Source: Crocinitomicaceae bacterium (GTDB taxonomy: Bacteria; Bacteroidota; Bacteroidia; Flavobacteriales_D; Crocinitomicaceae). Taken from it: a stretch of 64,000 nt of DNA. Shown here one piece after another: positions 1 to 64,000 of this stretch (positions within the stretch are counted from its first letter, which is position 1; every line of letters begins with the position of its first letter). The notes beneath the pieces were generated by a model that was not told the origin of the DNA, did not search any database, and worked only from the letters and a program-made list of their open reading frames with translations. The position numbers were made by a program, and so were the translations under genes. The stretch covers positions 186,001 to 250,000 of the forward strand of contig JAHEMR010000004.1 in assembly GCA_024643545.1 (NCBI GenBank), read 5' to 3'.

Positions 1-870
1 GATGGAGCATTTTTGGATGAAGCCTTTGAAGTACTGCGAGCTTCACGTCCAACCGCTGTGAACTTATTCTGGGCTTTGGACCGCATGCGTGCGGCATTAG
101 ATGAATCAGATAATTTTCTAAAAACTGCGTGGGAAGAAGCCGGACGGATTGTGGACGAAGACATCGAAACATGTCGCATGATAGGCGTTCACGGACTTCC
201 CATCATCGAGGAACTTTCACAAGCTAAAGATGGTGACACGGTAAATATATTAACCCACTGTAATGCCGGAATGCTCGGTTGCATCGAATGGGGAACGATT
301 ACCTCAACGATTTATCAAGCGAAAGCAAAAGGAATTAAGGTTCATGTTTGGGTGGATGAAACACGTCCACGCAATCAAGGTTCGAACTTAACAGCATACG
401 AATTAACGAAGCATGGGATTGATCATACCTTGATTGTTGATAACACCGGTGGGCACCTCATGCAACACGGAATGGTCGATATGGTCATCGTTGGAACAGA
501 TCGCACTACCCGAAATGGCGACGTTGCTAACAAGATTGGGACTTATTTAAAAGCTTTGGCTGCAAACGACAATCACATTCCATTTTATGTGGCCTTGCCT
601 TCAACTACGTTAGACATGAACATTCGCGACGGATTGACCGAGATTCCGATTGAGGAACGCGATCAAAACGAAGTGAAATACATACAAGGCAAACGTAGTG
701 ACGGTAAAATTGACTCCGTGTTGATTTGTCCGGAAACAACAAATGCTGCCAATTACGGTTTTGATGTAACGCCAGCTAGATTAGTGACTGCACTGATCAC
801 AGAACGTGGGATTTGTCCAGCAAATGAAGCAGGCATTTTATCACTTTTCCCTGAATACAAAGAAGCATGA
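1..870 (+). CDS. mtnA: S-methyl-5-thioribose-1-phosphate isomerase (5'-truncated by window edge)
   Basis: Translation contains ILTHCNAGMLGCIEWGTITSTIYQA, VWVDETRPRNQGSNLTAYEL and IVGTDRTTRNGDVANKIGTY, typical of MtnA/eIF2B-like isomerases; frame is open to the window start. Confidence 0.93.
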   Translation, partial: DGAFLDEAFEVLRASRPTAVNLFWALDRMRAALDESDNFLKTAWEEAGRIVDEDIETCRMIGVHGLPIIEELSQAKDGDTVNILTHCNAGMLGCIEWGTITSTIYQAKAKGIKVHVWVDETRPRNQGSNLTAYELTKHGIDHTLIVDNTGGHLMQHGMVDMVIVGTDRTTRNGDVANKIGTYLKALAANDNHIPFYVALPSTTLDMNIRDGLTEIPIEERDQNEVKYIQGKRSDGKIDSVLICPETTNAANYGFDVTPARLVTALITERGICPANEAGILSLFPEYKEA

Positions 871-2240
871 AAATAATAATCGTTCTTTTCGCATTAGTTT
901 CGAATGTGGCTTTTGGACAATTAGAAGGAATCTGGCATAGTTCCTTTAAAGTTGCAGGTAAATCCTTGTTAATGGATTTGGATATTAAAGGAATTGGGCG
1001 TGATGGATCCGTAACCGTTTCCATTCCTGATCAGCCAAAAATGAAACCAGAGGAAATGAGCGAATACGCCATTTTCAAAGACAGTTTGTCTTTTCGTTGG
1101 ACGCGCATTGGATTAAGTTTTACAGGTAAATTAACGAACGACAGCCTAAAAGGAAACATGAGTCAAAGTGGCTTAACTTGGCCCGTAACGTTTACCCAAT
1201 CTACACAGACCGCCATAGCAGCCGGACGTCCACAAGATCCAATAGGACCATTTACTTATTCAGAAAGTGAACTTGAAATAAAGAACAAAAAAATAAAAAT
1301 TGCAGGAACATTTACCTATCCAACTGATCAGAAGGAAGCATTTCCCATTTTAATTCTTGTTTCCGGTTCAGGAGCACAAGACCGTAATTGCGAGATCATG
1401 GGACACAAACCATTTTGGGTCTTGGCTGATTATTTAAGCAAAAATGGTGTCGGTGTTTTTCGCTACGATGACCGTGGAGTTTCGAAAAGTTCCGGGAATT
1501 TTGAAACAGCGAGTGAAAGTGATTTCGCTGCGGATGTACTTGCTATTTTGACGTATTTTCAGAAAAAATATCCTGGACATCCTCTTGGAATATATGGACA
1601 TTCTGAAGGCGGAATGATTGGTTTACGCGCAGCCGTAAAATTCCCCGAATTGACATTTTTAATCGAATCTGCATCAGTAGGAACGAATGGAAAAGACGTG
1701 CTGATTCATCAACAATACGATATTCCATTAGCAAATGGACTCAGTAAAGAAATTGCAACTTGGAATCAGCGCATGTTTATCGAAGCGGCAAAAATTGTTA
1801 TGACATCGGAAGCAAAATCATTTGTTCCCAACTATTCCAACTGGCTTACTTCGGTTTGGTCAGAACTTCCAGACTCAGTAAAAGAAACGAAAACGGAAAA
1901 AGAAATGGCAGAAGAAATGAGTTCGTTCATCAATACGGAATGGGCAAGGGAATTTTTAAAGTATGATGCTGCCGACTATTTGAAGAATGTCCAAATTCCC
2001 ATATTAGTGCTCAATGGTAAAAAAGACATTCAAGTTAGTTGGGAGGAAAACCAACTTGGATTCAAGCAAAAAATGAGTCCAAAAACGCTAGCCTCCTCGA
2101 AATTCATTGCTTACGAAGACCTCAATCACCTTTTACAACCTTGTGTTAAATGTGATATTATGGAATACGCCACGATTGAGACGAGTTTGAGTCCGATCGT
2201 TATGAAAGATATTTTAAATTGGCTTAAAACAAGTAAATAA
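867..2240 (+). CDS. Secreted alpha/beta hydrolase (serine aminopeptidase-like)
   Basis: Signal peptide; GSGAQDRNC, YDDRGVSKSSG, GHSEGGMIG nucleophile elbow; C-terminal LNGKKDIQVSWEEN and NHLL. Confidence 0.85.
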   Translation: MKIIIVLFALVSNVAFGQLEGIWHSSFKVAGKSLLMDLDIKGIGRDGSVTVSIPDQPKMKPEEMSEYAIFKDSLSFRWTRIGLSFTGKLTNDSLKGNMSQSGLTWPVTFTQSTQTAIAAGRPQDPIGPFTYSESELEIKNKKIKIAGTFTYPTDQKEAFPILILVSGSGAQDRNCEIMGHKPFWVLADYLSKNGVGVFRYDDRGVSKSSGNFETASESDFAADVLAILTYFQKKYPGHPLGIYGHSEGGMIGLRAAVKFPELTFLIESASVGTNGKDVLIHQQYDIPLANGLSKEIATWNQRMFIEAAKIVMTSEAKSFVPNYSNWLTSVWSELPDSVKETKTEKEMAEEMSSFINTEWAREFLKYDAADYLKNVQIPILVLNGKKDIQVSWEENQLGFKQKMSPKTLASSKFIAYEDLNHLLQPCVKCDIMEYATIETSLSPIVMKDILNWLKTSK

Positions 2241-2890
2241 TGGCAAAATCAGTCGTGCTCGTTGGCGCAACAGGATTAATTGGAAATGCGTTATTGCACG
2301 AGTTAATCCAAGAAATTAAGGTAAGTGAAATTCGAATTTTTGTACGCCGAAAAATCGATGGACTACCAGAGAAGGTGAAGCAAATCATTACAGATTTTCA
2401 AGACCTATCATTGATTAAAGATCAAGTTAAAGGCGATGTGATTTACTGTTGTGTCGGAACAACACGCAAAAAAACTCCAGATCTAACAGATTATCGAAAC
2501 ATTGATTTCGGCATCAATATTGGCATGGCTAAACTTGCGAAAGAAAACGGCATTTCAACCGTACATTTGATTAGTGCGATGGGTGCATCAACAACAGCTC
2601 GCATCTTTTATTCGAAATTGAAAGGTGAAATCGAAGAAGCTTTAAAAGCATTGCAATTTCCCAATTGTTACATTTATCGTCCGGCTATCCTAATTGGGAA
2701 TAGAAACGAATCGCGACCAATGGAGTACCTCTCACAAAAGCTTTGTCCATTTATTGATTTATTTATGCGTGGCAATTTAAAGGATTACCATAGTATATCA
2801 GCAAGTAAGATTGCTCAATCAATGCGAAAAAATCTTGGGAACGAGAAAAACGGTCAACACGAACTTCGCTACGCTCAAATAATTGGTTAG
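2240..2890 (+). CDS. NAD(P)-binding Rossmann oxidoreductase / NAD-dependent epimerase-like
   Basis: N-terminal VLVGATGLIGNALLHEL; YRPAILIGNRNESRP as in HTATIP2-like SDRs. Confidence 0.85.
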   Translation: MAKSVVLVGATGLIGNALLHELIQEIKVSEIRIFVRRKIDGLPEKVKQIITDFQDLSLIKDQVKGDVIYCCVGTTRKKTPDLTDYRNIDFGINIGMAKLAKENGISTVHLISAMGASTTARIFYSKLKGEIEEALKALQFPNCYIYRPAILIGNRNESRPMEYLSQKLCPFIDLFMRGNLKDYHSISASKIAQSMRKNLGNEKNGQHELRYAQIIG

Positions 2891-2903
2891 TGAATTGAAA
2901 AAT

Positions 2904-2929
2904 AAAAGCCACTCGAAAAAGTGGCTTTT
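2904..2929. terminator. Bidirectional intrinsic terminator hairpin
   Basis: Perfect 10-bp stem AAAAGCCACT (2904-2913) / AGTGGCTTTT (2920-2929) with A/T tracts on both sides. Confidence 0.8.
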
Positions 2930-3075
2930 ACCTACTGAATATAAGAGGAATGAAATTGTTTACTAAACCCATGCTCTGATTGTTCCTCTTGATCTTGAAT
3001 TTTCTACCGTCGATTGATTGGTAAGTTTCATTCAGTATCACTATTTGCTATGTTCCGTTGAACAATACAAAGGTG
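2904..3075 (-). ncRNA. Candidate structured small RNA between two genes
   Basis: Noncoding 258-bp gap with complementary segments TACTGAAT 2933-2940/ATTCAGTA 3030-3037, AAGAGGAA 2943-2950/TTCCTCTT 2983-2990 and an alternative GAATGAAA 2948-2955/TTTCATTC 3026-3033; minus strand ends in the terminator hairpin. Promoter evidence is weak (CACCTTTG at 3075-3068, no clear -33). Confidence 0.35.
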
Positions 3076-3148
3076 CAATAGAAAATACCCCCATCATATG
3101 AGTCAAGTCAAGTAAGAAACTGATTGATATCAGTTAGTTTAACGATTA

Positions 3149-4045
3149 CTAGTGCTGTTTTGTACGCTTTTTAACACCGACCACATTCGGTAAGCTCCAA
3201 AAATGTTTATTTTCGTCACTTTCCCATGTTTCAGAAACCCAACTACCTACTTTTTGAATGTGGTGTTCATTCACATCGATGAACAAACTGGTTTCTGGCC
3301 CACCTTCTAAATAAATCGCGTTTCGAATACCATAAGGCATTTTTAACATAAATTCGATCATTTGATTGTGCGTGTAAGGAGAGCGGCAAAAAATGACGTA
3401 AAACATGTTATCCATTCCCTCAGCGGCAATGATCATGCTACAGGATTGAATTTTTTTCTTCCAAAACATTGGTTTTCCGTTACAATCAATCATTCTTAGT
3501 CCTTGGGCATAGGAATTAAATTCATGCTTTATTTGATCGAAATTTTCGCAAGTTAAATCCAATACTTCAATATTCTCACGATGTGCTGCATTAGGACGCA
3601 TAGCCAACATTAAATTAAAATCCTCAATAATTTTTGGATTATTCACATGTTTTCCAGCTTTCAAAAACGCGCGACTCAATAAAGGATTTTCTTGGCTGTA
3701 CATTCCTGAATTAAAGACAACGTTCAATTTGTGTTTTTTCGCCCATCGATCGACACTTTTTGGAATGCTATCATAATTTGTCGCACTAAAGACATCAAAT
3801 TCAAATAAATCTCTGTCCATGCGTACCAAAGATATTTTCGAGTCGCCAATTTTAGATTTCACAGGTGCGTTGATTTCACGGTATTGCAGGCCTTTAGTAA
3901 GTGTCACCCAATTTGAATAATCAATTGGTTTCTCTTTTTCCTTCATTCGTTCTTTATTGGTGGAGCAAGCAAACAAGATACTTATCGTCCAAATTATCAA
4001 GAATGAAATCAAGAGTTTATGTTGATGAGTGGGGTTTTTGAACAT
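3149..4045 (-). CDS. Lipoprotein, phosphodiester glycosidase (NAGPA/DUF2233)-like
   Basis: Lipobox-like ILFACS; VVFNSGMYS, YAQGLRMI and AIYLEGGPETSLFI motifs of the family. Confidence 0.75.
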   Translation of the reverse strand: MFKNPTHQHKLLISFLIIWTISILFACSTNKERMKEKEKPIDYSNWVTLTKGLQYREINAPVKSKIGDSKISLVRMDRDLFEFDVFSATNYDSIPKSVDRWAKKHKLNVVFNSGMYSQENPLLSRAFLKAGKHVNNPKIIEDFNLMLAMRPNAAHRENIEVLDLTCENFDQIKHEFNSYAQGLRMIDCNGKPMFWKKKIQSCSMIIAAEGMDNMFYVIFCRSPYTHNQMIEFMLKMPYGIRNAIYLEGGPETSLFIDVNEHHIQKVGSWVSETWESDENKHFWSLPNVVGVKKRTKQH

Positions 4046-4227
4046 CAGATTATTTTATGAAACTTAAATTTACTTGAAAAGAAATAATGGAAGGCTAAGT
4101 TTTACAAAAATTTAAGCATGAGTGATTAGTTGAATTTAGAGTTTTTAACAATCAAGCGCTGAGAACAAGCGTAAAAAACGATCTGAGAAAGCACGAGAAT
4201 ATGTTATTTTGTGTAAAATACTTTGCT

Positions 4228-5595
4228 ATGAAAACACTTGTCCTCGCGGTTATTACGACCTTAACATCGATTTCGTTTGCACAAACGGACGTGAAATTAA
4301 AAGATCAAATTAAAGGTACCCGAATTTTAGAAAATGGTATTGAATTATACAACATTGGACTTTCAAGTGATGCGTATATGAACTTTAAACAATCCAACGT
4401 TATAAGTCCAGGTTCCGCAAAAAATTTATATTACCTCGCGAGTGTAGAATTTGACTTTAAAAGTTTTCATGAAGCAGAAACACATGTGACGGAAGCATTA
4501 AAACTGAATGACAAAAAATTAGCGGGCGATTTAGAATTACTTGCTGGTCAAATTCATCACAATTTGAATCACCTTGATTCTGCTATTGCTCATTATTCCA
4601 ATTGCGCGAAAATTATTGGGGAGAAATTGGCCAAAGAATATAACATCCCTGCACTCATTGAACAATGCAACTTCGCTAAAAAAGAACAAGGAAATGGAAC
4701 CATTTCTTTACGTGTTCCTTTCAAGGAATTCAATACAAACTTCGATGAATATGCTCCAATTTTAACTCAAAATGGACAAGTACTTTATTTCACCGCAAAA
4801 AACCCTGATTCAAAAGGGGATAATATGAATCCAGAAGATCAAAGTTATTTCGAAGACTTTTACTTTTCTTATTGGAACGATACGACAAAAACCTATAAAA
4901 TCATTTATTCGGAAGATCAAGATTGGAATACGGAAGGATTTGATGCCTTAAATTGTGTTCTCTCAGATGGACTTCACGCATATGGGACATTAAATACATC
5001 TGCCTCAAAAGAAAAAACCACTGAAAGTTCAGAGATATTCGAATTAACGGCTGAAAAACCATTTGTTTGGGATGATCAAAAGGTCGTAAAAATACCTGGG
5101 GTGAATACAAGTTTCTTTGACGGTTCTGCCTGTATGTCCGATACGTTTATGTTAGATGAATATACGTCCGTACGTGAACTTTATTTCGTTTCCGATCGTC
5201 GTGCAGAAAAAAGTTTAACTGATTTATTCGTTGCAACCGAAACCAATGGGATTTGGGGTGAAAGCGTTCAAGCCTTACCTGAATTCATCAATACCACTGG
5301 ACGCGAAACAACACCATTTATAACCGAAGATGGAAAATTATTATTCTTTAGTTCGGATGCATTGCCTGGCATGGGAGGATACGATGTCTATTTTTGCAAA
5401 CGAAATGGCAATCAATGGTCAAATCCCATCAATTTAGGTGCTGCGTTTAACACCGTAAACGACGACACACATTTTCAATATTACCCTGCACTTGGTAAAG
5501 CGGTCATGGCTGGCATCAGTGAACTAGATGGCCTTTTTAATTACAACATTTTCCAAATGGATTTAAATGGAAAGTCATTTCCTTTTATGAAATAA
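4228..5595 (+). CDS. Secreted TPR + PD40 (WD40-like beta-propeller) protein
   Basis: Signal peptide from internal Met (MKTLVLAVITTLTSISFAQ); TPR-like N-terminus; repeats like LFFSSDALPGMGGYDVYFCKRNGNQWSNPINLGAAFNT. Confidence 0.8.
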   Translation: MKTLVLAVITTLTSISFAQTDVKLKDQIKGTRILENGIELYNIGLSSDAYMNFKQSNVISPGSAKNLYYLASVEFDFKSFHEAETHVTEALKLNDKKLAGDLELLAGQIHHNLNHLDSAIAHYSNCAKIIGEKLAKEYNIPALIEQCNFAKKEQGNGTISLRVPFKEFNTNFDEYAPILTQNGQVLYFTAKNPDSKGDNMNPEDQSYFEDFYFSYWNDTTKTYKIIYSEDQDWNTEGFDALNCVLSDGLHAYGTLNTSASKEKTTESSEIFELTAEKPFVWDDQKVVKIPGVNTSFFDGSACMSDTFMLDEYTSVRELYFVSDRRAEKSLTDLFVATETNGIWGESVQALPEFINTTGRETTPFITEDGKLLFFSSDALPGMGGYDVYFCKRNGNQWSNPINLGAAFNTVNDDTHFQYYPALGKAVMAGISELDGLFNYNIFQMDLNGKSFPFMK

Positions 5596-5656
5596 TGAAC
5601 CTTATGGAATCTAACGTGTACGTTCATCTATACATACACGAACAAAACTTCGAATT

Positions 5657-7669
5657 ATGAAAAGAATCATTGCAAGTCTCATTGTAGGTTTTAACCTCTT
5701 CCATGCCACAGCCCAAAAGGAAATCTCTTCTGTTGCTCCTATTAAAAAAGTCACCGTGTTCTTTACGGGAGCTCAAGTGCAACACGAAGCGAAGATTGAT
5801 TTGCAAGCTGGCAGACAAGACATCGTATTCCAAAAACTGACTGACTTCATCGATCCAAATACCGTTCAGGTGAAAGCGCAGGGTGATGTGACTATACTTT
5901 CCGTTCGTACGCGCAAAAATTTTGAAGACTTGAAAATCAGTAATGAGGAGATTCACGCGTTGAACGCAAAAAAAGATGTATTATACAGAAAAGATCAAGC
6001 ATTACGCGATGAATATGTCATTCTAGAAATGGATAAAAATCTGTTGCTAAAAAACCGCGATTTGAAAGGACAAGATCAAGGATTGAAAACAACTGAATTA
6101 AAGGAGGCGTATTTGTTCATGCACACGAAACTGACAGAAGTCATTACGCGTGAGACCGCCATTTACGCCGAATTGGAGGACCTTCAAAAAAAAATGAATC
6201 AAATCGAACAGGAAATAATCAGTCAACGATCAAAACCAGTAATTAATTATTCCGAAGTCGTGGTCGAGGTGGATGTCAATAAATCTTGTACCGCTGGATT
6301 CCAATTCAATTACATTAGCCCGAATGCTACATGGAAAGCGTATTATGACATGCGTAGCGACGGAATTGGAAAACCCGTTCGTTTAGAAGCAAAGGCCAAT
6401 GTGAGTCAAACCACTGGCATAGAATGGAAAGATGTAGATCTAGTTCTTTCTACGAATGATCCATATGAAAATGCACAAGAACCTACCTTACAACCTTGGA
6501 CTATTTACTACAATAACTATCCACAACAAAAAACGCAATCAACGCGAAATCTCCCACAAGTCCAGTATGACGGAGAGAAATTACGAGGTGAAGTAATTGA
6601 TGCATCTACTGGTGAAGCGTTGCCGTTTGCACGTGTACAATTTGCCAATAATCCAAACATTGCCGCCGTAACGAATTTCGACGGGAAGTTTGAGTTGACG
6701 ATTCCAAAAGGAGAAAACTATGTGAATGCGATTTTCGTGGGATACAATACGGCGCAACTTCAGATAACCTCTACTTATTTGAAATTTTTCCTTGAACCAC
6801 AAGAAGTGGTTTTAAAAGAAGTCATGGTATTAGGGTTGGAATCTACTGAAGCGAATGATTATTACATCGATGGCATAAACGAAACTTCTGCTTCTGGGGT
6901 AACTATCACGAGAGAAGACATTGCACGCATGCCTGCTAGATCTGCGGATATGCTGCAATCTTTACCAGGGGTGCAAACTGGGAGAAAACGCAAAATGGAT
7001 TTCAAAAATGAAACAGCTGCTTGGAATGGAAACGCTGTAGCAACGACCATCACGAAAAAAGATTTACGTGTGGAATATACCATTCAATCAAAAATGTCAA
7101 TTCCATCAGATGGCATGGATCACCGAGTAAGTATTGCGACACATGAATTACCCGCGTCCTATGAATACCATGTGATTCCGAAAATTGACCCTAGTGTCTA
7201 TTTGTCTGCGCAAGTTGTAGGTTGGGAAAAATTAAATTTATTAAGTGGTGAATCAAACATTTACTTTGATGGCACCTTTATGGGTAAATCGTTTTTAGAT
7301 GTCAACTCTACGAAGGATACCCTTTCGTTCTCCTTTGGAAAAGATAGCAAAGTGAGTGTGGAACGAACTAGATTGAAAGAAAAATCAAAAATTAAAACGA
7401 TCGGTTCGCGTCAGAAATTTGATGTGACGTGGGAAATTAAAATAAAAAACAATGGGGGAGCAATGATTCCAATTCTCATCAAAGACCAATTTCCAGTTTC
7501 GAACCAAGAAGATATCAAGGTAAAACGAGGCGAAATTGTTGATGGAAAAGTAGATGAGGAAACGGGGATTATCACTTGGAGTTTCTTAAAAGGAATTTCC
7601 GGTTCTCAGGTAATCACCTTCGACTATAGCGTAGATTCCCAATACGGGATTCAGCTTTACTTAGAATAA
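5657..7669 (+). CDS. DUF4139/DUF4140 (MuiA-like) protein with inserted carboxypeptidase-regulatory-like and TonB-plug-like segment
   Basis: N-terminal VTVFFTGAQVQHEAKIDL; central GEVIDASTGEALPFARVQFANNPNIAAVTNFDGKFELTIPKG and TREDIARMPARSADMLQSLPGVQ; C-terminal DUF4139 signature YEYHVIPKIDPSVYLSAQVVGWEKLNLLSGESNIYFDGTFMGKS. Confidence 0.82.
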   Translation: MKRIIASLIVGFNLFHATAQKEISSVAPIKKVTVFFTGAQVQHEAKIDLQAGRQDIVFQKLTDFIDPNTVQVKAQGDVTILSVRTRKNFEDLKISNEEIHALNAKKDVLYRKDQALRDEYVILEMDKNLLLKNRDLKGQDQGLKTTELKEAYLFMHTKLTEVITRETAIYAELEDLQKKMNQIEQEIISQRSKPVINYSEVVVEVDVNKSCTAGFQFNYISPNATWKAYYDMRSDGIGKPVRLEAKANVSQTTGIEWKDVDLVLSTNDPYENAQEPTLQPWTIYYNNYPQQKTQSTRNLPQVQYDGEKLRGEVIDASTGEALPFARVQFANNPNIAAVTNFDGKFELTIPKGENYVNAIFVGYNTAQLQITSTYLKFFLEPQEVVLKEVMVLGLESTEANDYYIDGINETSASGVTITREDIARMPARSADMLQSLPGVQTGRKRKMDFKNETAAWNGNAVATTITKKDLRVEYTIQSKMSIPSDGMDHRVSIATHELPASYEYHVIPKIDPSVYLSAQVVGWEKLNLLSGESNIYFDGTFMGKSFLDVNSTKDTLSFSFGKDSKVSVERTRLKEKSKIKTIGSRQKFDVTWEIKIKNNGGAMIPILIKDQFPVSNQEDIKVKRGEIVDGKVDEETGIITWSFLKGISGSQVITFDYSVDSQYGIQLYLE

Positions 7670-7690
7670 ATTTTATCAAGTACCTTGAGG

Positions 7691-7719
7691 AGCCACCAAT
7701 GTTTTGTAACTTGGTGGCT
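7691..7719. terminator. Putative intrinsic terminator
   Basis: AGCCACCAA (7691-7699) / TTGGTGGCT (7711-7719), followed by TCTTTAT. Confidence 0.5.
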
Positions 7720-7724
7720 TCTTT

Positions 7725-8474
7725 ATGCAACGTTATTTTATCCAAATCGCTTACCGAGGAACTGCTTACCATGGTTGGCAGTCACAACCGAATGCACCAA
7801 GCGTTCAGGAAACGATTGAACGGTGTTTTTCAAAGTTATTTGCCAACAATCCGATTCCTATTGTTGGCTGCGGTCGGACAGATGCAGGTGTCCATGCGAA
7901 ATCGTATTATTTCCATGTTGAGCTTCCGCAAAATTGGGATGTAGATCAATTGTGCTTCAAATTGAATCGAATGCTTCCACCTGATATCAGTGCGTATCAA
8001 GCATTTGAAGTACCTTCTGAACTGCATGCTCGTTTCGATGCAATCAAACGTACATATCGTTATTTTATTCACCAGCAGAAAGATCCCTTTCAACAAGAAA
8101 TGAGTTGGTATTTCCCACAACGTTTGGATTTTTCCGCGATGAATTTGGCGGCTCAGCGTTTAATTGGAACAAAAGACTTTGGTTCATTTTCAAAATTACA
8201 TACGGATGTAAAAACGAACATCTGTACTGTTTTTCATGCAGAATGGATCGAATCCAATGGACAATGGTTCTTTGAGATTTCAGCAAATCGTTTCTTGCGC
8301 AATATGGTGCGCGCTATAGTTGGAACCTTAATCGAAGTTGGGTTAGGAAAACTGAATGTTGAGGATATCGAAACCATCATCGAAGCAAAAGATCGTGGTG
8401 AAGCGGCGGTTTCCGTTCCAGCCCATGGACTTTTCCTTTGGGAAATAGCGTATCCATTTTTAACAGAAAAATAA
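7725..8474 (+). CDS. truA: tRNA pseudouridine(38-40) synthase
   Basis: YRGTAYHGWQSQPNAPSVQE, GCGRTDAGVHAKS, NRFLRNMVRAIVGTLIEVG. Confidence 0.96.
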   Translation: MQRYFIQIAYRGTAYHGWQSQPNAPSVQETIERCFSKLFANNPIPIVGCGRTDAGVHAKSYYFHVELPQNWDVDQLCFKLNRMLPPDISAYQAFEVPSELHARFDAIKRTYRYFIHQQKDPFQQEMSWYFPQRLDFSAMNLAAQRLIGTKDFGSFSKLHTDVKTNICTVFHAEWIESNGQWFFEISANRFLRNMVRAIVGTLIEVGLGKLNVEDIETIIEAKDRGEAAVSVPAHGLFLWEIAYPFLTEK

Positions 8475-8529
8475 GCACGACAAAAAAGGCGACATTTCTG
8501 CCACCTCCCCTATTTTCTAGTTCTTGAAA

Positions 8530-9237
8530 TTATTGATTTGACATATACGCCCGGTATAAATCAAAGTAGCTTTTCGTTTCCACTACAATGGCTCCTCCCA
8601 AAGTATCTCCATATTTTGCTGGAAGACCTCCTGTGTAAACCATCATTCTATTAATGGAACAACTTGGAACACTAAAAACTTCGTTGCTTTTGATTCCGTC
8701 CAAGACATAGATCATATCTCCTTTTCGGGCACCGCGAAACATCAATTGTCCATCGTCATCCACCTTAATTTCAGAAGACATTGAAGTGGCAAGTGTTTTA
8801 ATATCGAACTTATTCGCATTGTGTATCAAATCCTTTGATGTTAATTCCTTCACGGGTAATTCACCATAAATTAAACGAATGCGTGTTCCAACAGGAACTG
8901 CTTTCATTGTTTGAACGGCGTTTGTGTTCATTAAAATCGTTCCAAGATTACAATAGGCTTCAATCGGAACATCTACTGGAATTCCTTTCAAAGAATCGGC
9001 TTTGTAGACGATGTACATCGTATATTTTCCTACCGGTACACTAGAGATTCGAAAACGACCGTCGGCATCAGTCATGGCATAATACACTTTGTCCTGATCT
9101 TCTACCACTGCTCGAGCATTGGGTAATGGTTTGTCGTCATTGAAATTCATCACTTTACCGATGATGTCACCTGTTACAGATTGAGCAATTGTGTTTCCTG
9201 CTAAAATAAGCATCCACACCGCGAACCATTTTTTCAT
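8530..9237 (-). CDS. Secreted carboxypeptidase-regulatory-like + TonB plug-like protein lacking a beta-barrel
   Basis: GDIIGKVMNFNDDKPLPNARAVVEDQ...TDADGRFRISSVPVGKY and IYVLDGIKSNEVFSVP...GGLPAKYGDTLGGAIVVETK, then ends (235 aa). Confidence 0.72.
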   Translation of the reverse strand: MKKWFAVWMLILAGNTIAQSVTGDIIGKVMNFNDDKPLPNARAVVEDQDKVYYAMTDADGRFRISSVPVGKYTMYIVYKADSLKGIPVDVPIEAYCNLGTILMNTNAVQTMKAVPVGTRIRLIYGELPVKELTSKDLIHNANKFDIKTLATSMSSEIKVDDDGQLMFRGARKGDMIYVLDGIKSNEVFSVPSCSINRMMVYTGGLPAKYGDTLGGAIVVETKSYFDLYRAYMSNQ

Positions 9238-9346
9238 AGCTTTTGTTTTTTTTGGATTTCTTAAAGGATGTGGACTTTAAATAAATTCCATAAAAAGGCT
9301 AAAAAAAAGCCCACATTTCTGTGAGCTTCCTATAAGTTGATGTTGT

Positions 9347-10234
9347 TTACGCACCAATTGTCGCACTACTTGTTGTTAATTCCCGGTTTACTTTTTTGAA
9401 AAGTCCTTGCAATACCTTGCCTGGACCAACTTCGATTACTTCACTACAACCATCTGTAAGCATGTTGTTCATGATTTGCGTCCATTTCACTGCACCCGTT
9501 AATTGCAAGACCAAGTTTTTCTTAATTTCTGACGGATCAGAAACAGCCTGAGCATTGACATTTTGATAAACGGGACATGTAGGTTGTGAAAAATGAGTTC
9601 CTTCGATTGCTGCTGCTAGTTCCTCACGAGCAGGCTCCATTAATGGTGAATGGAAAGCTCCACCCACTTGTAGTATCATTGCTCTTTTGGCGCCAGCTTC
9701 CGTTAATTTAGCACAAGCCTCTTCTACCGCTGGAATCGCGCCAGAAATCACCAATTGTCCGGGACAATTATAGTTTGCTGGAACAACGACACCTTCGATT
9801 TCTGAACATATTTTTTCCACGACTTCATCTTCTAGTCCTAAAATAGCAGCCATTGTTGAAGGTTGCATCTCACATGCTTTTTGCATTGCAAGAGCGCGTT
9901 GTGAAACCAAACGAAGTCCATCTTCAAAACTCAATGTTTTGTTAGCAACTAAAGCCGAAAACTCACCTAAAGAATGTCCAGCGACCATTGTAGGTTGAAA
10001 CGATTCACCTAAACAGGCTGCTAAAATTGTTGAATGCAAGAAAATTGCAGGTTGCGTCACTTTCGTTTGTTTCAACTCCTCTTCACTCCCTTCGAACATG
10101 ATTTTTTGGATATCGAATCCAAGAATTTCATTTGCTTTTTCGAACATCGATTTGGCTAAATCCGAATGTTCATATAAATCTTTACCCATTCCGGTGAACT
10201 GTGCACCTTGTCCAGGAAATACATATGCTTTCAT
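9347..10234 (-). CDS. fabD: Malonyl-CoA-ACP transacylase
   Basis: FPGQGAQFTGMGKDLY, VAGHSLGEFSALVA, GGAFHSPLMEPA. Confidence 0.96.
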   Translation of the reverse strand: MKAYVFPGQGAQFTGMGKDLYEHSDLAKSMFEKANEILGFDIQKIMFEGSEEELKQTKVTQPAIFLHSTILAACLGESFQPTMVAGHSLGEFSALVANKTLSFEDGLRLVSQRALAMQKACEMQPSTMAAILGLEDEVVEKICSEIEGVVVPANYNCPGQLVISGAIPAVEEACAKLTEAGAKRAMILQVGGAFHSPLMEPAREELAAAIEGTHFSQPTCPVYQNVNAQAVSDPSEIKKNLVLQLTGAVKWTQIMNNMLTDGCSEVIEVGPGKVLQGLFKKVNRELTTSSATIGA

Positions 10235-10276
10235 AACGATTAATTTGGTGGTAAAATTAATGATTCCATTGGAATC

Positions 10277-11116
10277 TTATAGTTGTCCATCGGAATGATA
10301 GCGACCCAATTTAAAAATTCTCACTTTTTGAAGAATTCCATCGGCGTCATAGTCGTATACTTTTCCGTCCCACAACTGTCCATTTTTAAATTCTCCTTCC
10401 ATCCAAATTTCATCATTTTCATTATAGACTTTATTATATCCATTCGTTACAAATTTCAAACCTTTCATTCTTGGATTTGCGATTTTAGGTGGATAGACTA
10501 CTGTTTGTGTTGCTGAAGCGTTTGTGGCTGTCTTTGGAGGATTTGAAAAAACCTTCACATTGGAAATTGCGCCTGTTGCTGTCACATCCATTGATTCAAT
10601 GAGATTTCCTTGTTTATTGTAGCGATTTACCTTGCCCAGAAGGATGCCATTTTTCACAGAGTATTCCAACGCAATTTTTCCGTTTTCATGAAAATACTGA
10701 ACTTTCCCCGTTTCTTGTCCATCGTTGTTATAAATAGCTTTATAAGCAATTTGCCCATTTTCAAAATAACGGACAAGGTTTCCTTTGTATCCATTTTTCC
10801 CAAAACTACCTTGTTCCATTATTTGACCATTGGGGTAAAAACGAGAAAAAGATCCTTCGGGTCGATTATTTGAATAATTCCCCTTCAGTTTTGGGGTTTT
10901 CCCATCTTTGTGGTATTTGGTCCAAATTCCCTCTTTTCTTCCGTCAACATACATCCCCTCTTCTACCTTACCAGTTTTCGCTATTCCCGAACCAGGTTTA
11001 TCGGCTCCGGTATACACCCATTTTCCCGTTCGTTTTCCGTGCACATCCTTTTTATTCTGCGCTTGAACGAAAGAAGCACTGAATACAATACAAAAAATGA
11101 AGGTTAGCTTGAGCAT
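10277..11116 (-). CDS. MORN-repeat-variant (YwqK-like) secreted protein
   Basis: Repeated YxNGQIxxxGxFxxNGxxGNxxRYFENGQ units; signal peptide. Confidence 0.8.
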   Translation of the reverse strand: MLKLTFIFCIVFSASFVQAQNKKDVHGKRTGKWVYTGADKPGSGIAKTGKVEEGMYVDGRKEGIWTKYHKDGKTPKLKGNYSNNRPEGSFSRFYPNGQIMEQGSFGKNGYKGNLVRYFENGQIAYKAIYNNDGQETGKVQYFHENGKIALEYSVKNGILLGKVNRYNKQGNLIESMDVTATGAISNVKVFSNPPKTATNASATQTVVYPPKIANPRMKGLKFVTNGYNKVYNENDEIWMEGEFKNGQLWDGKVYDYDADGILQKVRIFKLGRYHSDGQL

Positions 11117-11222
11117 AGTTGAATTCTGTCGTAAAAGTATGAAAAGCAGGCTGAAATCTGTGAATAACTACTGAAAAATTACCGGAAAAGGAAGGGAAGA
11201 AAAAAGTAATTTTGAGGCAACT

Positions 11223-12116
11223 ATGTTGACATTTAATCCACAAGAAATATCGGTTCAGCGGCTTCATCAGTTGCTACTTGGCTCCATTGGTCCAAGGCCC
11301 ATTGCATTTGCATCAACAATGAACGCTGCCGGACAAGCAAATCTGGCTCCGTTTAGTTTTTTCAATGTATTCAGTGCCAATCCTCCGATTTTAATTTTCT
11401 CTCCTGCTCGTTCAGGAAGAACAAACGAAACGAAGGATACCTACAAAAATGTGAAAGAACTTCCTGAAGTAGTGATCAACGTGGTTAATTTTGACATTGT
11501 TCATCAAATGAGTCTGGCTAGTTCACCTTATTCACCGGAGATTAGTGAATTTGAAAAAGCCGGTTTAACGGCAGTTCCATCAGAAACCATTAAACCATTT
11601 CGTGTTGCGGAGGCACCCGTTCAATTTGAATGTCGTGTAAACGAAGTAAAAGAACTAGGATTTGAAGGCGGAGCTGGAAACCTAATCATTTGCGAGGTTT
11701 TACGCATGCACGTTCGAGGAGACCTTATTGATGAAAAGGGATTAATTGACCAGCATAAAATTGATTTGGTTTCTCGTATGGGAGGAGATTGGTATGTTCG
11801 AGCGAACGAAAATTCGATGTTTGAAATAAAAAAACCAATCACGACCTGTGGTATTGGCTTTGACGCACTTCCTGAAGATGTTAGTTCTAGCAGAATATTA
11901 AGCGGGAATGACCTTGGGCAATTAGCGGGAATAGAAGCCTTACCAAATGAAACAGATGTAAATGAATATAAGCTGATTGAATTAAGCGAATTATTTGTAT
12001 CTTTAGAAAACGACGCAGTCGAACTCGAAGCACAGCTTCATCAAAAAGCCAAAGTACTTTTAAGTGAAAACAAATTAGAAGAAGCTTGGCTTACTTTATT
12101 AGCATTTAACAATTAA
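11223..12116 (+). CDS. Flavin reductase family protein
   Basis: GSIGPRPIAFASTMNAAGQANLAPFSFFNVFSANPPILIFSP is the FMN-binding split-barrel signature. Confidence 0.9.
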   Translation: MLTFNPQEISVQRLHQLLLGSIGPRPIAFASTMNAAGQANLAPFSFFNVFSANPPILIFSPARSGRTNETKDTYKNVKELPEVVINVVNFDIVHQMSLASSPYSPEISEFEKAGLTAVPSETIKPFRVAEAPVQFECRVNEVKELGFEGGAGNLIICEVLRMHVRGDLIDEKGLIDQHKIDLVSRMGGDWYVRANENSMFEIKKPITTCGIGFDALPEDVSSSRILSGNDLGQLAGIEALPNETDVNEYKLIELSELFVSLENDAVELEAQLHQKAKVLLSENKLEEAWLTLLAFNN

Positions 12117-12127
12117 ATTATAATTCA

Positions 12128-12523
12128 ATGTTTAAATTCACCGGAACCATCAAGGTTATCCAACCAACACAACAAGTCACAGAGAAATTTGCTAAAAGAG
12201 AATTTGTTGTGACCGATACAACTTCTATGTATCCTCAAGACATCATGTTTCAAGCAACACAGGACAAATGTAGCATGTTAGACAGCTACAATGTGAACGA
12301 CCAAGTGGAGGTTTCCTTTAACCTACGTGGCCGTGAATGGACAAGTCCTCAAGGTGAAGTTAAATACTTTAACACAATTGAAGCATGGAGAATTGAGCGT
12401 CCAGGTCAAGGTGCAGGAATGCCAGCTGGAGGCCCTTCCGCTATGTCCTTAGGGAATGCGCCTTCTTCAACACCAAGTAGTCCAATTACAGCTGCTGAAG
12501 ATGATGACGACTTACCTTTCTAA
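12128..12523 (+). CDS. DUF3127 domain-containing protein (SSB-like acidic tail)
   Basis: FKFTGTIKVIQPTQQVTEKFAKREFVVTD; tail ends AAEDDDDLPF. Confidence 0.85.
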   Translation: MFKFTGTIKVIQPTQQVTEKFAKREFVVTDTTSMYPQDIMFQATQDKCSMLDSYNVNDQVEVSFNLRGREWTSPQGEVKYFNTIEAWRIERPGQGAGMPAGGPSAMSLGNAPSSTPSSPITAAEDDDDLPF

Positions 12524-12536
12524 AAAATAAAAGCAT

Positions 12537-12575
12537 AAAAAAAGCCCCTGACGATAGTGTTAGGGGCTTTTTTTA
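12537..12575. terminator. Intrinsic terminator
   Basis: AAAAAAAGCCCCT...AGGGGCTTTTTTT inverted repeat with T-tract. Confidence 0.85.
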
Positions 12576-12596
12576 TGAGCTTGTTTCTCATAAGTG

Positions 12597-13322
12597 TTAA
12601 TACATGATCATCGCTAATCCACATCCAACAACAATACTCGTTAATTTCATCAGGTTGAATTTATGGTTCTCTGTGGTTTCGAAAATAATGGTTGTGGAAA
12701 TATGAAGAAACATCCCGACAACAACTGCTAAAATCACATGAACATCAAGACCTAATTCCGCAGGTGAAACATTGAATCCAAGAAGTACACCTAAAGGTGT
12801 CATTACCGCGAATAAAATAAGGACGAGCCAAGATTGCAATTGACTTAACTTCGTATTAATTAATAACGTCATCAATGCAATCGCTACAGGGACTTGGTGA
12901 AATATAATTCCCCAAAAAAGAGAACCATGTGCATGTTCATGTGTGTTTACAATCCCCATATACTCATTTCCCAACGGAATTCCTTCAATGATGGAGTGAA
13001 CAGATAAGGAAATAAATAATACCCATGGTAATGGCTGACCTTTGTGGACATGCACATGCCCATGTTCGATACCACCTGAGAAATATTCTAAAATCAATTG
13101 AACTAAAAATCCAAGGAGAATGAAAATTCCCATTTTCGCTTGTCCATCCGCATAGATATCGGGAATCAGGTGTTGGAAAATAATTGCTAATAGAAATCCA
13201 CCACTAAAGGCTAGGGCCAATTTAATAAATTGACTTTTGTTTGTGGCATTCAAATAAGTAACAACCATTCCACCCAAGATTACCGAGGCAATGAGTCCAA
13301 CAAAAACAAGAGATATATTCAT
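12597..13322 (-). CDS. ZIP family metal transporter
   Basis: Multi-TM with HSIIEGIPLGNEY and HQVPVAIALMTLL, His-rich loop. Confidence 0.9.
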   Translation of the reverse strand: MNISLVFVGLIASVILGGMVVTYLNATNKSQFIKLALAFSGGFLLAIIFQHLIPDIYADGQAKMGIFILLGFLVQLILEYFSGGIEHGHVHVHKGQPLPWVLFISLSVHSIIEGIPLGNEYMGIVNTHEHAHGSLFWGIIFHQVPVAIALMTLLINTKLSQLQSWLVLILFAVMTPLGVLLGFNVSPAELGLDVHVILAVVVGMFLHISTTIIFETTENHKFNLMKLTSIVVGCGLAMIMY

Positions 13323-14059
13323 TATTTTAACTGTGCTAAAAGGATTAATCGATCTGAATTTTCTTCATGAAATGGTGCTAAATCGTAAGAACCAAAAGTA
13401 TTTACAATTTCAAACTTATCCTCTAACAACATTTGGAAATCGGATAATTTGAGGGCTTGTACACGTTCCATAAAATGGCTTTCATGTCCATTGTCAATCA
13501 CATCAATTTGCTTGTAGATGTGTTTCCCATCGTAGTTTCGAGAGATTTTAAAGCTTATTCCATCAAGTAATTTCAACTCCGAAGGAACCAAGTTTCGAAT
13601 CACTTTAGATGCATTCATAAAGTCAATTAAAACCTTTGCACCTGGCTTCAGCATTTGAGCAATAGAGGTACAAACACGTTTATTTTCCGATTCGTGATCA
13701 AAGTAACCAAAGCTCGTAAACAAATTAAAAACGACATCAAATTGCTCGTTTTCTAAAACCTCTCGCATGTCGTGCGTTTGAAAACGTAAGCGTTCGTTAG
13801 CCCAATTTTGAGCATGAGAGATGCTATTCGGAGATAAATCAACCCCAAGTACATGGTGTCCAAATTCACTGAGAAATTTTGCGTGACGCCCCTTTCCACA
13901 AGCTAAGTCTAATAACTTGGATTCAACGGGAAGGTCTAAGAAATCCATCAGGTTTTTAATAAACCGTTCCGCCTCTTGTTCATCGCGATTTTGATAGAGT
14001 AAATGATAATAACTCGTATCAAACCAATCTGCAAACCATTCCTTTTTTGACATCCTCAA
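13322..14059 (-). CDS. Class I SAM-dependent methyltransferase
   Basis: KLLDLACGKGRHAKFLSEFGHHVLGVDLS. Confidence 0.92.
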   Translation of the reverse strand: MRMSKKEWFADWFDTSYYHLLYQNRDEQEAERFIKNLMDFLDLPVESKLLDLACGKGRHAKFLSEFGHHVLGVDLSPNSISHAQNWANERLRFQTHDMREVLENEQFDVVFNLFTSFGYFDHESENKRVCTSIAQMLKPGAKVLIDFMNASKVIRNLVPSELKLLDGISFKISRNYDGKHIYKQIDVIDNGHESHFMERVQALKLSDFQMLLEDKFEIVNTFGSYDLAPFHEENSDRLILLAQLK

Positions 14060-14152
14060 AATTACTACTTTGTTTTCTAAAAAGATAGAAGAGGATTTGA
14101 ATGTTTGTAATACCCAACAGAAATTTTTGTATTTTTGACATTATTTTCTGTT

Positions 14153-15445
14153 ATGCCTGAATTTTTTGCGTTAATTGAAAAATACAATTTTTGGAACAGC
14201 CCAATAAAAACAGGTTGTTTAAGAGAAAAGTATTTAAGTCAACTCCTGCTTTTCAAGGATTCCCGATTGGTGAAAGTACTGGTTGGGCAACGACGCGCAG
14301 GAAAAAGTTTTGTGTTAAGACAGTACATCGACTACCTCATCAAAAACGGTGTGCCAGCACAAAATACCCTGTACATCAATAAAGAGTTTACAGACTTCGA
14401 TTGCATTGAAACTTACCAAGATTTAATCAAGGTAATTCGTGAATATGAATCCCACTTTCAAATTGAAGGAAGACTCTATGTTTTCATAGATGAAATTCAA
14501 TACATCACCGATTGGGAAAGAGCCGTTAATTCGTTGTCTCAAGATTTCACGATAGATATCGATCTTTTCATCACCGGTTCAAATTCGGAAATGTTATCCA
14601 GCGAACTATCCAGCTTACTTTCTGGCAGGTATGTTCAATTTCATATTTTACCCTTTTCATTTGAGGAATACTGTTCCTTTCATAAAAAGGAAAAAAACAG
14701 AAAAAACTACTTAAAATTTCTTCACGAAGGGGCTTTGCCTGAATTATTTCACCTGCCTAATGATGAGAGTAAGTTCCACTACCTGTCCTCATTAAAGGAT
14801 ACCATCATTTTGCGTGATATAGTTCAACGTTTTTCTATCAAGGATACTACTTTGTTACTCGATATCTTCAGTTACCTCACGAATAATGTGTCAAATTTAT
14901 TTTCAGTAAATAATGTGGTGAATTACTTCGAAAGTAAAAAGCGAAAAACGAATTATGAAACAGTAGCCAATTACATACATTACTTGAATCAAACGTTTAT
15001 CATACATCGATGTGAGCGTTACGATATCAAAGGAAAAGAACTACTTGGAGGAAATGTTAAATACTATTTGAACGATTTATCATTTCGAACCTATTTATTT
15101 GGGAACAATGCACTGAGTTATGGAAACCTACTGGAAAACAGCGTATTTTTAGAACTCGTACATTTTGGTTTTGGCGCACAAGTTGGTGCACTCAGAAACA
15201 AAGAGATCGATTTTGTCGCCTCTCGAAATGGCGTAACGCTATTTGTTCAAGTTGCCTTTACATTGGCTGATGAAAAAACATTTAACCGAGAATTTGATAA
15301 TTTAATGTCCTTAAAAAACAATCATCCAAAACTTATTGTGACAATGGATGAGTTACCGATAAAAGAAAAAGAAGGCATTTACTTTGTGCCTGTTTGGGAA
15401 TTAACTGACTTTTTGGAAAGTTTGACTACATTCACTATTCAATAA
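14153..15445 (+). CDS. ATP-binding protein, AAA_14 + DUF4143
   Basis: VLVGQRRAGKSFVLRQ Walker A, YVFIDEIQYI Walker B, ITGSNSEMLSSELSSLLSGRY, C-terminal NSVFLELVHFG...EIDFVA. Confidence 0.9.
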   Translation: MPEFFALIEKYNFWNSPIKTGCLREKYLSQLLLFKDSRLVKVLVGQRRAGKSFVLRQYIDYLIKNGVPAQNTLYINKEFTDFDCIETYQDLIKVIREYESHFQIEGRLYVFIDEIQYITDWERAVNSLSQDFTIDIDLFITGSNSEMLSSELSSLLSGRYVQFHILPFSFEEYCSFHKKEKNRKNYLKFLHEGALPELFHLPNDESKFHYLSSLKDTIILRDIVQRFSIKDTTLLLDIFSYLTNNVSNLFSVNNVVNYFESKKRKTNYETVANYIHYLNQTFIIHRCERYDIKGKELLGGNVKYYLNDLSFRTYLFGNNALSYGNLLENSVFLELVHFGFGAQVGALRNKEIDFVASRNGVTLFVQVAFTLADEKTFNREFDNLMSLKNNHPKLIVTMDELPIKEKEGIYFVPVWELTDFLESLTTFTIQ

Positions 15446-15456
15446 AGACTTCTTTC

Positions 15457-16035
15457 ATGAAAAAAATTGGATTAACGGGAGGAATTGGTTCAGGCAAAAC
15501 AACAGTTGCTCACATATTAGAAGCAATGTCCTATCCTGTCTATTATTCCGACTTGCGTTCGAAGGAATTATGTGATGGTGATCCCAGAATTCAATCCCAA
15601 CTCATTTCACTTTTTGGTCCAAAAGCATACGAAGACGGAAAATTAAATCGCACATTTTTAAGTGAACGCATCTTCTCGAATCCTGAGTTTAGACTCAAGG
15701 TCAATGAAATCATTCATCCAATCGTTCGGAAGGACTTTGAATACTGGGCTTCTGCGCAAAAAAGTGAATTGATTTTTAATGAGGCCGCTATTTTATTCGA
15801 AACAGGTGCATACAAACAATTTGATGCCGTTATATTGGTTTGCGCACCTCTTTCTCAACGCATTGAACGCGTTATGTTACGCGATCTATGTGAAAAAACG
15901 AGTGTAGAACAACGCATTCAAAGTCAATGGACAGATGAAAAAAAGCGCAGTTTGACGAATTACTGTATTGAGAATAATGGTATCCAACCTATTTTAATTC
16001 AAATAGAAGAGCTACTCATGAAGCTGGATTCTTAG
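15457..16035 (+). CDS. coaE: Dephospho-CoA kinase
   Basis: KKIGLTGGIGSGKTTVAHILEAMSYPVYYSD; HPIVRKDF; EAAILFETG. Confidence 0.96.
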   Translation: MKKIGLTGGIGSGKTTVAHILEAMSYPVYYSDLRSKELCDGDPRIQSQLISLFGPKAYEDGKLNRTFLSERIFSNPEFRLKVNEIIHPIVRKDFEYWASAQKSELIFNEAAILFETGAYKQFDAVILVCAPLSQRIERVMLRDLCEKTSVEQRIQSQWTDEKKRSLTNYCIENNGIQPILIQIEELLMKLDS

Positions 16036-16469
16036 TAGACCATTTTAATGGCAACTACTTTGTCTTTATCCAATTTTACCGCACATTCTTCGAAACTAGG
16101 TGCAGACAATTTTGGTCGCTTGTTATTGGAAAACGCATAGGCTTCCGTTGGAATTCCAAAGAAATTCTTATCACATATTTTATTACTGTTGTCATCATGG
16201 TAAACAACAATCGCGTATTTTCCAGGTTCTAGATCCGTAAAGTCAAACTTCACTTCTGGCGATTTTGCATCTACCCGAGCAAGTCGATGTGTTTTGCCAG
16301 CCTGAGTAAAAACAGCTGGGTTTTTATACACGGCAAATTCGATCAAACCCTTGTTAGATTGGATGGAATTCACTTTCACGGTTAAATTATAGGTGTCATT
16401 CGTTTTTTTATCACTCAATGGAAAAAAGGCATAGATTAAGGTGAAAACACCGATAAAAAGCTTGGTCAT
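16032..16469 (-). CDS. DUF2141 domain-containing protein
   Basis: GLIEFAVYKNP...LEPGKYAIVVYHDDNSNKICDKNFFGIPTEAYAFSNN. Confidence 0.88.
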   Translation of the reverse strand: MTKLFIGVFTLIYAFFPLSDKKTNDTYNLTVKVNSIQSNKGLIEFAVYKNPAVFTQAGKTHRLARVDAKSPEVKFDFTDLEPGKYAIVVYHDDNSNKICDKNFFGIPTEAYAFSNNKRPKLSAPSFEECAVKLDKDKVVAIKMVY

Positions 16470-16478
16470 GATGAAAAA

Positions 16479-17201
16479 TTAATTGATTTTCAAGTAAATC
16501 CCCAATGTCATTTGCTTATTATTCAAGGAGAAAACGGAATTGCCAACGTTTTTCATCCATTCCTTCCATGCTCCAAATTCAAAACCGTTACTTAGGTCAC
16601 GTTGACCTTCATAGTATGAGAGCTTACAACCAAAACGTTTCGTGAAATTAAATGAAGCATATGCGAAATAACCGTAATCCAATTTAGCATTAGTGTTCGG
16701 TCCAACTACAGAGCCTAGGTCTGTGCTGTTTGACGCAAAAGCCGCGATAGACGAATAGTTCGTTGTTAAACTACCTGCCACGCGGTAACGGCATTCGATT
16801 CCTCCACCAACATGAAATTTCCAGGCATTCAACTGAAGTCCGACGGGCAATGAAATCATATCCGCTGTTGTCCATTTATCACTTGTGAAGGTAGCTTGCA
16901 AACTCCCATCGGGATTGTACGCGTTTTGAGAAGTCACATACCTGCCGTTTGTTTTCACGTATCCCAAACCAGAAAACACCGTAGCAAATTTCAAAACCGT
17001 ATAACTTAATTCTACTCCCCCACTTGCGGCAAACTTCCAATAAACCTTTGGATCAAGTTCATTTTGTTGAATTAAGTTAGATACCGCTGAAACATCTTGT
17101 TTATTTAATCCTGTCTCGGCGTGGAGAGTCCATTTCCACTGGGCATTTAACTGAACGACAACCAATAATAAAGCTGGGAAAAGTAGTAAAAGTCGATTCA
17201 T
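16479..17201 (-). CDS. Outer-membrane beta-barrel protein, hypothetical
   Basis: Signal peptide, alternating hydrophobic strands, terminal LGIYLKIN. Confidence 0.65.
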   Translation of the reverse strand: MNRLLLLFPALLLVVVQLNAQWKWTLHAETGLNKQDVSAVSNLIQQNELDPKVYWKFAASGGVELSYTVLKFATVFSGLGYVKTNGRYVTSQNAYNPDGSLQATFTSDKWTTADMISLPVGLQLNAWKFHVGGGIECRYRVAGSLTTNYSSIAAFASNSTDLGSVVGPNTNAKLDYGYFAYASFNFTKRFGCKLSYYEGQRDLSNGFEFGAWKEWMKNVGNSVFSLNNKQMTLGIYLKIN

Positions 17202-17202
17202 C

Positions 17203-18831
17203 TTATCCTAAAAAAGGGTATTTGTAATCCGTAGGCGGAACGAACGTTTCCTTGATTGTTCTGGCAGAAGTCCAACGCAATAAATTCATCGCTGCACCTG
17301 CTTTATCATTTGTTCCAGAACCACGTGCACCTCCGAATGGTTGTTGTCCAACAACTGCTCCAGTAGGTTTATCGTTGATGTAGAAATTTCCTGCTGCATT
17401 CACCAATTTCTTTGTTGCCAATTGAATCGCATAACGATCATTTGACATAATCGAACCCGTCAATGCGTATTCAGAAGTTTCATCTAACAGCTCCAATGTT
17501 TCCTCAAACTGATGTTCATCATACACAAAAACCGTTAAAACTGGCCCAAAGATTTCCTCGCACATGGTACGGAATTTTGGATTCGATGTTACCACTGTTG
17601 TTGGCTCAATAAAATATCCTTTAGATTTATCGTAAGATCCACCAGTGATGATTTCCGCGTCGTTTTGTCCTTTGCAATAATCAATGAAGCCAGCGATTTT
17701 ATCGAACGCACGTTCGTCGATTACAGCATTCACAAAATTACTCGTTTCAGCTGGCGTGCCGATTTTAAAAGAGTTCACTTGTTCAACAAAAATGCGTTTC
17801 ACTTCTGGCCATAGGTTTGATGGAACATAAGCTCGGGAAGCAGCAGAACATTTTTGACCTTGGAATTCAAATGCACCACGAGACATTGCTGTTGCAACCT
17901 CTGCTGCATTTGCTGAACGATGAACCATGATGAAGTCCTTTCCTCCTGTTTCTCCAACAATGCGGGGATACGTTCGGAATTTATCAAGGTTCAATCCAAT
18001 TTCTTTCCATAAATGTCTGAAAACACCTGTTGAACCTGTAAAATGAAGGCCTGCAAAATCTTTATGTTTAAAAACAATATCACCTGCTACCGGACCATCA
18101 ACGGTGATCATATTAATCACTCCATCCGGAACACCTGCAGCTTTGAATAATTCCATAATTACCTGTGCTGAGTAAACTTGTGAATCAGCTGGCTTCCAAA
18201 CAACCACATTTCCCATCATTGCGGGAGCCGCACAGAGGTTTGCCGCGATAGAAGTGAAATTAAACGGTGTAATCGCAAATACGAATCCTTCAAGTGGACG
18301 GTATTCCAAACGATTCCACATTCCAGGTAATGATTCTGGTTGCTCTTTGTAAATCTGTGTCATATATTGCACATTGAATCGGAAGAAATCAATGAGCTCA
18401 CATGCTGCATCAATTTCTGCTTGCATCACATTTTTCGATTGCGCCAACATTGTGGCTGCATTCATGCGGTTGCGAAATGGACCAGCCAATAAATCAGCTG
18501 CTTTCAAGAAAATCGCAGCTCTTTCCTCCCATGGAAGTTCTGACCAAGCTTGTTTAGCAGCTAAAGCAGATTCAATGGCTTTTGTCACATGACTTTCATC
18601 ACCCACGTTAAAATGACCAAGAACATGTTGGTGATTGTGAGGTGGATTCATGGCTTTTTTCGTGTTCGTACGAACTTCTTCACCGCCAATATACATAGGA
18701 ACATCAATTGGAGCTTGAGACTCCATGTCTTTGTAAGTCTGAATTAACGAATTTGTTTCCGCCGTTCCAGGAGCATATGCTTTTACTGGTTCATTGATTG
18801 GTGTAGGTGTTTTAAAAAAAGCGTTTGCCAT
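17203..18831 (-). CDS. pruA: L-glutamate gamma-semialdehyde (1-pyrroline-5-carboxylate) dehydrogenase
   Basis: ALDH motifs FAITPFNFTSIAANLCAAPAMMGN, GETGGKDFIMVH, FQGQKCSAASRAY; GFIEP/EEIFGPVLTVFVY. Confidence 0.95.
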   Translation of the reverse strand: MANAFFKTPTPINEPVKAYAPGTAETNSLIQTYKDMESQAPIDVPMYIGGEEVRTNTKKAMNPPHNHQHVLGHFNVGDESHVTKAIESALAAKQAWSELPWEERAAIFLKAADLLAGPFRNRMNAATMLAQSKNVMQAEIDAACELIDFFRFNVQYMTQIYKEQPESLPGMWNRLEYRPLEGFVFAITPFNFTSIAANLCAAPAMMGNVVVWKPADSQVYSAQVIMELFKAAGVPDGVINMITVDGPVAGDIVFKHKDFAGLHFTGSTGVFRHLWKEIGLNLDKFRTYPRIVGETGGKDFIMVHRSANAAEVATAMSRGAFEFQGQKCSAASRAYVPSNLWPEVKRIFVEQVNSFKIGTPAETSNFVNAVIDERAFDKIAGFIDYCKGQNDAEIITGGSYDKSKGYFIEPTTVVTSNPKFRTMCEEIFGPVLTVFVYDEHQFEETLELLDETSEYALTGSIMSNDRYAIQLATKKLVNAAGNFYINDKPTGAVVGQQPFGGARGSGTNDKAGAAMNLLRWTSARTIKETFVPPTDYKYPFLG

Positions 18832-18984
18832 GATTCATGAATTTTTTAACAAAGATAATAGAATACTCTTTCAGGAAAGTATCCTTGGATACAGAAGGAA
18901 TAAAAACAAGTCCGAATAAATAGATCCTTACGCAAAAAAGCAATAGAACACAGGTTGAAAAAGGCTCAATCGCGAAATTAATAC

Positions 18985-18992
18985 TACCTTTG
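18985..18992 (+). promoter_or_regulatory. Putative -7 element (TACCTTTG) of recF
   Basis: Matches Bacteroidota TAnnTTTG consensus 6 nt before the likely ATG at 18999; no well-spaced -33 TTG seen. Confidence 0.4.
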
Positions 18993-18998
18993 ACACAC

Positions 18999-20102
18999 AT
19001 GTATCTAGCCAATTTACACCTGATCAATTTCAAAAATTACGAAGATGTAGAAATCGACCTTTGTCCTGGTATTAATGGATTAGTCGGGCAAAACGGAAGC
19101 GGGAAAACAAACATTTTAGATGCTGTTTATTACTTGAGTATGTGCAAGTCGTATTTAAATGCGATTGACCGTCAAAACATTCGTTTTGATCAGGGATTTT
19201 TTTCAATTCAAGGTAGGTGGAACATTGATGACCAAATGCATAATGTTCATTGCGCGCTAAAAAACGGAGGGAAGAAAACGGTTAAATTCAATAAAAAGGA
19301 ATACGAAAAACTCGCTGATCACATCGGGAAATTCCCGGTTGTATTTATTTCACCCTATGATGGTGATTTGATCGCAGATGGTTCTGAGATGCGCCGTAAA
19401 TGGATGGACGGTATATTGTCCCAGTTAGATAAAGTTTATTTAGAAGAAGTTCAACGATACCATAAGATTTTAGAGCAGCGAAATGCCTTGCTAAAAAACA
19501 TGTTTGAGCACCGACTTTTCGATGTCGATTCCATCGAAGTTTGGAATGAACAACTCATTCCTTGCGGGAAATACATTCATGAGAAACGAAAAGCATTTTT
19601 AACTGAATTTATACCCGTTTTCAAACGATTCTACACAGAAATCGGACTCGATTCTGAAGATGTTGAACTTGAATATCGATCACAACTGAATGAGCTGTCT
19701 TTTGAAGAGTTACTGAAAGTATATGCCAAAAAAGATGCAGCGACTCATTACTCGAATGCAGGTATTCACAAAGACGATTTGATTTTCAGTATCAAAAAGC
19801 ATCCAGTCAAGAAATTTGGATCTCAAGGACAGCAGAAGTCCTTTGTCATTGCCTTGAGATTAGCACAATATGATTGGATGAAACAACACAAAGGATTAAA
19901 CCCTGTCCTTTTACTTGACGATATTTTTGACAAACTTGACAATGAACGTGTTCAGCGGTTAATTGACTTAGTAACAGCTGATTATTTTGGACAAGTAATT
20001 GTTACTGATTCGGATCCAGAGCGCATGAGGCAATTGTTTGATTCCATTCAAACGGAAAAACGACTTTTTCAAGTATGTGACCAACAATTATCCCTCATTT
20101 AA
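18999..20102 (+). CDS. recF: DNA replication/repair protein RecF
   Basis: NLHLINFKNYEDVEIDLCPGINGLVGQNGSGKTNILDAVYYLSMCKSY; FGSQGQQKSFVIALRLAQ; LLLDDIFDKLD. Confidence 0.96.
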   Translation: MYLANLHLINFKNYEDVEIDLCPGINGLVGQNGSGKTNILDAVYYLSMCKSYLNAIDRQNIRFDQGFFSIQGRWNIDDQMHNVHCALKNGGKKTVKFNKKEYEKLADHIGKFPVVFISPYDGDLIADGSEMRRKWMDGILSQLDKVYLEEVQRYHKILEQRNALLKNMFEHRLFDVDSIEVWNEQLIPCGKYIHEKRKAFLTEFIPVFKRFYTEIGLDSEDVELEYRSQLNELSFEELLKVYAKKDAATHYSNAGIHKDDLIFSIKKHPVKKFGSQGQQKSFVIALRLAQYDWMKQHKGLNPVLLLDDIFDKLDNERVQRLIDLVTADYFGQVIVTDSDPERMRQLFDSIQTEKRLFQVCDQQLSLI

Positions 20103-20117
20103 TCCTAACTTTAATCC

Positions 20118-20423
20118 ATGCGTGAAGACAACAGACGAAGTTCGGAAGAGGAACCATTAAAGGATCTTATTGATAAATTCCTGAAAGCATACTCTTTGGA
20201 GGGAAAAATGAAGGAATATGACATTATTGCCGCTTGGCCGGAGTTAATGGGTCCCGCTGTAGCGCATCGCACCAAGGAAATCCATATCAAACATCAAACC
20301 TTGTATTTAAAAATAGACTCGTCCGTGATGCGTGAAGAATTACTAAACGGCAAGCAAATCATCATTGAGCGCGTCAACAAAGAAGCAAAATGCCAATTAA
20401 TAAATGATATTTGGTTTTCCTAA
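20118..20423 (+). CDS. DUF721 domain-containing protein
   Basis: Small protein directly after recF; AWPELMGPAVAHRTKEIHIKHQTLYLKIDSSVMREEL. Confidence 0.9.
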   Translation: MREDNRRSSEEEPLKDLIDKFLKAYSLEGKMKEYDIIAAWPELMGPAVAHRTKEIHIKHQTLYLKIDSSVMREELLNGKQIIIERVNKEAKCQLINDIWFS

Positions 20424-21116
20424 TTACTTAAGATCTTCCTTGCTGAATTGAAATAACCAATTGTAAAGTTCATCTGTTCGGAAAGCCTTTTCCAGATCAC
20501 CGTGACTCGCTCCTGGATGAACGGTATATTTCAAATTTGTTCCACCGTTGCACGCTTTGATCGATTTCACCATTTTCTCAGACTCACTGATTGGAACCGC
20601 CGTATCCATATTCCCATGTTGAATCCAAACTGGAATCGTGGAAAGGTTGCATCCATTTTGCGGATTACCTCCACCACACAATGCTACTGCTGCAGTAACA
20701 ACGCCAGGATATTTACCCGCGAAATTTAAGGTTCCATAACCACCCAGACTCATTCCTGTAACGTAAACTCGGTTTGTATCAGTGTCAAATTGTTTTTGAA
20801 CGAAACGAAGTACGGATAAAATTTTATCAGGTTCCCAAGATTTTCCAGTCGCAACTTGTGGGGCAATTACGATTGCAGGGATTTTTCGTCCTTTTTCAAT
20901 TTCATGAATAACGCCATAACGCTTAACTAAATCGAGGTTATTTCCTGACAGACTTCTTCCATGAAGGAAAATCAACACAGGTGGATTGTTTTTTAGAATA
21001 CTATCTGCGGGCAAATGCAACAAAAATGGATAATCAGCTTGATTGTGTATGGCTTTTAATTGAGCAGATGCCTGAACTGATAATAATGCGATGCAGAAGA
21101 GAAGGATATTTTTCAT
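20424..21116 (-). CDS. Secreted carboxylesterase / prolyl-oligopeptidase-like alpha/beta hydrolase
   Basis: IFLHGRSLSGNN, VTGMSLGGYGTLNFAGKYP, HGASHGDLEKAF-type His region; signal peptide from internal Met. Confidence 0.85.
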   Translation of the reverse strand: MKNILLFCIALLSVQASAQLKAIHNQADYPFLLHLPADSILKNNPPVLIFLHGRSLSGNNLDLVKRYGVIHEIEKGRKIPAIVIAPQVATGKSWEPDKILSVLRFVQKQFDTDTNRVYVTGMSLGGYGTLNFAGKYPGVVTAAVALCGGGNPQNGCNLSTIPVWIQHGNMDTAVPISESEKMVKSIKACNGGTNLKYTVHPGASHGDLEKAFRTDELYNWLFQFSKEDLK

Positions 21117-21201
21117 ACCCAAATTTAAAGCAACGAGATTTAACCAACAACTTGACTTTTCAACAGGCGAAATCAAAGTTATTCACATCAAATGAACTGA
21201 T

Positions 21202-21843
21202 TTAATTATCGAATTTTGATGTTTTCACCAAAGGTACACTCCAACCTAGTGCAACACCAAGGCCATAATTAAACTCAAGGTATCCTGCTTTTCGAGTTTC
21301 AACAAATGCTTTTGCAAAAAAGCGGTCAGCAAACCAATAGGAACAGCGCACTCCCGCAGATGCAGAATACAAAAGGTAATTCTTTCCAGCATCCGAATCT
21401 GCAGGGACATAATCAAATCCAAGTACATTTACGTAAGGAGAAATATCCCACCGATAACCCACCGGTATGTGGTAACTTATTCCATCGGGGATAGCCATAA
21501 TCATTAAGCCAAATAAGATGGATGTTCCAATTCCTTTTGGTGTCCAAGAATTGTTAATTGCCCAACCCATAAAGGCAGGTCCACCTATTAATCCCATAGA
21601 GCCATGCAACTGAACAATGCTGTCCATGCGTGCTTGAACCTCCAGATTCCAATTTAATGTCCATTTTGGACGAAATTGATATTCGCTTGTCCAACCATAA
21701 TTGATGTACGAGGTGTTCCCTGTTAAACCCATTGAAATCTTTGGATAATGCTGCCATTTTGAAGCTTCCATTTGGGCAGCACTCTGATTCGATGAACCAA
21801 AAGCAACAAACAAAGTCAAAAAAAATAAGCGAAAGTAACGCAT
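21202..21843 (-). CDS. Outer-membrane beta-barrel protein, hypothetical
   Basis: Signal peptide and barrel-like pattern. Confidence 0.6.
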   Translation of the reverse strand: MRYFRLFFLTLFVAFGSSNQSAAQMEASKWQHYPKISMGLTGNTSYINYGWTSEYQFRPKWTLNWNLEVQARMDSIVQLHGSMGLIGGPAFMGWAINNSWTPKGIGTSILFGLMIMAIPDGISYHIPVGYRWDISPYVNVLGFDYVPADSDAGKNYLLYSASAGVRCSYWFADRFFAKAFVETRKAGYLEFNYGLGVALGWSVPLVKTSKFDN

Positions 21844-21845
21844 GA

Positions 21846-22745
21846 TTAATTATTTTCTAATTTGTACGATATCCCAATTCCAAGTACGGATTTAAATTGT
21901 GTCCTCGGACCAAATCCCCCGTAAATATCTCGGATTTTTATATCATCGTCGTAGATTAAATTCCACTGAGCAGTGGCGGAAAACAATGAATTTACGCGAA
22001 AAACGAAGAGTAATTCTGCATTTACATCAATGTTTTGCGGATTATGTAAATAATTACTAAACAACTCTAATTTAGATTTCATTTCAATGTTCTTCGCTAG
22101 ATTGCGATTCCATTTCATTTTTAAAAATGCTCCATATTCCTGTCGGTATCTCGCACCTTTTTCCACACCAAACGCTCCAGCAGCGGAAAGGGAATCATCC
22201 AAAACAAAAGTTGACTTAAACGCAATGGAAGAAAAGAAAATAGAAAATTGATCTCCTTTACGCAAATCTGTCCCTAGTGCTAAATTCAAATAACCTGGAG
22301 CCATAAAAGTCGACACCACCACAGAATCGTTCGGATAGGAAAAACCATTCACCATCTGTGTTTTAAATCCCGCAGCGATGGTCAAAAAGAAGTCCTTCGA
22401 TAAGAGCATTCCGAAAGTACTTGCTAAATCAAGTCGGTCATCTGTTTTTTGAAGTCCAACACCCGAAATGTTATCCAAATATTTAATCCCACCTAAGGCT
22501 AAACTTGCGTCATTGGTCCATTTAATATTGTTTTTTGTGTAATATGCACTGGCACCAATTGAACCAATCATGGAGATATTATTTCGACCACCGGCATTCC
22601 AATTAACAAACGATGATTGTGTTCCGTTCAAAGAATAGAGTGATTTTAATTTCCAAGACTTCAAAGAATCAGCTTTTTCCTGAGCAAAAATCACTGTTCC
22701 TGCAAACAGGAAAAAAGAAAGAAAGTATGTATTTTTGGGTCGCAT
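21846..22745 (-). CDS. DUF3078 domain-containing protein
   Basis: SLNGTQSSFVNWNAGGRNNISMIGSIGASAYYTKNNIKWTNDASLALGG. Confidence 0.88.
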   Translation of the reverse strand: MRPKNTYFLSFFLFAGTVIFAQEKADSLKSWKLKSLYSLNGTQSSFVNWNAGGRNNISMIGSIGASAYYTKNNIKWTNDASLALGGIKYLDNISGVGLQKTDDRLDLASTFGMLLSKDFFLTIAAGFKTQMVNGFSYPNDSVVVSTFMAPGYLNLALGTDLRKGDQFSIFFSSIAFKSTFVLDDSLSAAGAFGVEKGARYRQEYGAFLKMKWNRNLAKNIEMKSKLELFSNYLHNPQNIDVNAELLFVFRVNSLFSATAQWNLIYDDDIKIRDIYGGFGPRTQFKSVLGIGISYKLENN

Positions 22746-22767
22746 TGTCTAATCAAGCACAAAATTA

Positions 22768-23745
22768 ATGGACAAATTCATGTTTACACTTCTTTTGGTG
22801 TTGAATATTTCAACAAGCCATTGTTTTTCACAGGCTATCGACTATTCTCAATACCAGAATTGGGCTGTTTTACCAGGTGCTTATCCAAACGGATTACAGT
22901 CAAAAGTGAGCGACAGTTCATTATGGAAAGATGTTGATGTGTTTTATGTTTACCCAACCTTGATGTTGGATAAAAAAGACAAACGATGGAATGTTGAGTT
23001 AAGTGATCAAGATCAACAACAAAAAGTTTTGGAATCTGCCGTGAAATACCAAGCGAGTGCATGGGCAGAAGCAGGAAAAATGTACGTTCCATTTTACCGT
23101 CAAGCGCACATACGTTCTTATTACCAATTGGAAGAAGGTGGACGCGAAGCCTTGTTATTTGCCTATGAAGATGTCAAAAATGCCTTTCAATATTACTTAG
23201 AACATTACAACCACGGTCGACCAATTATTCTAGCGGGACACAGTCAAGGAAGCACACATTTACGAATGATCTTACGCGATTTCTTCGACAATAAGCCGCT
23301 TCAAAAACAATTAGTTGCTGCGTATATCCCAGGAATTGGCATGGAAAAAACTGAATTTTCGACAATTCCATTAATGAATAACCCTAAGCAGACTGGTGGA
23401 TTCGTAACGTGGAATACGTTCAAAAAGAACATAGACGAAGATACATACATCCGCTGGTATAAAGGAAAAGCAGTAGTGAACCCTGTGACTTGGTGTACCC
23501 AGGGCAGTGCATCGAAAGAACAACATCAAGGGTTTTTATACTCCAATGACCAAACATTTTGTCACTGTTTTGAAACACATGTCATCGACGGCGCTTTGTG
23601 GATTTCACGTCCTTGCTCCTACCTTGGACTCGTTTCATGGACGATGAAAAATTTACATGTTGGCGACGTAAATTTGTTTTGGAAAGACATCAACGAAAAT
23701 GCAAAATTGAGGGCACGAACTTATTTATCTGAAAAAGGTTCATAA
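22768..23745 (+). CDS. DUF3089 domain-containing (lipase-like) protein
   Basis: DVFYVYPTLML, IILAGHSQGSTHLRMIL, YIPGIGM. Confidence 0.88.
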   Translation: MDKFMFTLLLVLNISTSHCFSQAIDYSQYQNWAVLPGAYPNGLQSKVSDSSLWKDVDVFYVYPTLMLDKKDKRWNVELSDQDQQQKVLESAVKYQASAWAEAGKMYVPFYRQAHIRSYYQLEEGGREALLFAYEDVKNAFQYYLEHYNHGRPIILAGHSQGSTHLRMILRDFFDNKPLQKQLVAAYIPGIGMEKTEFSTIPLMNNPKQTGGFVTWNTFKKNIDEDTYIRWYKGKAVVNPVTWCTQGSASKEQHQGFLYSNDQTFCHCFETHVIDGALWISRPCSYLGLVSWTMKNLHVGDVNLFWKDINENAKLRARTYLSEKGS

Positions 23746-23782
23746 GTCCATTTTTCGGTTCAAAACTTACACCAGAATTTCA

Positions 23783-23813
23783 TTGATGATTCTTTTTTTG
23801 CTTTGTATATTTG
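23783..23813 (+). promoter_or_regulatory. Putative Bacteroidota promoter (TTG-N20-TATATTTG) for gcvP
   Basis: TTG 23783-23785, 20-bp spacer, TATATTTG 23806-23813, 21 bp upstream of the likely ATG. Confidence 0.55.
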
Positions 23814-23834
23814 TGCACTCAAAAAAGAACATTC

Positions 23835-26663
23835 ATGACACCATTTTCTAGAAGACACATCGGACCGAGTGAAGCAGAGAAAAAAGCCATGTTGGCTGCC
23901 ATCGGCGTTGACTCCATTTCCACTTTGATTGACCGTACAATTCCTGCCCAAATTCGATTGGATGGTGAGTTAGCTATCGCGGATGCGATGACGGAACAAG
24001 AATACTTGCAACACGTTTCAGAATTGGCTGGAAAAAACCAAGTTTTTAAGTCATTCATTGGTTTAGGCTACCATGAAACAATTGTTCCAAGTGTTATTCT
24101 ACGAAATGTCTTAGAGAATCCAGGATGGTATACCGCTTACACTCCTTATCAGGCAGAGATTTCACAAGGACGTTTAGAAGCGTTGTTGAATTTCCAAACG
24201 ATGGTTTTGGACTTAACTGGAATGGAAATTGCCAATGCATCGTTATTGGATGAAGGAACAGCTGCTTCTGAAGCAATGATTATGTTCTACAACTCTCGTT
24301 CAAGGGCAGAAGTTCAAGCTGGAAAAAATAAATTTTTCGTCGCAGAAGACGCATTGCCTCAAAGTATTGACGTCATGCTTGGTCGTGCCATTAATTTAGG
24401 TATTGAATTAGAAATTGGAAACATTGATTCATTTGAAGGATCATCCGAATATTTTGGTGCATTTATTCAAAATCCATGCGCACACGGTCATGTTCGCGAT
24501 TTGACAGCGAAAATTGCGCAATTAAAAGTACACGGAATTCAAGTTGCAGTTGCAGCAGATATACTTTCATTAATGGTGTTGAAATCACCAGGAAGCATGG
24601 GAGCGGATGTAGTTTTGGGTTCTTCGCAACGATTTGGTGTTCCAATGGGTTATGGTGGTCCTCACGCTGCATTCTTTGCTGCGAAAGAAGATTACAAACG
24701 CAATATTCCAGGAAGAATTATTGGTGTATCGAAAGACGCCGATGACAATTTCGCCCTTCGTATGGCGCTTCAAACAAGAGAACAACACATCAAACGCGAT
24801 AAAGCGACTTCCAATATTTGCACAGCACAAGCATTATTGTCAGTAATGGCTAGTATGTACGCTGTTTACCACGGTCCAGACGGAATCCGCGCTATTGCGA
24901 ATCATGTACATGACTTAGCAACGAAAACAGCAGCAGGATTAACTGCAAAAGGAATCACTTTAGGAACAGATTCTTACTTCGACACCCTATGGATTAAAGG
25001 TGTTGATTGCACAAGTGTTCGAGCGAAAGCCGAAGCACAAAAACTAAACTTCCGTTACATCTCTGACTCAGAATTGAGCATCAGTTTTGGCGAGCCTCAT
25101 ACAATAGAAGATGTTCAAGCTATTTTAGCTTGTTTCGATGCTCAAATAACAGAAGGGACATCGAAACTTTCATCCGATTTGAAAAGAAACGATGCTATTT
25201 TAAGTCATCCGGTATTTAACAGTCATCATTCTGAATCTCAAATGATGCGTTACTTGAAACGTTTGGAAAACAAAGACCTTTCATTGGTTCACAGTATGAT
25301 TCCTCTTGGTTCTTGTACCATGAAGTTGAATGCTGCGACAGAATTAATGCCGATTACCAATCCGCAATTCGCGAATTTACACCCATTTGCTCCGGTTGAA
25401 CAAGCTGCAGGATACCATGAAATGTTTAAACAGTTGTCTTTAGATTTATCTGAAAGCACTGGATTTGCAGGTGTTTCCCTTCAACCAAACTCTGGTGCAC
25501 AAGGAGAATACGCTGGACTAATGGTCATCAAAGCCTTCCATGAATCAAATGGTGACACCCAGCGTAAGAAAATGATCATTCCTTCATCCGCACACGGAAC
25601 AAATCCTGCTTCCGCAGTGATGGCTGGATTTGAGGTAGTTGTGACTGGTTGCGATGAAAATGGAAACATTGACATTGAGGAATTACGCCGCGTTGCGATT
25701 GACTTGAAAGATGTCTTAGCTGGAATCATGGTAACGTATCCATCTACACATGGTGTGTACGAAGAAGGAATTCGTGAAATCACTTCGATTATCCACGAAA
25801 ACGGTGGGCAAGTTTACATGGATGGTGCGAATATGAATGCACAAGTTGGATTAACAAATCCAGGGAATATCGGTGCAGACGTTTGTCACTTGAACTTACA
25901 CAAAACATTCGCCATTCCGCATGGTGGTGGTGGACCTGGTATGGGTCCAATCGGAGTTGCTGCTCACTTACTTCCATTCTTACCAGGAAGTCCGGTCGTA
26001 AAAACAGGTGGCGAAAAAGCAATCCATGCAATTTCTGCTGCTCCATTCGGTAGTGCCTTGATATTATTAATTTCTTACGCTTACATCAAGATGTTAGGCG
26101 CAAAAGGACTTCGTGAATCTACAGAAATTGCGATTTTAAATGCAAATTACATCGCCGCAGGATTGAAAGGTCACTACGACATCCTTTACACCGGTAAAAA
26201 CGGAACAGTTGCACACGAAATGATTCTTGATTGCCGTGATTTTAAACGCACTTCAGAAGTCGAAGTAGCTGACATGGCAAAACGCTTGATTGATTTCAAC
26301 TTCCATGCACCAACGGTTTCTTTCCCAGTTGCAGGAACTTTGATGATTGAACCAACAGAATCTGAAGATAAAGAAGAATTAGATCGCTTTATCATCGCGA
26401 TGATTAAAATCCGTGAGGAAATTCGTCAAATCGAAAATGGTGAAGCAGATAAGGTAAATAACCTATTGAAAAATGCGCCACATACAGCGGATTGTATCAT
26501 CAATAAAGAATGGAATTATCCGTACACACCTCAAGAAGCGGCTTATCCAGTAGCTTATTTGAAAGATTGGAAATATTGGGTTCCAGTTCGACGTGTTGAT
26601 AATGCGTTCGGTGACCGAAATTTGGTGTGCTCTTGTCCAAGTATCGAGAGTTACCAGTCATAA
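23835..26663 (+). CDS. gcvP: Glycine dehydrogenase (aminomethyl-transferring), single-chain P protein
   Basis: FSRRHIGPSEAEKKAML; PLP-lysine region HLNLHKTFAIPHGGGGPGMGPIGV. Confidence 0.97.
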   Translation: MTPFSRRHIGPSEAEKKAMLAAIGVDSISTLIDRTIPAQIRLDGELAIADAMTEQEYLQHVSELAGKNQVFKSFIGLGYHETIVPSVILRNVLENPGWYTAYTPYQAEISQGRLEALLNFQTMVLDLTGMEIANASLLDEGTAASEAMIMFYNSRSRAEVQAGKNKFFVAEDALPQSIDVMLGRAINLGIELEIGNIDSFEGSSEYFGAFIQNPCAHGHVRDLTAKIAQLKVHGIQVAVAADILSLMVLKSPGSMGADVVLGSSQRFGVPMGYGGPHAAFFAAKEDYKRNIPGRIIGVSKDADDNFALRMALQTREQHIKRDKATSNICTAQALLSVMASMYAVYHGPDGIRAIANHVHDLATKTAAGLTAKGITLGTDSYFDTLWIKGVDCTSVRAKAEAQKLNFRYISDSELSISFGEPHTIEDVQAILACFDAQITEGTSKLSSDLKRNDAILSHPVFNSHHSESQMMRYLKRLENKDLSLVHSMIPLGSCTMKLNAATELMPITNPQFANLHPFAPVEQAAGYHEMFKQLSLDLSESTGFAGVSLQPNSGAQGEYAGLMVIKAFHESNGDTQRKKMIIPSSAHGTNPASAVMAGFEVVVTGCDENGNIDIEELRRVAIDLKDVLAGIMVTYPSTHGVYEEGIREITSIIHENGGQVYMDGANMNAQVGLTNPGNIGADVCHLNLHKTFAIPHGGGGPGMGPIGVAAHLLPFLPGSPVVKTGGEKAIHAISAAPFGSALILLISYAYIKMLGAKGLRESTEIAILNANYIAAGLKGHYDILYTGKNGTVAHEMILDCRDFKRTSEVEVADMAKRLIDFNFHAPTVSFPVAGTLMIEPTESEDKEELDRFIIAMIKIREEIRQIENGEADKVNNLLKNAPHTADCIINKEWNYPYTPQEAAYPVAYLKDWKYWVPVRRVDNAFGDRNLVCSCPSIESYQS

Positions 26664-26670
26664 ATCAGTA

Positions 26671-26699
26671 AAAAGTCCCTTTTCGAAGGGACTTTTTTA
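26671..26699. terminator. Intrinsic terminator
   Basis: AAAAGTCCCTTTTCGAAGGGACTTTTTT. Confidence 0.85.
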
Positions 26700-26735
26700 T
26701 TTTTAACGTAGTTTCGTACGTAAATACCAACGAAG

Positions 26736-27452
26736 ATGAAATTAGATATCCTAGCTTTTGCTGCCCATCCCGATGATGTAGAATTGTCTGCGTCTGGCAC
26801 CTTATTGCATTATGCATCACAAGGGAAGAAAATCGGAATCATTGATTTAACAGAAGGTGAATTGGGGACACGTGGATCAGTTGCTGATCGCTACGCTGAG
26901 TCTGCTGCTGCTGGAAAACTCATGGGATTAGCTGTTCGTAAGAACTTGAATATGGGCGATGGATTCTTCGAAATCAATGAAGAAAACAAGCGCAAAATCA
27001 TAGAACAAATTCGAATCCATCAACCAGAAATCGTTTTGGCGAATTGCTTGAGTGATCGACATCCTGACCATGGGCGTGGAGGAAAATTAGTTTCCGATGC
27101 TTGTTTTTTAGCAGGATTAAGGAAAATTGAAACGGTTGTTGAGGGAGTCGCATTGGCACCTCATCGTCCGAGATTAGTTTTGCATTACATCCAAGATCAT
27201 TATACACATCCCGATATCGTTATGGATGTAAGTCCATTTATGGACCAAAAAATTGAAGTCATTAAAGCATTTCGTTCACAATTTTTCGATCCAACTTCTA
27301 CAGAACCAACAACGCCAATCTCTGGTGAAGAATTCTTTCAATTCATTAAAGGTAGAATGATGCAATATGGACGTCCAATCGGAGTTGATTATGCTGAAGG
27401 ATTCACGGTTACACGCATACTTGGAGTAAAAGACATTTTTGAATTGGTTTGA
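26736..27452 (+). CDS. bshB1: Bacillithiol biosynthesis deacetylase BshB1
   Basis: LAFAAHPDDVELSASGTLLHYASQGKKIGIIDLTEGELGTRGS; DRHPDHGRG. Confidence 0.93.
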   Translation: MKLDILAFAAHPDDVELSASGTLLHYASQGKKIGIIDLTEGELGTRGSVADRYAESAAAGKLMGLAVRKNLNMGDGFFEINEENKRKIIEQIRIHQPEIVLANCLSDRHPDHGRGGKLVSDACFLAGLRKIETVVEGVALAPHRPRLVLHYIQDHYTHPDIVMDVSPFMDQKIEVIKAFRSQFFDPTSTEPTTPISGEEFFQFIKGRMMQYGRPIGVDYAEGFTVTRILGVKDIFELV

Positions 27453-27470
27453 TTTCTTGTGCTTATAAAT

Positions 27471-27534
27471 TAATGTGCTAATGTGCGAATTAACTAATGT
27501 GCTAATGTGCGAATTAACTAGTGTGCGAATTCGC
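27471..27534 (+). repeat. 8-bp-phased array (TAATGTGC family), 8 units
   Basis: Direct reading: TAATGTGC TAATGTGC GAATTAAC TAATGTGC TAATGTGC GAATTAAC TAGTGTGC GAATTCGC. Confidence 0.95.
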
Positions 27535-27628
27535 TTCCACCTCGGCGGAGAATTAAAGTGCTTTAGATCATCGTTCTTGTTTTCTTTCGCCGGAACGGAA
27601 AATTATTCATAGGCTAAAACAATATCAT

Positions 27629-27636
27629 TAACTTTG
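27629..27636 (+). promoter_or_regulatory. Putative -7 element (TAACTTTG)
   Basis: TAnnTTTG match 4 nt before GTG start at 27641. Confidence 0.4.
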
Positions 27637-27640
27637 TATT

Positions 27641-28054
27641 GTGAAAACACTGATTCTTATTTTTTTAAGTGCCCTATTGTTTTTAGGAAACGTTGGGGTT
27701 CCTGTTTTCACGCATGCCTGTGAGGAGGATGGTGTATTCACCTCTTTCTTTGTCAATCAACAAAATCATTGCCAAGAAAAAAAGTCTGACTTACCCCCTT
27801 GTTGCCAAAAAGAAAAAAAGAAGGATTGTTGTCACGATGAGAAAACCGTATTGCAATTAGACGAAAAATACGTGGTTACACATGGCTTATCCATTCCTTC
27901 ATTTCATATTCTTTACACAGAGAATCAACATTCCCCATGTTATAGCGTAATTCCTCATTCAGAAGTTGCATCTATTCAAACTTGGGACGATCCTCCACCT
28001 ATTCTGAAATACGGCAAGGAATTGCTGATTTATCATTGCACATTTCAGATTTAA
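27641..28054 (+). CDS. Small secreted Cys/His-rich protein of a TonB/HMA metal locus
   Basis: Signal peptide; CC and H motifs (PPCCQKEKKKDCCHDEK); upstream of TonB receptor and HMA protein; GTG start. Confidence 0.7.
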   Translation: MKTLILIFLSALLFLGNVGVPVFTHACEEDGVFTSFFVNQQNHCQEKKSDLPPCCQKEKKKDCCHDEKTVLQLDEKYVVTHGLSIPSFHILYTENQHSPCYSVIPHSEVASIQTWDDPPPILKYGKELLIYHCTFQI

Positions 28055-28127
28055 ATAATTAAACATTTATACAAGACTTCGCTTGAAAATTCAAGTGTTT
28101 ATTCAGTATTCATGATTTAATTTTCCT

Positions 28128-30323
28128 ATGAAATTTTACTTATTAATGATGATCCTTTTCGGGATTTCATCCATTTCAACAGCACAAATAAAGGGTGTTG
28201 TATTGCGGCAAGACTCTACAAAAAATACACCCATTGAAAATGCCAAAATTCGTCTTTCTCATTCGAATCAAGGGGTGTTTTCCAATAAGGAAGGTCAATT
28301 TGAAATCGTACTTCCTAAACAACTTCCAGATACGCTCATCATTAGTGCGATGGGCTACCTGTCGGACTCAATAATCGTGACAAAAAATGATCGCTTCATA
28401 GCCCTTACCATCTTATTGTTTCCTATTTCAACTAAAACAGAGATTGTATATCAAATGAGGAAAAATTCCCATCAAATATCCAAAATGAAAACACTCCACG
28501 TGGAAGAAATTGGTTCAGGTGAATTAAGGAAAGCTGCTTGTTGCAACTTATCAGAGTCTTTTGAAACGAATGCATCTGTAGATGTGAATATTACGGATGC
28601 CGTTTCTGGTGCGAAGAAAATACAAATGATGGGACTTGATGGTGTGTATACGCAAATCCAGATGGAAAATATTCCTTATTTGCGAGGACTCGAAAGCTCC
28701 TTTGGGCTTCAATCCATACCGGGAACGTGGATTGAATCCATTCAAATCACTAAAGGCACGGGAAACGTGGTGAATGGATACGAATCCATGGCAGGATTGG
28801 TGAATTTAGAAATAAAGAAACCGAATGAGATGGAGAAATTCTACTTCAATGCTTACCAAAATCGTTTTGGTCGATCTGAAATCAATGTCAATGGTGGTAG
28901 AAAAATCAATCAAAAATGGAGTACAGGAATTTTAGGACATGCTTCCTCTATGTTTGGAAACATCGATCACAATATGGATGGATTCCGTGATATTCCAATG
29001 GGAGATAATCTCGCTATCATGAATCGCTGGGCTTTTCAAGGAAAGAAAATGGAAGCACAATTTGGTGTGAATGCTTATCAAGACAGAAAATTAGGTGGGC
29101 AAAACACGTATTTCCGAGATAGTCCAGTTGGATATGGTGTGAGTATGAACGCGCGTCACGTAGACCTATACGCAAAAACAGGATTCTTCAGCAAAAAGCC
29201 ACTTAGGTCCTTCGGTGTTGTGTACAACCTAAAATTCCAAGAAATGAGCGGTATATTCGGAAATCGTGCATTCGAAGGAAAAGAAAAACGAGCCTATGTG
29301 AATGCGATTTACGATGACATTCTTGGAACAAGCGACCATAAGATCAAGTTGGGGGCAAGTTTTGTCGGATTGATGATTGAACAAAAAGCCGATCAACTAC
29401 AACAGGTTCGAACGGAAATAGTTCCTGGGATTTTTGGGGAATATAGTTACACGGGCTCTCGTTTAAGCGCAGTTTTGGGAGCGCGCTATGACCAACACCT
29501 CACTTATGGCGGGCAATTCTCGCCAAGGATTCATGCGAAATATGCACTTACACAACGAACTGATTTACGCGTAACAGCCGGAAAAGGATGGCGCGTTCCG
29601 AATTTCATGATCGATAATGTTTCCTTGTTAGCAAATTCGAAAACTTGGATGTCACCAACTGAAATCAAACCGGAAATTTCATGGAATGCAGGCGCATCCT
29701 TGGTGAAAGATTTTACACTTTTCGAAAAAACTGGAAACCTAAGCCTAGACTTCTATCATACTCTTTTCCAAAATCAATTGATTGTCGACCGAGATGCCGC
29801 ATTGGATGCAATTGTCTTTCAAAACCTAACAAACTCATCCTACTCTAATAGTTTTCAAGTGGAATGGTCTTATGCACCAATGAAGAATTTCGACCTTCGT
29901 TTAGCTTACAAACATTTAGATGTGAAGGCATTATATGATGGCGTGATGCGTCAACAAGTCATGATTCCAAAGAACAGAGGATTCATTAATGTAGCTTACC
30001 GAACGCGAAATAAACGCTGGGAATTTGATGCTACTTGTACGGTTTACGGATCATCGCGTCTACCTGTTATTCTTCAATCGTCGGGTATTGTACAGCATGA
30101 TGAGCAAAGTCCAATTTATCCGATGGTGAACGCACAAATCACACATGTTTACAAAAAATGGAATTTTTACGTTGGTGGTGAAAATTTAGCGAACTTTAAA
30201 CAAGCGAATCCGATTATTGATGCGCTGAATCCTTTTGGTTCTCAATTCGATGCAAACCGAGTTTGGGGTCCGATTATGGGATGGAATGTGTATGCGGGTG
30301 TTCGTTATGCGATTAAGGGGTAA
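28128..30323 (+). CDS. TonB-dependent receptor with carboxypeptidase-like regulatory domain
   Basis: IKGVVLRQDSTKNTPIENAKIRLSHSNQGVFSNKEGQFEI; plug KAACCNLSESFETNASVDVNITDAVSGAKKIQMMGLDGVYTQI; barrel. Confidence 0.93.
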   Translation: MKFYLLMMILFGISSISTAQIKGVVLRQDSTKNTPIENAKIRLSHSNQGVFSNKEGQFEIVLPKQLPDTLIISAMGYLSDSIIVTKNDRFIALTILLFPISTKTEIVYQMRKNSHQISKMKTLHVEEIGSGELRKAACCNLSESFETNASVDVNITDAVSGAKKIQMMGLDGVYTQIQMENIPYLRGLESSFGLQSIPGTWIESIQITKGTGNVVNGYESMAGLVNLEIKKPNEMEKFYFNAYQNRFGRSEINVNGGRKINQKWSTGILGHASSMFGNIDHNMDGFRDIPMGDNLAIMNRWAFQGKKMEAQFGVNAYQDRKLGGQNTYFRDSPVGYGVSMNARHVDLYAKTGFFSKKPLRSFGVVYNLKFQEMSGIFGNRAFEGKEKRAYVNAIYDDILGTSDHKIKLGASFVGLMIEQKADQLQQVRTEIVPGIFGEYSYTGSRLSAVLGARYDQHLTYGGQFSPRIHAKYALTQRTDLRVTAGKGWRVPNFMIDNVSLLANSKTWMSPTEIKPEISWNAGASLVKDFTLFEKTGNLSLDFYHTLFQNQLIVDRDAALDAIVFQNLTNSSYSNSFQVEWSYAPMKNFDLRLAYKHLDVKALYDGVMRQQVMIPKNRGFINVAYRTRNKRWEFDATCTVYGSSRLPVILQSSGIVQHDEQSPIYPMVNAQITHVYKKWNFYVGGENLANFKQANPIIDALNPFGSQFDANRVWGPIMGWNVYAGVRYAIKG

Positions 30324-30376
30324 TGTGCTAGTGTACTAGTTTGTTAATGGATCAATATGCAAATGTGCTAGTCTAA
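30321..30376 (+). repeat. 8-bp-phased array, degenerate, about 7 units
   Basis: TAATGTGC TAGTGTAC TAGTTTGT TAATGGAT CAATATGC AAATGTGC TAGTCTAA; first TAA is the stop codon of the TonB receptor. Confidence 0.85.
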
Positions 30377-30402
30377 ATGAATATTTTTTAAATTTATGTA
30401 TT

Positions 30403-30732
30403 ATGAAAACAATAACCTTAAGTCTATTTTTCGTGCTTATGAGCACCGTGAGTTTTGGACAAAAAACGATAACAAGTCAAATTCAAACAAGTGCACAATG
30501 TGGCGATTGTAAGGAGCGTATTGAAGGGAAGTTGAATTATACGAAAGGAATAAAATTCGCAGAACTCGATGACCAAACGAAAATTGTGAGCGTAAAATTT
30601 GACCCGAAAAAAATCGATCTATTTACAATTAAACAAACCATCGCGAAAATTGGGTATGATGCAGATGAAGTGAAAGCAGCGAAAGAAGACGTGGAGAAAT
30701 TACCGAAGTGTTGCCAGCCGAATGGACATTGA
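30403..30732 (+). CDS. Secreted heavy-metal-associated (HMA/MerP-like) domain protein
   Basis: Signal peptide; QTSAQCGDCKERIEGKLNYTKGI CxxC motif; C-terminal PKCCQPNGH. Confidence 0.88.
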   Translation: MKTITLSLFFVLMSTVSFGQKTITSQIQTSAQCGDCKERIEGKLNYTKGIKFAELDDQTKIVSVKFDPKKIDLFTIKQTIAKIGYDADEVKAAKEDVEKLPKCCQPNGH

Positions 30733-30764
30733 TAATGTGCTAATGATTTAGTAAACTAATTGTA
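30733..30764 (+). repeat. 8-bp-phased array, forward polarity, about 4 units
   Basis: TAATGTGC TAATGATT TAGTAAAC TAATTGTA directly after the TGA stop of the HMA gene. Confidence 0.8.
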
Positions 30765-30849
30765 CAACGTGTTCATGTTCATGTTCATGTTTTTTCAATA
30801 TTCCAATTTCTTTTCTCTATTGAAATCACTTTGACCTTAACGTGCACTA

Positions 30850-30905
30850 CAACATTGGCAAATTAGCACTTTAGGTGATTGGTACATGAGCACATTACTA
30901 CATTA
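30850..30905 (-). repeat. 8-bp-phased array, reverse polarity, 7 units, upstream of purF
   Basis: CAACATTG GCAAATTA GCACTTTA GGTGATTG GTACATGA GCACATTA CTACATTA. Confidence 0.85.
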
Positions 30906-30937
30906 TACCTATCTTTGTGGCAAATATCTAAAAGACC

Positions 30938-32839
30938 ATGAGTGATCCGATAAAACATGAGTGTGGAATAGCTCTTTTAAGGCTGAAAAAACCTTTGGAA
31001 TATTACCTAGAAAAGTACGGTACAGCACTGTATGGCATCAACAAGATGCACCTCCTCATGGAAAAACAACATAATCGTGGTCAAGATGGAGCTGGAATTG
31101 CGAACATTAAATTCGATATGGAACCAGGGAATCGTTATATATCGAGAACGCGTTCCATCAAAAAGAATCCAACCCAAGATATTTTTGATCAAATAAATGC
31201 GAAGTTTCAACAAATTCAACAAGAGAATCCTGCCAATTTAAAAGATGTAGATTACTTGAAGAAAAACGTTGGATTTACGGGTGAATTGTTCCTTGGTCAC
31301 TTGAGATATGGAACTTTCGGAAGAAATTCAATTGAAAGTTGTCATCCATTTTTGCGTCAAAATAACTGGATTACACGAAACCTCGTAGTCGCTGGAAACT
31401 TTAATTTGACCAACGTCGATGAGTTGTTTCAAACACTGATTAATCTTGGACAACATCCAAAAGAAAAAAGTGATACGGTAACAGTTCTAGAGAAAATTGG
31501 TCATTTCCTTGATGTAGAAAATGATGACTTATATGCTCATTATAAATCACTTGGCTATTCTAAAGATCAAATTTACGCGCGTATTGCCAAAGAGGTGAAT
31601 TTGGTTAAAATCTTAAAAAAAGCATCTGAAGTTTGGGATGGCGGATATGCTATGGCAGGCTTACTAGGACATGGTGATGCTTTTGTATTAAGAGATCCAA
31701 ACGGAATTCGTCCAGCATTTTGGTACGAGGATGATGAAATTTGTGTTGTTGCTTCGGAACGACCTGTAATTCAAACAGCCTTCAACTTAACCAGTGATCA
31801 AATTCATGAACTTCAACCCGGTCATGCACTGATTGTGCGTAAAAGCGGAGAAGTGAAAGAAGAGATGATTAATGCACCACGTGAAATTAAAAAATGCTCG
31901 TTTGAACGCATTTATTTCTCTCGCGGATCCGATACCGATATCTACAAAGAACGCAAGGCATTAGGACGATTAATCGTTGATCAAGTGCTAAAAACTGTCG
32001 ATTACGATTTTGATAATAGTGTGTTTTCTTTTATTCCTAATACCGCAGAAGTTTCCTTTTATGGATTGATCAAAGGATTGGAAGAAAATTTGAATCAACA
32101 AAAAATTCAGCAAATACAAGCGCTTGACTCTACAGCTGATTCTGAAAAAATAGAAGAGATTATCAATAGAAGAGCGCGTATTGAAAAAATCGCCATTAAA
32201 GATGCCAAGTTACGTACTTTCATCACTCAAGATGACTCACGAGACGATCTTGTTGCGCATGTATATGACATCACATACGGCAGTGTACGTCCAGGAACGG
32301 ATAACCTCATCGTAATTGACGATAGCATCGTACGTGGGACAACCTTAAAGCAAAGTATTTTACGCATTTTAGATCGTTTATCTCCGAAAAAAATCGTTGT
32401 TGTATCTTCTGCACCTCAAATCCGATACCCAGATTGTTATGGAATTGATATGGCGAAAATGGGCGATTTTATTGCGTTCGAAGCAGCCATTCAATTATTG
32501 CGTGACCGCAAAATGGACCGTGTGATCAAAGAAGTATACGAAAAATGCCTTGAGCAAGTAAACCTTCCGAAAGAACAAGTTCGAAATTTCGTAAAAGAAA
32601 TCTATGCACCTTTTAGCAACGAAGAGATTTCTGCAAAAATTGCTGAATTGTTGACACCTCCTACGATTCAGGCAAAAGTGGAAATCGTTTTTCAAACCGT
32701 AGAAAACCTTCACATTGCTTGTCCAGATCACCTTGGAGATTGGTACTTCACTGGAGATTATCCAACACCTGGCGGAAATAAAGTGGTAAACAAAGCTTTC
32801 ATCAATTGGATGGAAAAGAGGAATGAGCGAGCTTATTAG
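30938..32839 (+). CDS. purF: Amidophosphoribosyltransferase-like, class II glutamine amidotransferase (long Bacteroidota type)
   Basis: HECGIALLRLKKP, KQHNRGQDGAGIANI, LGHLRYGTFGRNSIESCHPFL, PRTase motif LIVIDDSIVRGTTLKQSI. Confidence 0.88.
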   Translation: MSDPIKHECGIALLRLKKPLEYYLEKYGTALYGINKMHLLMEKQHNRGQDGAGIANIKFDMEPGNRYISRTRSIKKNPTQDIFDQINAKFQQIQQENPANLKDVDYLKKNVGFTGELFLGHLRYGTFGRNSIESCHPFLRQNNWITRNLVVAGNFNLTNVDELFQTLINLGQHPKEKSDTVTVLEKIGHFLDVENDDLYAHYKSLGYSKDQIYARIAKEVNLVKILKKASEVWDGGYAMAGLLGHGDAFVLRDPNGIRPAFWYEDDEICVVASERPVIQTAFNLTSDQIHELQPGHALIVRKSGEVKEEMINAPREIKKCSFERIYFSRGSDTDIYKERKALGRLIVDQVLKTVDYDFDNSVFSFIPNTAEVSFYGLIKGLEENLNQQKIQQIQALDSTADSEKIEEIINRRARIEKIAIKDAKLRTFITQDDSRDDLVAHVYDITYGSVRPGTDNLIVIDDSIVRGTTLKQSILRILDRLSPKKIVVVSSAPQIRYPDCYGIDMAKMGDFIAFEAAIQLLRDRKMDRVIKEVYEKCLEQVNLPKEQVRNFVKEIYAPFSNEEISAKIAELLTPPTIQAKVEIVFQTVENLHIACPDHLGDWYFTGDYPTPGGNKVVNKAFINWMEKRNERAY

Positions 32840-33028
32840 TTTGCTAATGTGCTAGTTATCTATTGTGCTAATGTGCTAGTTATCTAATGTGCTAATGTGC
32901 TAGTTATCTAATGTGCTAGTTTGCTAATGTTCTAATGTGCTAGTGTGCTAGTTATCTAATCGGCTAGTTTGCTAGTTATCTAATGTGCTAGTTTGCTAAT
33001 GTGCTAATGTGCTAGTTTGCTAATGGTT
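32837..33028 (+). repeat. 8-bp-phased array, forward polarity, 24 consecutive units
   Basis: TAGTTTGC TAATGTGC TAGTTATC TATTGTGC TAATGTGC TAGTTATC TAATGTGC TAATGTGC TAGTTATC TAATGTGC TAGTTTGC TAATGTTC TAATGTGC TAGTGTGC TAGTTATC TAATCGGC TAGTTTGC TAGTTATC TAATGTGC TAGTTTGC TAATGTGC TAATGTGC TAGTTTGC TAATGGTT; first TAG is the purF stop codon. Confidence 0.97.
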
Positions 33029-33113
33029 CAATGATCTTTTGCGCCAAGGTGGGGATTTTAATGTTTCTTTGACGCGAGCAGAATAAATTTCAACTTCTTG
33101 CGTTCATTGTTTC

Positions 33114-33468
33114 ATGACTGATTCCAAGAACCCATTATTAAACAAATCATTTGACTTTGCGCTGTTAATTGTGTCGTTTTGTCAAGAGTTACAATCCCAA
33201 AGGAGTTTCAATTGCACATCAACTGTTAAAATCCGGAACGTCCGTTGGTGCAAATATTCGTGAAGCTCAGCACGCAGAATCTAGAGCGGATTTCATTCAT
33301 AAACTGAAAATTGCCTCCAAAGAATGCGAAGAAACGACCTATTGGCTTGAAATCTGTCAAGCAAGTTATTCCATGAATTGTGATGTACTCATTAACGAAT
33401 CGCAACAAATCGGCAAACTACTCAGTCGCATCATCTCAACAGCCAAACGGAATAAATCCCTAAACTAA
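33114..33468 (+). pseudogene. Frameshifted four-helix-bundle protein (S23/23S rRNA intervening-sequence-protein family)
   Basis: Frame from 33114 reads MTDSKNPLLNKSFDFALLIVSFCQELQSQ; another frame continues SIAHQLLKSGTSVGANIREAQHAESRADFIHKLKIASKECEETTYWLEIC. The family core is split across frames near 33198-33212. Confidence 0.85.
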
Positions 33469-33482
33469 CCAGACTCCAACTA

Positions 33483-33581
33483 GACCATTAGCAAATTAGC
33501 ACTCCGGCACGGCGGAAAGTCATTAGCACATTACACCATTAGCAAATTGGACGATTTGCACATTAGGTCATTAATACATTA
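33483..33581 (-). repeat. 8-bp-phased array, reverse polarity, two blocks, upstream of kdtA
   Basis: GACCATTA GCAAATTA GCAC then (phase break) AGTCATTA GCACATTA CACCATTA GCAAATTG GACGATTT GCACATTA GGTCATTA ATACATTA. Confidence 0.9.
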
Positions 33582-33607
33582 TCCCTATTTTTACAAAAAA
33601 AATAAAT

Positions 33608-34807
33608 TTGTCACTGATCTACTCCTTTTTTATTCAATGCTATGGCGTTTTGATTCATGTAGTTTCATGGTTCAATCCAAAGGCGAAGTCTTGGGTGGTG
33701 GGACGACAACAATGGGATGAAAAATTACGGACACAAATCCCGAAGAATCGAAAGGTGATATGGTTTCATTGTGCGTCGCTTGGGGAGTTCGACCAAGGAT
33801 TGCCATTGATGAAGTCCCTGAAGGAAGTGGATCCAAATTTATTTTTATTGGTGAGTTTCTTCTCTCCTTCTGGAATGGAACATTACCAAAAACGCGAGGC
33901 GATCGTTGATGCAGCTTGCTACCTCCCTTTGGATACACTTCAAAACGCTCGAACTTTTGTCCAAATCGTACAACCCGAAAAAGCCATATTTGTAAAGTAT
34001 GAATTCTGGCCGAATTTCCTACGAGCTTTAGATGAAATGACTATTGAAACGGTTGCTGTATCAGCTATTTTTCGTCCGACACAACTTTATTTTCGTTGGT
34101 ACGGTGCCTTTTTTAGAAGAGCATTGAAACGGATCCATCATTTTGATGTGCAAAACGAAGAAAGTGCTGAACTTTTGAAATCTATTGGCATTCAACAAAG
34201 CACTGTTTCCGGTGACATGCGTTACAAGCGAGTGGTTCAAGCAAAGGAAATGGCCATGGAGCATTCGAATGAACTTTTGGCGACCTTTACTACTGGAACG
34301 ACTACACTCATCATTGGAAGTTCATGGCAAAAAGAAGAAGGTATTGTTCGTGAGGCTCTCTCGGAGCTTGGAGCAACTAAACTGATCATAGCGCCACACG
34401 ATGTAAGTGAGCAACATATTTCATCCATTCAGACACAATTCCCAAATGCTTTGCGCTACACCCAGTTAACTTTTCCAAATGACGAAAGGAAACTATTCGA
34501 TTCACAAATTCTCATCATCGATTGCATTGGTCAATTAAGTTTGGCTTACCGCTACGCAACAATTGCTTTCATTGGTGGTGGCTTTACGGGAAATCTTCAT
34601 AATATTCTTGAACCTGCCGTTTACGGACTTCCGCTCCTGTTTGGTCCGAAACATCGAAAATTCCCAGAAGCAAAATTATTTCTTCAAAAAGGCTTTGCCT
34701 TAGAAGTAACAAATCCAAAAGATTTCTCTCAAGCCTTTAATGCATTACTTTCGAAGGTTACATCGCTTCGTCCGGAAATGGAAAAGTTTGTGCAAGCACA
34801 AGCGTGA
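33608..34807 (+). CDS. kdtA: 3-deoxy-D-manno-octulosonic acid (Kdo) transferase
   Basis: IWFHCASLGEFDQGLPLMKSL; FVKYEFWPNFL; GDMRYKRV; FIGGGFTGNLHNILEPAVYGLPLLFGPKH; TTG start. Confidence 0.94.
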   Translation: MSLIYSFFIQCYGVLIHVVSWFNPKAKSWVVGRQQWDEKLRTQIPKNRKVIWFHCASLGEFDQGLPLMKSLKEVDPNLFLLVSFFSPSGMEHYQKREAIVDAACYLPLDTLQNARTFVQIVQPEKAIFVKYEFWPNFLRALDEMTIETVAVSAIFRPTQLYFRWYGAFFRRALKRIHHFDVQNEESAELLKSIGIQQSTVSGDMRYKRVVQAKEMAMEHSNELLATFTTGTTTLIIGSSWQKEEGIVREALSELGATKLIIAPHDVSEQHISSIQTQFPNALRYTQLTFPNDERKLFDSQILIIDCIGQLSLAYRYATIAFIGGGFTGNLHNILEPAVYGLPLLFGPKHRKFPEAKLFLQKGFALEVTNPKDFSQAFNALLSKVTSLRPEMEKFVQAQA

Positions 34808-34815
34808 TTGGTTAC

Positions 34816-34863
34816 TAAAGTGCTAATGGACTAATGTGCTAATGTGCTCGTTTTCTCGTTTAC
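34816..34863 (+). repeat. 8-bp-phased array, forward polarity, about 6 units, after kdtA
   Basis: TAAAGTGC TAATGGAC TAATGTGC TAATGTGC TCGTTTTC TCGTTTAC. Confidence 0.85.
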
Positions 34864-34887
34864 AAGTTATTATATCCTTTGACGAAA

Positions 34888-34927
34888 GGTCAATAGCAAA
34901 CTTGCACATTGATTAATGAGCAAGTTA
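34888..34927 (-). repeat. 8-bp-phased array, minus-strand sense, about 5 units, starting at the stop codon of the minus-strand gene
   Basis: Reverse complement reads TAACTTGC TCATTAAT CAATGTGC AAGTTTGC TATTGACC; first TAA is the stop codon at 34927-34925. Confidence 0.7.
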
Positions 34928-35686
34928 ATTATAATAATAATCCTTCGGCTTCTTCGAGTAAAAAGGGATGTACCAACCAACGCGTATTCCTGTCTGAAGA
35001 TCGAGGCGCATGGCAGTGGACACGGGAATGTCCGGTTGGTCGTAGTTGATGGTTCGACGATTATACGTCAGACCTTGTTGGCAGTAAATTCCTGCATAAA
35101 AATTGAGCGGTCCACCATTATTAAGGAAAGAATAACCTATGAATTGGTGAAAATTAATGCCGGTAGTCATTCGGTCATAACCACGTTTATAGGTTAATTC
35201 GATTTGTGGAACCACTTGATCGTTGGTTTCAATGCGTAAATGATGCAACAAGTATCCTGCTCCTGCGTGAACAAGGATTCCTGAATTGGCATTTTTCTTA
35301 CCCGTTGGAAATAAACGTCCAATGCTGAAGTTTGCGTTGAAGCCACGTGGATAAACAAGAACTGTTGCCTTCGTGCCATTAACATCTGTAATATTTCCCT
35401 TGTCATCTAATAGGTGATCGAAGATTCCACTCATTTTCACTTGATTTCCAAAAATAAAATTGGCATCTACACCAAAATACCATTGGCTTTGTAATTTATA
35501 TCCGGCGGAAAATCCCAGGTTATTCAAGTATCCGTAGCGTGCCAATAAATCTCCTCCAGGTAGGTTTCCTCCCCAATGTATTCCAACTAAAGGAGTACTG
35601 ATGGATTCATTTTTTACTTCACCTTGCGCGTTTGCGAAAAAACGAAGCGAAAACATAAGCAAAAAAAGAAATGATCGAAGTTCCAT
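34925..35686 (-). CDS. Outer-membrane beta-barrel protein, hypothetical
   Basis: Signal peptide, barrel-like pattern, GIHWGGNLPGGDLLARYGYL. Confidence 0.65.
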   Translation of the reverse strand: MELRSFLFLLMFSLRFFANAQGEVKNESISTPLVGIHWGGNLPGGDLLARYGYLNNLGFSAGYKLQSQWYFGVDANFIFGNQVKMSGIFDHLLDDKGNITDVNGTKATVLVYPRGFNANFSIGRLFPTGKKNANSGILVHAGAGYLLHHLRIETNDQVVPQIELTYKRGYDRMTTGINFHQFIGYSFLNNGGPLNFYAGIYCQQGLTYNRRTINYDQPDIPVSTAMRLDLQTGIRVGWYIPFYSKKPKDYYYN

Positions 35687-35692
35687 GAGTGT

Positions 35693-38185
35693 TTATTTCT
35701 TTTTCAGAAAAATGCGCAAAAAGGGAAAATATCGCTCGATGCGATTTCTCCATTTACGCTTATTTTTAGATGGTTTATCAAAATACTCATTTCCGCTAGA
35801 TCCATAACCGTAGCCATAGCCATATCCGTAGCCGTAACCATATCCGTAGCCATAGCCAGCTCCATAACCATAGCCATAACCATAACCTTTCCCAGTAAGA
35901 TCTGTAGCGTTCACTAAAACGGCCATGTTAGGCATTTTCTTTTCGTGATAAAGACTTGCTGGTATACTTAACATTCTACGGTCTAAGTGTTCAGCTCTTG
36001 CAACATAAACGACAATATCTGAATATTTATGAACATGTAAAGAATCTGCAACCAAAGCTACCGGGGCAGTGTCTAGGATAACATAATCATACTGAGATTT
36101 TGCAATTTCAATTAACTCTGCCAAACGTGGTCTTAGTAATAATTCAGATGGATTCGGAGGGATATCACCGGAAATAATGTAATCTAAATTCTGATTTCCT
36201 TGATCATGAATGACGATATCATCAAACGTTAAATCTTCTTTTACGATATAATTTGTTACCCCGACAGTTTTAACAACATCCACATATCGCGCAATTTTCG
36301 GAGCACGCAAATCCAAGCCTATCACAACAACTTTCTTATCACTATGCGAAAGCGTATGCCCAATATTGATGGAAATAAATGTCTTACCCTCACCTGCAAT
36401 AGAAGAGGTTACCATAATAACTTTCGAGCCCTTTTTATCATTATCTAATAAAAAAGTTAAGTTTGTTCGAATCATTCGGAATGCTTCAGCAATATGTGTT
36501 CGCGCATTTTTTGTAGCCACAATCGTTCGTCCACTTTCATCCCCTTTAGGAACCTCTCCAATTGCTGGGATTTTAAATTTGATTAAATCGTGAAGGCCAT
36601 GAACTTTACTGTCCAATAAATATTTTAGGTAAATGATACCAAATGGCACTAAAAGTCCAATTACAACTGCAAAAATGTAGTATTTCTTACGGTTTGGCTC
36701 TGTAGGTAAACCATTGCTACTTGCCTCATAGATGATTTTTGTATTTCCAATAGAGGAAGCTGTCTTTATTTCATTTTCCTCACGTTTTTGCAACAAGAAA
36801 ATATACAATGTTTCTTTGATTTCTTGTTGTCGTTCTATATTCCTAAACTCACGTTCGTAACCAGGAACTGAAGCAATTTTATCTTTATAACGGTTATCGA
36901 CTACATTTAATGAATTCAAGGTAATTTTCAAACGAGATTTATTCGATTTCAACCCTTCATCAATGGAATGGCGTAAACCAATTAGTTGATCATCAATTTT
37001 TTGAACGGTTGGATTTTTAATACTAGAATTCTTCATTAAGCGTTGACGATCCAACAAGAGTTTATTGTACTGAGTAGTCATCGCCACGATAGAACCGTCT
37101 TCAAAGCCGAGATTCGATGGCAATAATTCCGTATAATCTTGGTGCTTCTGAAGGTATTCTTGCAGGTAATCATTCAAACTTAATTGTACAGAAGTCTGAA
37201 TAATACTCTCCTCTGTGGCACTTTGTTTGGCAACAAATTCCCCACCTTGAGTTGCTACATCAACAATATTGTGTTTTGTTTTAAATGCTTCTACGTCCTT
37301 TTCTACAGCTGATAATTCTTCAGTAATGTAGGCCATTCTGTCATTTATAAAAGCACTTGTATTTCGGGCGATTTCATTTTTATCATAAATGCTTTGAGCT
37401 TCATGCTCTGTAATGAGGGCAGAGATAATGTCATTATTTTTCTCAATTACCGGCCCGTCGTATGAAATAGAAATTAAATCTGAAAACTTATCAACGCGTT
37501 CTAAGATAATATCAGCACCCAATTTTGATGTGGCATCTTTGATTGGCTCTAGATAGACGATGTATTCATTTCCTATTGTTGATGCATTAAAATTGGTGTT
37601 TTTGACAAATGATATTAGTCCAATTTTAGTCGCTATCGGAGTGTTAAATGTATGTGAACCTAAATATGTGCTTTCATCAATGTGAAGTTCAAATCGCATT
37701 GACGAAATTACTTTTAATTGAAAACTAGCACTTTTGTCAAAAAGTAAGCTGTCATTTCTAACAGACTCTAATGTGAAAGGTGTGTTTTTGTATAACTCTG
37801 ATTTTTTAATGCCAGCATTTTGTCCAACCAATAAATACCTGCGATTTAAATTAAGTTTTCTAACAACACTATTCAGAATTGCCGGTGTTTTAAATAATGC
37901 GATTTCATTCTCTAATTTCGTGCTTTTTTCAGTTAATCCAAGGTCTTGAAATGCTGAAAGTCCTTTTAATACATCGTCTTCTTGATTCTGTATTAAAATG
38001 GTTGCTGTTGATTTATAAATTGGTGTAGAATACCTCAATAAAGTGTAGGCAACAAAAACAGAAATGAATACTCCCACAACGAACCACAACCAATAATGTA
38101 GGTAACGATCTATAAGTTCCCGTACATTTATCTTTGGCTCAGGAGCGTCTTGTTGATCCTGCTTTTGGTTATAATCCTCTTGCAT
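35693..38185 (-). CDS. wzc: Polysaccharide biosynthesis tyrosine autokinase (Wzc-like)
   Basis: Wzz domain plus BY-kinase motifs VIMVTSSIAGEGKTFISINIG, VVVIGLDLRAP, YDYVILDTAPV; Tyr-rich C-terminus. Confidence 0.93.
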   Translation of the reverse strand: MQEDYNQKQDQQDAPEPKINVRELIDRYLHYWLWFVVGVFISVFVAYTLLRYSTPIYKSTATILIQNQEDDVLKGLSAFQDLGLTEKSTKLENEIALFKTPAILNSVVRKLNLNRRYLLVGQNAGIKKSELYKNTPFTLESVRNDSLLFDKSASFQLKVISSMRFELHIDESTYLGSHTFNTPIATKIGLISFVKNTNFNASTIGNEYIVYLEPIKDATSKLGADIILERVDKFSDLISISYDGPVIEKNNDIISALITEHEAQSIYDKNEIARNTSAFINDRMAYITEELSAVEKDVEAFKTKHNIVDVATQGGEFVAKQSATEESIIQTSVQLSLNDYLQEYLQKHQDYTELLPSNLGFEDGSIVAMTTQYNKLLLDRQRLMKNSSIKNPTVQKIDDQLIGLRHSIDEGLKSNKSRLKITLNSLNVVDNRYKDKIASVPGYEREFRNIERQQEIKETLYIFLLQKREENEIKTASSIGNTKIIYEASSNGLPTEPNRKKYYIFAVVIGLLVPFGIIYLKYLLDSKVHGLHDLIKFKIPAIGEVPKGDESGRTIVATKNARTHIAEAFRMIRTNLTFLLDNDKKGSKVIMVTSSIAGEGKTFISINIGHTLSHSDKKVVVIGLDLRAPKIARYVDVVKTVGVTNYIVKEDLTFDDIVIHDQGNQNLDYIISGDIPPNPSELLLRPRLAELIEIAKSQYDYVILDTAPVALVADSLHVHKYSDIVVYVARAEHLDRRMLSIPASLYHEKKMPNMAVLVNATDLTGKGYGYGYGYGAGYGYGYGYGYGYGYGYGYGSSGNEYFDKPSKNKRKWRNRIERYFPFLRIFLKKK
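35801..35886 (-). repeat. In-frame Gly-Tyr-coding tandem repeat within wzc
   Basis: Encodes GYGYGYGYGAGYGYGYGYGYGYGYGYGYG; DNA is repeated GGNTAY hexamers with synonymous variation. Confidence 0.9.
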
Positions 38186-38979
38186 TATTTTGTAAGGGTA
38201 ATGAGTGTGAACATAGATAGGAAAATAGATACTAACGTTGTCCCTAGCTGCGTATAAGTCTGAAAGTTCGTTCCTTGGAAATTTGCTGTGAAATTTGGCT
38301 CAACGTATATGACATCATTTTGACAAATGTAAAATGCTGGAGAGTTATAGATACTTTTATTAGTTAAATCGAGGCGATATTCGATGCGTTGGCCATTAAT
38401 TTCACGAAGAACCAAAACATTATTACGTAGTCCTGTAATTTGTAAATCTCCCGCCTTTCCAATAGCTTCCAATATAGTCATTCGTTCTGTAGTAACCAGG
38501 TGAATTCCTGGGGATTTTACTTGCCCTAAAACCGTGAATTTAAAATTCTTAATCTCAATATTCACTACCGGATTAGCAACATATTGTGCCAGTTGCTCCT
38601 GTAAATACTTCACTGCTTCCAAACGTGTCTTTCCGGCCAAATGCACGAATCCTAGCACAGGGAAATTTATATTACCATTAATATCAATTAGATACGAAAT
38701 TCCATTTAGCAATTGTAAATTCTGACCATTACTATTTGCACTGCTCGTAGAATAAAATTGAAAAGGTGCTAAAGCCTCTTGATCGGCGCCTCCGACTAAA
38801 ATACTTAATTGATCGTCAACACGCAAAATGGGTGAATACGTATTTTTCACTGCTTGGATTGTGTCGGTGCTTGGGTTATGAACATACACCAATCGTTCGC
38901 GCACCTTACAAGAAGTGAAGCAAGCGATTATTAAAAAAATACCTGCAAACAACTTTGCGCGTATGATGATTTTTTTCAT
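38185..38979 (-). CDS. wza: Polysaccharide export outer-membrane lipoprotein (Wza-like)
   Basis: Lipobox FTSCK; Poly_export/SLBB sequence YLIDINGNINFPVLGFVHLAGKTRLEA, FTVLGQVKSPGIHLV. Confidence 0.92.
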   Translation of the reverse strand: MKKIIIRAKLFAGIFLIIACFTSCKVRERLVYVHNPSTDTIQAVKNTYSPILRVDDQLSILVGGADQEALAPFQFYSTSSANSNGQNLQLLNGISYLIDINGNINFPVLGFVHLAGKTRLEAVKYLQEQLAQYVANPVVNIEIKNFKFTVLGQVKSPGIHLVTTERMTILEAIGKAGDLQITGLRNNVLVLREINGQRIEYRLDLTNKSIYNSPAFYICQNDVIYVEPNFTANFQGTNFQTYTQLGTTLVSIFLSMFTLITLTK

Positions 38980-39066
38980 TGATTAAGATGATGAGGTAAA
39001 GTTAAGAAATACTTAGTGAATGAACTAATCCGGATTAAGTAGGATTTCCATATTGTATATGACCGA

Positions 39067-40143
39067 TTAAACACCGTTATTCGGCAATTTCATTCTCAGC
39101 TTGTGTAGGGTTACGGCTAAAATCAGACTGATAAAAATCAAGACTAAAATGGATAATTTATGATTGCAGGATTCTGTAACAAATCCCATTATTAAAAGAA
39201 TAAATGCATTTAAGGAGACAATAATTAATGCCGTTTTTCGATGCGTAAGTTTAAAATAATCCAAAATAACATGGTGGATATGTGTTCGATCTGGAGTAAA
39301 TGGATTTCGACCATTTTGTATACGAATAACAAATACGCGAATTGAATCGAATACTGGCATATAAAGTGCAGAAATTATCAATAAAGGTAAATTCGAAATG
39401 TACTTCATATTTATATTCACATGGTAATCTTTCGAAAGAATATTAATAACGATTGCGGCTATGAGAAAACCAATAAATAAACTTCCAGTGTCTCCTAAGA
39501 AAATTCTCTTATCCTTCGAGACGTTGTACCTCAAAAAGGCGACAAAGGCGCCAACCATTGAAAGACAAACAGCCATCATCATGTAATCCTCTAGTGTAAA
39601 GTAGGTAATGGCAAAAAAAGTAAAGAATAAAGCCCCTAAAGAAGATGCTAATCCATCGATTCCATCAATGAGATTAAAAGCATTGATGTAAAACACAACC
39701 ACCAAGAATGACAAAGGAATGCAAACCCAAAAAGCAATTTCATGTATGCCTAAAAAACCATGAAGATTGGTAATTTGAAAATCGGGAGACAAGAATAACA
39801 TCGTTGTTGCGATTACTTGCATCAAGATTTTATTCCATGGACTAGTCCCAGTCATATCATCCTTGAGTCCGGTAAAAAAGATCACCAAGCATGAAGGAAT
39901 TAAAAACACTGCCCGAGAAGTCACGAAGAATTGTTCAGAGAGGCTTAAACTTATAATTAAAATGATAAAAAAGGTCACTCCCCCAAAACTTGGTACATGT
40001 TGGGAATGCGAACTGCGTCCTGATAATTTCTCGTAAAGTTTCTTCAATTTGACCACTTGAATAATAACCGGAGTTACAAAGTACATGACCATGAAACTGG
40101 AAACAAAAAAGAAAGCTAATAAAAAAAGTAAATAGATGTTCAT
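39067..40143 (-). CDS. MraY/WecA-family undecaprenyl-phosphate sugar-1-phosphate transferase
   Basis: NAFNLIDGIDGLASSLG, RIFLGDTGSLFIGF, NPFTPDRTHIHHVIL. Confidence 0.92.
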   Translation of the reverse strand: MNIYLLFLLAFFFVSSFMVMYFVTPVIIQVVKLKKLYEKLSGRSSHSQHVPSFGGVTFFIILIISLSLSEQFFVTSRAVFLIPSCLVIFFTGLKDDMTGTSPWNKILMQVIATTMLFLSPDFQITNLHGFLGIHEIAFWVCIPLSFLVVVFYINAFNLIDGIDGLASSLGALFFTFFAITYFTLEDYMMMAVCLSMVGAFVAFLRYNVSKDKRIFLGDTGSLFIGFLIAAIVINILSKDYHVNINMKYISNLPLLIISALYMPVFDSIRVFVIRIQNGRNPFTPDRTHIHHVILDYFKLTHRKTALIIVSLNAFILLIMGFVTESCNHKLSILVLIFISLILAVTLHKLRMKLPNNGV

Positions 40144-40254
40144 TCTTTATGAAAACGCTAATTGGTTACAAAAGTAGCTTCCAAAAACCAATCAGTTCAT
40201 TTTTTTTAATAATCTGTTAAAATTAAATAAAAATAATAGTGTTCTAAAAATTGA

Positions 40255-41616
40255 CTATTCCGAAGGCTGCTCTAGTTCAATATCCTCATTCCAATGTATG
40301 ATTTTCATTCGTTTATCACCACTATGTTTGGTTTCAACCAAAATTTCTTCAATTGGTTTACGGGTAAAAAGTGCAATTTTTATTCGGACATTTTTCACAA
40401 AAGTCTCTCTTCTTTTTTTCAAAGTTTCATAGGAGAGTCCTGCTTCATTAAAGTATTCATTTAAAGCAGACAATTCCATTTCACCATGATTGTGAATGGT
40501 ACATATTATATCCCATTCGACACTGGTGAAGTCCGCTTTTCTCAATTTTTTTTGTCCCCGGTTTAAAAAAGTTAATTTATGCATGCGGCGAATGTAGAAC
40601 AACATGATAAACAGGAGGAAGTTGAAAATTAACGAAATCCAAAGATAATCTTCCTTCGGAAATAATTTTAAAATAGACATTTTTTGAAAAATTGGATATG
40701 TGCCTACTTTATATTCCTTAAATGATTTAAAATTTCTCACTTCTACTTTGAGATCATTATGATTATTCGAGTTCGAAAGGACATACATCAAGTACTTATT
40801 ATCCCTAGATGTGGTGATTTTATGCATGTTCAAGAACAAAGGATTTTCATACGAACTCCAAGAATTATTTTGAATATCCAACTCAATTAATCGATTGTTT
40901 ACGAGTAAAACTTCATTCGATAAGTTTACATTGAGTTTCATGATGCTCAACTTATTGTAGAGCAATTCATTAATCTCTCCAAGTTGTTCCCAGCGTTTTG
41001 TGCGGCAATCATATTTCCAACAATCGCGTAAAAAACGGTCTTTAAGGTGATCGCGGTACATTCCACCTAACACGTAAAAAACATGTTCATCCACTAAAAA
41101 TAAAGGTGCCGATCGTTGAGATGGCTTTACATCGCTCTTAACATTTACTTCGAACCATTCTTTTGCAGTAGGCACATACCTTGTAAAAACATCTTTTACT
41201 TGGAAGAACCCATATCCTCCAAACATGAATACGCTGCCGTTCCATGAAAACATAGGTGCTCCATATTGATTTCTATGCGGGAAACTTTGATCGATTCGTT
41301 TCAGAGTGTCGCGGTATAATTCATATACATTACCACAGCTTTCATGGACAAAATAATACCGATTTTTGGCCATGGACAATACCTTGGTCATTTGCATAAC
41401 TTCCTTAAAAGGTTGTTTTTCGTTATACACATATGTATGCCTAATCCATCTATTAGTACCCGGTTTTTGTGTCCAATAATGTGTTGAATCATCGAGTACG
41501 AAGAACTCGTTATTAAACTTATTGAAATTCATTTGGGCATGTTCACTAACTTTCAACTGACCAAACGTGAGTTGATTTAACGCTAATGCTAAACATAAAA
41601 TGAGCGTTTTTTGCAT
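40255..41616 (-). CDS. Kelch-like secreted sensor with one TM helix and C-terminal winged-helix-like cytoplasmic domain
   Basis: Signal peptide; Kelch-like MFGGYGFFQVKD, VLGGMYRDHL; TM LWISLIFNFLLFIMLFYI; C-terminal FTSVEWDIICTIHNHGEMELSALNEYFNEAGLSYETLKKRRETFVKNV. Confidence 0.65.
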   Translation of the reverse strand: MQKTLILCLALALNQLTFGQLKVSEHAQMNFNKFNNEFFVLDDSTHYWTQKPGTNRWIRHTYVYNEKQPFKEVMQMTKVLSMAKNRYYFVHESCGNVYELYRDTLKRIDQSFPHRNQYGAPMFSWNGSVFMFGGYGFFQVKDVFTRYVPTAKEWFEVNVKSDVKPSQRSAPLFLVDEHVFYVLGGMYRDHLKDRFLRDCWKYDCRTKRWEQLGEINELLYNKLSIMKLNVNLSNEVLLVNNRLIELDIQNNSWSSYENPLFLNMHKITTSRDNKYLMYVLSNSNNHNDLKVEVRNFKSFKEYKVGTYPIFQKMSILKLFPKEDYLWISLIFNFLLFIMLFYIRRMHKLTFLNRGQKKLRKADFTSVEWDIICTIHNHGEMELSALNEYFNEAGLSYETLKKRRETFVKNVRIKIALFTRKPIEEILVETKHSGDKRMKIIHWNEDIELEQPSE

Positions 41617-41739
41617 CTTATTTTGTTGAGATAATTTCCTATGATGAATCGTTTTAACTTTCATTTTTTACATTAAAAATTTGGTTTTTTTGTTCGTAAT
41701 TCAAAGAATACTAATCGATTAGCATTTCATTACTAAAAC

Positions 41740-43377
41740 TTAATGAATGAATTTTTTCAATAAAAATGTAGTGGATGAATCATGCTCAGCTACCAATTGT
41801 TTTTCAATCTCTTGTAGGATACTTGTAGCCAACTGTTTCCCAAGTTCTACACCCCATTGATCGTAACTGAATATGTTCCAAATCACACCCTGAACAAATA
41901 ATTTATGTTCGTACATGGCTACTAACGCACCCAAACTTGCAGGCGTTAATTTTTCGATGAGCAAGGTGTTCGTTGGCTTATTCCCTGAAAAAACTTTGAA
42001 AGGAACTAAAAAAGCGGCTTTTTCGCCTGTTATCTTGAGAACGTCTAATTCACTCTTAACTTTTACCGGTGATTTACCCATTAACAAAGCCTCTGTCTGT
42101 GCAAAGAAATTAGACATTAATTTATCGTGTTGATCTTTGTTTCCATACAAAGATTGCTTGAACCCGATGAAATCAGTTGGGATTAACTTGGTTCCCTGAT
42201 GAATCAATTGAAAAAAGGCATGTTGTGAATTTGTTCCAGGTTCTCCCCAGATAATGGTACCCGTTTGATAATTAACTGGCTTTCCATCTCTTCCAACTTG
42301 TTTTCCATTACTTTCCATAATGCCTTGCTGAAGGTAGGGCGCCAATTTTTGTAAGTATTGGGAATAAGGAATGATTGCTTCACTTTCAGCACCATAAAAA
42401 TTGTTATACCAAATACTCAATAAGGCTAAAATAACCGGAATGTTCTGGTCAAACGATTCTTGTTTGAAATGTTGGTCCATATTGTTTGCACCTTGTAATA
42501 CCGCTTCAAAGTTTGGATATCCAACAGCTAAACTAATGGAAAGTCCAACCGAACTCCAAAGCGAAAATCGTCCTCCTACCCAATCCCACATCGGGAAGAT
42601 GTTTTCAGGAGAAATCCCAAATTCTTGAACCTTATTTACATTCGTCGATACTGCCACGAAATGTTTCGCTACATCCTCGCTCGTTGCTGTTTGTAAAAAC
42701 CAAGTACGAATCGCCTCCGCATTTGTCAAGGTTTCTTGTGTGGTAAAAGTCTTCGAGACAATCACAAACAGAGTGGTTTCGGGATTTAACTTTTTGATGA
42801 CTTCTTGAACGTGATCCCCGTCAACATTGGACACAAAATGCACGTTCAAGTGATTCTTGTAAAACTGTAAGGCTTCTACGACCATTGCTGGACCCAAGTC
42901 GGAACCGCCAATACCAATGTTTACGACATCCGTTATTGACTTTCCAGTATAGCCTTTGTTTTGTCCCGAAATGATGCTTTCAGAAAAGGATTTCATTTTG
43001 GCTTGAACCTCTTTAATTTCTGGAATGATGTTTTCACCATCGATAAGAATTGCGTTTTGATCCTCCGAACGCAATGCCGTATGTAATACCGCTCTGTTTT
43101 CTGTTTGATTGATTAAATCGCCTTCGAAATACTTTTTGATTGCGTCAGCCAAATCGACTTCCTCTGCCAAAGAAAGCAACAAATTCATCGTTTCATCAGT
43201 CACTCTGTTTTTGGAATAATCTACTAAGAAATCGTTCCATTCGATGTGCATTTTTTCAGTTCGTAAGGGATCAGCAGCAAACAAATCGTGCATCTGCACG
43301 TCATTCATTTGTTCAAAATGCGCTTGTAATTTTTGCCAAGCGGCTGTTTGTGTGGGGTTAATTGATTGTAAAGCCAT
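41740..43377 (-). CDS. pgi: Glucose-6-phosphate isomerase
   Basis: [41 protein letters not shown]-like [13 protein letters not shown]. Confidence 0.97.
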
Positions 43378-43469
43378 TATTATGTAGTTGATTGTGCACA
43401 AGCAAGGTGCATTTTTGTATTGTATTAAGTATTTTTATTCACTCAAGAATACTGAGAAGCGCATAAAAT

Positions 43470-44210
43470 TTAAATGAACTGTTTTAGTTTACTGCTCATC
43501 TTTCGCATTAGTATCCAAAAAGGAAAAGCCATCCTGTTTTTACGTAAAGCTCGTATATCCTCCCTAGATTTTTTATATAAGTTTTGCCATTTGGAGCTTG
43601 CGCCTCCGATTCTCATGTGTGTTATTACAAGGGGTATATAAGTGAACTTGTATGCTTCCTTTGAAAAACAGCGCAATAAAAAATCGTAATCCGCTGCAAT
43701 TTTAAATGAGGTATCGAACCGTCCAAGTTGGGTGTAAACGTCTTTTTTGATAAAGCATGTTGGATGTGGTGGCATCCATCCTTTACGCAACAAGTATTTA
43801 GTAAATTCCTGGCTTTTCCAATAACGAATTACACGTCCACTTTCAGAAGAAATGTACTTCAAATCTCCGTAGATTCCATCTGAATGTGTCGCTACTAATT
43901 GTTGTTTTATTTGCGCCAAGATTTCTTGATCAGCGAAGTAATCATCTGAATGCAGAAATCCAATGATTGAACCAGATGCTCGTTCAACTCCTTTGTTTAA
44001 CGCGTCATATATGCCTTTATCTTTCTCAGATTTCCAATGTACACGTTCGTCCTCAATGGAGCTCAACCATTCTTTCGTTCCATCGGTCGAGGCGCCATCC
44101 ACAACAATCCATTCCCAGTCTATGAAACTTTGACTCGATAGTGACTCCCATGCCTGCTTTATGGTCGGCAATGAGTTATAGGCTGCTGTGATAATGGAAA
44201 AGGTAGTCAT
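43470..44210 (-). CDS. Glycosyltransferase family 2
   Basis: SIITAAYNSLPTIKQAWESLSSQSFIDWEWIVVDGASTDGT. Confidence 0.93.
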   Translation of the reverse strand: MTTFSIITAAYNSLPTIKQAWESLSSQSFIDWEWIVVDGASTDGTKEWLSSIEDERVHWKSEKDKGIYDALNKGVERASGSIIGFLHSDDYFADQEILAQIKQQLVATHSDGIYGDLKYISSESGRVIRYWKSQEFTKYLLRKGWMPPHPTCFIKKDVYTQLGRFDTSFKIAADYDFLLRCFSKEAYKFTYIPLVITHMRIGGASSKWQNLYKKSREDIRALRKNRMAFPFWILMRKMSSKLKQFI

Positions 44211-45982
44211 TCTTGTATTTCCGTATTAACTTGAGATTTATTTGTTAAATCCCTGGATTCTACAACGATGTTCTCCATCACTAACATGTCCATATTGGTC
44301 CGAAGAAAACAATTTATGGCTTCAATTGGTGCATTTACAATTGGTTCATTTTCATTGAATGATGTGTTCAATAGAATCGGAACACCGGTTTCCTTGAAAA
44401 AGACACTAATTAGTTCATGATAACGTTTGGAATTTGCTTTATCCACGGTTTGCAATCTTCCTGATCCATCGGCGTGGGTGACGGCTGGAATTTCGGCTTG
44501 TTTTTCCTTTCGAATGGGGAGAACTTTTTCCATAAACGGAACAGGTTCATCCAATTCAAACCAATTTTTAACCTCTTCTTTGAGAATACTTGGTGCAAAT
44601 GGACGAAAACTTTCCCTGCGTTTGATTTTTAAATTTAATATTTCTTTGGCATCCTCACGTCTCGGATCAGCGATAATTGAACGTCCACCAAGGGCTCTTG
44701 GTCCAAACTCTGCTCGACCATTGAACCAACCAACTACTCCCCCATTTGTTAAGCATTTTACAATTTCTGGATAAAGCTCGGCGTCTTCCATTTCACGATA
44801 AGATAAATTCAAACGATCGCATTCCGACTTTATGAATTCATTGCTGAATTTACTTCCGGTATTTGCGTTGAAAACCGGTTCGCACCTTGTCTGATTTGCA
44901 AGCATGTGCTCAACCCAATAAGCACTTCCCATGGAAATTCCAGCGTCATGTCCTGCGCTCGGTATATACACTTCTTTAAATGGCGTGTTTCTTGTTATTT
45001 TTCCATTAGCCACACTATTTTGAGCAACTCCACCGGCAATACACACTTTGGTTAATCCTGTTATTTTGTGCAAATACGTTAAAACATGGAAAATAATTTC
45101 TTCCGTATACCTTTGCACGGATGCCGCTAAATCTTTGTGATACCGTGTTAATTCTTCATCTTTAACACGAACCTTTCCAAATCTAGCTTCCATTTTTTCA
45201 TTGAATAGCGAATGAACCAACGGCATGAAATCCTCCGAATAATATACATATCCTTTATGCGGTGATTGAAAATAAGACAAATTCAAACGAAACAACCCGT
45301 CTGGAATAAGTTGAACTACATCGCGAAGTAAATCCACATATTTTGGTTCACCGTATGGAGCAAGGCCCATCACCTTGTATTCATCACCGTAATATGGGAA
45401 ACCTAACAATTGGGTCATTGCCGTGTAAAAAACGCCAACGGAATGAGGGAAGTCAATGTCTTCCAAGACCTCAATATTCGTTCCTTTTCCGCGTGCCAAC
45501 ATCGTCGTCGTAAAATCTCCTGCTCCGTCGATGGATAAAATCGCAGCTTCTTCAAAGGGTGATGGATAAAACGCCGATGCCAAGTGACTTCGGTGGTGCT
45601 CCACGTTTTTAATTTTAGCTTCTAGATCTGTTAAGGATAATGTAGCGTCTACTTTTTGCAATTCGGCCGCAATGCTCCCTATTTTTTTTGCGTTAGACAA
45701 GCGATTCACGGCGTATTTTAAAACGTGGATCGGTGACTGCATGATAAATGCAAGTTTCTTTTTGAACTTCGCCTTCGGGTCGCGTCCAATGCAGATGTAA
45801 TTGACATCTTTCAGTGATACACCGGCTTCCTTTAAGCAAAACTCAATCGCTTGAACAGGAAAACCTGCCCAGTGTTTTGTGCGTGTAAATCGTTCTTCCT
45901 CTGTCGCGGCAATTAATTTACCGTTGACTAAAATGGCTGCTGAGGCATCAGCGTGGTAGGCGTTTATTCCCAGTATGATCAT
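44207..45982 (-). CDS. Carbamoyltransferase (NodU/CmcH family)
   Basis: ILGINAYHADASAAILVNGKLIAATEEERFTRTKH; GRAEFGPRALGGRSIIADPR; RESFRPFAPSIL; LLNTSFNENEPIV. Confidence 0.95.
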   Translation of the reverse strand: MIILGINAYHADASAAILVNGKLIAATEEERFTRTKHWAGFPVQAIEFCLKEAGVSLKDVNYICIGRDPKAKFKKKLAFIMQSPIHVLKYAVNRLSNAKKIGSIAAELQKVDATLSLTDLEAKIKNVEHHRSHLASAFYPSPFEEAAILSIDGAGDFTTTMLARGKGTNIEVLEDIDFPHSVGVFYTAMTQLLGFPYYGDEYKVMGLAPYGEPKYVDLLRDVVQLIPDGLFRLNLSYFQSPHKGYVYYSEDFMPLVHSLFNEKMEARFGKVRVKDEELTRYHKDLAASVQRYTEEIIFHVLTYLHKITGLTKVCIAGGVAQNSVANGKITRNTPFKEVYIPSAGHDAGISMGSAYWVEHMLANQTRCEPVFNANTGSKFSNEFIKSECDRLNLSYREMEDAELYPEIVKCLTNGGVVGWFNGRAEFGPRALGGRSIIADPRREDAKEILNLKIKRRESFRPFAPSILKEEVKNWFELDEPVPFMEKVLPIRKEKQAEIPAVTHADGSGRLQTVDKANSKRYHELISVFFKETGVPILLNTSFNENEPIVNAPIEAINCFLRTNMDMLVMENIVVESRDLTNKSQVNTEIQE

Positions 45983-45984
45983 GT

Positions 45985-46064
45985 TAATGTGCTAATTATT
46001 CAATGTGCTAATTATTCAATGTGCTAATGTGCTAATGATTCAATGTGCTAATGTGCTAATGGTT
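45985..46064 (+). repeat. 8-bp-phased array, 10 units, 2 nt before carbamoyltransferase start codon
   Basis: TAATGTGC TAATTATT CAATGTGC TAATTATT CAATGTGC TAATGTGC TAATGATT CAATGTGC TAATGTGC TAATGGTT (plus strand; gene is on minus). Confidence 0.95.
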
Positions 46065-46105
46065 TGAAATTTGGTATAAAGATCTCAAACTGATTCATCG
46101 TCGAA

Positions 46106-47263
46106 CTATAATATACTGATAAACATTTTATTATATTCCTGAAGTAAATCTTCTTGGGTTTCAAATATTCTTTTTTGTGCAAAAACATATGCTCCTTTAC
46201 TCCAGTTTTGGTATTCTTCGTTGTTCATGGAGACAAGCGCTTGAATGACCTTTGAAAGTTCGTTGTGATCGACATCCCAACCTGCTTGAAAATTCGTTAA
46301 GGACCTCCAAGGAGTGTGCTTTGAAATGATTACAGGACGAGCCTTAGTGAAACTTTCAACGATGGCATGTCCGTAGTTTTCGCCCTCACTCGGTAGCAAT
46401 AAGGCATGGGCCGCTTCAAGCTTTGCTGGAACTTCTTCTGACTTACAAACTCCTTGATAACGAACGACAATGTTTTTTGGTAACTGTTTAATAAGCTGCT
46501 CGCATTGATTCCAATACTCGAAATCATAACACGTTCCATATAAATCGAGTTCGACGGTTTCTTGCAAATCCTTTAATGCTTTTAGTCCATGCATGGTGCC
46601 TTTCTCTGGTGCGATGCGTCCAATGGAAACGAGTTTAACACTCCCCTGCTTTTTTGTGATTTCTTTTATAGTATTTTTTTCCTGTCGTGCAACATTGGCT
46701 AAAACGGAAATCTTAACGCGTTTACCAATAACATTCTTAATATCCATTGCTTCTTCTTCAGATGTCGCGTGAAAAAGTACGTTTGAATAGGCATTGATCC
46801 ATCGCATAAAACTCAAAAAAAGTAACTTCTTAAATGATTTTACTGCTAATGCATGCGGACTCAACATTCCTCTTGCGGCAACGATTGTTTTTAAACCCAA
46901 ATCATTACCAATTCCAACGGGCCATTGTGAAAATTTACGTGAATAAATTCCATTAACGTAAAGCACCTTTACTTGGATATCTTGAATTACAGCTTTCAAT
47001 TTTCCTTTGGATAACTGATCTTCAGAAAAATAATATACCCATACATTTTCACCTTGCTTCAACCACTGATTAGGTGTAATTCCAAGGTATAATTCATTGC
47101 TGCAATAATCCGTATTGCGAGTCAAAATGTAAAAGTCTATTTCAGGTAAGGCAGCCACCAAATTGGATACTGAACTTACTGGGCCTCCGGAATTCGTTCC
47201 TGGCAAGTACCAGTCGATGGTAATGGCGATTTTTGATGCTAATTGATTTTGTAGGCTTGGCAT
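46106..47263 (-). CDS. Glycosyltransferase family 4-like
   Basis: VSIGRIAPEKGTMHGLKALKDL; LLPSEGENYGHAIVESFTKARPVI. Confidence 0.88.
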   Translation of the reverse strand: MPSLQNQLASKIAITIDWYLPGTNSGGPVSSVSNLVAALPEIDFYILTRNTDYCSNELYLGITPNQWLKQGENVWVYYFSEDQLSKGKLKAVIQDIQVKVLYVNGIYSRKFSQWPVGIGNDLGLKTIVAARGMLSPHALAVKSFKKLLFLSFMRWINAYSNVLFHATSEEEAMDIKNVIGKRVKISVLANVARQEKNTIKEITKKQGSVKLVSIGRIAPEKGTMHGLKALKDLQETVELDLYGTCYDFEYWNQCEQLIKQLPKNIVVRYQGVCKSEEVPAKLEAAHALLLPSEGENYGHAIVESFTKARPVIISKHTPWRSLTNFQAGWDVDHNELSKVIQALVSMNNEEYQNWSKGAYVFAQKRIFETQEDLLQEYNKMFISIL

Positions 47264-47264
47264 T

Positions 47265-48284
47265 CTAATTTAGGAGCGATTGGTATATCTCGAAGTATTT
47301 ATCTGAAATGGTTTTTGGATCAAATCTTTTGACATTTTCAAATCCTTCTTGGATGAGTTTTTCACGAAATTCGTTATCGGAAATGAGTTTTTGAAGTCCT
47401 TCACGCATGGATTGAACACTCATGGGGTCTACCAAAAGTGCTCCATCCCCAGCCACTTCCGGCATCGAAGAGCAATTGCTCGTAATGACCGCTCTCCCAA
47501 TTGCTTGGGCTTCGATTATCGGCATTCCAAATCCCTCGAGCGTTGAACATAACATTAACACATCAGCTTGACGGTATTTTTGAATCAATTCTTCAAAGGA
47601 AAGACTGGAAGCAAGTTCAAAGGATTGACCTTCCAATAACTTCATTTCTTCCTCATTGAGTTTTGCAATTATGGATAAATGAACGTTCAATCCTTTCGTC
47701 GCCTCCAAAACGCGCGTTAAATTTTTATTCGGCGCCGAACCAAGGAGTAAGATCGTTGGGCATTCGACATTAAATGCTTTTTCATGGAGAGTAAATCGTG
47801 AATCAATAACCGTTGGTATCACATGAATTTTTCCTTTCCAAGTTGGAAAAAAACGCAAGACATCGTTCTTAGTTGCTTCGCTTACTGTTGTCACGGCATC
47901 CGCTTTTCGCATGGGTCCAGTAAGCCAAAAAAACTTAAAGATTGAATGCTTCATTCCCCTTGATTCGTGTAAAAAGCCAACATCGTGAATGGTTAAGACT
48001 TTTCTCTTCATACGTGGCACGCCCCAAATCAAAAAATGGGTATCCCCTGTGATATGGTAAACGTCTGCACTTGGTGATTTTCGAACTGCAAAAATACTGC
48101 GCAATCGTTTCAAAAATCCTTTTGAAAAATAAGGAGCATTCCACTGTTTTACCAATGCTTTTTTAGCCAAATTGTCGCCAATCGTATGAAAGTAGTTTTC
48201 GATCGAAAAATTACCGTAAGGTCTTGGTTTTCTATTAAGGAAGGTGACTTTCAAAGCGCTATTTTGCCCTGTTTTATTATTCAT
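47265..48284 (-). CDS. Glycosyltransferase family 4 (group 1)
   Basis: LTIHDVGFLHES; TILLLGSAPNKNLTRVLEA; LCSTLEGFGMPIIEAQAIGRAVITSN. Confidence 0.92.
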   Translation of the reverse strand: MNNKTGQNSALKVTFLNRKPRPYGNFSIENYFHTIGDNLAKKALVKQWNAPYFSKGFLKRLRSIFAVRKSPSADVYHITGDTHFLIWGVPRMKRKVLTIHDVGFLHESRGMKHSIFKFFWLTGPMRKADAVTTVSEATKNDVLRFFPTWKGKIHVIPTVIDSRFTLHEKAFNVECPTILLLGSAPNKNLTRVLEATKGLNVHLSIIAKLNEEEMKLLEGQSFELASSLSFEELIQKYRQADVLMLCSTLEGFGMPIIEAQAIGRAVITSNCSSMPEVAGDGALLVDPMSVQSMREGLQKLISDNEFREKLIQEGFENVKRFDPKTISDKYFEIYQSLLN

Positions 48285-50073
48285 ACATCACATTGAGTCC
48301 ATTTCTGTCCATCCAATCTTCCAATGCGACGATTGACCACCATCGACTCCAAGAGATTTCTCCTTTCCCTGAAAGAAATTGATTCCATTCTGGTAAAAGA
48401 CTTGGGCCTTCCATTCGCTTTGTAAAATTGACTATTCTCGTCTCGCAAAATCCACGCAGTTCATTTTTCATCCACTGTTCCCAAGGAAGTGTGAATCCTT
48501 TTTTCTGTCGATCATATACAGCTCTTGGAAGTTCCGTTTCAAAGGCAGAAATCAACAAATCCTTTGGACGTGAACCCAATTTCATTTTATCCGGAATCGC
48601 CAATGCGAAATCTACTAAATCTCCATCCATAAATGGAGCACGCAGTTCGAGTCCAACAGCCATGCTATACTGGTCACTATCACGCAGCAATACCGGTTGC
48701 ATATAATATTCCCATTCTTGCAGGGAAAACAGTGCTTGTGAAAACGCACCTTTTTCCTTCGGAGGGAGAAGTGTTGGTTTATTTAAATGAAAATACTCTT
48801 CGATGCTACATTGGTCGAAAAGTATGCGTTGATAAGCATAGGCATTTCCTCCATATTTGGCTACGGCAGCTGCTATTTCCAACCCTTTTCGTTTTTCGAA
48901 AGAAAGGAATGATTGAAGCCTTGATCCGAGGCCAATCCAACTGCGTTTTTTCCAATCTGACATTTTTCTAAAGTAAGGATAACCTAAAAACCATTCGTCC
49001 CCTCCTATTCCTGATAAAGCCATTTTGAATCCTGCTGCTTGGGTATATTTAGACACGACATATGTATTTAATCCATCACCACTTGGGTGGTCTGTCGCTG
49101 CAAGTCCTTCGGACAATAGGTCAAGGAAATCATTCGGTTTCAGGTGAATTTCGTGGTGATTTGTCTGATACCTTTTAGCCACCTCTGATGCGATGTGATG
49201 TTCACTAAAATCAGATTCATCAAAAGAAACGGTGAAGGTGTTAAGGTCCGCACCCAGTTGTTGTCCTGCTATAGCTGTAATAATACTTGAATCAACTCCT
49301 CCAGAAAGGAATGAAGCAAAGGGGACATCGCTTACCAAACGCTTTTCTACGGCAGCTGTGACTTTATCCTTCACTTGTTTTAAGACATCTGTTCTGGATG
49401 TCATTTGTCCCGAATATGGATTCGCACGAACGAAATTTCCTTGTTCCAATATTTTTCCTTCTTTCAAGAGGGAATAACTACCCGGCTTAAATTCCTGGAT
49501 GCCTTCTACAAGGGTTCCACCTGGTATGGTTTGCCAAAACAACCAATTACTAATTTGTTTGGTACTTACTTGATTTAAACTAGGAAACATTTGCATTAGC
49601 ACACGAACTTCACTTGCAAAACCGAAGTACTTATCTGTTTGATGGAAATACAGTGGTTTTTTTCCAAAACGATCGCGTGCAAGCAATAGGGTTTGATCTT
49701 GTCTGTCATAAAATGCAAAAGCAAACATTCCTTCAAGATCGGACAATGCTTGATTTCCTTTTTGAATTAACAAAGCCATTAATACTTCCGTATCGCTGTT
49801 TGTTTTCCAAGGATAAGACAAGGTATTTTTTAACTGTTGAAAATTATAGATTTCCCCATTGAAAACGATCACATATCGTCCTGTGTGATCCTGAAATGGC
49901 TGATTTGATCTTTCATTCGTATCGATAATACTCAAACGGCTATGGTACAAGTCAATCCCCTGCTCACCCCAATGTGCTTGTGCATCCGGTCCACGGTGAG
50001 CCAACTGTGCCAAAATACTTGCATTCGCGAAGTTTTTTTGTTGGGTTGAATTATATCCTGCTATTCCGCACAT
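48277..50073 (-). CDS. asnB: Asparagine synthase (glutamine-hydrolysing)
   Basis: MCGIAGYNS, LAHRGPDAQAHW, FNGEIYNFQQL, FASFLSGGVDSSIITAIA. Confidence 0.95.
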   Translation of the reverse strand: MCGIAGYNSTQQKNFANASILAQLAHRGPDAQAHWGEQGIDLYHSRLSIIDTNERSNQPFQDHTGRYVIVFNGEIYNFQQLKNTLSYPWKTNSDTEVLMALLIQKGNQALSDLEGMFAFAFYDRQDQTLLLARDRFGKKPLYFHQTDKYFGFASEVRVLMQMFPSLNQVSTKQISNWLFWQTIPGGTLVEGIQEFKPGSYSLLKEGKILEQGNFVRANPYSGQMTSRTDVLKQVKDKVTAAVEKRLVSDVPFASFLSGGVDSSIITAIAGQQLGADLNTFTVSFDESDFSEHHIASEVAKRYQTNHHEIHLKPNDFLDLLSEGLAATDHPSGDGLNTYVVSKYTQAAGFKMALSGIGGDEWFLGYPYFRKMSDWKKRSWIGLGSRLQSFLSFEKRKGLEIAAAVAKYGGNAYAYQRILFDQCSIEEYFHLNKPTLLPPKEKGAFSQALFSLQEWEYYMQPVLLRDSDQYSMAVGLELRAPFMDGDLVDFALAIPDKMKLGSRPKDLLISAFETELPRAVYDRQKKGFTLPWEQWMKNELRGFCETRIVNFTKRMEGPSLLPEWNQFLSGKGEISWSRWWSIVALEDWMDRNGLNVMYE

Positions 50074-50077
50074 GTTT

Positions 50078-50141
50078 TTTTCGTTGTTCGATTTTCGTTA
50101 TCCGATCTCAGTTTTCCGATGTTTGTTCGGTTATCGGACAT
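50078..50141 (-). repeat. Degenerate 7-bp-phased array (TCGGATA/ACGAAAA-like) immediately before asnB
   Basis: Minus strand: TCGGAAA ACTGAGA TCGGATA ACGAAAA TCGAACA ACGAAAA AAAC-ATG, preceded by TGTCCGATAACCGAACAAACA. Confidence 0.6.
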
Positions 50142-50148
50142 CCAAACC

Positions 50149-51507
50149 CTATTTCATCAAATTCAAATGGTTCAATTTCCGTTGATTTTCGGCAGAATCC
50201 AAAGTAAAACGTTTCCGTGTTAAATAAACCAAGAAACCGTATAGTAAAATTCCCTTAAAAAGGTGATTGATGGTTGTTTGCAACTCACAATCCGGTCGTA
50301 CCGCATAGTTCAATAATGGCAGTAATAGTAAAACGTAGAAGGGTGAAACTTTTGTCCATCGTTCTACAAGTTTGAAAGTAAGGGAAAATATCAATCCTAA
50401 TACGAATGCGAAGATATAAACGCCCGTTGCTCCGTAGGCTACATAACCATCAGCAAAAATACCGAGGCCCATTGAGGTACCCCCATTAATGCTATGTCCT
50501 GAAAATTCATTAAATATTTCTTTGTCCCCAGACTTAATTTTGTTCGGCGCTAAAATTCTCGGTAGTAATGCAGCTTCTAGGTATTTGTTAACATTGGTCA
50601 TCCCTTGAAAATTCTTTCCTCGATCCATATTATCAACCGTACTTGCAAAAATCCACGCTTGATTTCCACGATTCAGCGTAGTTAATAGATTTGCGTCGCC
50701 TAAAAGATTTTCAGAACTTACATTTTCAGAACCTACTTCATAAACTGTTTCCAAACTTGCTTCCTTGGAACCTTGCCAGACTTCTTCGCGGTATTTGTAC
50801 TTAACGGCTTGAATAACAAGTAATAATAAAATCGCAACACCCCCACCCAATAAAATTTGTGTAATACTGGGTTTGTTCACATAAACATAATAAAGCCCAA
50901 AGAAGATAACCCACATAATAGCATCGTGATAAGCTCCAAAAATAAAGCCTAGTGCAAGCTCAAAAAGAAGAATTGAAACTGGCCAGATAATGTACCTTTT
51001 CAAATTAATACCCATAAGTGCAAACGCACCAACAAATCGAATTAGACCAAATAAATAAATGATGAATGCGATTTCGCCACTTACAAATAATGATGCGATT
51101 TTCAATAACAATCCAATCAAAGTGATTTTCTTTAGAAAACCCTCATTTACAATGGACAATTTATGAATATCATTGAATTTTATCTTGAAACAAGTTGTTC
51201 GAATACTATACATACCAACAAGAAAAAAAAGAAAACCAGGAATACTCAATGAGAAATAAAGATCGGGTTTAATTTTCATTGGATAAGATACCAACGTTTG
51301 ATCTAAACTATAGGTAATTGCTGGAGATATTAAATAATTAATTGCATATAGAAACAAAGCGAATTCTCTAAAAACAAAAATTTCTCTGGATTTCAAGATC
51401 AATCTCAAAAATAAATATAGAATCAACGCTTCGGAAATTGCCACATTTCCCTGAACACCAAAAAGGTATGATATAAATGCAATGAAAATGGATAATGCTA
51501 AAATCAT
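50149..51507 (-). CDS. O-antigen/oligosaccharide repeat-unit polymerase-like multi-TM protein
   Basis: About ten hydrophobic helices; SGHSINGGTSMGLGIFADGYVAYGATGVYIFAFVLG resembles Wzy-type motif; capsule context. Confidence 0.65.
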   Translation of the reverse strand: MILALSIFIAFISYLFGVQGNVAISEALILYLFLRLILKSREIFVFREFALFLYAINYLISPAITYSLDQTLVSYPMKIKPDLYFSLSIPGFLFFLVGMYSIRTTCFKIKFNDIHKLSIVNEGFLKKITLIGLLLKIASLFVSGEIAFIIYLFGLIRFVGAFALMGINLKRYIIWPVSILLFELALGFIFGAYHDAIMWVIFFGLYYVYVNKPSITQILLGGGVAILLLLVIQAVKYKYREEVWQGSKEASLETVYEVGSENVSSENLLGDANLLTTLNRGNQAWIFASTVDNMDRGKNFQGMTNVNKYLEAALLPRILAPNKIKSGDKEIFNEFSGHSINGGTSMGLGIFADGYVAYGATGVYIFAFVLGLIFSLTFKLVERWTKVSPFYVLLLLPLLNYAVRPDCELQTTINHLFKGILLYGFLVYLTRKRFTLDSAENQRKLNHLNLMK

Positions 51508-52517
51508 TTTAAGTCCATTTTTTTTAGTAATTCCCTCATTATTGCAGCATAAGAAAATCCACCTGATTTTGTTTGATTCATTCCATTTAATGACCTTTTT
51601 TGTAATTCAGTCATATTACTTAACGCACGTTTAACAACGCCTAAGATATCTTTTTTATTCTGATAAAAAAGAACGGAATCTTCACTAAAAAAAGACCTTG
51701 TTTCCTGATTTTCCTCAGTCAATAAAGCAGTTCCACACGCAGGAATCTCAAATGTTCTAGTGGTATGTTTTTCTGGTATCCATTTAGATAATAATCCTAA
51801 TCCGATTTTCGATTCACCAATTAATTTTGAATAGTTCAATCCAGAAATATGATGTCCAAAATAAAACAAGTTTCCGTTTCCTTTATTTCTCGATGCAAAA
51901 CGCCTCCATTTAATACCTGCCAGGGCAACTGACACGCCTGAATTGATGAGTTCTTGGATGATTTCTGAACGTTCCCTTTCAAAATGTCCAATAAAACATA
52001 CGTCATATAATTTAGCCTGAAAATCAACCAAAGGTTTATGAATGTTTTCATCATAACCTTGGGTGCAATAAATGACTTCTTTGGCTCCCTTCTCTTTATA
52101 AATGTCCAACTCAAATGACTTTGTTGTTACACAGAAATCATACAAGCCTAACCCCGCCTCAAACAAATTTGATTGGTGAAATAAAAATGCTGGATCAGGA
52201 GTAAAATGAACCAAGGTTTTTGCTCTTTGACGTAAGTAATCTAATGTCCCGGGAGAAATAAACACTCCTTTATCAATCCAAATAAGGTCATAGTTTTTTT
52301 CTTGCTTAACTTTTTGAAGAATACTCTGATTAATTTTTTTGATAAGAGGTCCAACTTTATAACGCCATCCAATTGATCGAAACGGTTTCCAAACTGATGC
52401 TATTAATGGAGTGATATTCACAAGATCAATTTGCTGATTCAAAATTTCAGACATTATTTCATACCTCATTCTAGAGGTCGACCCTTCTTCACATTGGCCA
52501 ATGTACAGTGTTTTCAT
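51504..52517 (-). CDS. Glycosyltransferase, CgeB-like
   Basis: LIWIDKGVFISPGTLDYLRQRAKTLVHFTPD; EKHTTRTFEIPACGTALLTEENQETRSFF. Confidence 0.8.
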   Translation of the reverse strand: MKTLYIGQCEEGSTSRMRYEIMSEILNQQIDLVNITPLIASVWKPFRSIGWRYKVGPLIKKINQSILQKVKQEKNYDLIWIDKGVFISPGTLDYLRQRAKTLVHFTPDPAFLFHQSNLFEAGLGLYDFCVTTKSFELDIYKEKGAKEVIYCTQGYDENIHKPLVDFQAKLYDVCFIGHFERERSEIIQELINSGVSVALAGIKWRRFASRNKGNGNLFYFGHHISGLNYSKLIGESKIGLGLLSKWIPEKHTTRTFEIPACGTALLTEENQETRSFFSEDSVLFYQNKKDILGVVKRALSNMTELQKRSLNGMNQTKSGGFSYAAIMRELLKKMDLK

Positions 52518-53488
52518 TTCAATAAGGCATCTACTTTTAAAACGTATTTATTTATTGAGAAAAATTGCTGTGCCCTTAATCGCGCCTTCAAAAGTAATTC
52601 AGGTGAGAAATTCAAATATTGAATATAATCCATCAATTTTACATAGTCATTTGAATCAACCAAATATGGATATTCCACTATATTGCCAATTTCTCCTATT
52701 CCTCCATGATTAAAACCAATGATCGGCACACCAAAATCGAGGGCTTCAAAGAAAATCCTACCTAGAGGTTCCATTTCATTCAGATGTAACAACAAATCAA
52801 CACTTTGATAAATTTCTGTTTTGTTTTGAATAAAGCCATGAAAAATTATTCGAGAATCGGATTCAAGTTTATTTTTAATCACTTGAGGGAGATTGGAATC
52901 CATGTGGCCAAATAAATGAAAACGTACATCTGGATTACCCAGTTTTAATAATTCAATGAGGTGATGAATGCCCTTTGAGTTTGTCACCCTTCCAACAATA
53001 CCTACATTTACTTTTGATGTTTTATTTAATTGAAATACTTCCAGACGCTCAAAATGGAAGCCATCGTGAATGACTTCGCACCATTTATTTAAGTTTTTTG
53101 CTAAAAAATTAGAAACTACAATGAGCTTCATGTTCGAAGAAACATGGTAATGATTCAATCTCTGACAATCTTCCAGTATTCGAACGTGTATAATAAATGA
53201 AGACTTTTTAAAAATGCGTGCAAGTAAATTAAGGTATCTAAAATGTCCAGCTTCATTGCAATAAATTATCGCCGGTTTTTTTAATAGAATAAAAAATACT
53301 TGTAAGTATAAGTACACGACCTTTTTGAACCCAATTGATCTAACTTTTCTTTGAGTTAATTTTTCTTGAAATAAACTTACTTTCGGCACAAAAAAATAGT
53401 CAAAATCAAGTTCACTATTAATGATATAGTCGAAAAGCACATTTTCGCTACCGTAGAGATTTCCTGATGGACTTATTAAAATCCTCAA
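52514..53488 (-). CDS. Glycosyltransferase family 4-like
   Basis: VGIVGRVTNSKGIHHLIELLKLG; LLHLNEMEPLGRIFFEALDFGVPIIGFNHGG. Confidence 0.85.
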   Translation of the reverse strand: MRILISPSGNLYGSENVLFDYIINSELDFDYFFVPKVSLFQEKLTQRKVRSIGFKKVVYLYLQVFFILLKKPAIIYCNEAGHFRYLNLLARIFKKSSFIIHVRILEDCQRLNHYHVSSNMKLIVVSNFLAKNLNKWCEVIHDGFHFERLEVFQLNKTSKVNVGIVGRVTNSKGIHHLIELLKLGNPDVRFHLFGHMDSNLPQVIKNKLESDSRIIFHGFIQNKTEIYQSVDLLLHLNEMEPLGRIFFEALDFGVPIIGFNHGGIGEIGNIVEYPYLVDSNDYVKLMDYIQYLNFSPELLLKARLRAQQFFSINKYVLKVDALLK

Positions 53489-54465
53489 TTTTTAAATTTA
53501 ATGTTTGAAGCGATTTTTTTGAATGGAATCTCTACATAATTATTTATCAAATAACTGATCCAAATAACAACCGAGGATATCAAAATAAACGAAGAAAATC
53601 TAAATACATAATTATCAGAAATTTTCAGGCACACATTTATGAGTAAAAAACCAATTATAGTATGGAATAAATACAATGAATATGAAATCTTACCTAAAAA
53701 TCTAAGTGAATTTAATTTTAGTTCTTTATTAATATTCAAAACCATCGTCACCAATGTTCCCACAATAAAAGTTGTTATATCTAGCGTGTAAAAAATCATA
53801 GTTAATACAATTCCTAATGAAATAACATAGTCTCGTATTGTAAGAACTTTATGATCGAATTGTGCTTTCATGATACCCAATAAGAAAATAGGAAACCATT
53901 TAAATAATTCGACTTCAGGTAATTGATTACTTAATATAATGCAAGTGATTAAAAAGCAAATATTCGCGTAAACGCTGTACTTTTTTGAAAATAAAGGAAA
54001 TAAAATAGCAAGTAAAAAATAAAATTGAAATTCAATAGCTAAGGTCCAATAGACGATGCTCAACCAATTGAAATGAGTAAAAGGAATCACATATCCTAAG
54101 TGAGAAATTATTTGATTGACAGTAAGTGTAATTTCATTTCCATTTCCATGCTCAAACAAACTGAACTTAATGAATGCAATAAAAATTATCAGCACTAAGG
54201 ATAGAATATATGGTGGTTCAATTCGAATGATTCTTTTCAGGATAAATGCTGGCATATTTTTCAAACGATATTCCGATTTAAAAAGTGAATCAAAGAGAAT
54301 AAATCCCGAAATAATGAAAAAAACTTGAACACCAAGTTTGCCATAATCAAAAACGTCCATTAAAAATTCAGACTTCAGGTAATTATTGGAAACACAAACG
54401 AAATGGAAAAGCATGACTGATAACGCGGAAAAGCCTCTTAATTCAGTGATCATCCTATTTTCCAT
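53485..54465 (-). CDS. Membrane acyltransferase (acyltransferase family 3, OafA-like)
   Basis: ELRGFSALSVMLFHFVCVS; GKLGVQVFFIISGFILF; multi-TM; GKISYSLYLFHTIIGF. Confidence 0.92.
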   Translation of the reverse strand: MENRMITELRGFSALSVMLFHFVCVSNNYLKSEFLMDVFDYGKLGVQVFFIISGFILFDSLFKSEYRLKNMPAFILKRIIRIEPPYILSLVLIIFIAFIKFSLFEHGNGNEITLTVNQIISHLGYVIPFTHFNWLSIVYWTLAIEFQFYFLLAILFPLFSKKYSVYANICFLITCIILSNQLPEVELFKWFPIFLLGIMKAQFDHKVLTIRDYVISLGIVLTMIFYTLDITTFIVGTLVTMVLNINKELKLNSLRFLGKISYSLYLFHTIIGFLLINVCLKISDNYVFRFSSFILISSVVIWISYLINNYVEIPFKKIASNIKFKN

Positions 54466-55594
54466 TGCATAGTCTTAAGGATTTCATCAATTCGCTTGTA
54501 GCGTTTTCTGCCGTGTAATCATGTGAGAAATTCATTGAATCATTGAAAACAGGCAAGTGATTTTTCTCTGAAATCTCAATATTATTAAAATCAATGCATA
54601 CGACTTTGGTATTTTCTAATGATTGAAATTCATAACATCCGATCATTTCCTTCGGGAACCAAACGTCTAAGCCAACTCTGAGGTATTCAAAAAGCTTATT
54701 AGGTTGAGCGTAAATTTGATTTTGGGTTTTACATTTATACAGGATCAATCCAATTTTATTAGATTGGAGCAAATGCGGCAAATCGCTATTCTTGACCTCT
54801 CCTAACAAGGTAATATTTGTGTAGTTGTTCCTATGAATAAAGTCTAAAAAATACTGAGGAATTCGATTTGAAACAATTTCAAGTGTAGCTTCCGGTCTTG
54901 AACCAATATATATGCACATTTCTTTTACGTAGGTGTCCTCAAAATTAATTGGACCTACATATATAAATCGGAGGCAATTTTTTCCTGTTGGCACTTGAAT
55001 TGTTTCACTTTTTACCTTGTTCCAGTCAGACATTGGATAATTTGGCATCACCCTCAAAATTTGATCGTTTTTTATATTACAATCGTTTGCAAAAAATGCT
55101 AATCTCTCCTTATTGGTGTGTGAAATCCATTTAAAACTATCGTACATTTTTTTTTCTACGGAATGTGAAAGGCGCTCTATGAACATTCCTGTTGCATATT
55201 CATCCTTTGTTGTGTACTCATGGTAATGGACAAAAAGTTCTTTCTGTTTAAAAATCCATTTGTACATTAAACATGGTAAAGCAGAAATACTTTCGAAGTA
55301 TATAATTTTTTTTGGCCTTTTAAGAAGAAGAAATGTAAAACATTTAATGTAAAATAATAGGTATCCAGCGAAAAGTCGCACAAATCTATTTTGATAACCG
55401 ATAAACGTATCAGACCAATGAATCTCAGAATTTTCGATTGAGAAATCGCGACCACTTTTAGATGAAACAGTACTAAAAACCGAAAGTTTTACATTTTCTT
55501 TCTTTGCAAATATTTTAAGTAAATTTTGAATGGGTGGATACCCATCCAAAGGCCTAAAATGTATGATTACGATATGATTTTTTTGTTCAATCAA
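54455..55594 (-). CDS. Glycosyltransferase-like protein
   Basis: FIYVGPINFEDTYVKEM; LIPHLLQSNKIGLILYKCK-type segment; QPNKLFEYLRVGLDVW. Confidence 0.75.
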   Translation of the reverse strand: MIEQKNHIVIIHFRPLDGYPPIQNLLKIFAKKENVKLSVFSTVSSKSGRDFSIENSEIHWSDTFIGYQNRFVRLFAGYLLFYIKCFTFLLLKRPKKIIYFESISALPCLMYKWIFKQKELFVHYHEYTTKDEYATGMFIERLSHSVEKKMYDSFKWISHTNKERLAFFANDCNIKNDQILRVMPNYPMSDWNKVKSETIQVPTGKNCLRFIYVGPINFEDTYVKEMCIYIGSRPEATLEIVSNRIPQYFLDFIHRNNYTNITLLGEVKNSDLPHLLQSNKIGLILYKCKTQNQIYAQPNKLFEYLRVGLDVWFPKEMIGCYEFQSLENTKVVCIDFNNIEISEKNHLPVFNDSMNFSHDYTAENATSELMKSLRLCNGK

Positions 55595-55755
55595 TTTTAG
55601 ACAATGAAGTGCGAAAAAAAATAATGAAAACTCACTTTTTGATTTTATTTATTTTTCATTTACCTTAACGAAGTGTCCGTAATTAGATGATATATCACAC
55701 CTAATCATAAGCGTTAATTCGTCATTTGGATTTGTGTTTTTTCTTTGTAAATAAT

Positions 55756-56892
55756 TTAATTGCATCCGACGTCCAACAGTATTTTTTTGCAATTCAAGGA
55801 ATAGGTATGCTCTTCAGCAAATTCCTTTCTGTTTTTTTTTAATTCAGCATTATTTAAATTGGTAAGATTCGAAAATAAAAGGGTCTCATCCATCTTTTCA
55901 TTAATGGTCATTTCTAAAAGATCCTTTCTTCCTGAATAGTAGGAAAAATAGGTTGAATAAATAACCTTCCCAGTAGACAAGAACTCAAGAATCTTATGAC
56001 TATTCGAGCCACTACTTTGACCATTAATAGGATCGTAACAAATTAGAAAGGCGTCCATTTGATGAAGCTCAAAAGCTAAATCTTTTTTTGTTAATACTCC
56101 ATGAAAAACAGTGTTACTTAGGTTTTTGATTTTTTCTAAATAACCGTGATTTTCCAAATTTCTTGAAGAACCGATATTACTTAATTCTTCCAAATGCGAG
56201 CCGTAAAAATGAAATGTAATAGTGGGATTCATTTTTATTATTCGAAATAATTTTGGGTAATCGATATCATTAAAAAGGAAATTACCAGAAAGACCAACAT
56301 TAATTCCTTCGTATTTTTTTGATAGGTTTTCAGGAATATTAAGAAACTCTTCACTCAAACCATGGTTGATTAATAGTTGAGGAATACTTGGCAAAACACT
56401 TTTAAATAAGTCTAAAATATGCTGAGATACACTTACTATGAGATTTGCATTCTTTGCGGAAAGAAAATTTTGCTTCCCTTTTGGTTCATCTGCTGAAAAA
56501 AATATTTTTCTACAATTTAATCCATTTAAAGGGAAGTTATTTGATAAATCAAAACTTAAAATGATATCTGGCGTACCTGTTTTTCGTAAAACAAACCATC
56601 TTTGGATATATACTAATCGATTAAACAGCCAGGGAAGATGAAATTTTATATATGATGAAAAAAAGAATGTATGCGAAAGAACCCATAGATTTTCGTGTGC
56701 TGTTTTTTCAATTGAAAGATTAAACCAAGAACCTATTTTCATTTCCTTTGGCGGATTAATGAAGAAAACTTTATACCCTAACTTTGAGAGTTCTACTGCA
56801 TAGTGATGCTTGGAAATAAACATCTTTCCCCATGTTTGAGGTGAAACAATTATAGCGGTTTTAATTCTATCTTTTTTAAAATTTATAGACAC
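55756..56892 (-). CDS. Glycosyltransferase-like protein
   Basis: GLSGNFLFNDIDYPKLFRIIKMNPTITFHFYG; DAFLICYD...SNSHKILEFLSTGKVIYST. Confidence 0.78.
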   Translation of the reverse strand: MSINFKKDRIKTAIIVSPQTWGKMFISKHHYAVELSKLGYKVFFINPPKEMKIGSWFNLSIEKTAHENLWVLSHTFFFSSYIKFHLPWLFNRLVYIQRWFVLRKTGTPDIILSFDLSNNFPLNGLNCRKIFFSADEPKGKQNFLSAKNANLIVSVSQHILDLFKSVLPSIPQLLINHGLSEEFLNIPENLSKKYEGINVGLSGNFLFNDIDYPKLFRIIKMNPTITFHFYGSHLEELSNIGSSRNLENHGYLEKIKNLSNTVFHGVLTKKDLAFELHQMDAFLICYDPINGQSSGSNSHKILEFLSTGKVIYSTYFSYYSGRKDLLEMTINEKMDETLLFSNLTNLNNAELKKNRKEFAEEHTYSLNCKKILLDVGCN

Positions 56893-57997
56893 TGTAATAA
56901 AGTTTTAACTCATCCATCAATTTAAGACTCGAACCAAATGTTTCATGCGAGTTATAAGCAGCTTTTATGTAGTCATTAAATGACTCTTTTGTAAAGTTTA
57001 ATTTTTTCAAAACGAAATCACTATCTTTTCTGAATAACTCAGCTGGATAAATTGGTTGATCAAGCTCAATCATCGCCTGCTTTTTGTTCATTTGACCTGA
57101 AAAAATCAAATTAGATAAATGTGCCTTTCTCTTATCCACCCTGAACTTTGATGGTAAAATATATCCTTGATAAAATCGAGTAAATACCGATTCATAATGT
57201 TTACCACCATAGTCAACCCAATTGAGCTCTCTTTGTATTATTTCCTTTACCGCATTCTTATTGTAAGTAAGTAAATTCAGTGGTTTCCAAACTTCAAACT
57301 TTTTAGTTCGTGCATAAATCCTGCGCAGAATCGGATGAATTAATGGATATTTTTTTAGTTTTAATTTTCCGAATTTCTTTTGAATGGAAAGTAAATTGCT
57401 TGAACTTTTAAATGTCCAAGCCTTTGGTAAGGTGTATTCAGTTACCACATTATCTCCACTCCAAATATGCTTTATGTTCTTTTCAGTTGCTATTCTATTC
57501 ACAACATTAGCGATTGCAATATCCGTCGCGGCCTCTATATCAATGACATTGGCTTTAAAATATGCCAATTGAATATCCTTAAATTCTGTCCAATCGATTA
57601 CATACGTGAAGAGATCAAATCCTAATTTCTGGATGATATTTTGAATGTTTTTGACAGCCAACTCAGAGTTCCAACCGTTATCGAAATGCACGCAAAGCAT
57701 GCGTAAACCTGCTTCTTTAGCCAAGTAAGCTAAATAAGTAGAGTCTACCCCACCACTTACCCCTAAAATACAATCATATTTTTTGCCTTTACCGTCGGCT
57801 TTTATTTGATTGATTATTTCTTGGTATCTGGTAATACCAGCTTCTCCTTTTATTAGGAGTTCTTTTTCTGCCTGTAAATACTCATAATAGTAATTACAAA
57901 TTCCTTGTTCATCAAATGTTATATCTGGGTCTGCTATATTGTCCATAACAGATAAGCTACATTGTCGGTAATTTTGATCGTCTTTACTGAGTACCAT
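56876..57997 (-). CDS. N-acetyl sugar amidotransferase (WbpG/PseA-like)
   Basis: PP-loop YDCILGVSGGVDSTYLAYLAKEAGLRMLCVHFDNGWNSELAVKNI; adjacent HisF/HisH. Confidence 0.88.
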   Translation of the reverse strand: MVLSKDDQNYRQCSLSVMDNIADPDITFDEQGICNYYYEYLQAEKELLIKGEAGITRYQEIINQIKADGKGKKYDCILGVSGGVDSTYLAYLAKEAGLRMLCVHFDNGWNSELAVKNIQNIIQKLGFDLFTYVIDWTEFKDIQLAYFKANVIDIEAATDIAIANVVNRIATEKNIKHIWSGDNVVTEYTLPKAWTFKSSSNLLSIQKKFGKLKLKKYPLIHPILRRIYARTKKFEVWKPLNLLTYNKNAVKEIIQRELNWVDYGGKHYESVFTRFYQGYILPSKFRVDKRKAHLSNLIFSGQMNKKQAMIELDQPIYPAELFRKDSDFVLKKLNFTKESFNDYIKAAYNSHETFGSSLKLMDELKLYYSVYKF

Positions 57998-58746
57998 TAC
58001 GAATAAAAAAAATTACTAGGATAAGAAATCAAAACCGCATTGTGTGGCCTTTGATAGATAAAAATACTGCCTGCAGCCATCCCTGATGCCCCATTATTAG
58101 CAGCTTCTAAAAAGTCATCATTTTGACTAGCTCCTCCGGAAATAATCAATGGGATATTTACTTCCTTAACCATTTCTTTAAGAAAAACTTGATTGTAACC
58201 TGTGTAGGTGCCTTCTCGATTAATATCATTCAAAATGAGCTCACCAGCACCCATACTTTCGTAAAGTCTAGCCAATTCAGTGATGCTTTTGCTTGATTTG
58301 ATGCTGCCATTTTTGAAATAGGCATTTGTTTTCCCGAAAATGTTTTTCTTAAAATCAATACATACTGAAACGGACTGAGCACCATATATTTCTCCAATCT
58401 GTTTGATAAGCGTAATATTTTCATTTAAAACGGTATTCAAAACTATCTTTTCAATTCCTAAATGAAATATTTTTTGAGCAATCTCTATATTTCTAACACC
58501 TCCGCCATATGCTACAGGCATAAAGGCTTCAGAAACAATTTCTTCAATTAATTGGTAATCTGGTTCCATATTTTGATTTGAGCAGTCAATATCTAAAATC
58601 ATGAGCTCATCGACTTGCTTCTCATTGAAAATACGAACCGCGTTTATTGGATCACCTACATAACTCGGGTTTTTAAACTGCTTGGTCTTATACAAAGCAC
58701 CTTTGTGTAGCAATAAGACCGGAATGATGCGTGGTTGGAGAGGCAT
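57997..58746 (-). CDS. HisF-like imidazole glycerol phosphate synthase cyclase (surface-sugar paralog)
   Basis: RIIPVLLLHKGALYKTKQFKNPSYVGDPINAVRIFNEKQVDELMILDID; VAYGGGVRNIE; LIISGGASQNDDF. Confidence 0.9.
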   Translation of the reverse strand: MPLQPRIIPVLLLHKGALYKTKQFKNPSYVGDPINAVRIFNEKQVDELMILDIDCSNQNMEPDYQLIEEIVSEAFMPVAYGGGVRNIEIAQKIFHLGIEKIVLNTVLNENITLIKQIGEIYGAQSVSVCIDFKKNIFGKTNAYFKNGSIKSSKSITELARLYESMGAGELILNDINREGTYTGYNQVFLKEMVKEVNIPLIISGGASQNDDFLEAANNGASGMAAGSIFIYQRPHNAVLISYPSNFFYS

Positions 58747-59354
58747 TAGATTGTTACGAAATTTTTAAGGAGTTCCATTCCAAACTGATGACTCTTTTCT
58801 GGGTGAAATTGGAGTCCAAAGATGTTTTCATGTTGAATTCCGGAAACAAAGTCATGTCCATAATTTGTTATTCCAAGAACATCTTCATACTTATTGCAAC
58901 TAACGTAATAGGAATGAACAAAATAATATCGTGGCTTGTCCGAGATACCTTGAAGTAATTTGGACGGATGTTTCCAGGAAACTTCATTCCAACCCATATG
59001 AGGGATTTTTAATGTAGCGTCTGGTAGATCAAATTTCTTTGTTTGCGCATCAACTAATCCTAAACCATTTACATTTCCTTCCTCACTAAAATTTGTAAGT
59101 AGTTGCATACCTAAGCAAATTCCAAGTATTGGTTTTTGTTTTATTATTGCATGCTCTTTAATAATAGTAGCAATTCCCGAATTTTCTAATTGCTGCATGC
59201 CATGAGAGAAATGACCTACACCAGGTAATATCAAACGATCCGCAGATTTTAAAACACTTAAATCATCGGTGATAATTGAATCATGTCCTAAAAAAGAAAG
59301 CATGTTCTTAATCGATTTAGGATTTCCTAGATTGTAATTTATGATGGATGTCAA
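58746..59354 (-). CDS. HisH-like glutamine amidotransferase subunit (surface-sugar paralog)
   Basis: LILPGVGHFSHGMQQL; PILGICLGMQLLTNFSEEG; GLQFHPEKSHQFG. Confidence 0.92.
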   Translation of the reverse strand: MTSIINYNLGNPKSIKNMLSFLGHDSIITDDLSVLKSADRLILPGVGHFSHGMQQLENSGIATIIKEHAIIKQKPILGICLGMQLLTNFSEEGNVNGLGLVDAQTKKFDLPDATLKIPHMGWNEVSWKHPSKLLQGISDKPRYYFVHSYYVSCNKYEDVLGITNYGHDFVSGIQHENIFGLQFHPEKSHQFGMELLKNFVTI

Positions 59355-59998
59355 ATTTTTAAGTATTTTTTGCGGTATAATTCAAATCGATTTGACTCCA
59401 AATAACCATTGAATTTGGGCTCCAATTCATATCGATTACATTTAGATTGGTCTAAATCTTTGATTTTAATTGCGGGTAAACCACCTATGATACAATGACC
59501 ATCTGGGAAGGATTTTGTAACTACTGCGCCAGCTCCAACAATAGTAAAATCTCCTAATGTAACACCAGGCATTATTTTACAACCAGCTCCTAGCCAACAA
59601 TACTTGCCAATTTTAACCTTAGCCTCAATATGCTTTCTAGAATCATATACATCATGATTTGCACTCACTATTACCACGTTCGGTGCAATTTGTGTATAAT
59701 CTCCTATTTCAATTCCTCCTATTCCTTGTATATAGCATCCACCCATAATTCCAGGATATGCATCTACCCCAACAAGGATATTCTCTGGACAAACAATCCT
59801 ACTTGTATAATGCACTGGCCAATAAGCGTTTCTATTACCTCCGATGTTTAATACTTTTTGAATAAACCAAAAATCAAAATTTATTGAACATTGATAATTC
59901 CTTGTTTGATATATGAATTTAAAAAAAGGCAAGTATTTAACTAAGAACATTTTCGCGCTCCATATTGGATTTAAAAGTATGAATTTCAATTTTTTCAT
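59351..59998 (-). CDS. Left-handed beta-helix acyltransferase
   Basis: Hexapeptide repeats IGDYTQIAPNVVIVSANHDVYDSR, KIGKYCWLGAGCKIMPGVTLGDFTIVGAGAVVTKSFPDG. Confidence 0.9.
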   Translation of the reverse strand: MKKLKFILLNPIWSAKMFLVKYLPFFKFIYQTRNYQCSINFDFWFIQKVLNIGGNRNAYWPVHYTSRIVCPENILVGVDAYPGIMGGCYIQGIGGIEIGDYTQIAPNVVIVSANHDVYDSRKHIEAKVKIGKYCWLGAGCKIMPGVTLGDFTIVGAGAVVTKSFPDGHCIIGGLPAIKIKDLDQSKCNRYELEPKFNGYLESNRFELYRKKYLKI

Positions 59999-60002
59999 TG
60001 AG

Positions 60003-61283
60003 TTACTTCCATTTTACCTTATCGAAAATTAGGTGTCCGTTTGGACGATCATTCCAATTAGTACTAGTCACTATACTTGTAATTTCAAATAATGGGACAT
60101 CCATTAAAAAATCATATGATAAGGATACACTATCTTGGGTAATGGCAATTTGACCGAAATAATTTCCGGAACTCAAATTATTATTTTCAATTGTGAATTG
60201 AATGTTGTTATTGCCGGGAAAAATCGGCTTCTGGAAATTTTGATCATTACTATTTAAAGTAGAAATTATTTCACCGTTAGAATTAAAAATAATTATCAGA
60301 ACCTCAATACTTGATCTCGAAATTTTAGAAAATAGATCTAATCCAATAGTCACATCCTCACCACTTTTCAATTTAATAATATCAGAGGAATTTCCGTTTA
60401 TCGATAATTTTCTGATTTCAATATTAAAATCCACATTTTTTCTTCGATAATATTTTAATTCATCCCTTTTTCGATCGAGTCTAATTGCGTTTAATTGATA
60501 TTGTTTAACAGCATCAATCGTAGATATTAAATTTTGATGATTTCTTCCTGATTCTAGAATCAATGATTTATTCGTTAATTGAAGAATACTACCCATATTA
60601 TGACTCACAAACAACACAGTTCTTCCCTCACCTTTGCTAACCTCACCCATCTTGCCTAAACACTTCTTCTGAAATTCGGCGTCTCCAACAGCCAAGACTT
60701 CATCCACAATGAGTATTTCACTTTCCAGGTGAGCAGCTACTGCAAAAGCCAACCGCACATACATGCCTGATGAATAGCGCTTTACTGGCGTGTCAATGTA
60801 GCGTTCCACGCCAGAAAAGTCAATGATTTCATCTAGCTTGCGGTCAATTTCTCGTTTTCGCATGCCCAAAATGGCTCCATTTAAGTAGATGTTTTCACGG
60901 CCTGTAAGTTCAGGATGAAAACCAGTACCTACCTCTAATAAGCTGGCTACGCGACCTTTGATGTTTATTCTACCTGTTGTTGGCGTAGTAACTCTCGATA
61001 AAATTTTTAGTAAGGTACTTTTTCCTGCACCATTTCGTCCAATGATTCCAACGGCATCACCTTGATTTATTTCGAAGTTGATATCACGTAAACTATAGAC
61101 AATATCGCTTTCTCCACGGTTCGCACGATCATTCGTTTCACCAATTTTAAGGAATGGATCTTCTTGTTTTAATATCTTAGTCTTGAACCAACGTTCCATA
61201 TCACGGGACATAGTTCCTGTGCCAATCTCTCCGAGACGGTAGATTTTGGAGAGGTTTTCGACTTTGATGGCTGTGTTGCTCAT
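60003..61283 (-). CDS. wzt: Polysaccharide ABC transporter ATP-binding protein with C-terminal Wzt-like domain
   Basis: GIIGRNGAGKSTLLKILSRVTTPTTG; YSSGMYVRLAFAVAAHLESEILIVDEVLAVGD; extra ~170-aa beta-rich C-terminus. Confidence 0.92.
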   Translation of the reverse strand: MSNTAIKVENLSKIYRLGEIGTGTMSRDMERWFKTKILKQEDPFLKIGETNDRANRGESDIVYSLRDINFEINQGDAVGIIGRNGAGKSTLLKILSRVTTPTTGRINIKGRVASLLEVGTGFHPELTGRENIYLNGAILGMRKREIDRKLDEIIDFSGVERYIDTPVKRYSSGMYVRLAFAVAAHLESEILIVDEVLAVGDAEFQKKCLGKMGEVSKGEGRTVLFVSHNMGSILQLTNKSLILESGRNHQNLISTIDAVKQYQLNAIRLDRKRDELKYYRRKNVDFNIEIRKLSINGNSSDIIKLKSGEDVTIGLDLFSKISRSSIEVLIIIFNSNGEIISTLNSNDQNFQKPIFPGNNNIQFTIENNNLSSGNYFGQIAITQDSVSLSYDFLMDVPLFEITSIVTSTNWNDRPNGHLIFDKVKWK

Positions 61284-61323
61284 TTGTTTGTTTGCTAATG
61301 ACCCAATTTGCTAATTGGGGCAA
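61284..61323 (+). repeat. Short 8-bp-phased array directly before wzt start codon
   Basis: Plus strand TTGTTTGT TTGCTAAT GACCCAAT TTGCTAAT TGGGGCAA; sense (minus) ATTAGCAA ATTGGGTC ATTAGCAA ACAAACAA-ATG. Confidence 0.6.
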
Positions 61324-61335
61324 GTTCTCGAAATA

Positions 61336-62160
61336 CTAAACTGTATCTACGAACGTTTTCTCAGTTTTATTAAATATTACCACACCAATGATAACTGAAA
61401 CGATGGTTATAATCACTGAATAACCAAGTGTATTCATCGTTAATTCCCCCTCCCCTAAGAACCCATAACGAAAGGCCTCAATGATTCCTGTCATTGGATT
61501 CAGTTCGATGAGCCATTTATATTGTTCAGGAGCTGCGCTGAGAGGATAAATAACGGTGGTTGCATACATCATCAGCTGAACCCCAAAGGTGATTAAAAAA
61601 GCTAAGTCACGGTATTTTGTTGTCATTGCCGTAATGATAAGTCCAAGACCAAGGCCAAGTAATGCCATCAATAACACTAAAACTGGAAAAAGTAATATGT
61701 ATACGTTCATATGAAAATCCGCTCCAGTTAATCCGTAATAGGCAATCATCATAAAAAACAAGATCATTTGAACTGCGAAACGTACAAGGTTACTCACCAC
61801 AATACTCAGGGGCATAATTAAACGTGGGAAGTAAACTTTTCCGAAAATATTGGCATTGTCCCGAAATACCGTTGATGTTTTAGTTAAACAATCTGCAAAA
61901 TAATTCCATGCTGTAATACCAGCCATGTAAAACAGAGGTTGTGGAAGTCCGTCCGTACTCAGACCAGCCAAATTACCAAAAATAAACGTGAAGATAATGG
62001 TGGTAAACAATGGTTGAATAAAAAACCAAAGTGGACCTAAAATGGTTTGTTTGTAAAAGGATACAAAATCTCTTTTCACCAAAAGCCAAAGTAAATCACG
62101 GTAACGCCAAACGTCTTTTAAGTGCAGTTCAAATAGGGAGTTTTGAGGCTCGATTACCAA
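61336..62160 (-). CDS. wzm: Polysaccharide ABC transporter permease
   Basis: LLVKRDFVSFYKQTILGPLWFFIQPLFTTIIFTFIFG; LNPMTGIIEAFRYGFLG. Confidence 0.94.
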   Translation of the reverse strand: MVIEPQNSLFELHLKDVWRYRDLLWLLVKRDFVSFYKQTILGPLWFFIQPLFTTIIFTFIFGNLAGLSTDGLPQPLFYMAGITAWNYFADCLTKTSTVFRDNANIFGKVYFPRLIMPLSIVVSNLVRFAVQMILFFMMIAYYGLTGADFHMNVYILLFPVLVLLMALLGLGLGLIITAMTTKYRDLAFLITFGVQLMMYATTVIYPLSAAPEQYKWLIELNPMTGIIEAFRYGFLGEGELTMNTLGYSVIITIVSVIIGVVIFNKTEKTFVDTV

Positions 62161-62279
62161 ATCCCATTCACGTGATACTGTTGTTTCGTCCTTTGTTTTT
62201 ATATTTCTAATTATTATTTGATGTAAAATTTGTTTGAATTATTTTATTCTAACTTTGATAGTATAGGGATGAATATAAA

Positions 62280-63131
62280 TTATCTTTGAATTCGATTTTT
62301 TGCTCTAAATCTGAAAAATACAATCACCAACACAAGCAAGTAAGCTGCTTCCAAAGACCAAAATAACATAGGAAACGTACTTAAGCGGTACATACGTAAG
62401 CAAATGGTATCTGCGTATTTCTTTCCGTTAAAAAATTTACTTAAAAAATAATACGGTTTTACAATTCCACCCCATTTATCCCAATTTGTGTAACGAACAT
62501 CGTCGAATTTATAGCGTTTGTTAAACTCTTCGGGCATTTGATTTTTATAGTTATCATAATGCTTCGCTACTTCTTTTACTGAAGCCCAATCACCATTCTT
62601 TTCGCGGATAATCAACTTGAAAAGAGGATCAACAAAGACCCATTTCTGGAGGGTTTTAGAATAATATTCAATGATAATATGCCCGCCATAACCATATCCA
62701 AGGGTTTTCAATTGCCCGATGCGCACATCTAGCCCCTGCAATTGCAATGTTCTCGCCAAAACTTTGGAATAGCCACCACATGCTCCTGAACCATACATTA
62801 AGTCTATATCCACCGACTGAAAAACTGTTTGCTTCCAACTGTGTATTTCTTCGTCGCGAAAAAGTTCGTGCCTGCTTTGCATGATGTCATTGATGGAAAC
62901 CATTGCCTCTTTGACGATACTTGTATCACTTTTGTTTTCGGCATGCATACGGGTCGTATGTCCAATATTTCGATAAAGGTTATTTTCGTGCTGCCATTCA
63001 ATGAGGATGTAAACTAACAAGACGAAAAAGAACATATGGGCTAACTTCAGCCTTGGAGTTGATATACAGGCTTTTAGAAAAGCCCAGAGCTGCATTCGTT
63101 GTTCAATAAGGATTTTTCGGAGAGAATTCAT
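62280..63131 (-). CDS. Membrane-anchored transglutaminase-like cysteine protease-fold protein
   Basis: Two terminal TM helices; GSGACGGYSKVLARTLQLQGLDVRIG (Cys), GGHIIIEYY (His), WVFVDPLF (Asp). Confidence 0.68.
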   Translation of the reverse strand: MNSLRKILIEQRMQLWAFLKACISTPRLKLAHMFFFVLLVYILIEWQHENNLYRNIGHTTRMHAENKSDTSIVKEAMVSINDIMQSRHELFRDEEIHSWKQTVFQSVDIDLMYGSGACGGYSKVLARTLQLQGLDVRIGQLKTLGYGYGGHIIIEYYSKTLQKWVFVDPLFKLIIREKNGDWASVKEVAKHYDNYKNQMPEEFNKRYKFDDVRYTNWDKWGGIVKPYYFLSKFFNGKKYADTICLRMYRLSTFPMLFWSLEAAYLLVLVIVFFRFRAKNRIQR

Positions 63132-63274
63132 GCGGCAAAATTACTTTTTTTAGACGTTTTGCCCTTCTAATTGGTTGCTAATTGGTTTCATTTTTTATTG
63201 GTTATATTTTGAATTGGGTGATGAATTATGTCTTATTGAATGTAAATTGGAAGAAACATAAGCGAATGCGATCT

Positions 63275-64000
63275 TTAACTTAATTGTTGCACGTACCAAT
63301 CATAAGTTTGTTTAATTCCTTCCTCTAAATCTATTGTGGCTTTCCAACCCAAGTTATTCATCTTGGATACATCCATCCATTTGCGAGGTGTTCCATCTGG
63401 CTTTGAATCATCCCAAACAATTATACCCTTGTGATTAGTCACCGTTTGTATCATTTTCGCAAGATCTTTTATCGTAATGTCTGAACCAGTCCCAACATTA
63501 TAAAGATTCTCTGGCAACTTATTTTGCACTGCAAAAATTACAGCTTGTGCAAGGTCGTCTACGTGTAAAAACTCACGCATGGGACTTCCGGAACCCCATA
63601 GCGTAACAGGAGCATGATGGTTGTCCTTTGCCTCGTGAAACTTACGAATCATCGCAGGCAATACATGTGAACTCATTAAATCAAAATTATCATTTGGACC
63701 ATATAGGTTCGTTGGCATCAGGGAAACGAAATCCTTGTTAAATTCTTTTCGAATAGCTTCACATGCCTTCACGCCAGAGATTTTAGCAATCGCATACCAT
63801 TCGTTTGTAGGCTCCAGTGACGCCGTAAGTAAATATTCTTCCTTCAAAGGTTGAGGTGCATTTTTAGGGTAAATACACGAACTACCTAAAAAGATGAATT
63901 TCTGAACATCATGGCGATGAGCAGCATCAATCAAATTGTTTTGAATCTGCATGTTTTCCATCAGGAAAGCATATGGATACGTGTCGTTTGCTAAGATCCC
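63275..64000 (-). CDS. fcl: GDP-L-fucose synthase (N-terminus beyond window)
   Basis: FLGSSCIYPKNAPQPLKEEYLLTASLEPTNEWYAIAKISGVKACEA; NLYGPNDNFD; SGSPMREFLHVDDLA; frame open to window end. Confidence 0.94.
   Translation of the reverse strand, partial: GILANDTYPYAFLMENMQIQNNLIDAAHRHDVQKFIFLGSSCIYPKNAPQPLKEEYLLTASLEPTNEWYAIAKISGVKACEAIRKEFNKDFVSLMPTNLYGPNDNFDLMSSHVLPAMIRKFHEAKDNHHAPVTLWGSGSPMREFLHVDDLAQAVIFAVQNKLPENLYNVGTGSDITIKDLAKMIQTVTNHKGIIVWDDSKPDGTPRKWMDVSKMNNLGWKATIDLEEGIKQTYDWYVQQLS

Follow-up and report, generated by a model that had tools for sequence, protein, structure and literature searches.

Results

Octamer arrays in the window

The window analysed here is a stretch of 64,000 nucleotides (C14:186001-250000, on a 361-kb contig of a 2.75-Mb assembly in 38 contigs), and the spacers between its genes carry tandem arrays of an 8-bp unit with consensus TAATGTGC. 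The first array, at 27458..27535 on the + strand, lies 3' of a PIG-L family gene (stop 27452) and shows a 24-bp higher-order pattern of TAATGTGC and GAATTAAC. A second + strand array (30307..30374) follows the gene for a TonB-dependent receptor, its first unit being the stop codon TAA (30321), and a reverse-facing one (30845..30905, - strand) is found directly 5' of a promoter-like TATCTTTG and purF. Beyond purF lies the largest array (32822..33051, +), the left arm of a composite structure, in which the first-unit TAG is the purF stop codon and for which TRF agrees with the 24 units at 32837-33028 given by the initial annotation. It is followed by a frameshifted pseudogene of the PF05635 family (23S rRNA IVP, or S23, four-helix bundle; 33114..33468, +, from Pfam and translation) and by a reverse-facing right arm, with an inner block at 33479..33510 (-) from the profile scan and an outer block at 33521..33585 (-) that adjoins the kdtA upstream region. 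Further arrays lie 3' of kdtA (stop 34807; array 34815..34856, +) and between two - strand genes (45982..46061, +), these two and the outer block being found by both TRF and the profile scan, and a weak degenerate array (61270..61328, +) scored 27.8 against 22.9 for the best control.

The profile scan, run on the whole contig at period 8, detected 14 arrays with scores of at least 24, nine of them inside the window (27458-61328), and all 14 scored above the reversed-sequence controls (top score 22.9), which bears out the count of at least nine arrays in 34 kb in the initial annotation. TRF called arrays of period 8, 16 or 24 at 27458-27530, 32837-33025, 33521-33565, 34814-34848 and 45985-46061; at 32837-33025 it also called higher-order repeats of 24 and 72 bp, so the secondary 24-bp order noticed earlier is real and multi-unit duplication is evident. 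Autocorrelation over the contig gave 7 matches at lag 8 versus 0-1 at lags 4-7 and 9-15, with lags 16 and 24 as echoes of lag 8, and the genome-wide frequency check proposed at the outset returned 38 matches in the source genome to a pattern of two adjacent units (at most 2 mismatches) versus 1 to the reversed pattern. As a lone 8-mer TAATGTGC occurs 74 times versus 59.7+-7.6 expected, barely above chance, so that the non-random part is the tandem phase. The strict 8-bp phase claimed at first holds within blocks, with certain units strongly diverged (GAATTAAC, TAGTTATC), while the orientation had to be corrected, since arrays occur in both orientations and three of the nine in the window are on the - strand.

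Other repeats accompany the octamers. GC-rich, species-specific palindromes punctuate the arrays, TTCCGCCGCGGCGGAG in G016 (L190-L192) and TCCCGAnCCTTCGGGA in G002 (L193-L194), and attach at the C end of the octamer unit; G002 has a regular composite repeat of ~52 bp, and window positions 27535-27550 are a degenerate palindrome copy. A period-6/18 repeat, CCATATCCGTAGCCATAG, at 35802-35884 has a period that is a multiple of three and lies within a - strand ORF, and a spacer with GGGCATGCCC palindromes in the window's genome (G000, C14:257815-257985), with its G016 counterpart, is of another repeat type, octamers being absent.

An IVP gene between facing arms

The purF-kdtA spacer holds the PF05635 match (E=1.1e-17, Pfam, on ORF 33169-33468). 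The frame break is visible in the translation, and this IVP remnant is enclosed by the two largest facing arms, 32822-33051 (+) and 33479-33585 (-). Five other loci have an IVP gene exactly between facing TAATGTGC arms, and there the copies are intact: G016 and the related contig L144, and the unrelated Bacteroidota L138, L147 and L120. In G002 the corresponding gene is elsewhere (C7:15.6 kb) and the purF-kdtA spacer lacks an IVP, so the IVP site differs between G000 and G002. A PDB search, the only use made of a stitched read-through of the broken gene, gave as best match 2rld, an entry with five chains; an IVP protein is described as a four-helix-bundle homopentamer forming a toroid in what PMC4990558 relays from Lin 2006. 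The initial annotation missed three features, the polarity, the inverted pairing of arrays and the gene for a four-helix bundle that the arms enclose, and its overall reading is only partly supported.

Of 150 Bacteroidota genomes sampled, 118 have IVP genes (maximum 16 per genome), as do 38 of the 40 reached via array loci, the Pantoea genome among the latter having none. We rejected the idea that an IVP is the constant partner of each array: well-assembled members of the clade have just 2-4 IVPs per genome, and most arrays of a genome have no adjacent IVP gene. Unit purity, as mean match, was 7.02 in G002 and 6.48 in G016, where the IVP is intact, versus 6.05 in the window's genome with its pseudogene, a trend across three genomes only that is consistent with maintenance of the arrays by IVP.

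In G002 and the outgroups the kdtA gene (33608-34807 in the window) is convergent with purF, whereas G000, G016 and L144 have it inverted; the inverted gene has arrays of opposite orientation on either side, which suggests recombination between arms.

Periodic flanks at IVP loci

We measured flank autocorrelation at 150 Bacteroidota IVP loci, drawn mostly from top-scoring matches. Lags 7 and 8 alone showed a raised mean, and the rise was confined to about 150 bp on each side of the IVP gene; the best lag was 7 or 8, at a value of at least 0.55, in 221 of 300 near intervals versus 9 of 287 farther ones, and purF flanks of array-less congeners, used as a control, gave a best lag of 7 or 8 in 5 of 49. 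Left and right periods agreed as (7,7) in 60 and (8,8) in 45 of 136 loci, with 7 and 8 mixed in 5. Median arm similarity was.58 inverted,.41 direct and.42 against another locus's partner, and inverted similarity exceeded direct in 106 of 120 loci. Units vary widely between loci (GTTGAAG, ACTGGGGG, GTTTCTA, TGTTTAGT, TAATGTGC), and nearly all TAATGTGC-type IVP loci have a common polarity.

Array period is inherited along the IVP protein lineage, upholding the earlier view that more than recent slippage is involved: on the IVP protein tree it changes 9 times versus 36.8 with shuffled labels, or 8 versus 16.1 in a set made non-redundant at 60% (0 of 500 shuffles as low), and 55 of 56 close IVP pairs share a period. 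The TAATGTGC-type IVPs are spread over more than one clade of the tree (7 changes). A few loci have direct instead of inverted arms (L256, L284, L301, L320, L321, L360), and others have an IVP without flanking arrays (L261, L262, L279, L380, L383); the latter belong to one subtype in several related genomes, possibly a domesticated form. In G002 and G033 a second family, the heptamer CACTRRG, shares genomes with the octamers and flanks IVP genes of its own (L255, L256).

Mirrored unit order between the arms was seen at p<=0.05 in 4 of 82 loci and is not supported. Arms that share the unit but not its order neither support nor require a simple stem or copying by fold-back. Single arrays, in turn, fold as RNA no better than shuffles (z-scores -1.5 to +1.6), and the selection on self-contained nucleic-acid structure that the initial annotation had proposed is supported on neither count.

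Patchy distribution and dispersal of cognate units

Among 36 other genomes of the genus, those of the first relatives search, only G002 (150 matches), G016 (118) and G033 (33) are rich in TAATGTGC-type arrays, the rest having 0-4; these three and the window's genome form one PurF clade at 95-96% identity, with the next relative at 85%. Outside the genus the exact four-unit pattern matched more than 120 contig stretches, in array-bearing genomes thus selected by pattern, and 79 of the 80 listed have Bacteroidota titles (Kapabacterium and Ignavibacteria included). The exception, Pantoea, has a different unit, chiefly TGATTTAC/TAATTTAC. In an even sample of the phylum three exact units were found in 1 of 399 genomes, so the arrays occur in sporadic bursts. 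Most of the Bacteroidota sequences are MAGs, in which assembly could shorten or merge arrays; independent assemblies and complete plasmids agree. Viral spread was considered and rejected, the triple unit being present on just 3 viral contigs. The Pantoea agglomerans stretch (L098) is a 79-unit octamer array in a genome without a PF05635 match, so period-8 arrays are possible in the absence of IVP.

Three foreign units were checked for dispersal. Arrays of ACTRGGRG gave 698 and 59 matches in the two genomes with an IVP of that unit and 0 in 14 others, and GTTTCTR arrays gave 705 in the cognate genome versus 0-2 in 15 others. For ACAARTG arrays the cognate genome had 514 matches, two further genomes had 45-54 and the other 13 had 0-4; one of the two, G469, carries an IVP (L324) with a GTGACA/ACGCGTG-like unit. 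These counts indicate that a genome carries scattered arrays of its own IVP's unit.

Polarity and placement at gene boundaries

The arrays are an intergenic family, as first described, with 5 of 226 genic. The nearer gene boundary is at the TAAT end in 75 versus 18 arrays of the window's genus and clade and in 139 versus 29 across the phylum, and the median distance to the boundary, with simple ORFs as gene calls, is 4 nt from the TAAT end versus 122 nt from the other. Paired arrays face inward (gene]TAATGTGC... ...GCACATTA[gene). At 3' ends the TAA or TAG of the first unit is the stop codon itself in 28 of 83 phylum and 10 of 38 clade arrays lying 3' of a stop, and at 5' ends arrays end just short of a promoter-like TAnnTTTG. 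Comparison of orthologous spacers, suggested by the initial annotation, revealed that in four species the array after purF, a gene with a conserved C-terminus, begins precisely at the position of the conserved stop, and that array-less relatives have unrelated sequence there. Spacer interiors of sister species are near-completely different, their genes being 78-85% identical. Two sequence-level accounts of the unit were tried and rejected: promoter mimicry, TAnnTTTG fitting TAATTTGC inexactly, and a chain of mini-ORFs (ATG TGC TAA, with a 1-nt overlap giving 8), in which the ATG varies between units.

Such exact positioning at stop codons and beside promoter cores, the presence of stop codons in all frames and the conservation of orthologous array positions in sister species are what would be expected if the arrays were host regulatory or insulator sites at gene boundaries (terminators, translational-control or nucleoid-protein sites) and the IVP an incidental neighbour, an idea near the model proposed for TAACTGA repeats. 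We nevertheless regard this as improbable, since the arrays are patchy, with many matches in 4 sister species and 0-4 in other congeners, and occur at every gene-pair type, divergent pairs included; their RNA fold is not unusual, and the unit-specific arms around IVP genes and the cognate dispersal would be left unexplained.

Occupied and empty sites

All 12 plasmid IVP genes checked, ten cyanobacterial, one from Bernardetia and one from Treponema, are flanked by period-7 arrays on one side or both, and in most of them the two sides form inverted arms (AATTCAA...TTGAATT, AGTCGGA...TCCGACT). Their sites include the junction between cas2 and cas1 (two species), that between pglX and drmD, and a position before xisH/xisI. 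At the occupied cas1-cas2 sites a few nt separate the array edge from the start codon of cas2, and at the xisH site it is equally flush. This placement in tight gene junctions explains the flush ends seen in Bacteroidota. In two relatives cas1 and cas2 abut, with neither IVP nor array. No target-site duplication was seen by eye at the compared cas1-cas2 and xisH sites, and copies on Nostoc flagelliforme plasmids were unusable for boundary mapping, as they lie within larger duplications.

The empty sites bear on the possibility that IVP genes insert preferentially into pre-existing arrays, which would then be targets and not parts of an element. Many arrays do lack an IVP gene, and the few IVP loci with same-direction arrays on both sides would fit; yet insertion within one array should leave direct flanks, when most loci have inverted ones, the unit differs per IVP with the period tracking the protein, and the empty cas1-cas2 sites hold no array at all, so that we judge this explanation highly improbable. 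Neutral microsatellites, arising in AT-rich spacers through slippage and multi-unit duplication and needing no dedicated protein, would account for the 16/24/72-bp repeats, the restriction to non-coding DNA and the drift of units, but are strongly disfavoured because an identical octamer with identical polarity recurs in unrelated Bacteroidota, only lags 7 and 8 are raised, around one gene family, and the arms are inverted with a common unit and a period inherited with the IVP protein.

Discussion

A proposed extragenic element with tandem arrays as arms

We consider it probable that the arrays are the arms, and ORF-less copies of the arms, of an extragenic, apparently mobile element whose sole gene is IVP (S23, PF05635). 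Its layout would be [unit]n - IVP gene - [reverse-complement unit]n, each IVP lineage having its own 7- or 8-bp unit, which in the window's clade is TAATGTGC. The element would lie in spacers, its outer TAAT ends directly at stop codons or promoters, a placement from which solo arms and empty pairs would be expected to point inward from gene boundaries. We hypothesise that the IVP protein, as a toroidal homopentamer, contacts one repeat unit with each subunit when it binds its cognate array; period and polarity would thereby be held constant, with the units free to drift. Spread may be by copying into gene junctions via host enzymes, both for the element and for its derivatives without the ORF, and where the IVP gene has been lost, the window being one case, the arrays would decay. 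We infer both the recognition of arrays by the protein and the transposition chemistry, and to our knowledge IVP has no catalytic domain, which counts against a mobile element, as does the fact that no transposase was found.

Less firmly, but on balance, we lean towards a wider view, in which IVP/S23 genes are widespread minimal selfish elements, at least in Bacteroidota, Cyanobacteria and Spirochaetota, whose toroidal pentamers act in trans, recognising 7/8-bp arrays specific to their lineage and spreading these to gene junctions, with TAATGTGC, TAACTGA and the cyanobacterial STRR as footprints. IVP/S23 proteins have been known for decades without an assigned function, and STRR and TAACTGA repeats have had neither gene nor mechanism. 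As a rule IVP genes have 7- or 8-bp arrays of their own around them, which would account for several scattered short-repeat families in bacterial spacers and offers a concrete agent for spacer evolution. Tying such repeats to the IVP gene yields a testable hypothesis for both, in which a protein family that is already known, and whose ring structure has been solved, determines the period and the unit. There is a resemblance between PF05635 and Avd, a protein of diversity-generating retroelements (PMC10053308), and PF05635 genes have been reported in the vicinity of CRISPR-cas systems and retroelements (PMC3936711, PMC10053308), where they could alternatively be viewed as inserted passengers and not as system components.

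Comparison with known systems

In the open PMC literature we found no published account of the TAATGTGC repeat or of IVP together with tandem repeats. The class proposed here consists of an IVP gene within inverted period-7/8 arms of one unit, an arrangement that the window locus has around its IVP remnant. Like MITEs and REP/BIME sequences, the arrays are short, non-coding, inverted, intergenic and multi-copy, but their arms are arrays of variable length, the fixed terminal inverted repeat is absent and there is no known transposase.

Cyanobacterial STRR (short tandemly repeated repetitive) sequences are 7-bp tandem arrays dispersed in spacers. The arms AATTCAA, GTAATTC and AGTCGGA around cyanobacterial IVP genes look STRR-class, whereas the window's arrays, octamers in a Bacteroidota genome, fall outside STRR with its period of 7; no earlier tie between STRR and a gene was found in the open literature.

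TAACTGA heptamers are intergenic tandem repeats of exact period with a patchy presence in Beggiatoaceae, cyanobacteria and Bacteroidetes, for which horizontal spread is suspected (MacGregor 2015, PMC4679880). They have period 7 where the window's TAATGTGC has 8, and their sets lie mostly 5' of start codons in one direction, with no IVP link made (PMC4679880), whereas window-type arrays are found at both gene ends and in inward-facing pairs. One IVP, at L276 (G035), has TAACTGA-like arms, which ties MacGregor's repeats to the class of IVP genes with arrays. TAACTGA-type heptamers also occur in a spacer of G002 (C7:69200-69251).

The intervening sequences (IVS) of 23S rRNA with an S23/IVP ORF, as in Leptospira and Coxiella, are considered selfish and possibly mobile (PMC4990558). 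The ORF (PF05635) is present at the window locus, frameshifted there and intact in relatives. Elements of the rRNA type have complementary ends able to pair as a stem and are cut out of the transcript by RNase III. In place of a 23S rRNA helix, the window element lies between purF and kdtA, and the flanking genes at sampled annotated IVP loci are protein genes. The arms here are 7/8-bp tandem arrays and not a perfect stem, inverted with a common unit without mirrored order, and ORF-less arrays are scattered genome-wide. Common to both is the same gene family between inverted ends, and the best reading of the structure described here is an extragenic relative of the rRNA IVS elements, apparently mobile, with tandem arrays as arms.

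Follow-up and report, generated by a model that had tools for sequence, protein, structure and literature searches.

REP and BIME elements are intergenic repeats, which are often located at the 3' ends of genes and occur as inverted pairs. REPs are single palindromes with a GTAG-type unit and are mobilised by RAYT transposases. The arrays described here are unlike REPs in that they consist of tandem 8-mers and, by inspection, this unit is non-palindromic. Intervening sequences (IVS) of the 23S rRNA with an S23p/IVP frame have been described in Coxiella, Leptospira and other bacteria; they have been termed selfish or possibly mobile and their origin has been called unclear (PMC4990558). The cassettes analysed here share with these IVS a PF05635 protein, a sense orientation of the corresponding gene in a transcribed host region and pairable terminal inverted repeats (PMC4990558). 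In contrast, their hosts are protein-coding junctions (purF-waaA, metH and the other flanks examined), their inverted repeats are built from 7-8-nt units arrayed in tandem and many copies come without a reading frame.

Two further systems combine some of these properties. TAACTGA heptamer direct repeats have been described in Beggiatoaceae, Cyanobacteria and some Bacteroidetes (PMC4679880). These repeats resemble our arrays as short intergenic direct repeats that carry a stop codon in every frame and sometimes overlap with upstream stop codons, but they are built from a fixed 7-mer and are mostly located just upstream of start codons; a single inverted case is reported, and the passages on these repeats mention no IVP link (PMC4679880). 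For Porphyromonas gingivalis, a MITE with an internal minisatellite is reported, which combines inverted and tandem repeats (PMC4596501). There, the minisatellite lies inside the MITE, whereas in our case it is the tandem arrays that form the inverted repeats. MITEs in general are short, non-coding elements with terminal inverted repeats and a target-site duplication, and a transposase moves them in trans; the inverted array pairs described here mostly span about 50-700 bp. In the open-licence literature, we found no account of IVP genes with inverted arrays of short units on their flanks.

Octamer arrays at stop codons

The window analysed here comprises 64,000 nucleotides of a Crocinitomicaceae genome (G000; 2.75 Mb, 38 contigs), which carries about 25 octamer arrays. 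The TonB receptor ORF (28128-30323, plus strand) ends with a TAA (30321-30323) that is the first triplet of TAATGTGC, and this unit opens an array at 30321..30368 (+). The HMA gene (30403-30732) terminates with a TGA and TAATGTGC begins on the following base, where an array (30733..30780, +) forms the left arm of a convergent pair. The right arm is an inverted array upstream of purF (30842..30905, -), and its outer TAA end is turned toward the purF start. The purF gene (30938..32839, +) ends with a TAG (32837-32839), which is the first triplet of TAGTTTGC and thus the beginning of a long array of about 25 units (32837..33036, +). Downstream of waaA, an array at 34816..34863 (+) starts 8 nt past the TGA stop, and an inverted array at 34888..34927 (-) supplies with its first unit, TAACTTGC, the stop codon (TAA, 34927-34925) of the minus-strand barrel gene (ORF 34925-35686). 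The earlier note had described an array start on the stop triplet for the TonB receptor, purF and the barrel gene, and for HMA a start immediately following the TGA; all four boundaries were exactly as described.

One further array of the window (27471..27534, +) begins 18 nt past a PIG-L family gene, and another one (45985..46064, +) lies upstream of a minus-strand carbamoyltransferase gene, at 2 nt from its start codon, where the congener G002 has an array at the same position. A degenerate array (61280..61319, +) lies upstream of a minus-strand gene (60003-61283), and a well-preserved array was found at the matching junction of G002. Elsewhere in the genome, four more sites have an array whose beginning coincides with the stop codon (L031 13454, L033 6403 on the minus strand, L034 8452 on the minus strand and L036 6444). 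Other arrays of the genome start off the stop, as with the 18 nt and 8 nt observed for PIG-L and waaA, and some abut start codons. Thus, exact coincidence with the stop codon is frequent among the arrays of this genome but it is no rule.

For a sample from other Bacteroidota/FCB genomes, we carried out an exact search for three consecutive copies of TAATGTGC and obtained 119 contig loci. The loci listed all came from Bacteroidota and the related Ignavibacteria and Kapabacteria, and they were spread over many Bacteroidota orders and unrelated genes. We used a codon model to call genes and a weight matrix to detect arrays; the latter yielded a single array in reversed sequence as compared with 151 in the real sequence of 80 of the loci. 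For 76 arrays, the upstream gene was co-directional and the gap was defined. Of these, 21 started exactly on the upstream stop codon, whereas 0.72 were expected for random placement between the stop and the next gene, and the maximum reached in 20,000 simulations was 6. This check of stop distances upholds the suspicion of the earlier note that random placement hardly explains such boundaries. As a possible refutation, the note had also named orthologs that end at the same residue before unrelated downstream sequence, the match being due to TAA/TAG composition alone. Such ortholog ends were indeed observed (see below), but the match is not accounted for by composition. The start of octamer arrays on stop codons is due neither to chance nor to composition.

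The arrays also have a defined orientation. Their outer TAA end hugs the neighbouring gene at both stop and start codons and the inner GC end lies far off. When neighbouring arrays less than 1.5 kb apart were compared, 46 pairs were convergent (+-) and 12 divergent (-+). Taken together, these data indicate that the arrays have a direction and that they frequently make up inverted repeats spanning a junction between genes.

Gene ends with and without arrays

Three options had been put forward in the earlier note: units expand out of terminal TAA/TAG codons, units insert there, or arrays trim gene ends by supplying stops. Trimming was not seen for purF. The encoded protein ends with NERAY or NVRAY in 26 of 26 congeners (our genome included), no matter whether an array is present, and since these orthologs end at the same residue, trimming is excluded for this gene. 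Similarly, trimming is refuted for the HMA and barrel genes, as the C-termini of their proteins are kept, with one additional residue for HMA in G015; the protein at site 75454 retains its native length. The idea of trimming is mostly wrong, but it held at two other junctions. Translated units form C-terminal tails at site C14:258990 (NGLMC, NVLVC or NVLIG) and in WaaA of G015 (NVLVT), and in both cases the array encodes the final codons together with the stop.

The stop codons themselves vary with the presence of arrays. In four close relatives (G000, G002, G015, G032), the purF stop is the first triplet of an array and reads TAG in two of them and TAA in the other two, whereas nearly all array-free relatives use TAA. 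The barrel gene ends with TGA in the array-free congeners G005 and G008, but with TAA or TAG next to an abutting array. As judged by comparison of the congeners, the stop codon itself appears to be array-derived, with the protein left unaltered.

Operon junctions at which the clade of our genome carries arrays, with lengths from tens of bp up to about 150 bp, measure 0-4 nt in array-free relatives; in G005 and G008, the junctions corresponding to octamer arrays are only 0-4 nt long. Together with the exact offset statistic, these empty sites support insertion at the stop codon, which is the best fit of the three options. Expansion out of a terminal TAA or TAG finds no support, because slippage at a single stop is unable to create inverted pairs; the same octamer occurs at unrelated genes and convergent inverted pairs are present.

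IVP genes between convergent arrays

Between purF and waaA, convergent arrays enclose a gene of the PF05635 family, which comprises the 23S rRNA intervening-sequence protein (IVP). The left arm is the long array that starts on the purF stop, the IVP gene is a 5'-truncated open frame (33169..33468, +; match to PF05635 with E 1e-17) and the right arm consists of inverted arrays upstream of waaA (33475..33581, -). In our genome the gene is decayed, since the corresponding homologous ATG, near 33114, does not share its frame, and in the congener G015 an intact frame of 125 aa is located at the same place. The predicted RNA of this cassette folds with its arms paired (z = -3.4). For the IVP-free pair of arms between HMA and purF (30730-30937), the predicted fold was not unusual (z = -1.2), and a reading of the arrays as terminators was rejected because of this unremarkable fold.

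When compared with 23S rRNA IVS, the cassette is located outside a 23S rRNA gene. It carries an IVP/S23p (PF05635) gene at 33169-33468, which is decayed here and absent from most octamer arrays, and its terminal inverted repeats at 33 kb are predicted to pair. The IVS of 23S rRNA are excised from RNA by RNase III, a step that would be hypothetical for the cassette. Since the location differs as well, we suggest that the cassette may work like a 23S rRNA IVS, not that it is one.

IVP genes were present in 122 of 149 sampled Bacteroidia genomes. To our knowledge, IVP or four-helix-bundle genes of Bacteroidia have no established function; one IVP protein gave a weak match to bAvd (E 9e-9) that did not reach the cut-off. 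Avd-type proteins belong to diversity-generating retroelements, together with a reverse transcriptase and template/variable repeats.

To characterize the surroundings of these genes, we used a sample of 120 IVP loci from Bacteroidia, which are not fully independent since some genomes and orthologous junctions are repeated. About half of the loci were flanked by 7- or 8-nt arrays; about half of the flanks carried no array by the criterion used. Arrays of period 7 were found at 49 upstream and 45 downstream flanks and those of period 8 at 18 and 13, respectively; periods 5, 6, 9, 10 and 11 occurred at most 4 times each. In a k-mer test of inverted against direct repeats, tandem duplications and minus-strand loci acted as confounders, and the test was replaced; among two-sided pairs of the same period, 31 of 37 were inverted. 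The gene upstream of IVP was co-directional at 109 of 117 loci and both neighbours were co-directional at 94 of 113, with a baseline of 0.73 for adjacent pairs.

Upstream IVP arrays mostly begin between -5 and +7 nt from the preceding co-directional stop codon, even though their units are unrelated in sequence. Units whose TAG or TAA is the host stop include TAGCTTA, TAGATTT, TAAAAAGT and TTAGTTA. The stop triplet was in phase with the units at 19 of 44 loci (6.1 expected), a count that falls to 7 (3.4 expected) when the detected array excludes the stop. TAG served as stop in 24 of 44 genes followed by IVP arrays as compared with 18 of 103 control genes. Since neither 7 nor 8 is divisible by three, the stop of a unit recurs in all frames, and the upstream arrays carried 308 stops in sense, 186 in antisense and 256 (sd 18) with permuted units. 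At the junction between the two metH genes (metH halves), an IVP cassette occupies 497 nt in G005 and 591 nt in G014, and the same junction measures no more than about 26 nt in about 25 congeners. This comparison shows a clean empty site, which points to insertion or, less likely, to repeated precise loss.

The connection between octamer arrays and IVP genes is of limited extent. An IVP gene was found at 7 of the 119 octamer-array loci, with about 1 expected by a rough estimate from average IVP density. Four of these 7 genes lie exactly between convergent arrays, to which the purF-waaA locus of G000 and G015 is added. Conversely, octamer arrays accompanied IVP at 3 of 30 loci from the genus and at 0 of 30 from the class sample, and a general link between IVP and TAATGTGC was rejected on these counts. 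Within the genus, a single orthologous locus unites octamer arrays with IVP, and most TAATGTGC arrays are without IVP. The general IVP link is therefore to 7-8-nt arrays of any sequence and not to TAATGTGC as such. The TAATGTGC unit is constant over many taxa, and the units flanking IVP vary from genome to genome. From about six loci and the common anatomy, we infer that solo octamer arrays may be related to IVP cassettes.

A putative insertion cassette and its alternatives

We consider it fairly probable that the arrays represent the end arms of an insertion cassette of the IVS type, with or without its interior, and that the first unit becomes the host stop. Such a mobile cassette would occupy junctions between genes, for the most part within transcription units or at their end, with a preference for stop codons as target, and its first repeat unit would take over the stop codon of the upstream gene. 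In the complete form, a convergent pair of arrays with units of 7 or 8 nt would enclose a PF05635 four-helix-bundle gene in sense to the host transcript. IVP-less forms, which include most TAATGTGC arrays, would be remnants or non-autonomous derivatives of such cassettes. Stop-bearing units with a length that is not a multiple of three would provide stops in several frames, so that the host protein would stay nearly unaltered if the cassette enters at the stop codon or immediately ahead of it. In the RNA, the inverted arms might pair in vivo around the IVP frame, as in 23S rRNA IVS.

An account without any targeting is rather doubtful. It holds that arrays insert at random and survive only in junctions, hits in the last codons being tolerated because of stops in all frames. 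Selection alone would then explain the intergenic position, and both the enrichment of sense-strand stops and the array-coded tails at two junctions fit this idea. Under random insertion, however, units 1, 2 and 3 are predicted to provide the stop with similar frequency; the observed ratio was 21:4:3, and each of the offsets just past the stop was several-fold rarer than offset 0. The native length of PurF, HMA, the barrel protein and the protein at site 75454 is also at odds with it.

That the arrays are functional 3'-end elements under selection (terminators, mRNA stabilisers, protein-binding sites or REP-like elements) is improbable, although they have a strong 3'-end position and orientation, form inverted pairs and are retained at the same junctions in congeners. 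Arrays also occur immediately before start codons and within short junctions of operons, their units are degenerate with quick turnover, the IVP-free pair examined lacks an unusually stable hairpin and most relatives of the same genus were without any match when one mismatch was allowed. Local slippage, by which octamers grow gene by gene out of a stop-start sequence (TAATG or TAA), is highly improbable. Units do open with TAATG, a stop-start overlap as at metH of G031, and unit numbers vary between orthologous sites, but the same octamer is found at unrelated genes over the phylum and unrelated units behave alike. The inverted arms already contradict slippage, and some of them enclose an IVP gene in addition.

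Going beyond the insertion cassette as such, we tentatively suggest that IVP cassettes throughout the phylum might enter protein operons in sense, pick stop codons and replace them with a stop borne by the first unit of their inverted arrays, perhaps by an RNA- or translation-linked step, and that the unit might be renewed in each lineage. Owing to the recurrent anatomy (inverted arrays of 7-8-nt units, an IVP gene in sense, a start on the stop codon and clean empty sites), the hypothesis of a selfish or mobile element can be tested directly in culturable Bacteroidota. If true, such an element would account for a class of puzzling intergenic repeats.

Distribution of the octamer arrays in the genus

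Tandem octamer arrays were abundant in only four of the 37 genus genomes, namely in the genome that carries the window (G000) and in its congeners G002, G015 and G032. When PurF identity to the query was used as measure, it was found that these array-rich genomes are also mutually closest.

Array-coded protein end

For the gene at C14:258990, a junction outside the window, the C-terminal tail (NGLMC) consists of octamer units in translation (positions 10990-11053 of the surrounding stretch L031), and the congener versions of this tail read NVLVC and NVLIG. This gene is an example of a protein end that is coded by an array.

Sequences associated with the arrays, and a further repeat in the window

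A GC-rich palindrome resembling TCCGCCGCGGCGGA was observed within or adjoining octamer arrays, at 27534-27555 and 33500-33520 of the window and at 1850-1865 and 1908-1925 of the array-bearing stretch L235. It is well preserved in G015 but decayed in the window. In the congener G003 (stretch L237), a similar palindrome was observed in arrays of a different unit type. An imperfect period-6/18 repeat (CCATAG) is located at window positions 35802-35884 within the minus-strand reading frame 35693-38185.

At several G002 and G032 loci, a TAATGATTTGTTCGCTCCGC-like sequence recurs just inside octamer arrays, which it adjoins in the stretches L077, L078, L190 and L192. This recurrence looks as if a small family of elements sharing one interior existed.

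Follow-up and report, generated by a model that had tools for sequence, protein, structure and literature searches.

The stretch of DNA analysed here (the window) spans 64,000 nucleotides of the 2.75 Mb genome of a Crocinitomicaceae bacterium. Between purF, which ends at 32839, and kdtA, which starts at about 33608, downstream of the right arm listed below, it carries a gene of the IVP/S23 family set between two arrays of short repeats. The parts of this arrangement are:

32837-33025, + strand: left arm, a degenerate array consisting of about 23 units of 8 bp (TAATGTGC, TAGTTTGC, TAGTTATC, TAATGTTC and others)
33026-33113, + strand: spacer from the left arm to the IVP start, alignable among the IVP copies within genome G041
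33114-33468, + strand: IVP/S23 four-helix-bundle gene, frameshifted (PF05635, TIGR02436)
~33478-33582, - strand: right arm, a reverse-complement array (GCACATTA, GCAAATTA and others) that ends just before the kdtA leader

The left arm begins with the stop codon of purF (TAG), which supplies bases 1-3 of its initial unit. This arm is detected by Tandem Repeats Finder (TRF) with scores of 161-272, and four positions of its unit (T1, A2, T4 and C8) are kept in 23/23 units. Across the window, TAATGTGCTAATGTGC is matched 30 times with up to three mismatches, against 0.64 expected. The frame 33169-33468 matches the PF05635 profile (23S_rRNA_IVP) with E=1.1e-17 and 64.6 bits against a cut-off of 33.8, so that opposing arrays do bracket an IVP-like frame between purF and kdtA, as the initial annotation of this DNA had described. 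No Rfam rRNA model matches in the window, and the element sits between two protein genes.

The true start of the IVP gene is the ATG at 33114, from which the frame is lost after codon 32 through a 2-nt deletion at 33209/33210, as judged against the intact genes that four sister species (G174, G085, G190 and G213) keep at the same site. The identity of the four-helix frame proposed in the initial annotation thus holds, whereas its intactness does not. The intact relative from G174 scores 93.6 against a cut-off of 24 when tested with PF05635 / TIGR02436 and, with dN/dS values of 0.03-0.16, the intact copies are evidently under strong purifying selection. An AlphaFold2 model of the G174 protein (pLDDT 91.6) superposes on 2rld with TM scores of 0.83-0.91, and this predicted fold equals that of the S23 structures 2rld and 2gsc. 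It also resembles Avd, with 4dwl and the diversity-generating retroelement particle 8ub7 among the structure matches. Avd, which shares the IVP fold, works together with a reverse transcriptase in diversity-generating retroelements. Relatives of IVP match the PHROG Avd family; against the Avd equivalog cut-off of 80, the relative at L154 scores 24 and the window's clade gives no match. PADLOC models of phage-defence proteins returned 0 matches, and a search of phages for relatives of Xcc0516 found none. The window's genome holds two PF05635 genes, the second of which, on contig C6, lacks arrays. A second IVP clade (MKTYLFSFEKLDVWK..., ~128 aa) recurs in the genus as a single gene (L001, L131, L136, L137, L139, L140); no arrays lie beside the six copies read, and this clade is probably a domesticated member of the family or one with a different function.

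The association between IVP genes and short arrays was surveyed at 66 loci from the genus, 42 from the family and 80 from named genomes of many phyla, amongst which G068 and L234 of Brumimicrobium glaciale represent one locus. Arrays with a period of 6-9 within 300 bp of the gene were scored without regard to their sequence and set against the flanks of other genes at the same loci as controls. In the genus, arrays were found upstream of 44% of IVP genes and 11% of other genes, and downstream of 39% and 12%, respectively. The corresponding figures for the family are 45% against 7% upstream and 38% against 4% downstream. For the named genomes, arrays accompany 47% of IVP genes against 9% of controls in Bacteroidota (Fisher p=5e-17) and 47% against 5% in other phyla (Fisher p=2e-7), these values being based on heuristic periodicity scores and on loci that are phylogenetically related. 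On plasmids, a tblastn search with Xcc0516 identified IVP genes on 31, mostly from Nostocales, and plainly inverted heptamer arms are present in seven of the ten that were read. Arrays of 6-9 bp therefore flank IVP genes far more often than other genes in Crocinitomicaceae, in many phyla and on cyanobacterial plasmids, with about one third of the IVP loci surveyed having no clear array. The array units vary widely (TAGTGAT, GGGTGTT, AGCTAAA, GGAATGAG, GTAGGGA and many others). In addition, 80% of IVP genes are co-directional with both neighbours, compared with 60% of control genes.

The two arms of a locus are typically matched and opposed. Overall, 82 loci have inverted and 15 direct arms: a unit-profile scan gives 45 inverted to 8 direct in genus and family together, and the named set gives 37 to 7, with 9 to 0 outside Bacteroidota. 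When a unit profile built from one arm was used to rank all loci, the locus's own opposite arm, in inverted orientation, ranked among the top 3 of 119 at 76 loci and in the top 10% at 99. These two analyses supersede an orientation test based on shared 7-mers, which is too blunt for degenerate arrays (15 inverted, 11 direct and 38 with none; control 8, 9 and 263). At the sdhA-sdhB site, the units of related IVP loci differ among species, whilst the arms agree within each species, which indicates that a change in one arm is matched in the other. Unit similarity follows protein similarity between IVP loci that lack common flanking DNA (Mantel 2/500), and all IVP pairs with a protein similarity above 0.6 share a period. 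On these sequence comparisons, TAATGTGC belongs to one IVP clade and other clades have other units. The expectation that four-helix-bundle genes would be enriched beside such arrays is consequently borne out more widely than anticipated as regards opposing short arrays, but not as regards the TAATGTGC unit in general. The arms also differ in composition, upstream arrays being G-rich in 80% of cases and downstream arrays C-rich in 86%. A unit pattern of conserved core plus spacer, of the kind expected for TRAP-like binding, was considered as a general rule and was not supported.

Evidence for mobility comes from pairs of filled and empty sites on plasmids that are 85-98% identical, drawn from cyanobacterial relatives rather than the window's genus. 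Amongst plasmids that are ~98% identical, the trb operon is empty in Nostoc linckia, PCC 7120 beta and Tolypothrix and filled in Trichormus and Scytonema; Nostoc C052 retains a decayed remnant of the element at this site. The empty sequence AAAAAGTAATTAACAAATA becomes, when filled, AAAAAGTAAT, followed by array, IVP gene and reverse array, and then GTAATTAACAAATA. At this site in Nostocales plasmids GTAAT, which includes the stop codon of the upstream gene, is duplicated. The duplication at the cleanest insertion site is 4-5 bp, and the L321 site is compatible with a duplication that is not exact. Four further plasmid sites have the same filled and empty pattern (an integrase gene, cas10-cmr3, a TraM-like gene and a conserved hypothetical pair), and in each of them the insert occupies the gap from one gene's stop codon to the start of the following gene. 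The nrdB-nrdA site is filled in Nostoc edaphicum, where the IVP gene runs antiparallel to the nrd genes, and empty in Calothrix NIES-4105 (85% identical). One plasmid retains inverted arrays without an IVP gene. IVP is the only open reading frame in the comparison of filled and empty sites, which contains no transposase; no nuclease, transposase or reverse transcriptase was found as part of the element. It is thus very probable, on the sequence evidence, that whole elements of this type exist and are mobile, inserting between cistrons at the upstream stop codon, and the suggestion that the purF-kdtA feature may be related to a mobile element gains support from the plasmid sites. The window feature itself is probably a decayed copy of such an element, made up of left array, spacer, IVP gene and inverted right array.

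On cyanobacterial plasmids, IVP genes also occur inside cas operons, as cas6-IVP-cas4 twice and cas10-IVP-cmr3 once (L307, L308, L309). In Anabaena sp. 90 (L307:1899-1960), a CTGTCAC array enters the first codons of cas4 and replaces the N-terminus found in Dolichospermum UHCC 0315A. 23S rRNA IVP genes appear among CRISPR-associated genes (PMC10910872), a listing that could arise because IVP elements sit inside cas operons as inserts. A different kind of nesting is seen on an Ignavibacteriales contig (L224:1223-1565), which was taken at first sight for an rRNA contig and is not one: its second IVP gene is split by a GIY-YIG-like ORF that has inverted ends on either side (ACCCCGTCAAAT / ATTTGACGGGGT), so that a frame in an inverted repeat is nested in an IVP element.

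Within the window's genus, the purF-kdtA comparison is confounded by an inversion of kdtA and by solo arrays. In the region 32840-34915, kdtA is convergent to purF in the outgroups and in G176 and parallel to purF in the IVP-bearing species; this difference in orientation suggests that the IVP-kdtA block underwent an inversion between junctions that carry arrays. The purF end is empty in the close relative G182, which has neither arrays nor the TAATGTGC-matching IVP gene, and carries arrays but no IVP gene in G176, G041, G200 and G122. G041 has three IVP copies, 86-96% identical and at three sites, whose similarity ends near the arrays. Genomes rich in TAATGTGC arrays number 14 of 90 in the genus, and the matching IVP clade is present in 10 of these 14 and in none of the other 76 (p=2e-10, a value inflated by relatedness among the 14). 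The window's IVP clade was not found in the array-bearing genomes G202, G175 and G035, which indicates that arrays on their own can persist after loss of the gene or exist without it, and numerous arrays are located well away from any IVP gene. Arrays of the genus frequently abut coding sequence: 22 of the 58 that have a same-strand upstream gene start exactly at its stop codon. The window holds ten arrays of the TAATGTGC type, compared with 0-3 per window in ten shuffled windows. Those beyond the purF-kdtA element include both solo arrays and inverted pairs without an ORF, in agreement with the proposal that repeats elsewhere in the window are solo or related arms:

27458-27534, + strand: solo array with the unit of the purF-kdtA left arm and a 24-bp higher period
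30321-30368, + strand: solo array whose first bases are the TAA stop of ORF 28128-30323
30733-30748, + strand: left part of the ORF-less inverted pair that separates a 109-aa ORF from purF
30858-30905, - strand: right part of the ORF-less inverted pair upstream of purF
34814-34855, + strand: left part of an ORF-less inverted pair downstream of kdtA
34888-34915, - strand: right part of the ORF-less inverted pair downstream of kdtA
45985-46064, + strand: solo array between two minus-strand genes

The closest known counterparts are the intervening sequences (IVS) of 23S rRNA found in Leptospira, Coxiella and other bacteria, which share with the window's element type complementary ends around an S23/IVP frame (S23p ORF, PF05635) and, like IVP elements, have a sporadic, selfish-looking distribution. 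In the Coxiella rRNA IVS, variable heptamer repeats precede the S23 ORF (PMC4990558). However, the window element lies between protein genes rather than in an rRNA helix, and the ends of IVP elements are degenerate 6-9-bp arrays rather than a single stem. The IVS-like layout outside rRNA that had been proposed for this locus, with inverted arms and the ORF in the loop, is therefore confirmed; judged by sequence, the element is built like a 23S rRNA IVS yet is not classed as one, because it lies outside rRNA and lacks a transposase. IVP arrays also resemble the intergenic heptamers known from Beggiatoaceae and cyanobacteria (PMC4679880) and from Xanthomonas in period class, intergenic location and species-specific units (cyanobacterial STRR, GGGAATC in Xanthomonas and TAACTGA in Beggiatoaceae), the difference being that the present arrays form the two arms around an IVP gene in a single element. 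The TAACTGA repeats overlap stop codons (PMC4679880), and Xanthomonas campestris has 186 intergenic heptamer arrays and 70 convergent inverted pairs (PMC4692102); the same species is the source of the S23 structure Xcc0516. A term search of these two papers (PMC4679880, PMC4692102) found no mention of an IVP/S23 partner, and no earlier report of IVP genes flanked by arrays was found in the open-licence literature searched. In common with MITEs and REP/RAYT systems, IVP elements comprise short interspersed inverted units, ORF-less derivatives and full copies with a protein gene, but they have no transposase, and their arms are tandem arrays whose unit changes by locus.

The explanation that best accounts for these observations, to which we assign a probability of roughly 0.6, is a mobile intercistronic element functioning like a 23S rRNA IVS. 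In such a model the element would be transcribed along with its host operon, and the transcript would form a long stem with the IVP frame in the loop, in the manner of rRNA IVSs. For the window element, RNA folding predictions agree with this, since they pair the arms around a loop that holds the reading frame (z=-3.34), with a predicted arm duplex of -96.7 kcal/mol. The element RNA could then be excised, for which RNase III would be the likely nuclease, cutting by this enzyme being put at somewhat below even odds. Breakage of the RNA would be harmless at an intercistronic site, as at a surface loop of rRNA, since a cut there would leave every coding sequence whole. Relatives of IVP with solved structures are pentamers; IVP itself would bind the repeated units, and it is reasonably likely that it acts on its own arrays. 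It may also aid in moving or amplifying the element RNA, probably via a borrowed enzyme: since the element encodes none, some host function would have to serve.

Whether such an element acts at the RNA rather than the DNA level is evenly balanced. Amongst arm mismatches no excess of G-U over A-C was found (136 G-U against 144 A-C), so that selection for RNA pairing is not visible and room is left for a DNA-level element. On that account, the arrays would be loose terminal inverted repeats read by IVP, by a transposase or recombinase of the host, or by both, and the RNA hairpin would be incidental. The lack of wobble bias between the arms is joined in its favour by the short duplication at the clean insertion site and by the inversion of kdtA between array-bearing junctions (G000 and relatives), which is expected from recombination between inverted repeats. 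However, neither the strand skew that the arms of many clades consistently show with respect to the IVP gene nor the preference for co-directional operon positions would be expected of an ordinary DNA element, and the absence of a transposase and the free variation in arm length and unit also argue against it, making this account unlikely, if the strongest of the alternatives. A further possibility is that simple repeats expand independently in spacers through slippage, like cyanobacterial heptamers, and that IVP genes simply land beside them. Solo arrays are indeed common, and the four genomes with arrays but no IVP gene at the purF end fit this idea. Nevertheless, it is improbable given that both arms and IVP are present together in filled sites and absent from empty ones, that the arms are inverted and matched by locus, that the unit follows the IVP clade and that the matching clade is confined to array-rich genomes of the genus. 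Least probable of all is a regulatory role, in which the arrays would serve the IVP gene or flanking operon as operator, attenuator or terminator, with IVP as an autoregulator. Although the arms immediately precede and follow the gene and a stable hairpin is predicted, they come and go as part of the insertion, vary too freely in unit and length and occur in many places far from any IVP gene.

The favoured model of an IVS-like intercistronic element has consequences beyond this locus. The opposing repeats are the two ends of a widespread, apparently undescribed type of mobile element that inserts between adjacent genes in bacteria, and such ends may explain many of the puzzling 7- and 8-letter repeats of bacterial genomes. 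Common as they are, S23 four-helix-bundle proteins lack an assigned function (PMC4990558), and tandem heptamers were reported to be the most abundant intergenic tandem repeats in prokaryotes, with no clear clue as to their function (PMC6344855). A link between IVP and arrays provides the S23 protein with a candidate substrate and the repeats with a candidate maker, renders both puzzles testable and would help to explain the S23 genes within rRNA intervening sequences. More tentatively, and with the balance of odds somewhat against it, S23/IVP genes and a large share of intergenic 6-9-bp prokaryotic repeats may be the halves of one mobile class that spreads via RNA without an enzyme of its own. 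In this view IVP would recognise arrays belonging to its own clade, with solo arrays as non-autonomous satellites and rRNA IVSs as members that landed in rRNA.

Two other kinds of repeat were encountered alongside these arrays. Many TAATGTGC arrays (L128, L129, L135 and other loci of the genus) contain GC-rich palindromes of the CTCCGCCGCGGCGGAG type, which look like a separate interspersed repeat. In the window, a 6/18-bp tandem repeat at 35802-35884 lies within the gene for an 830-aa Wzc-like tyrosine kinase, where it encodes a Gly-Tyr-rich stretch near the C-terminus of the kinase.
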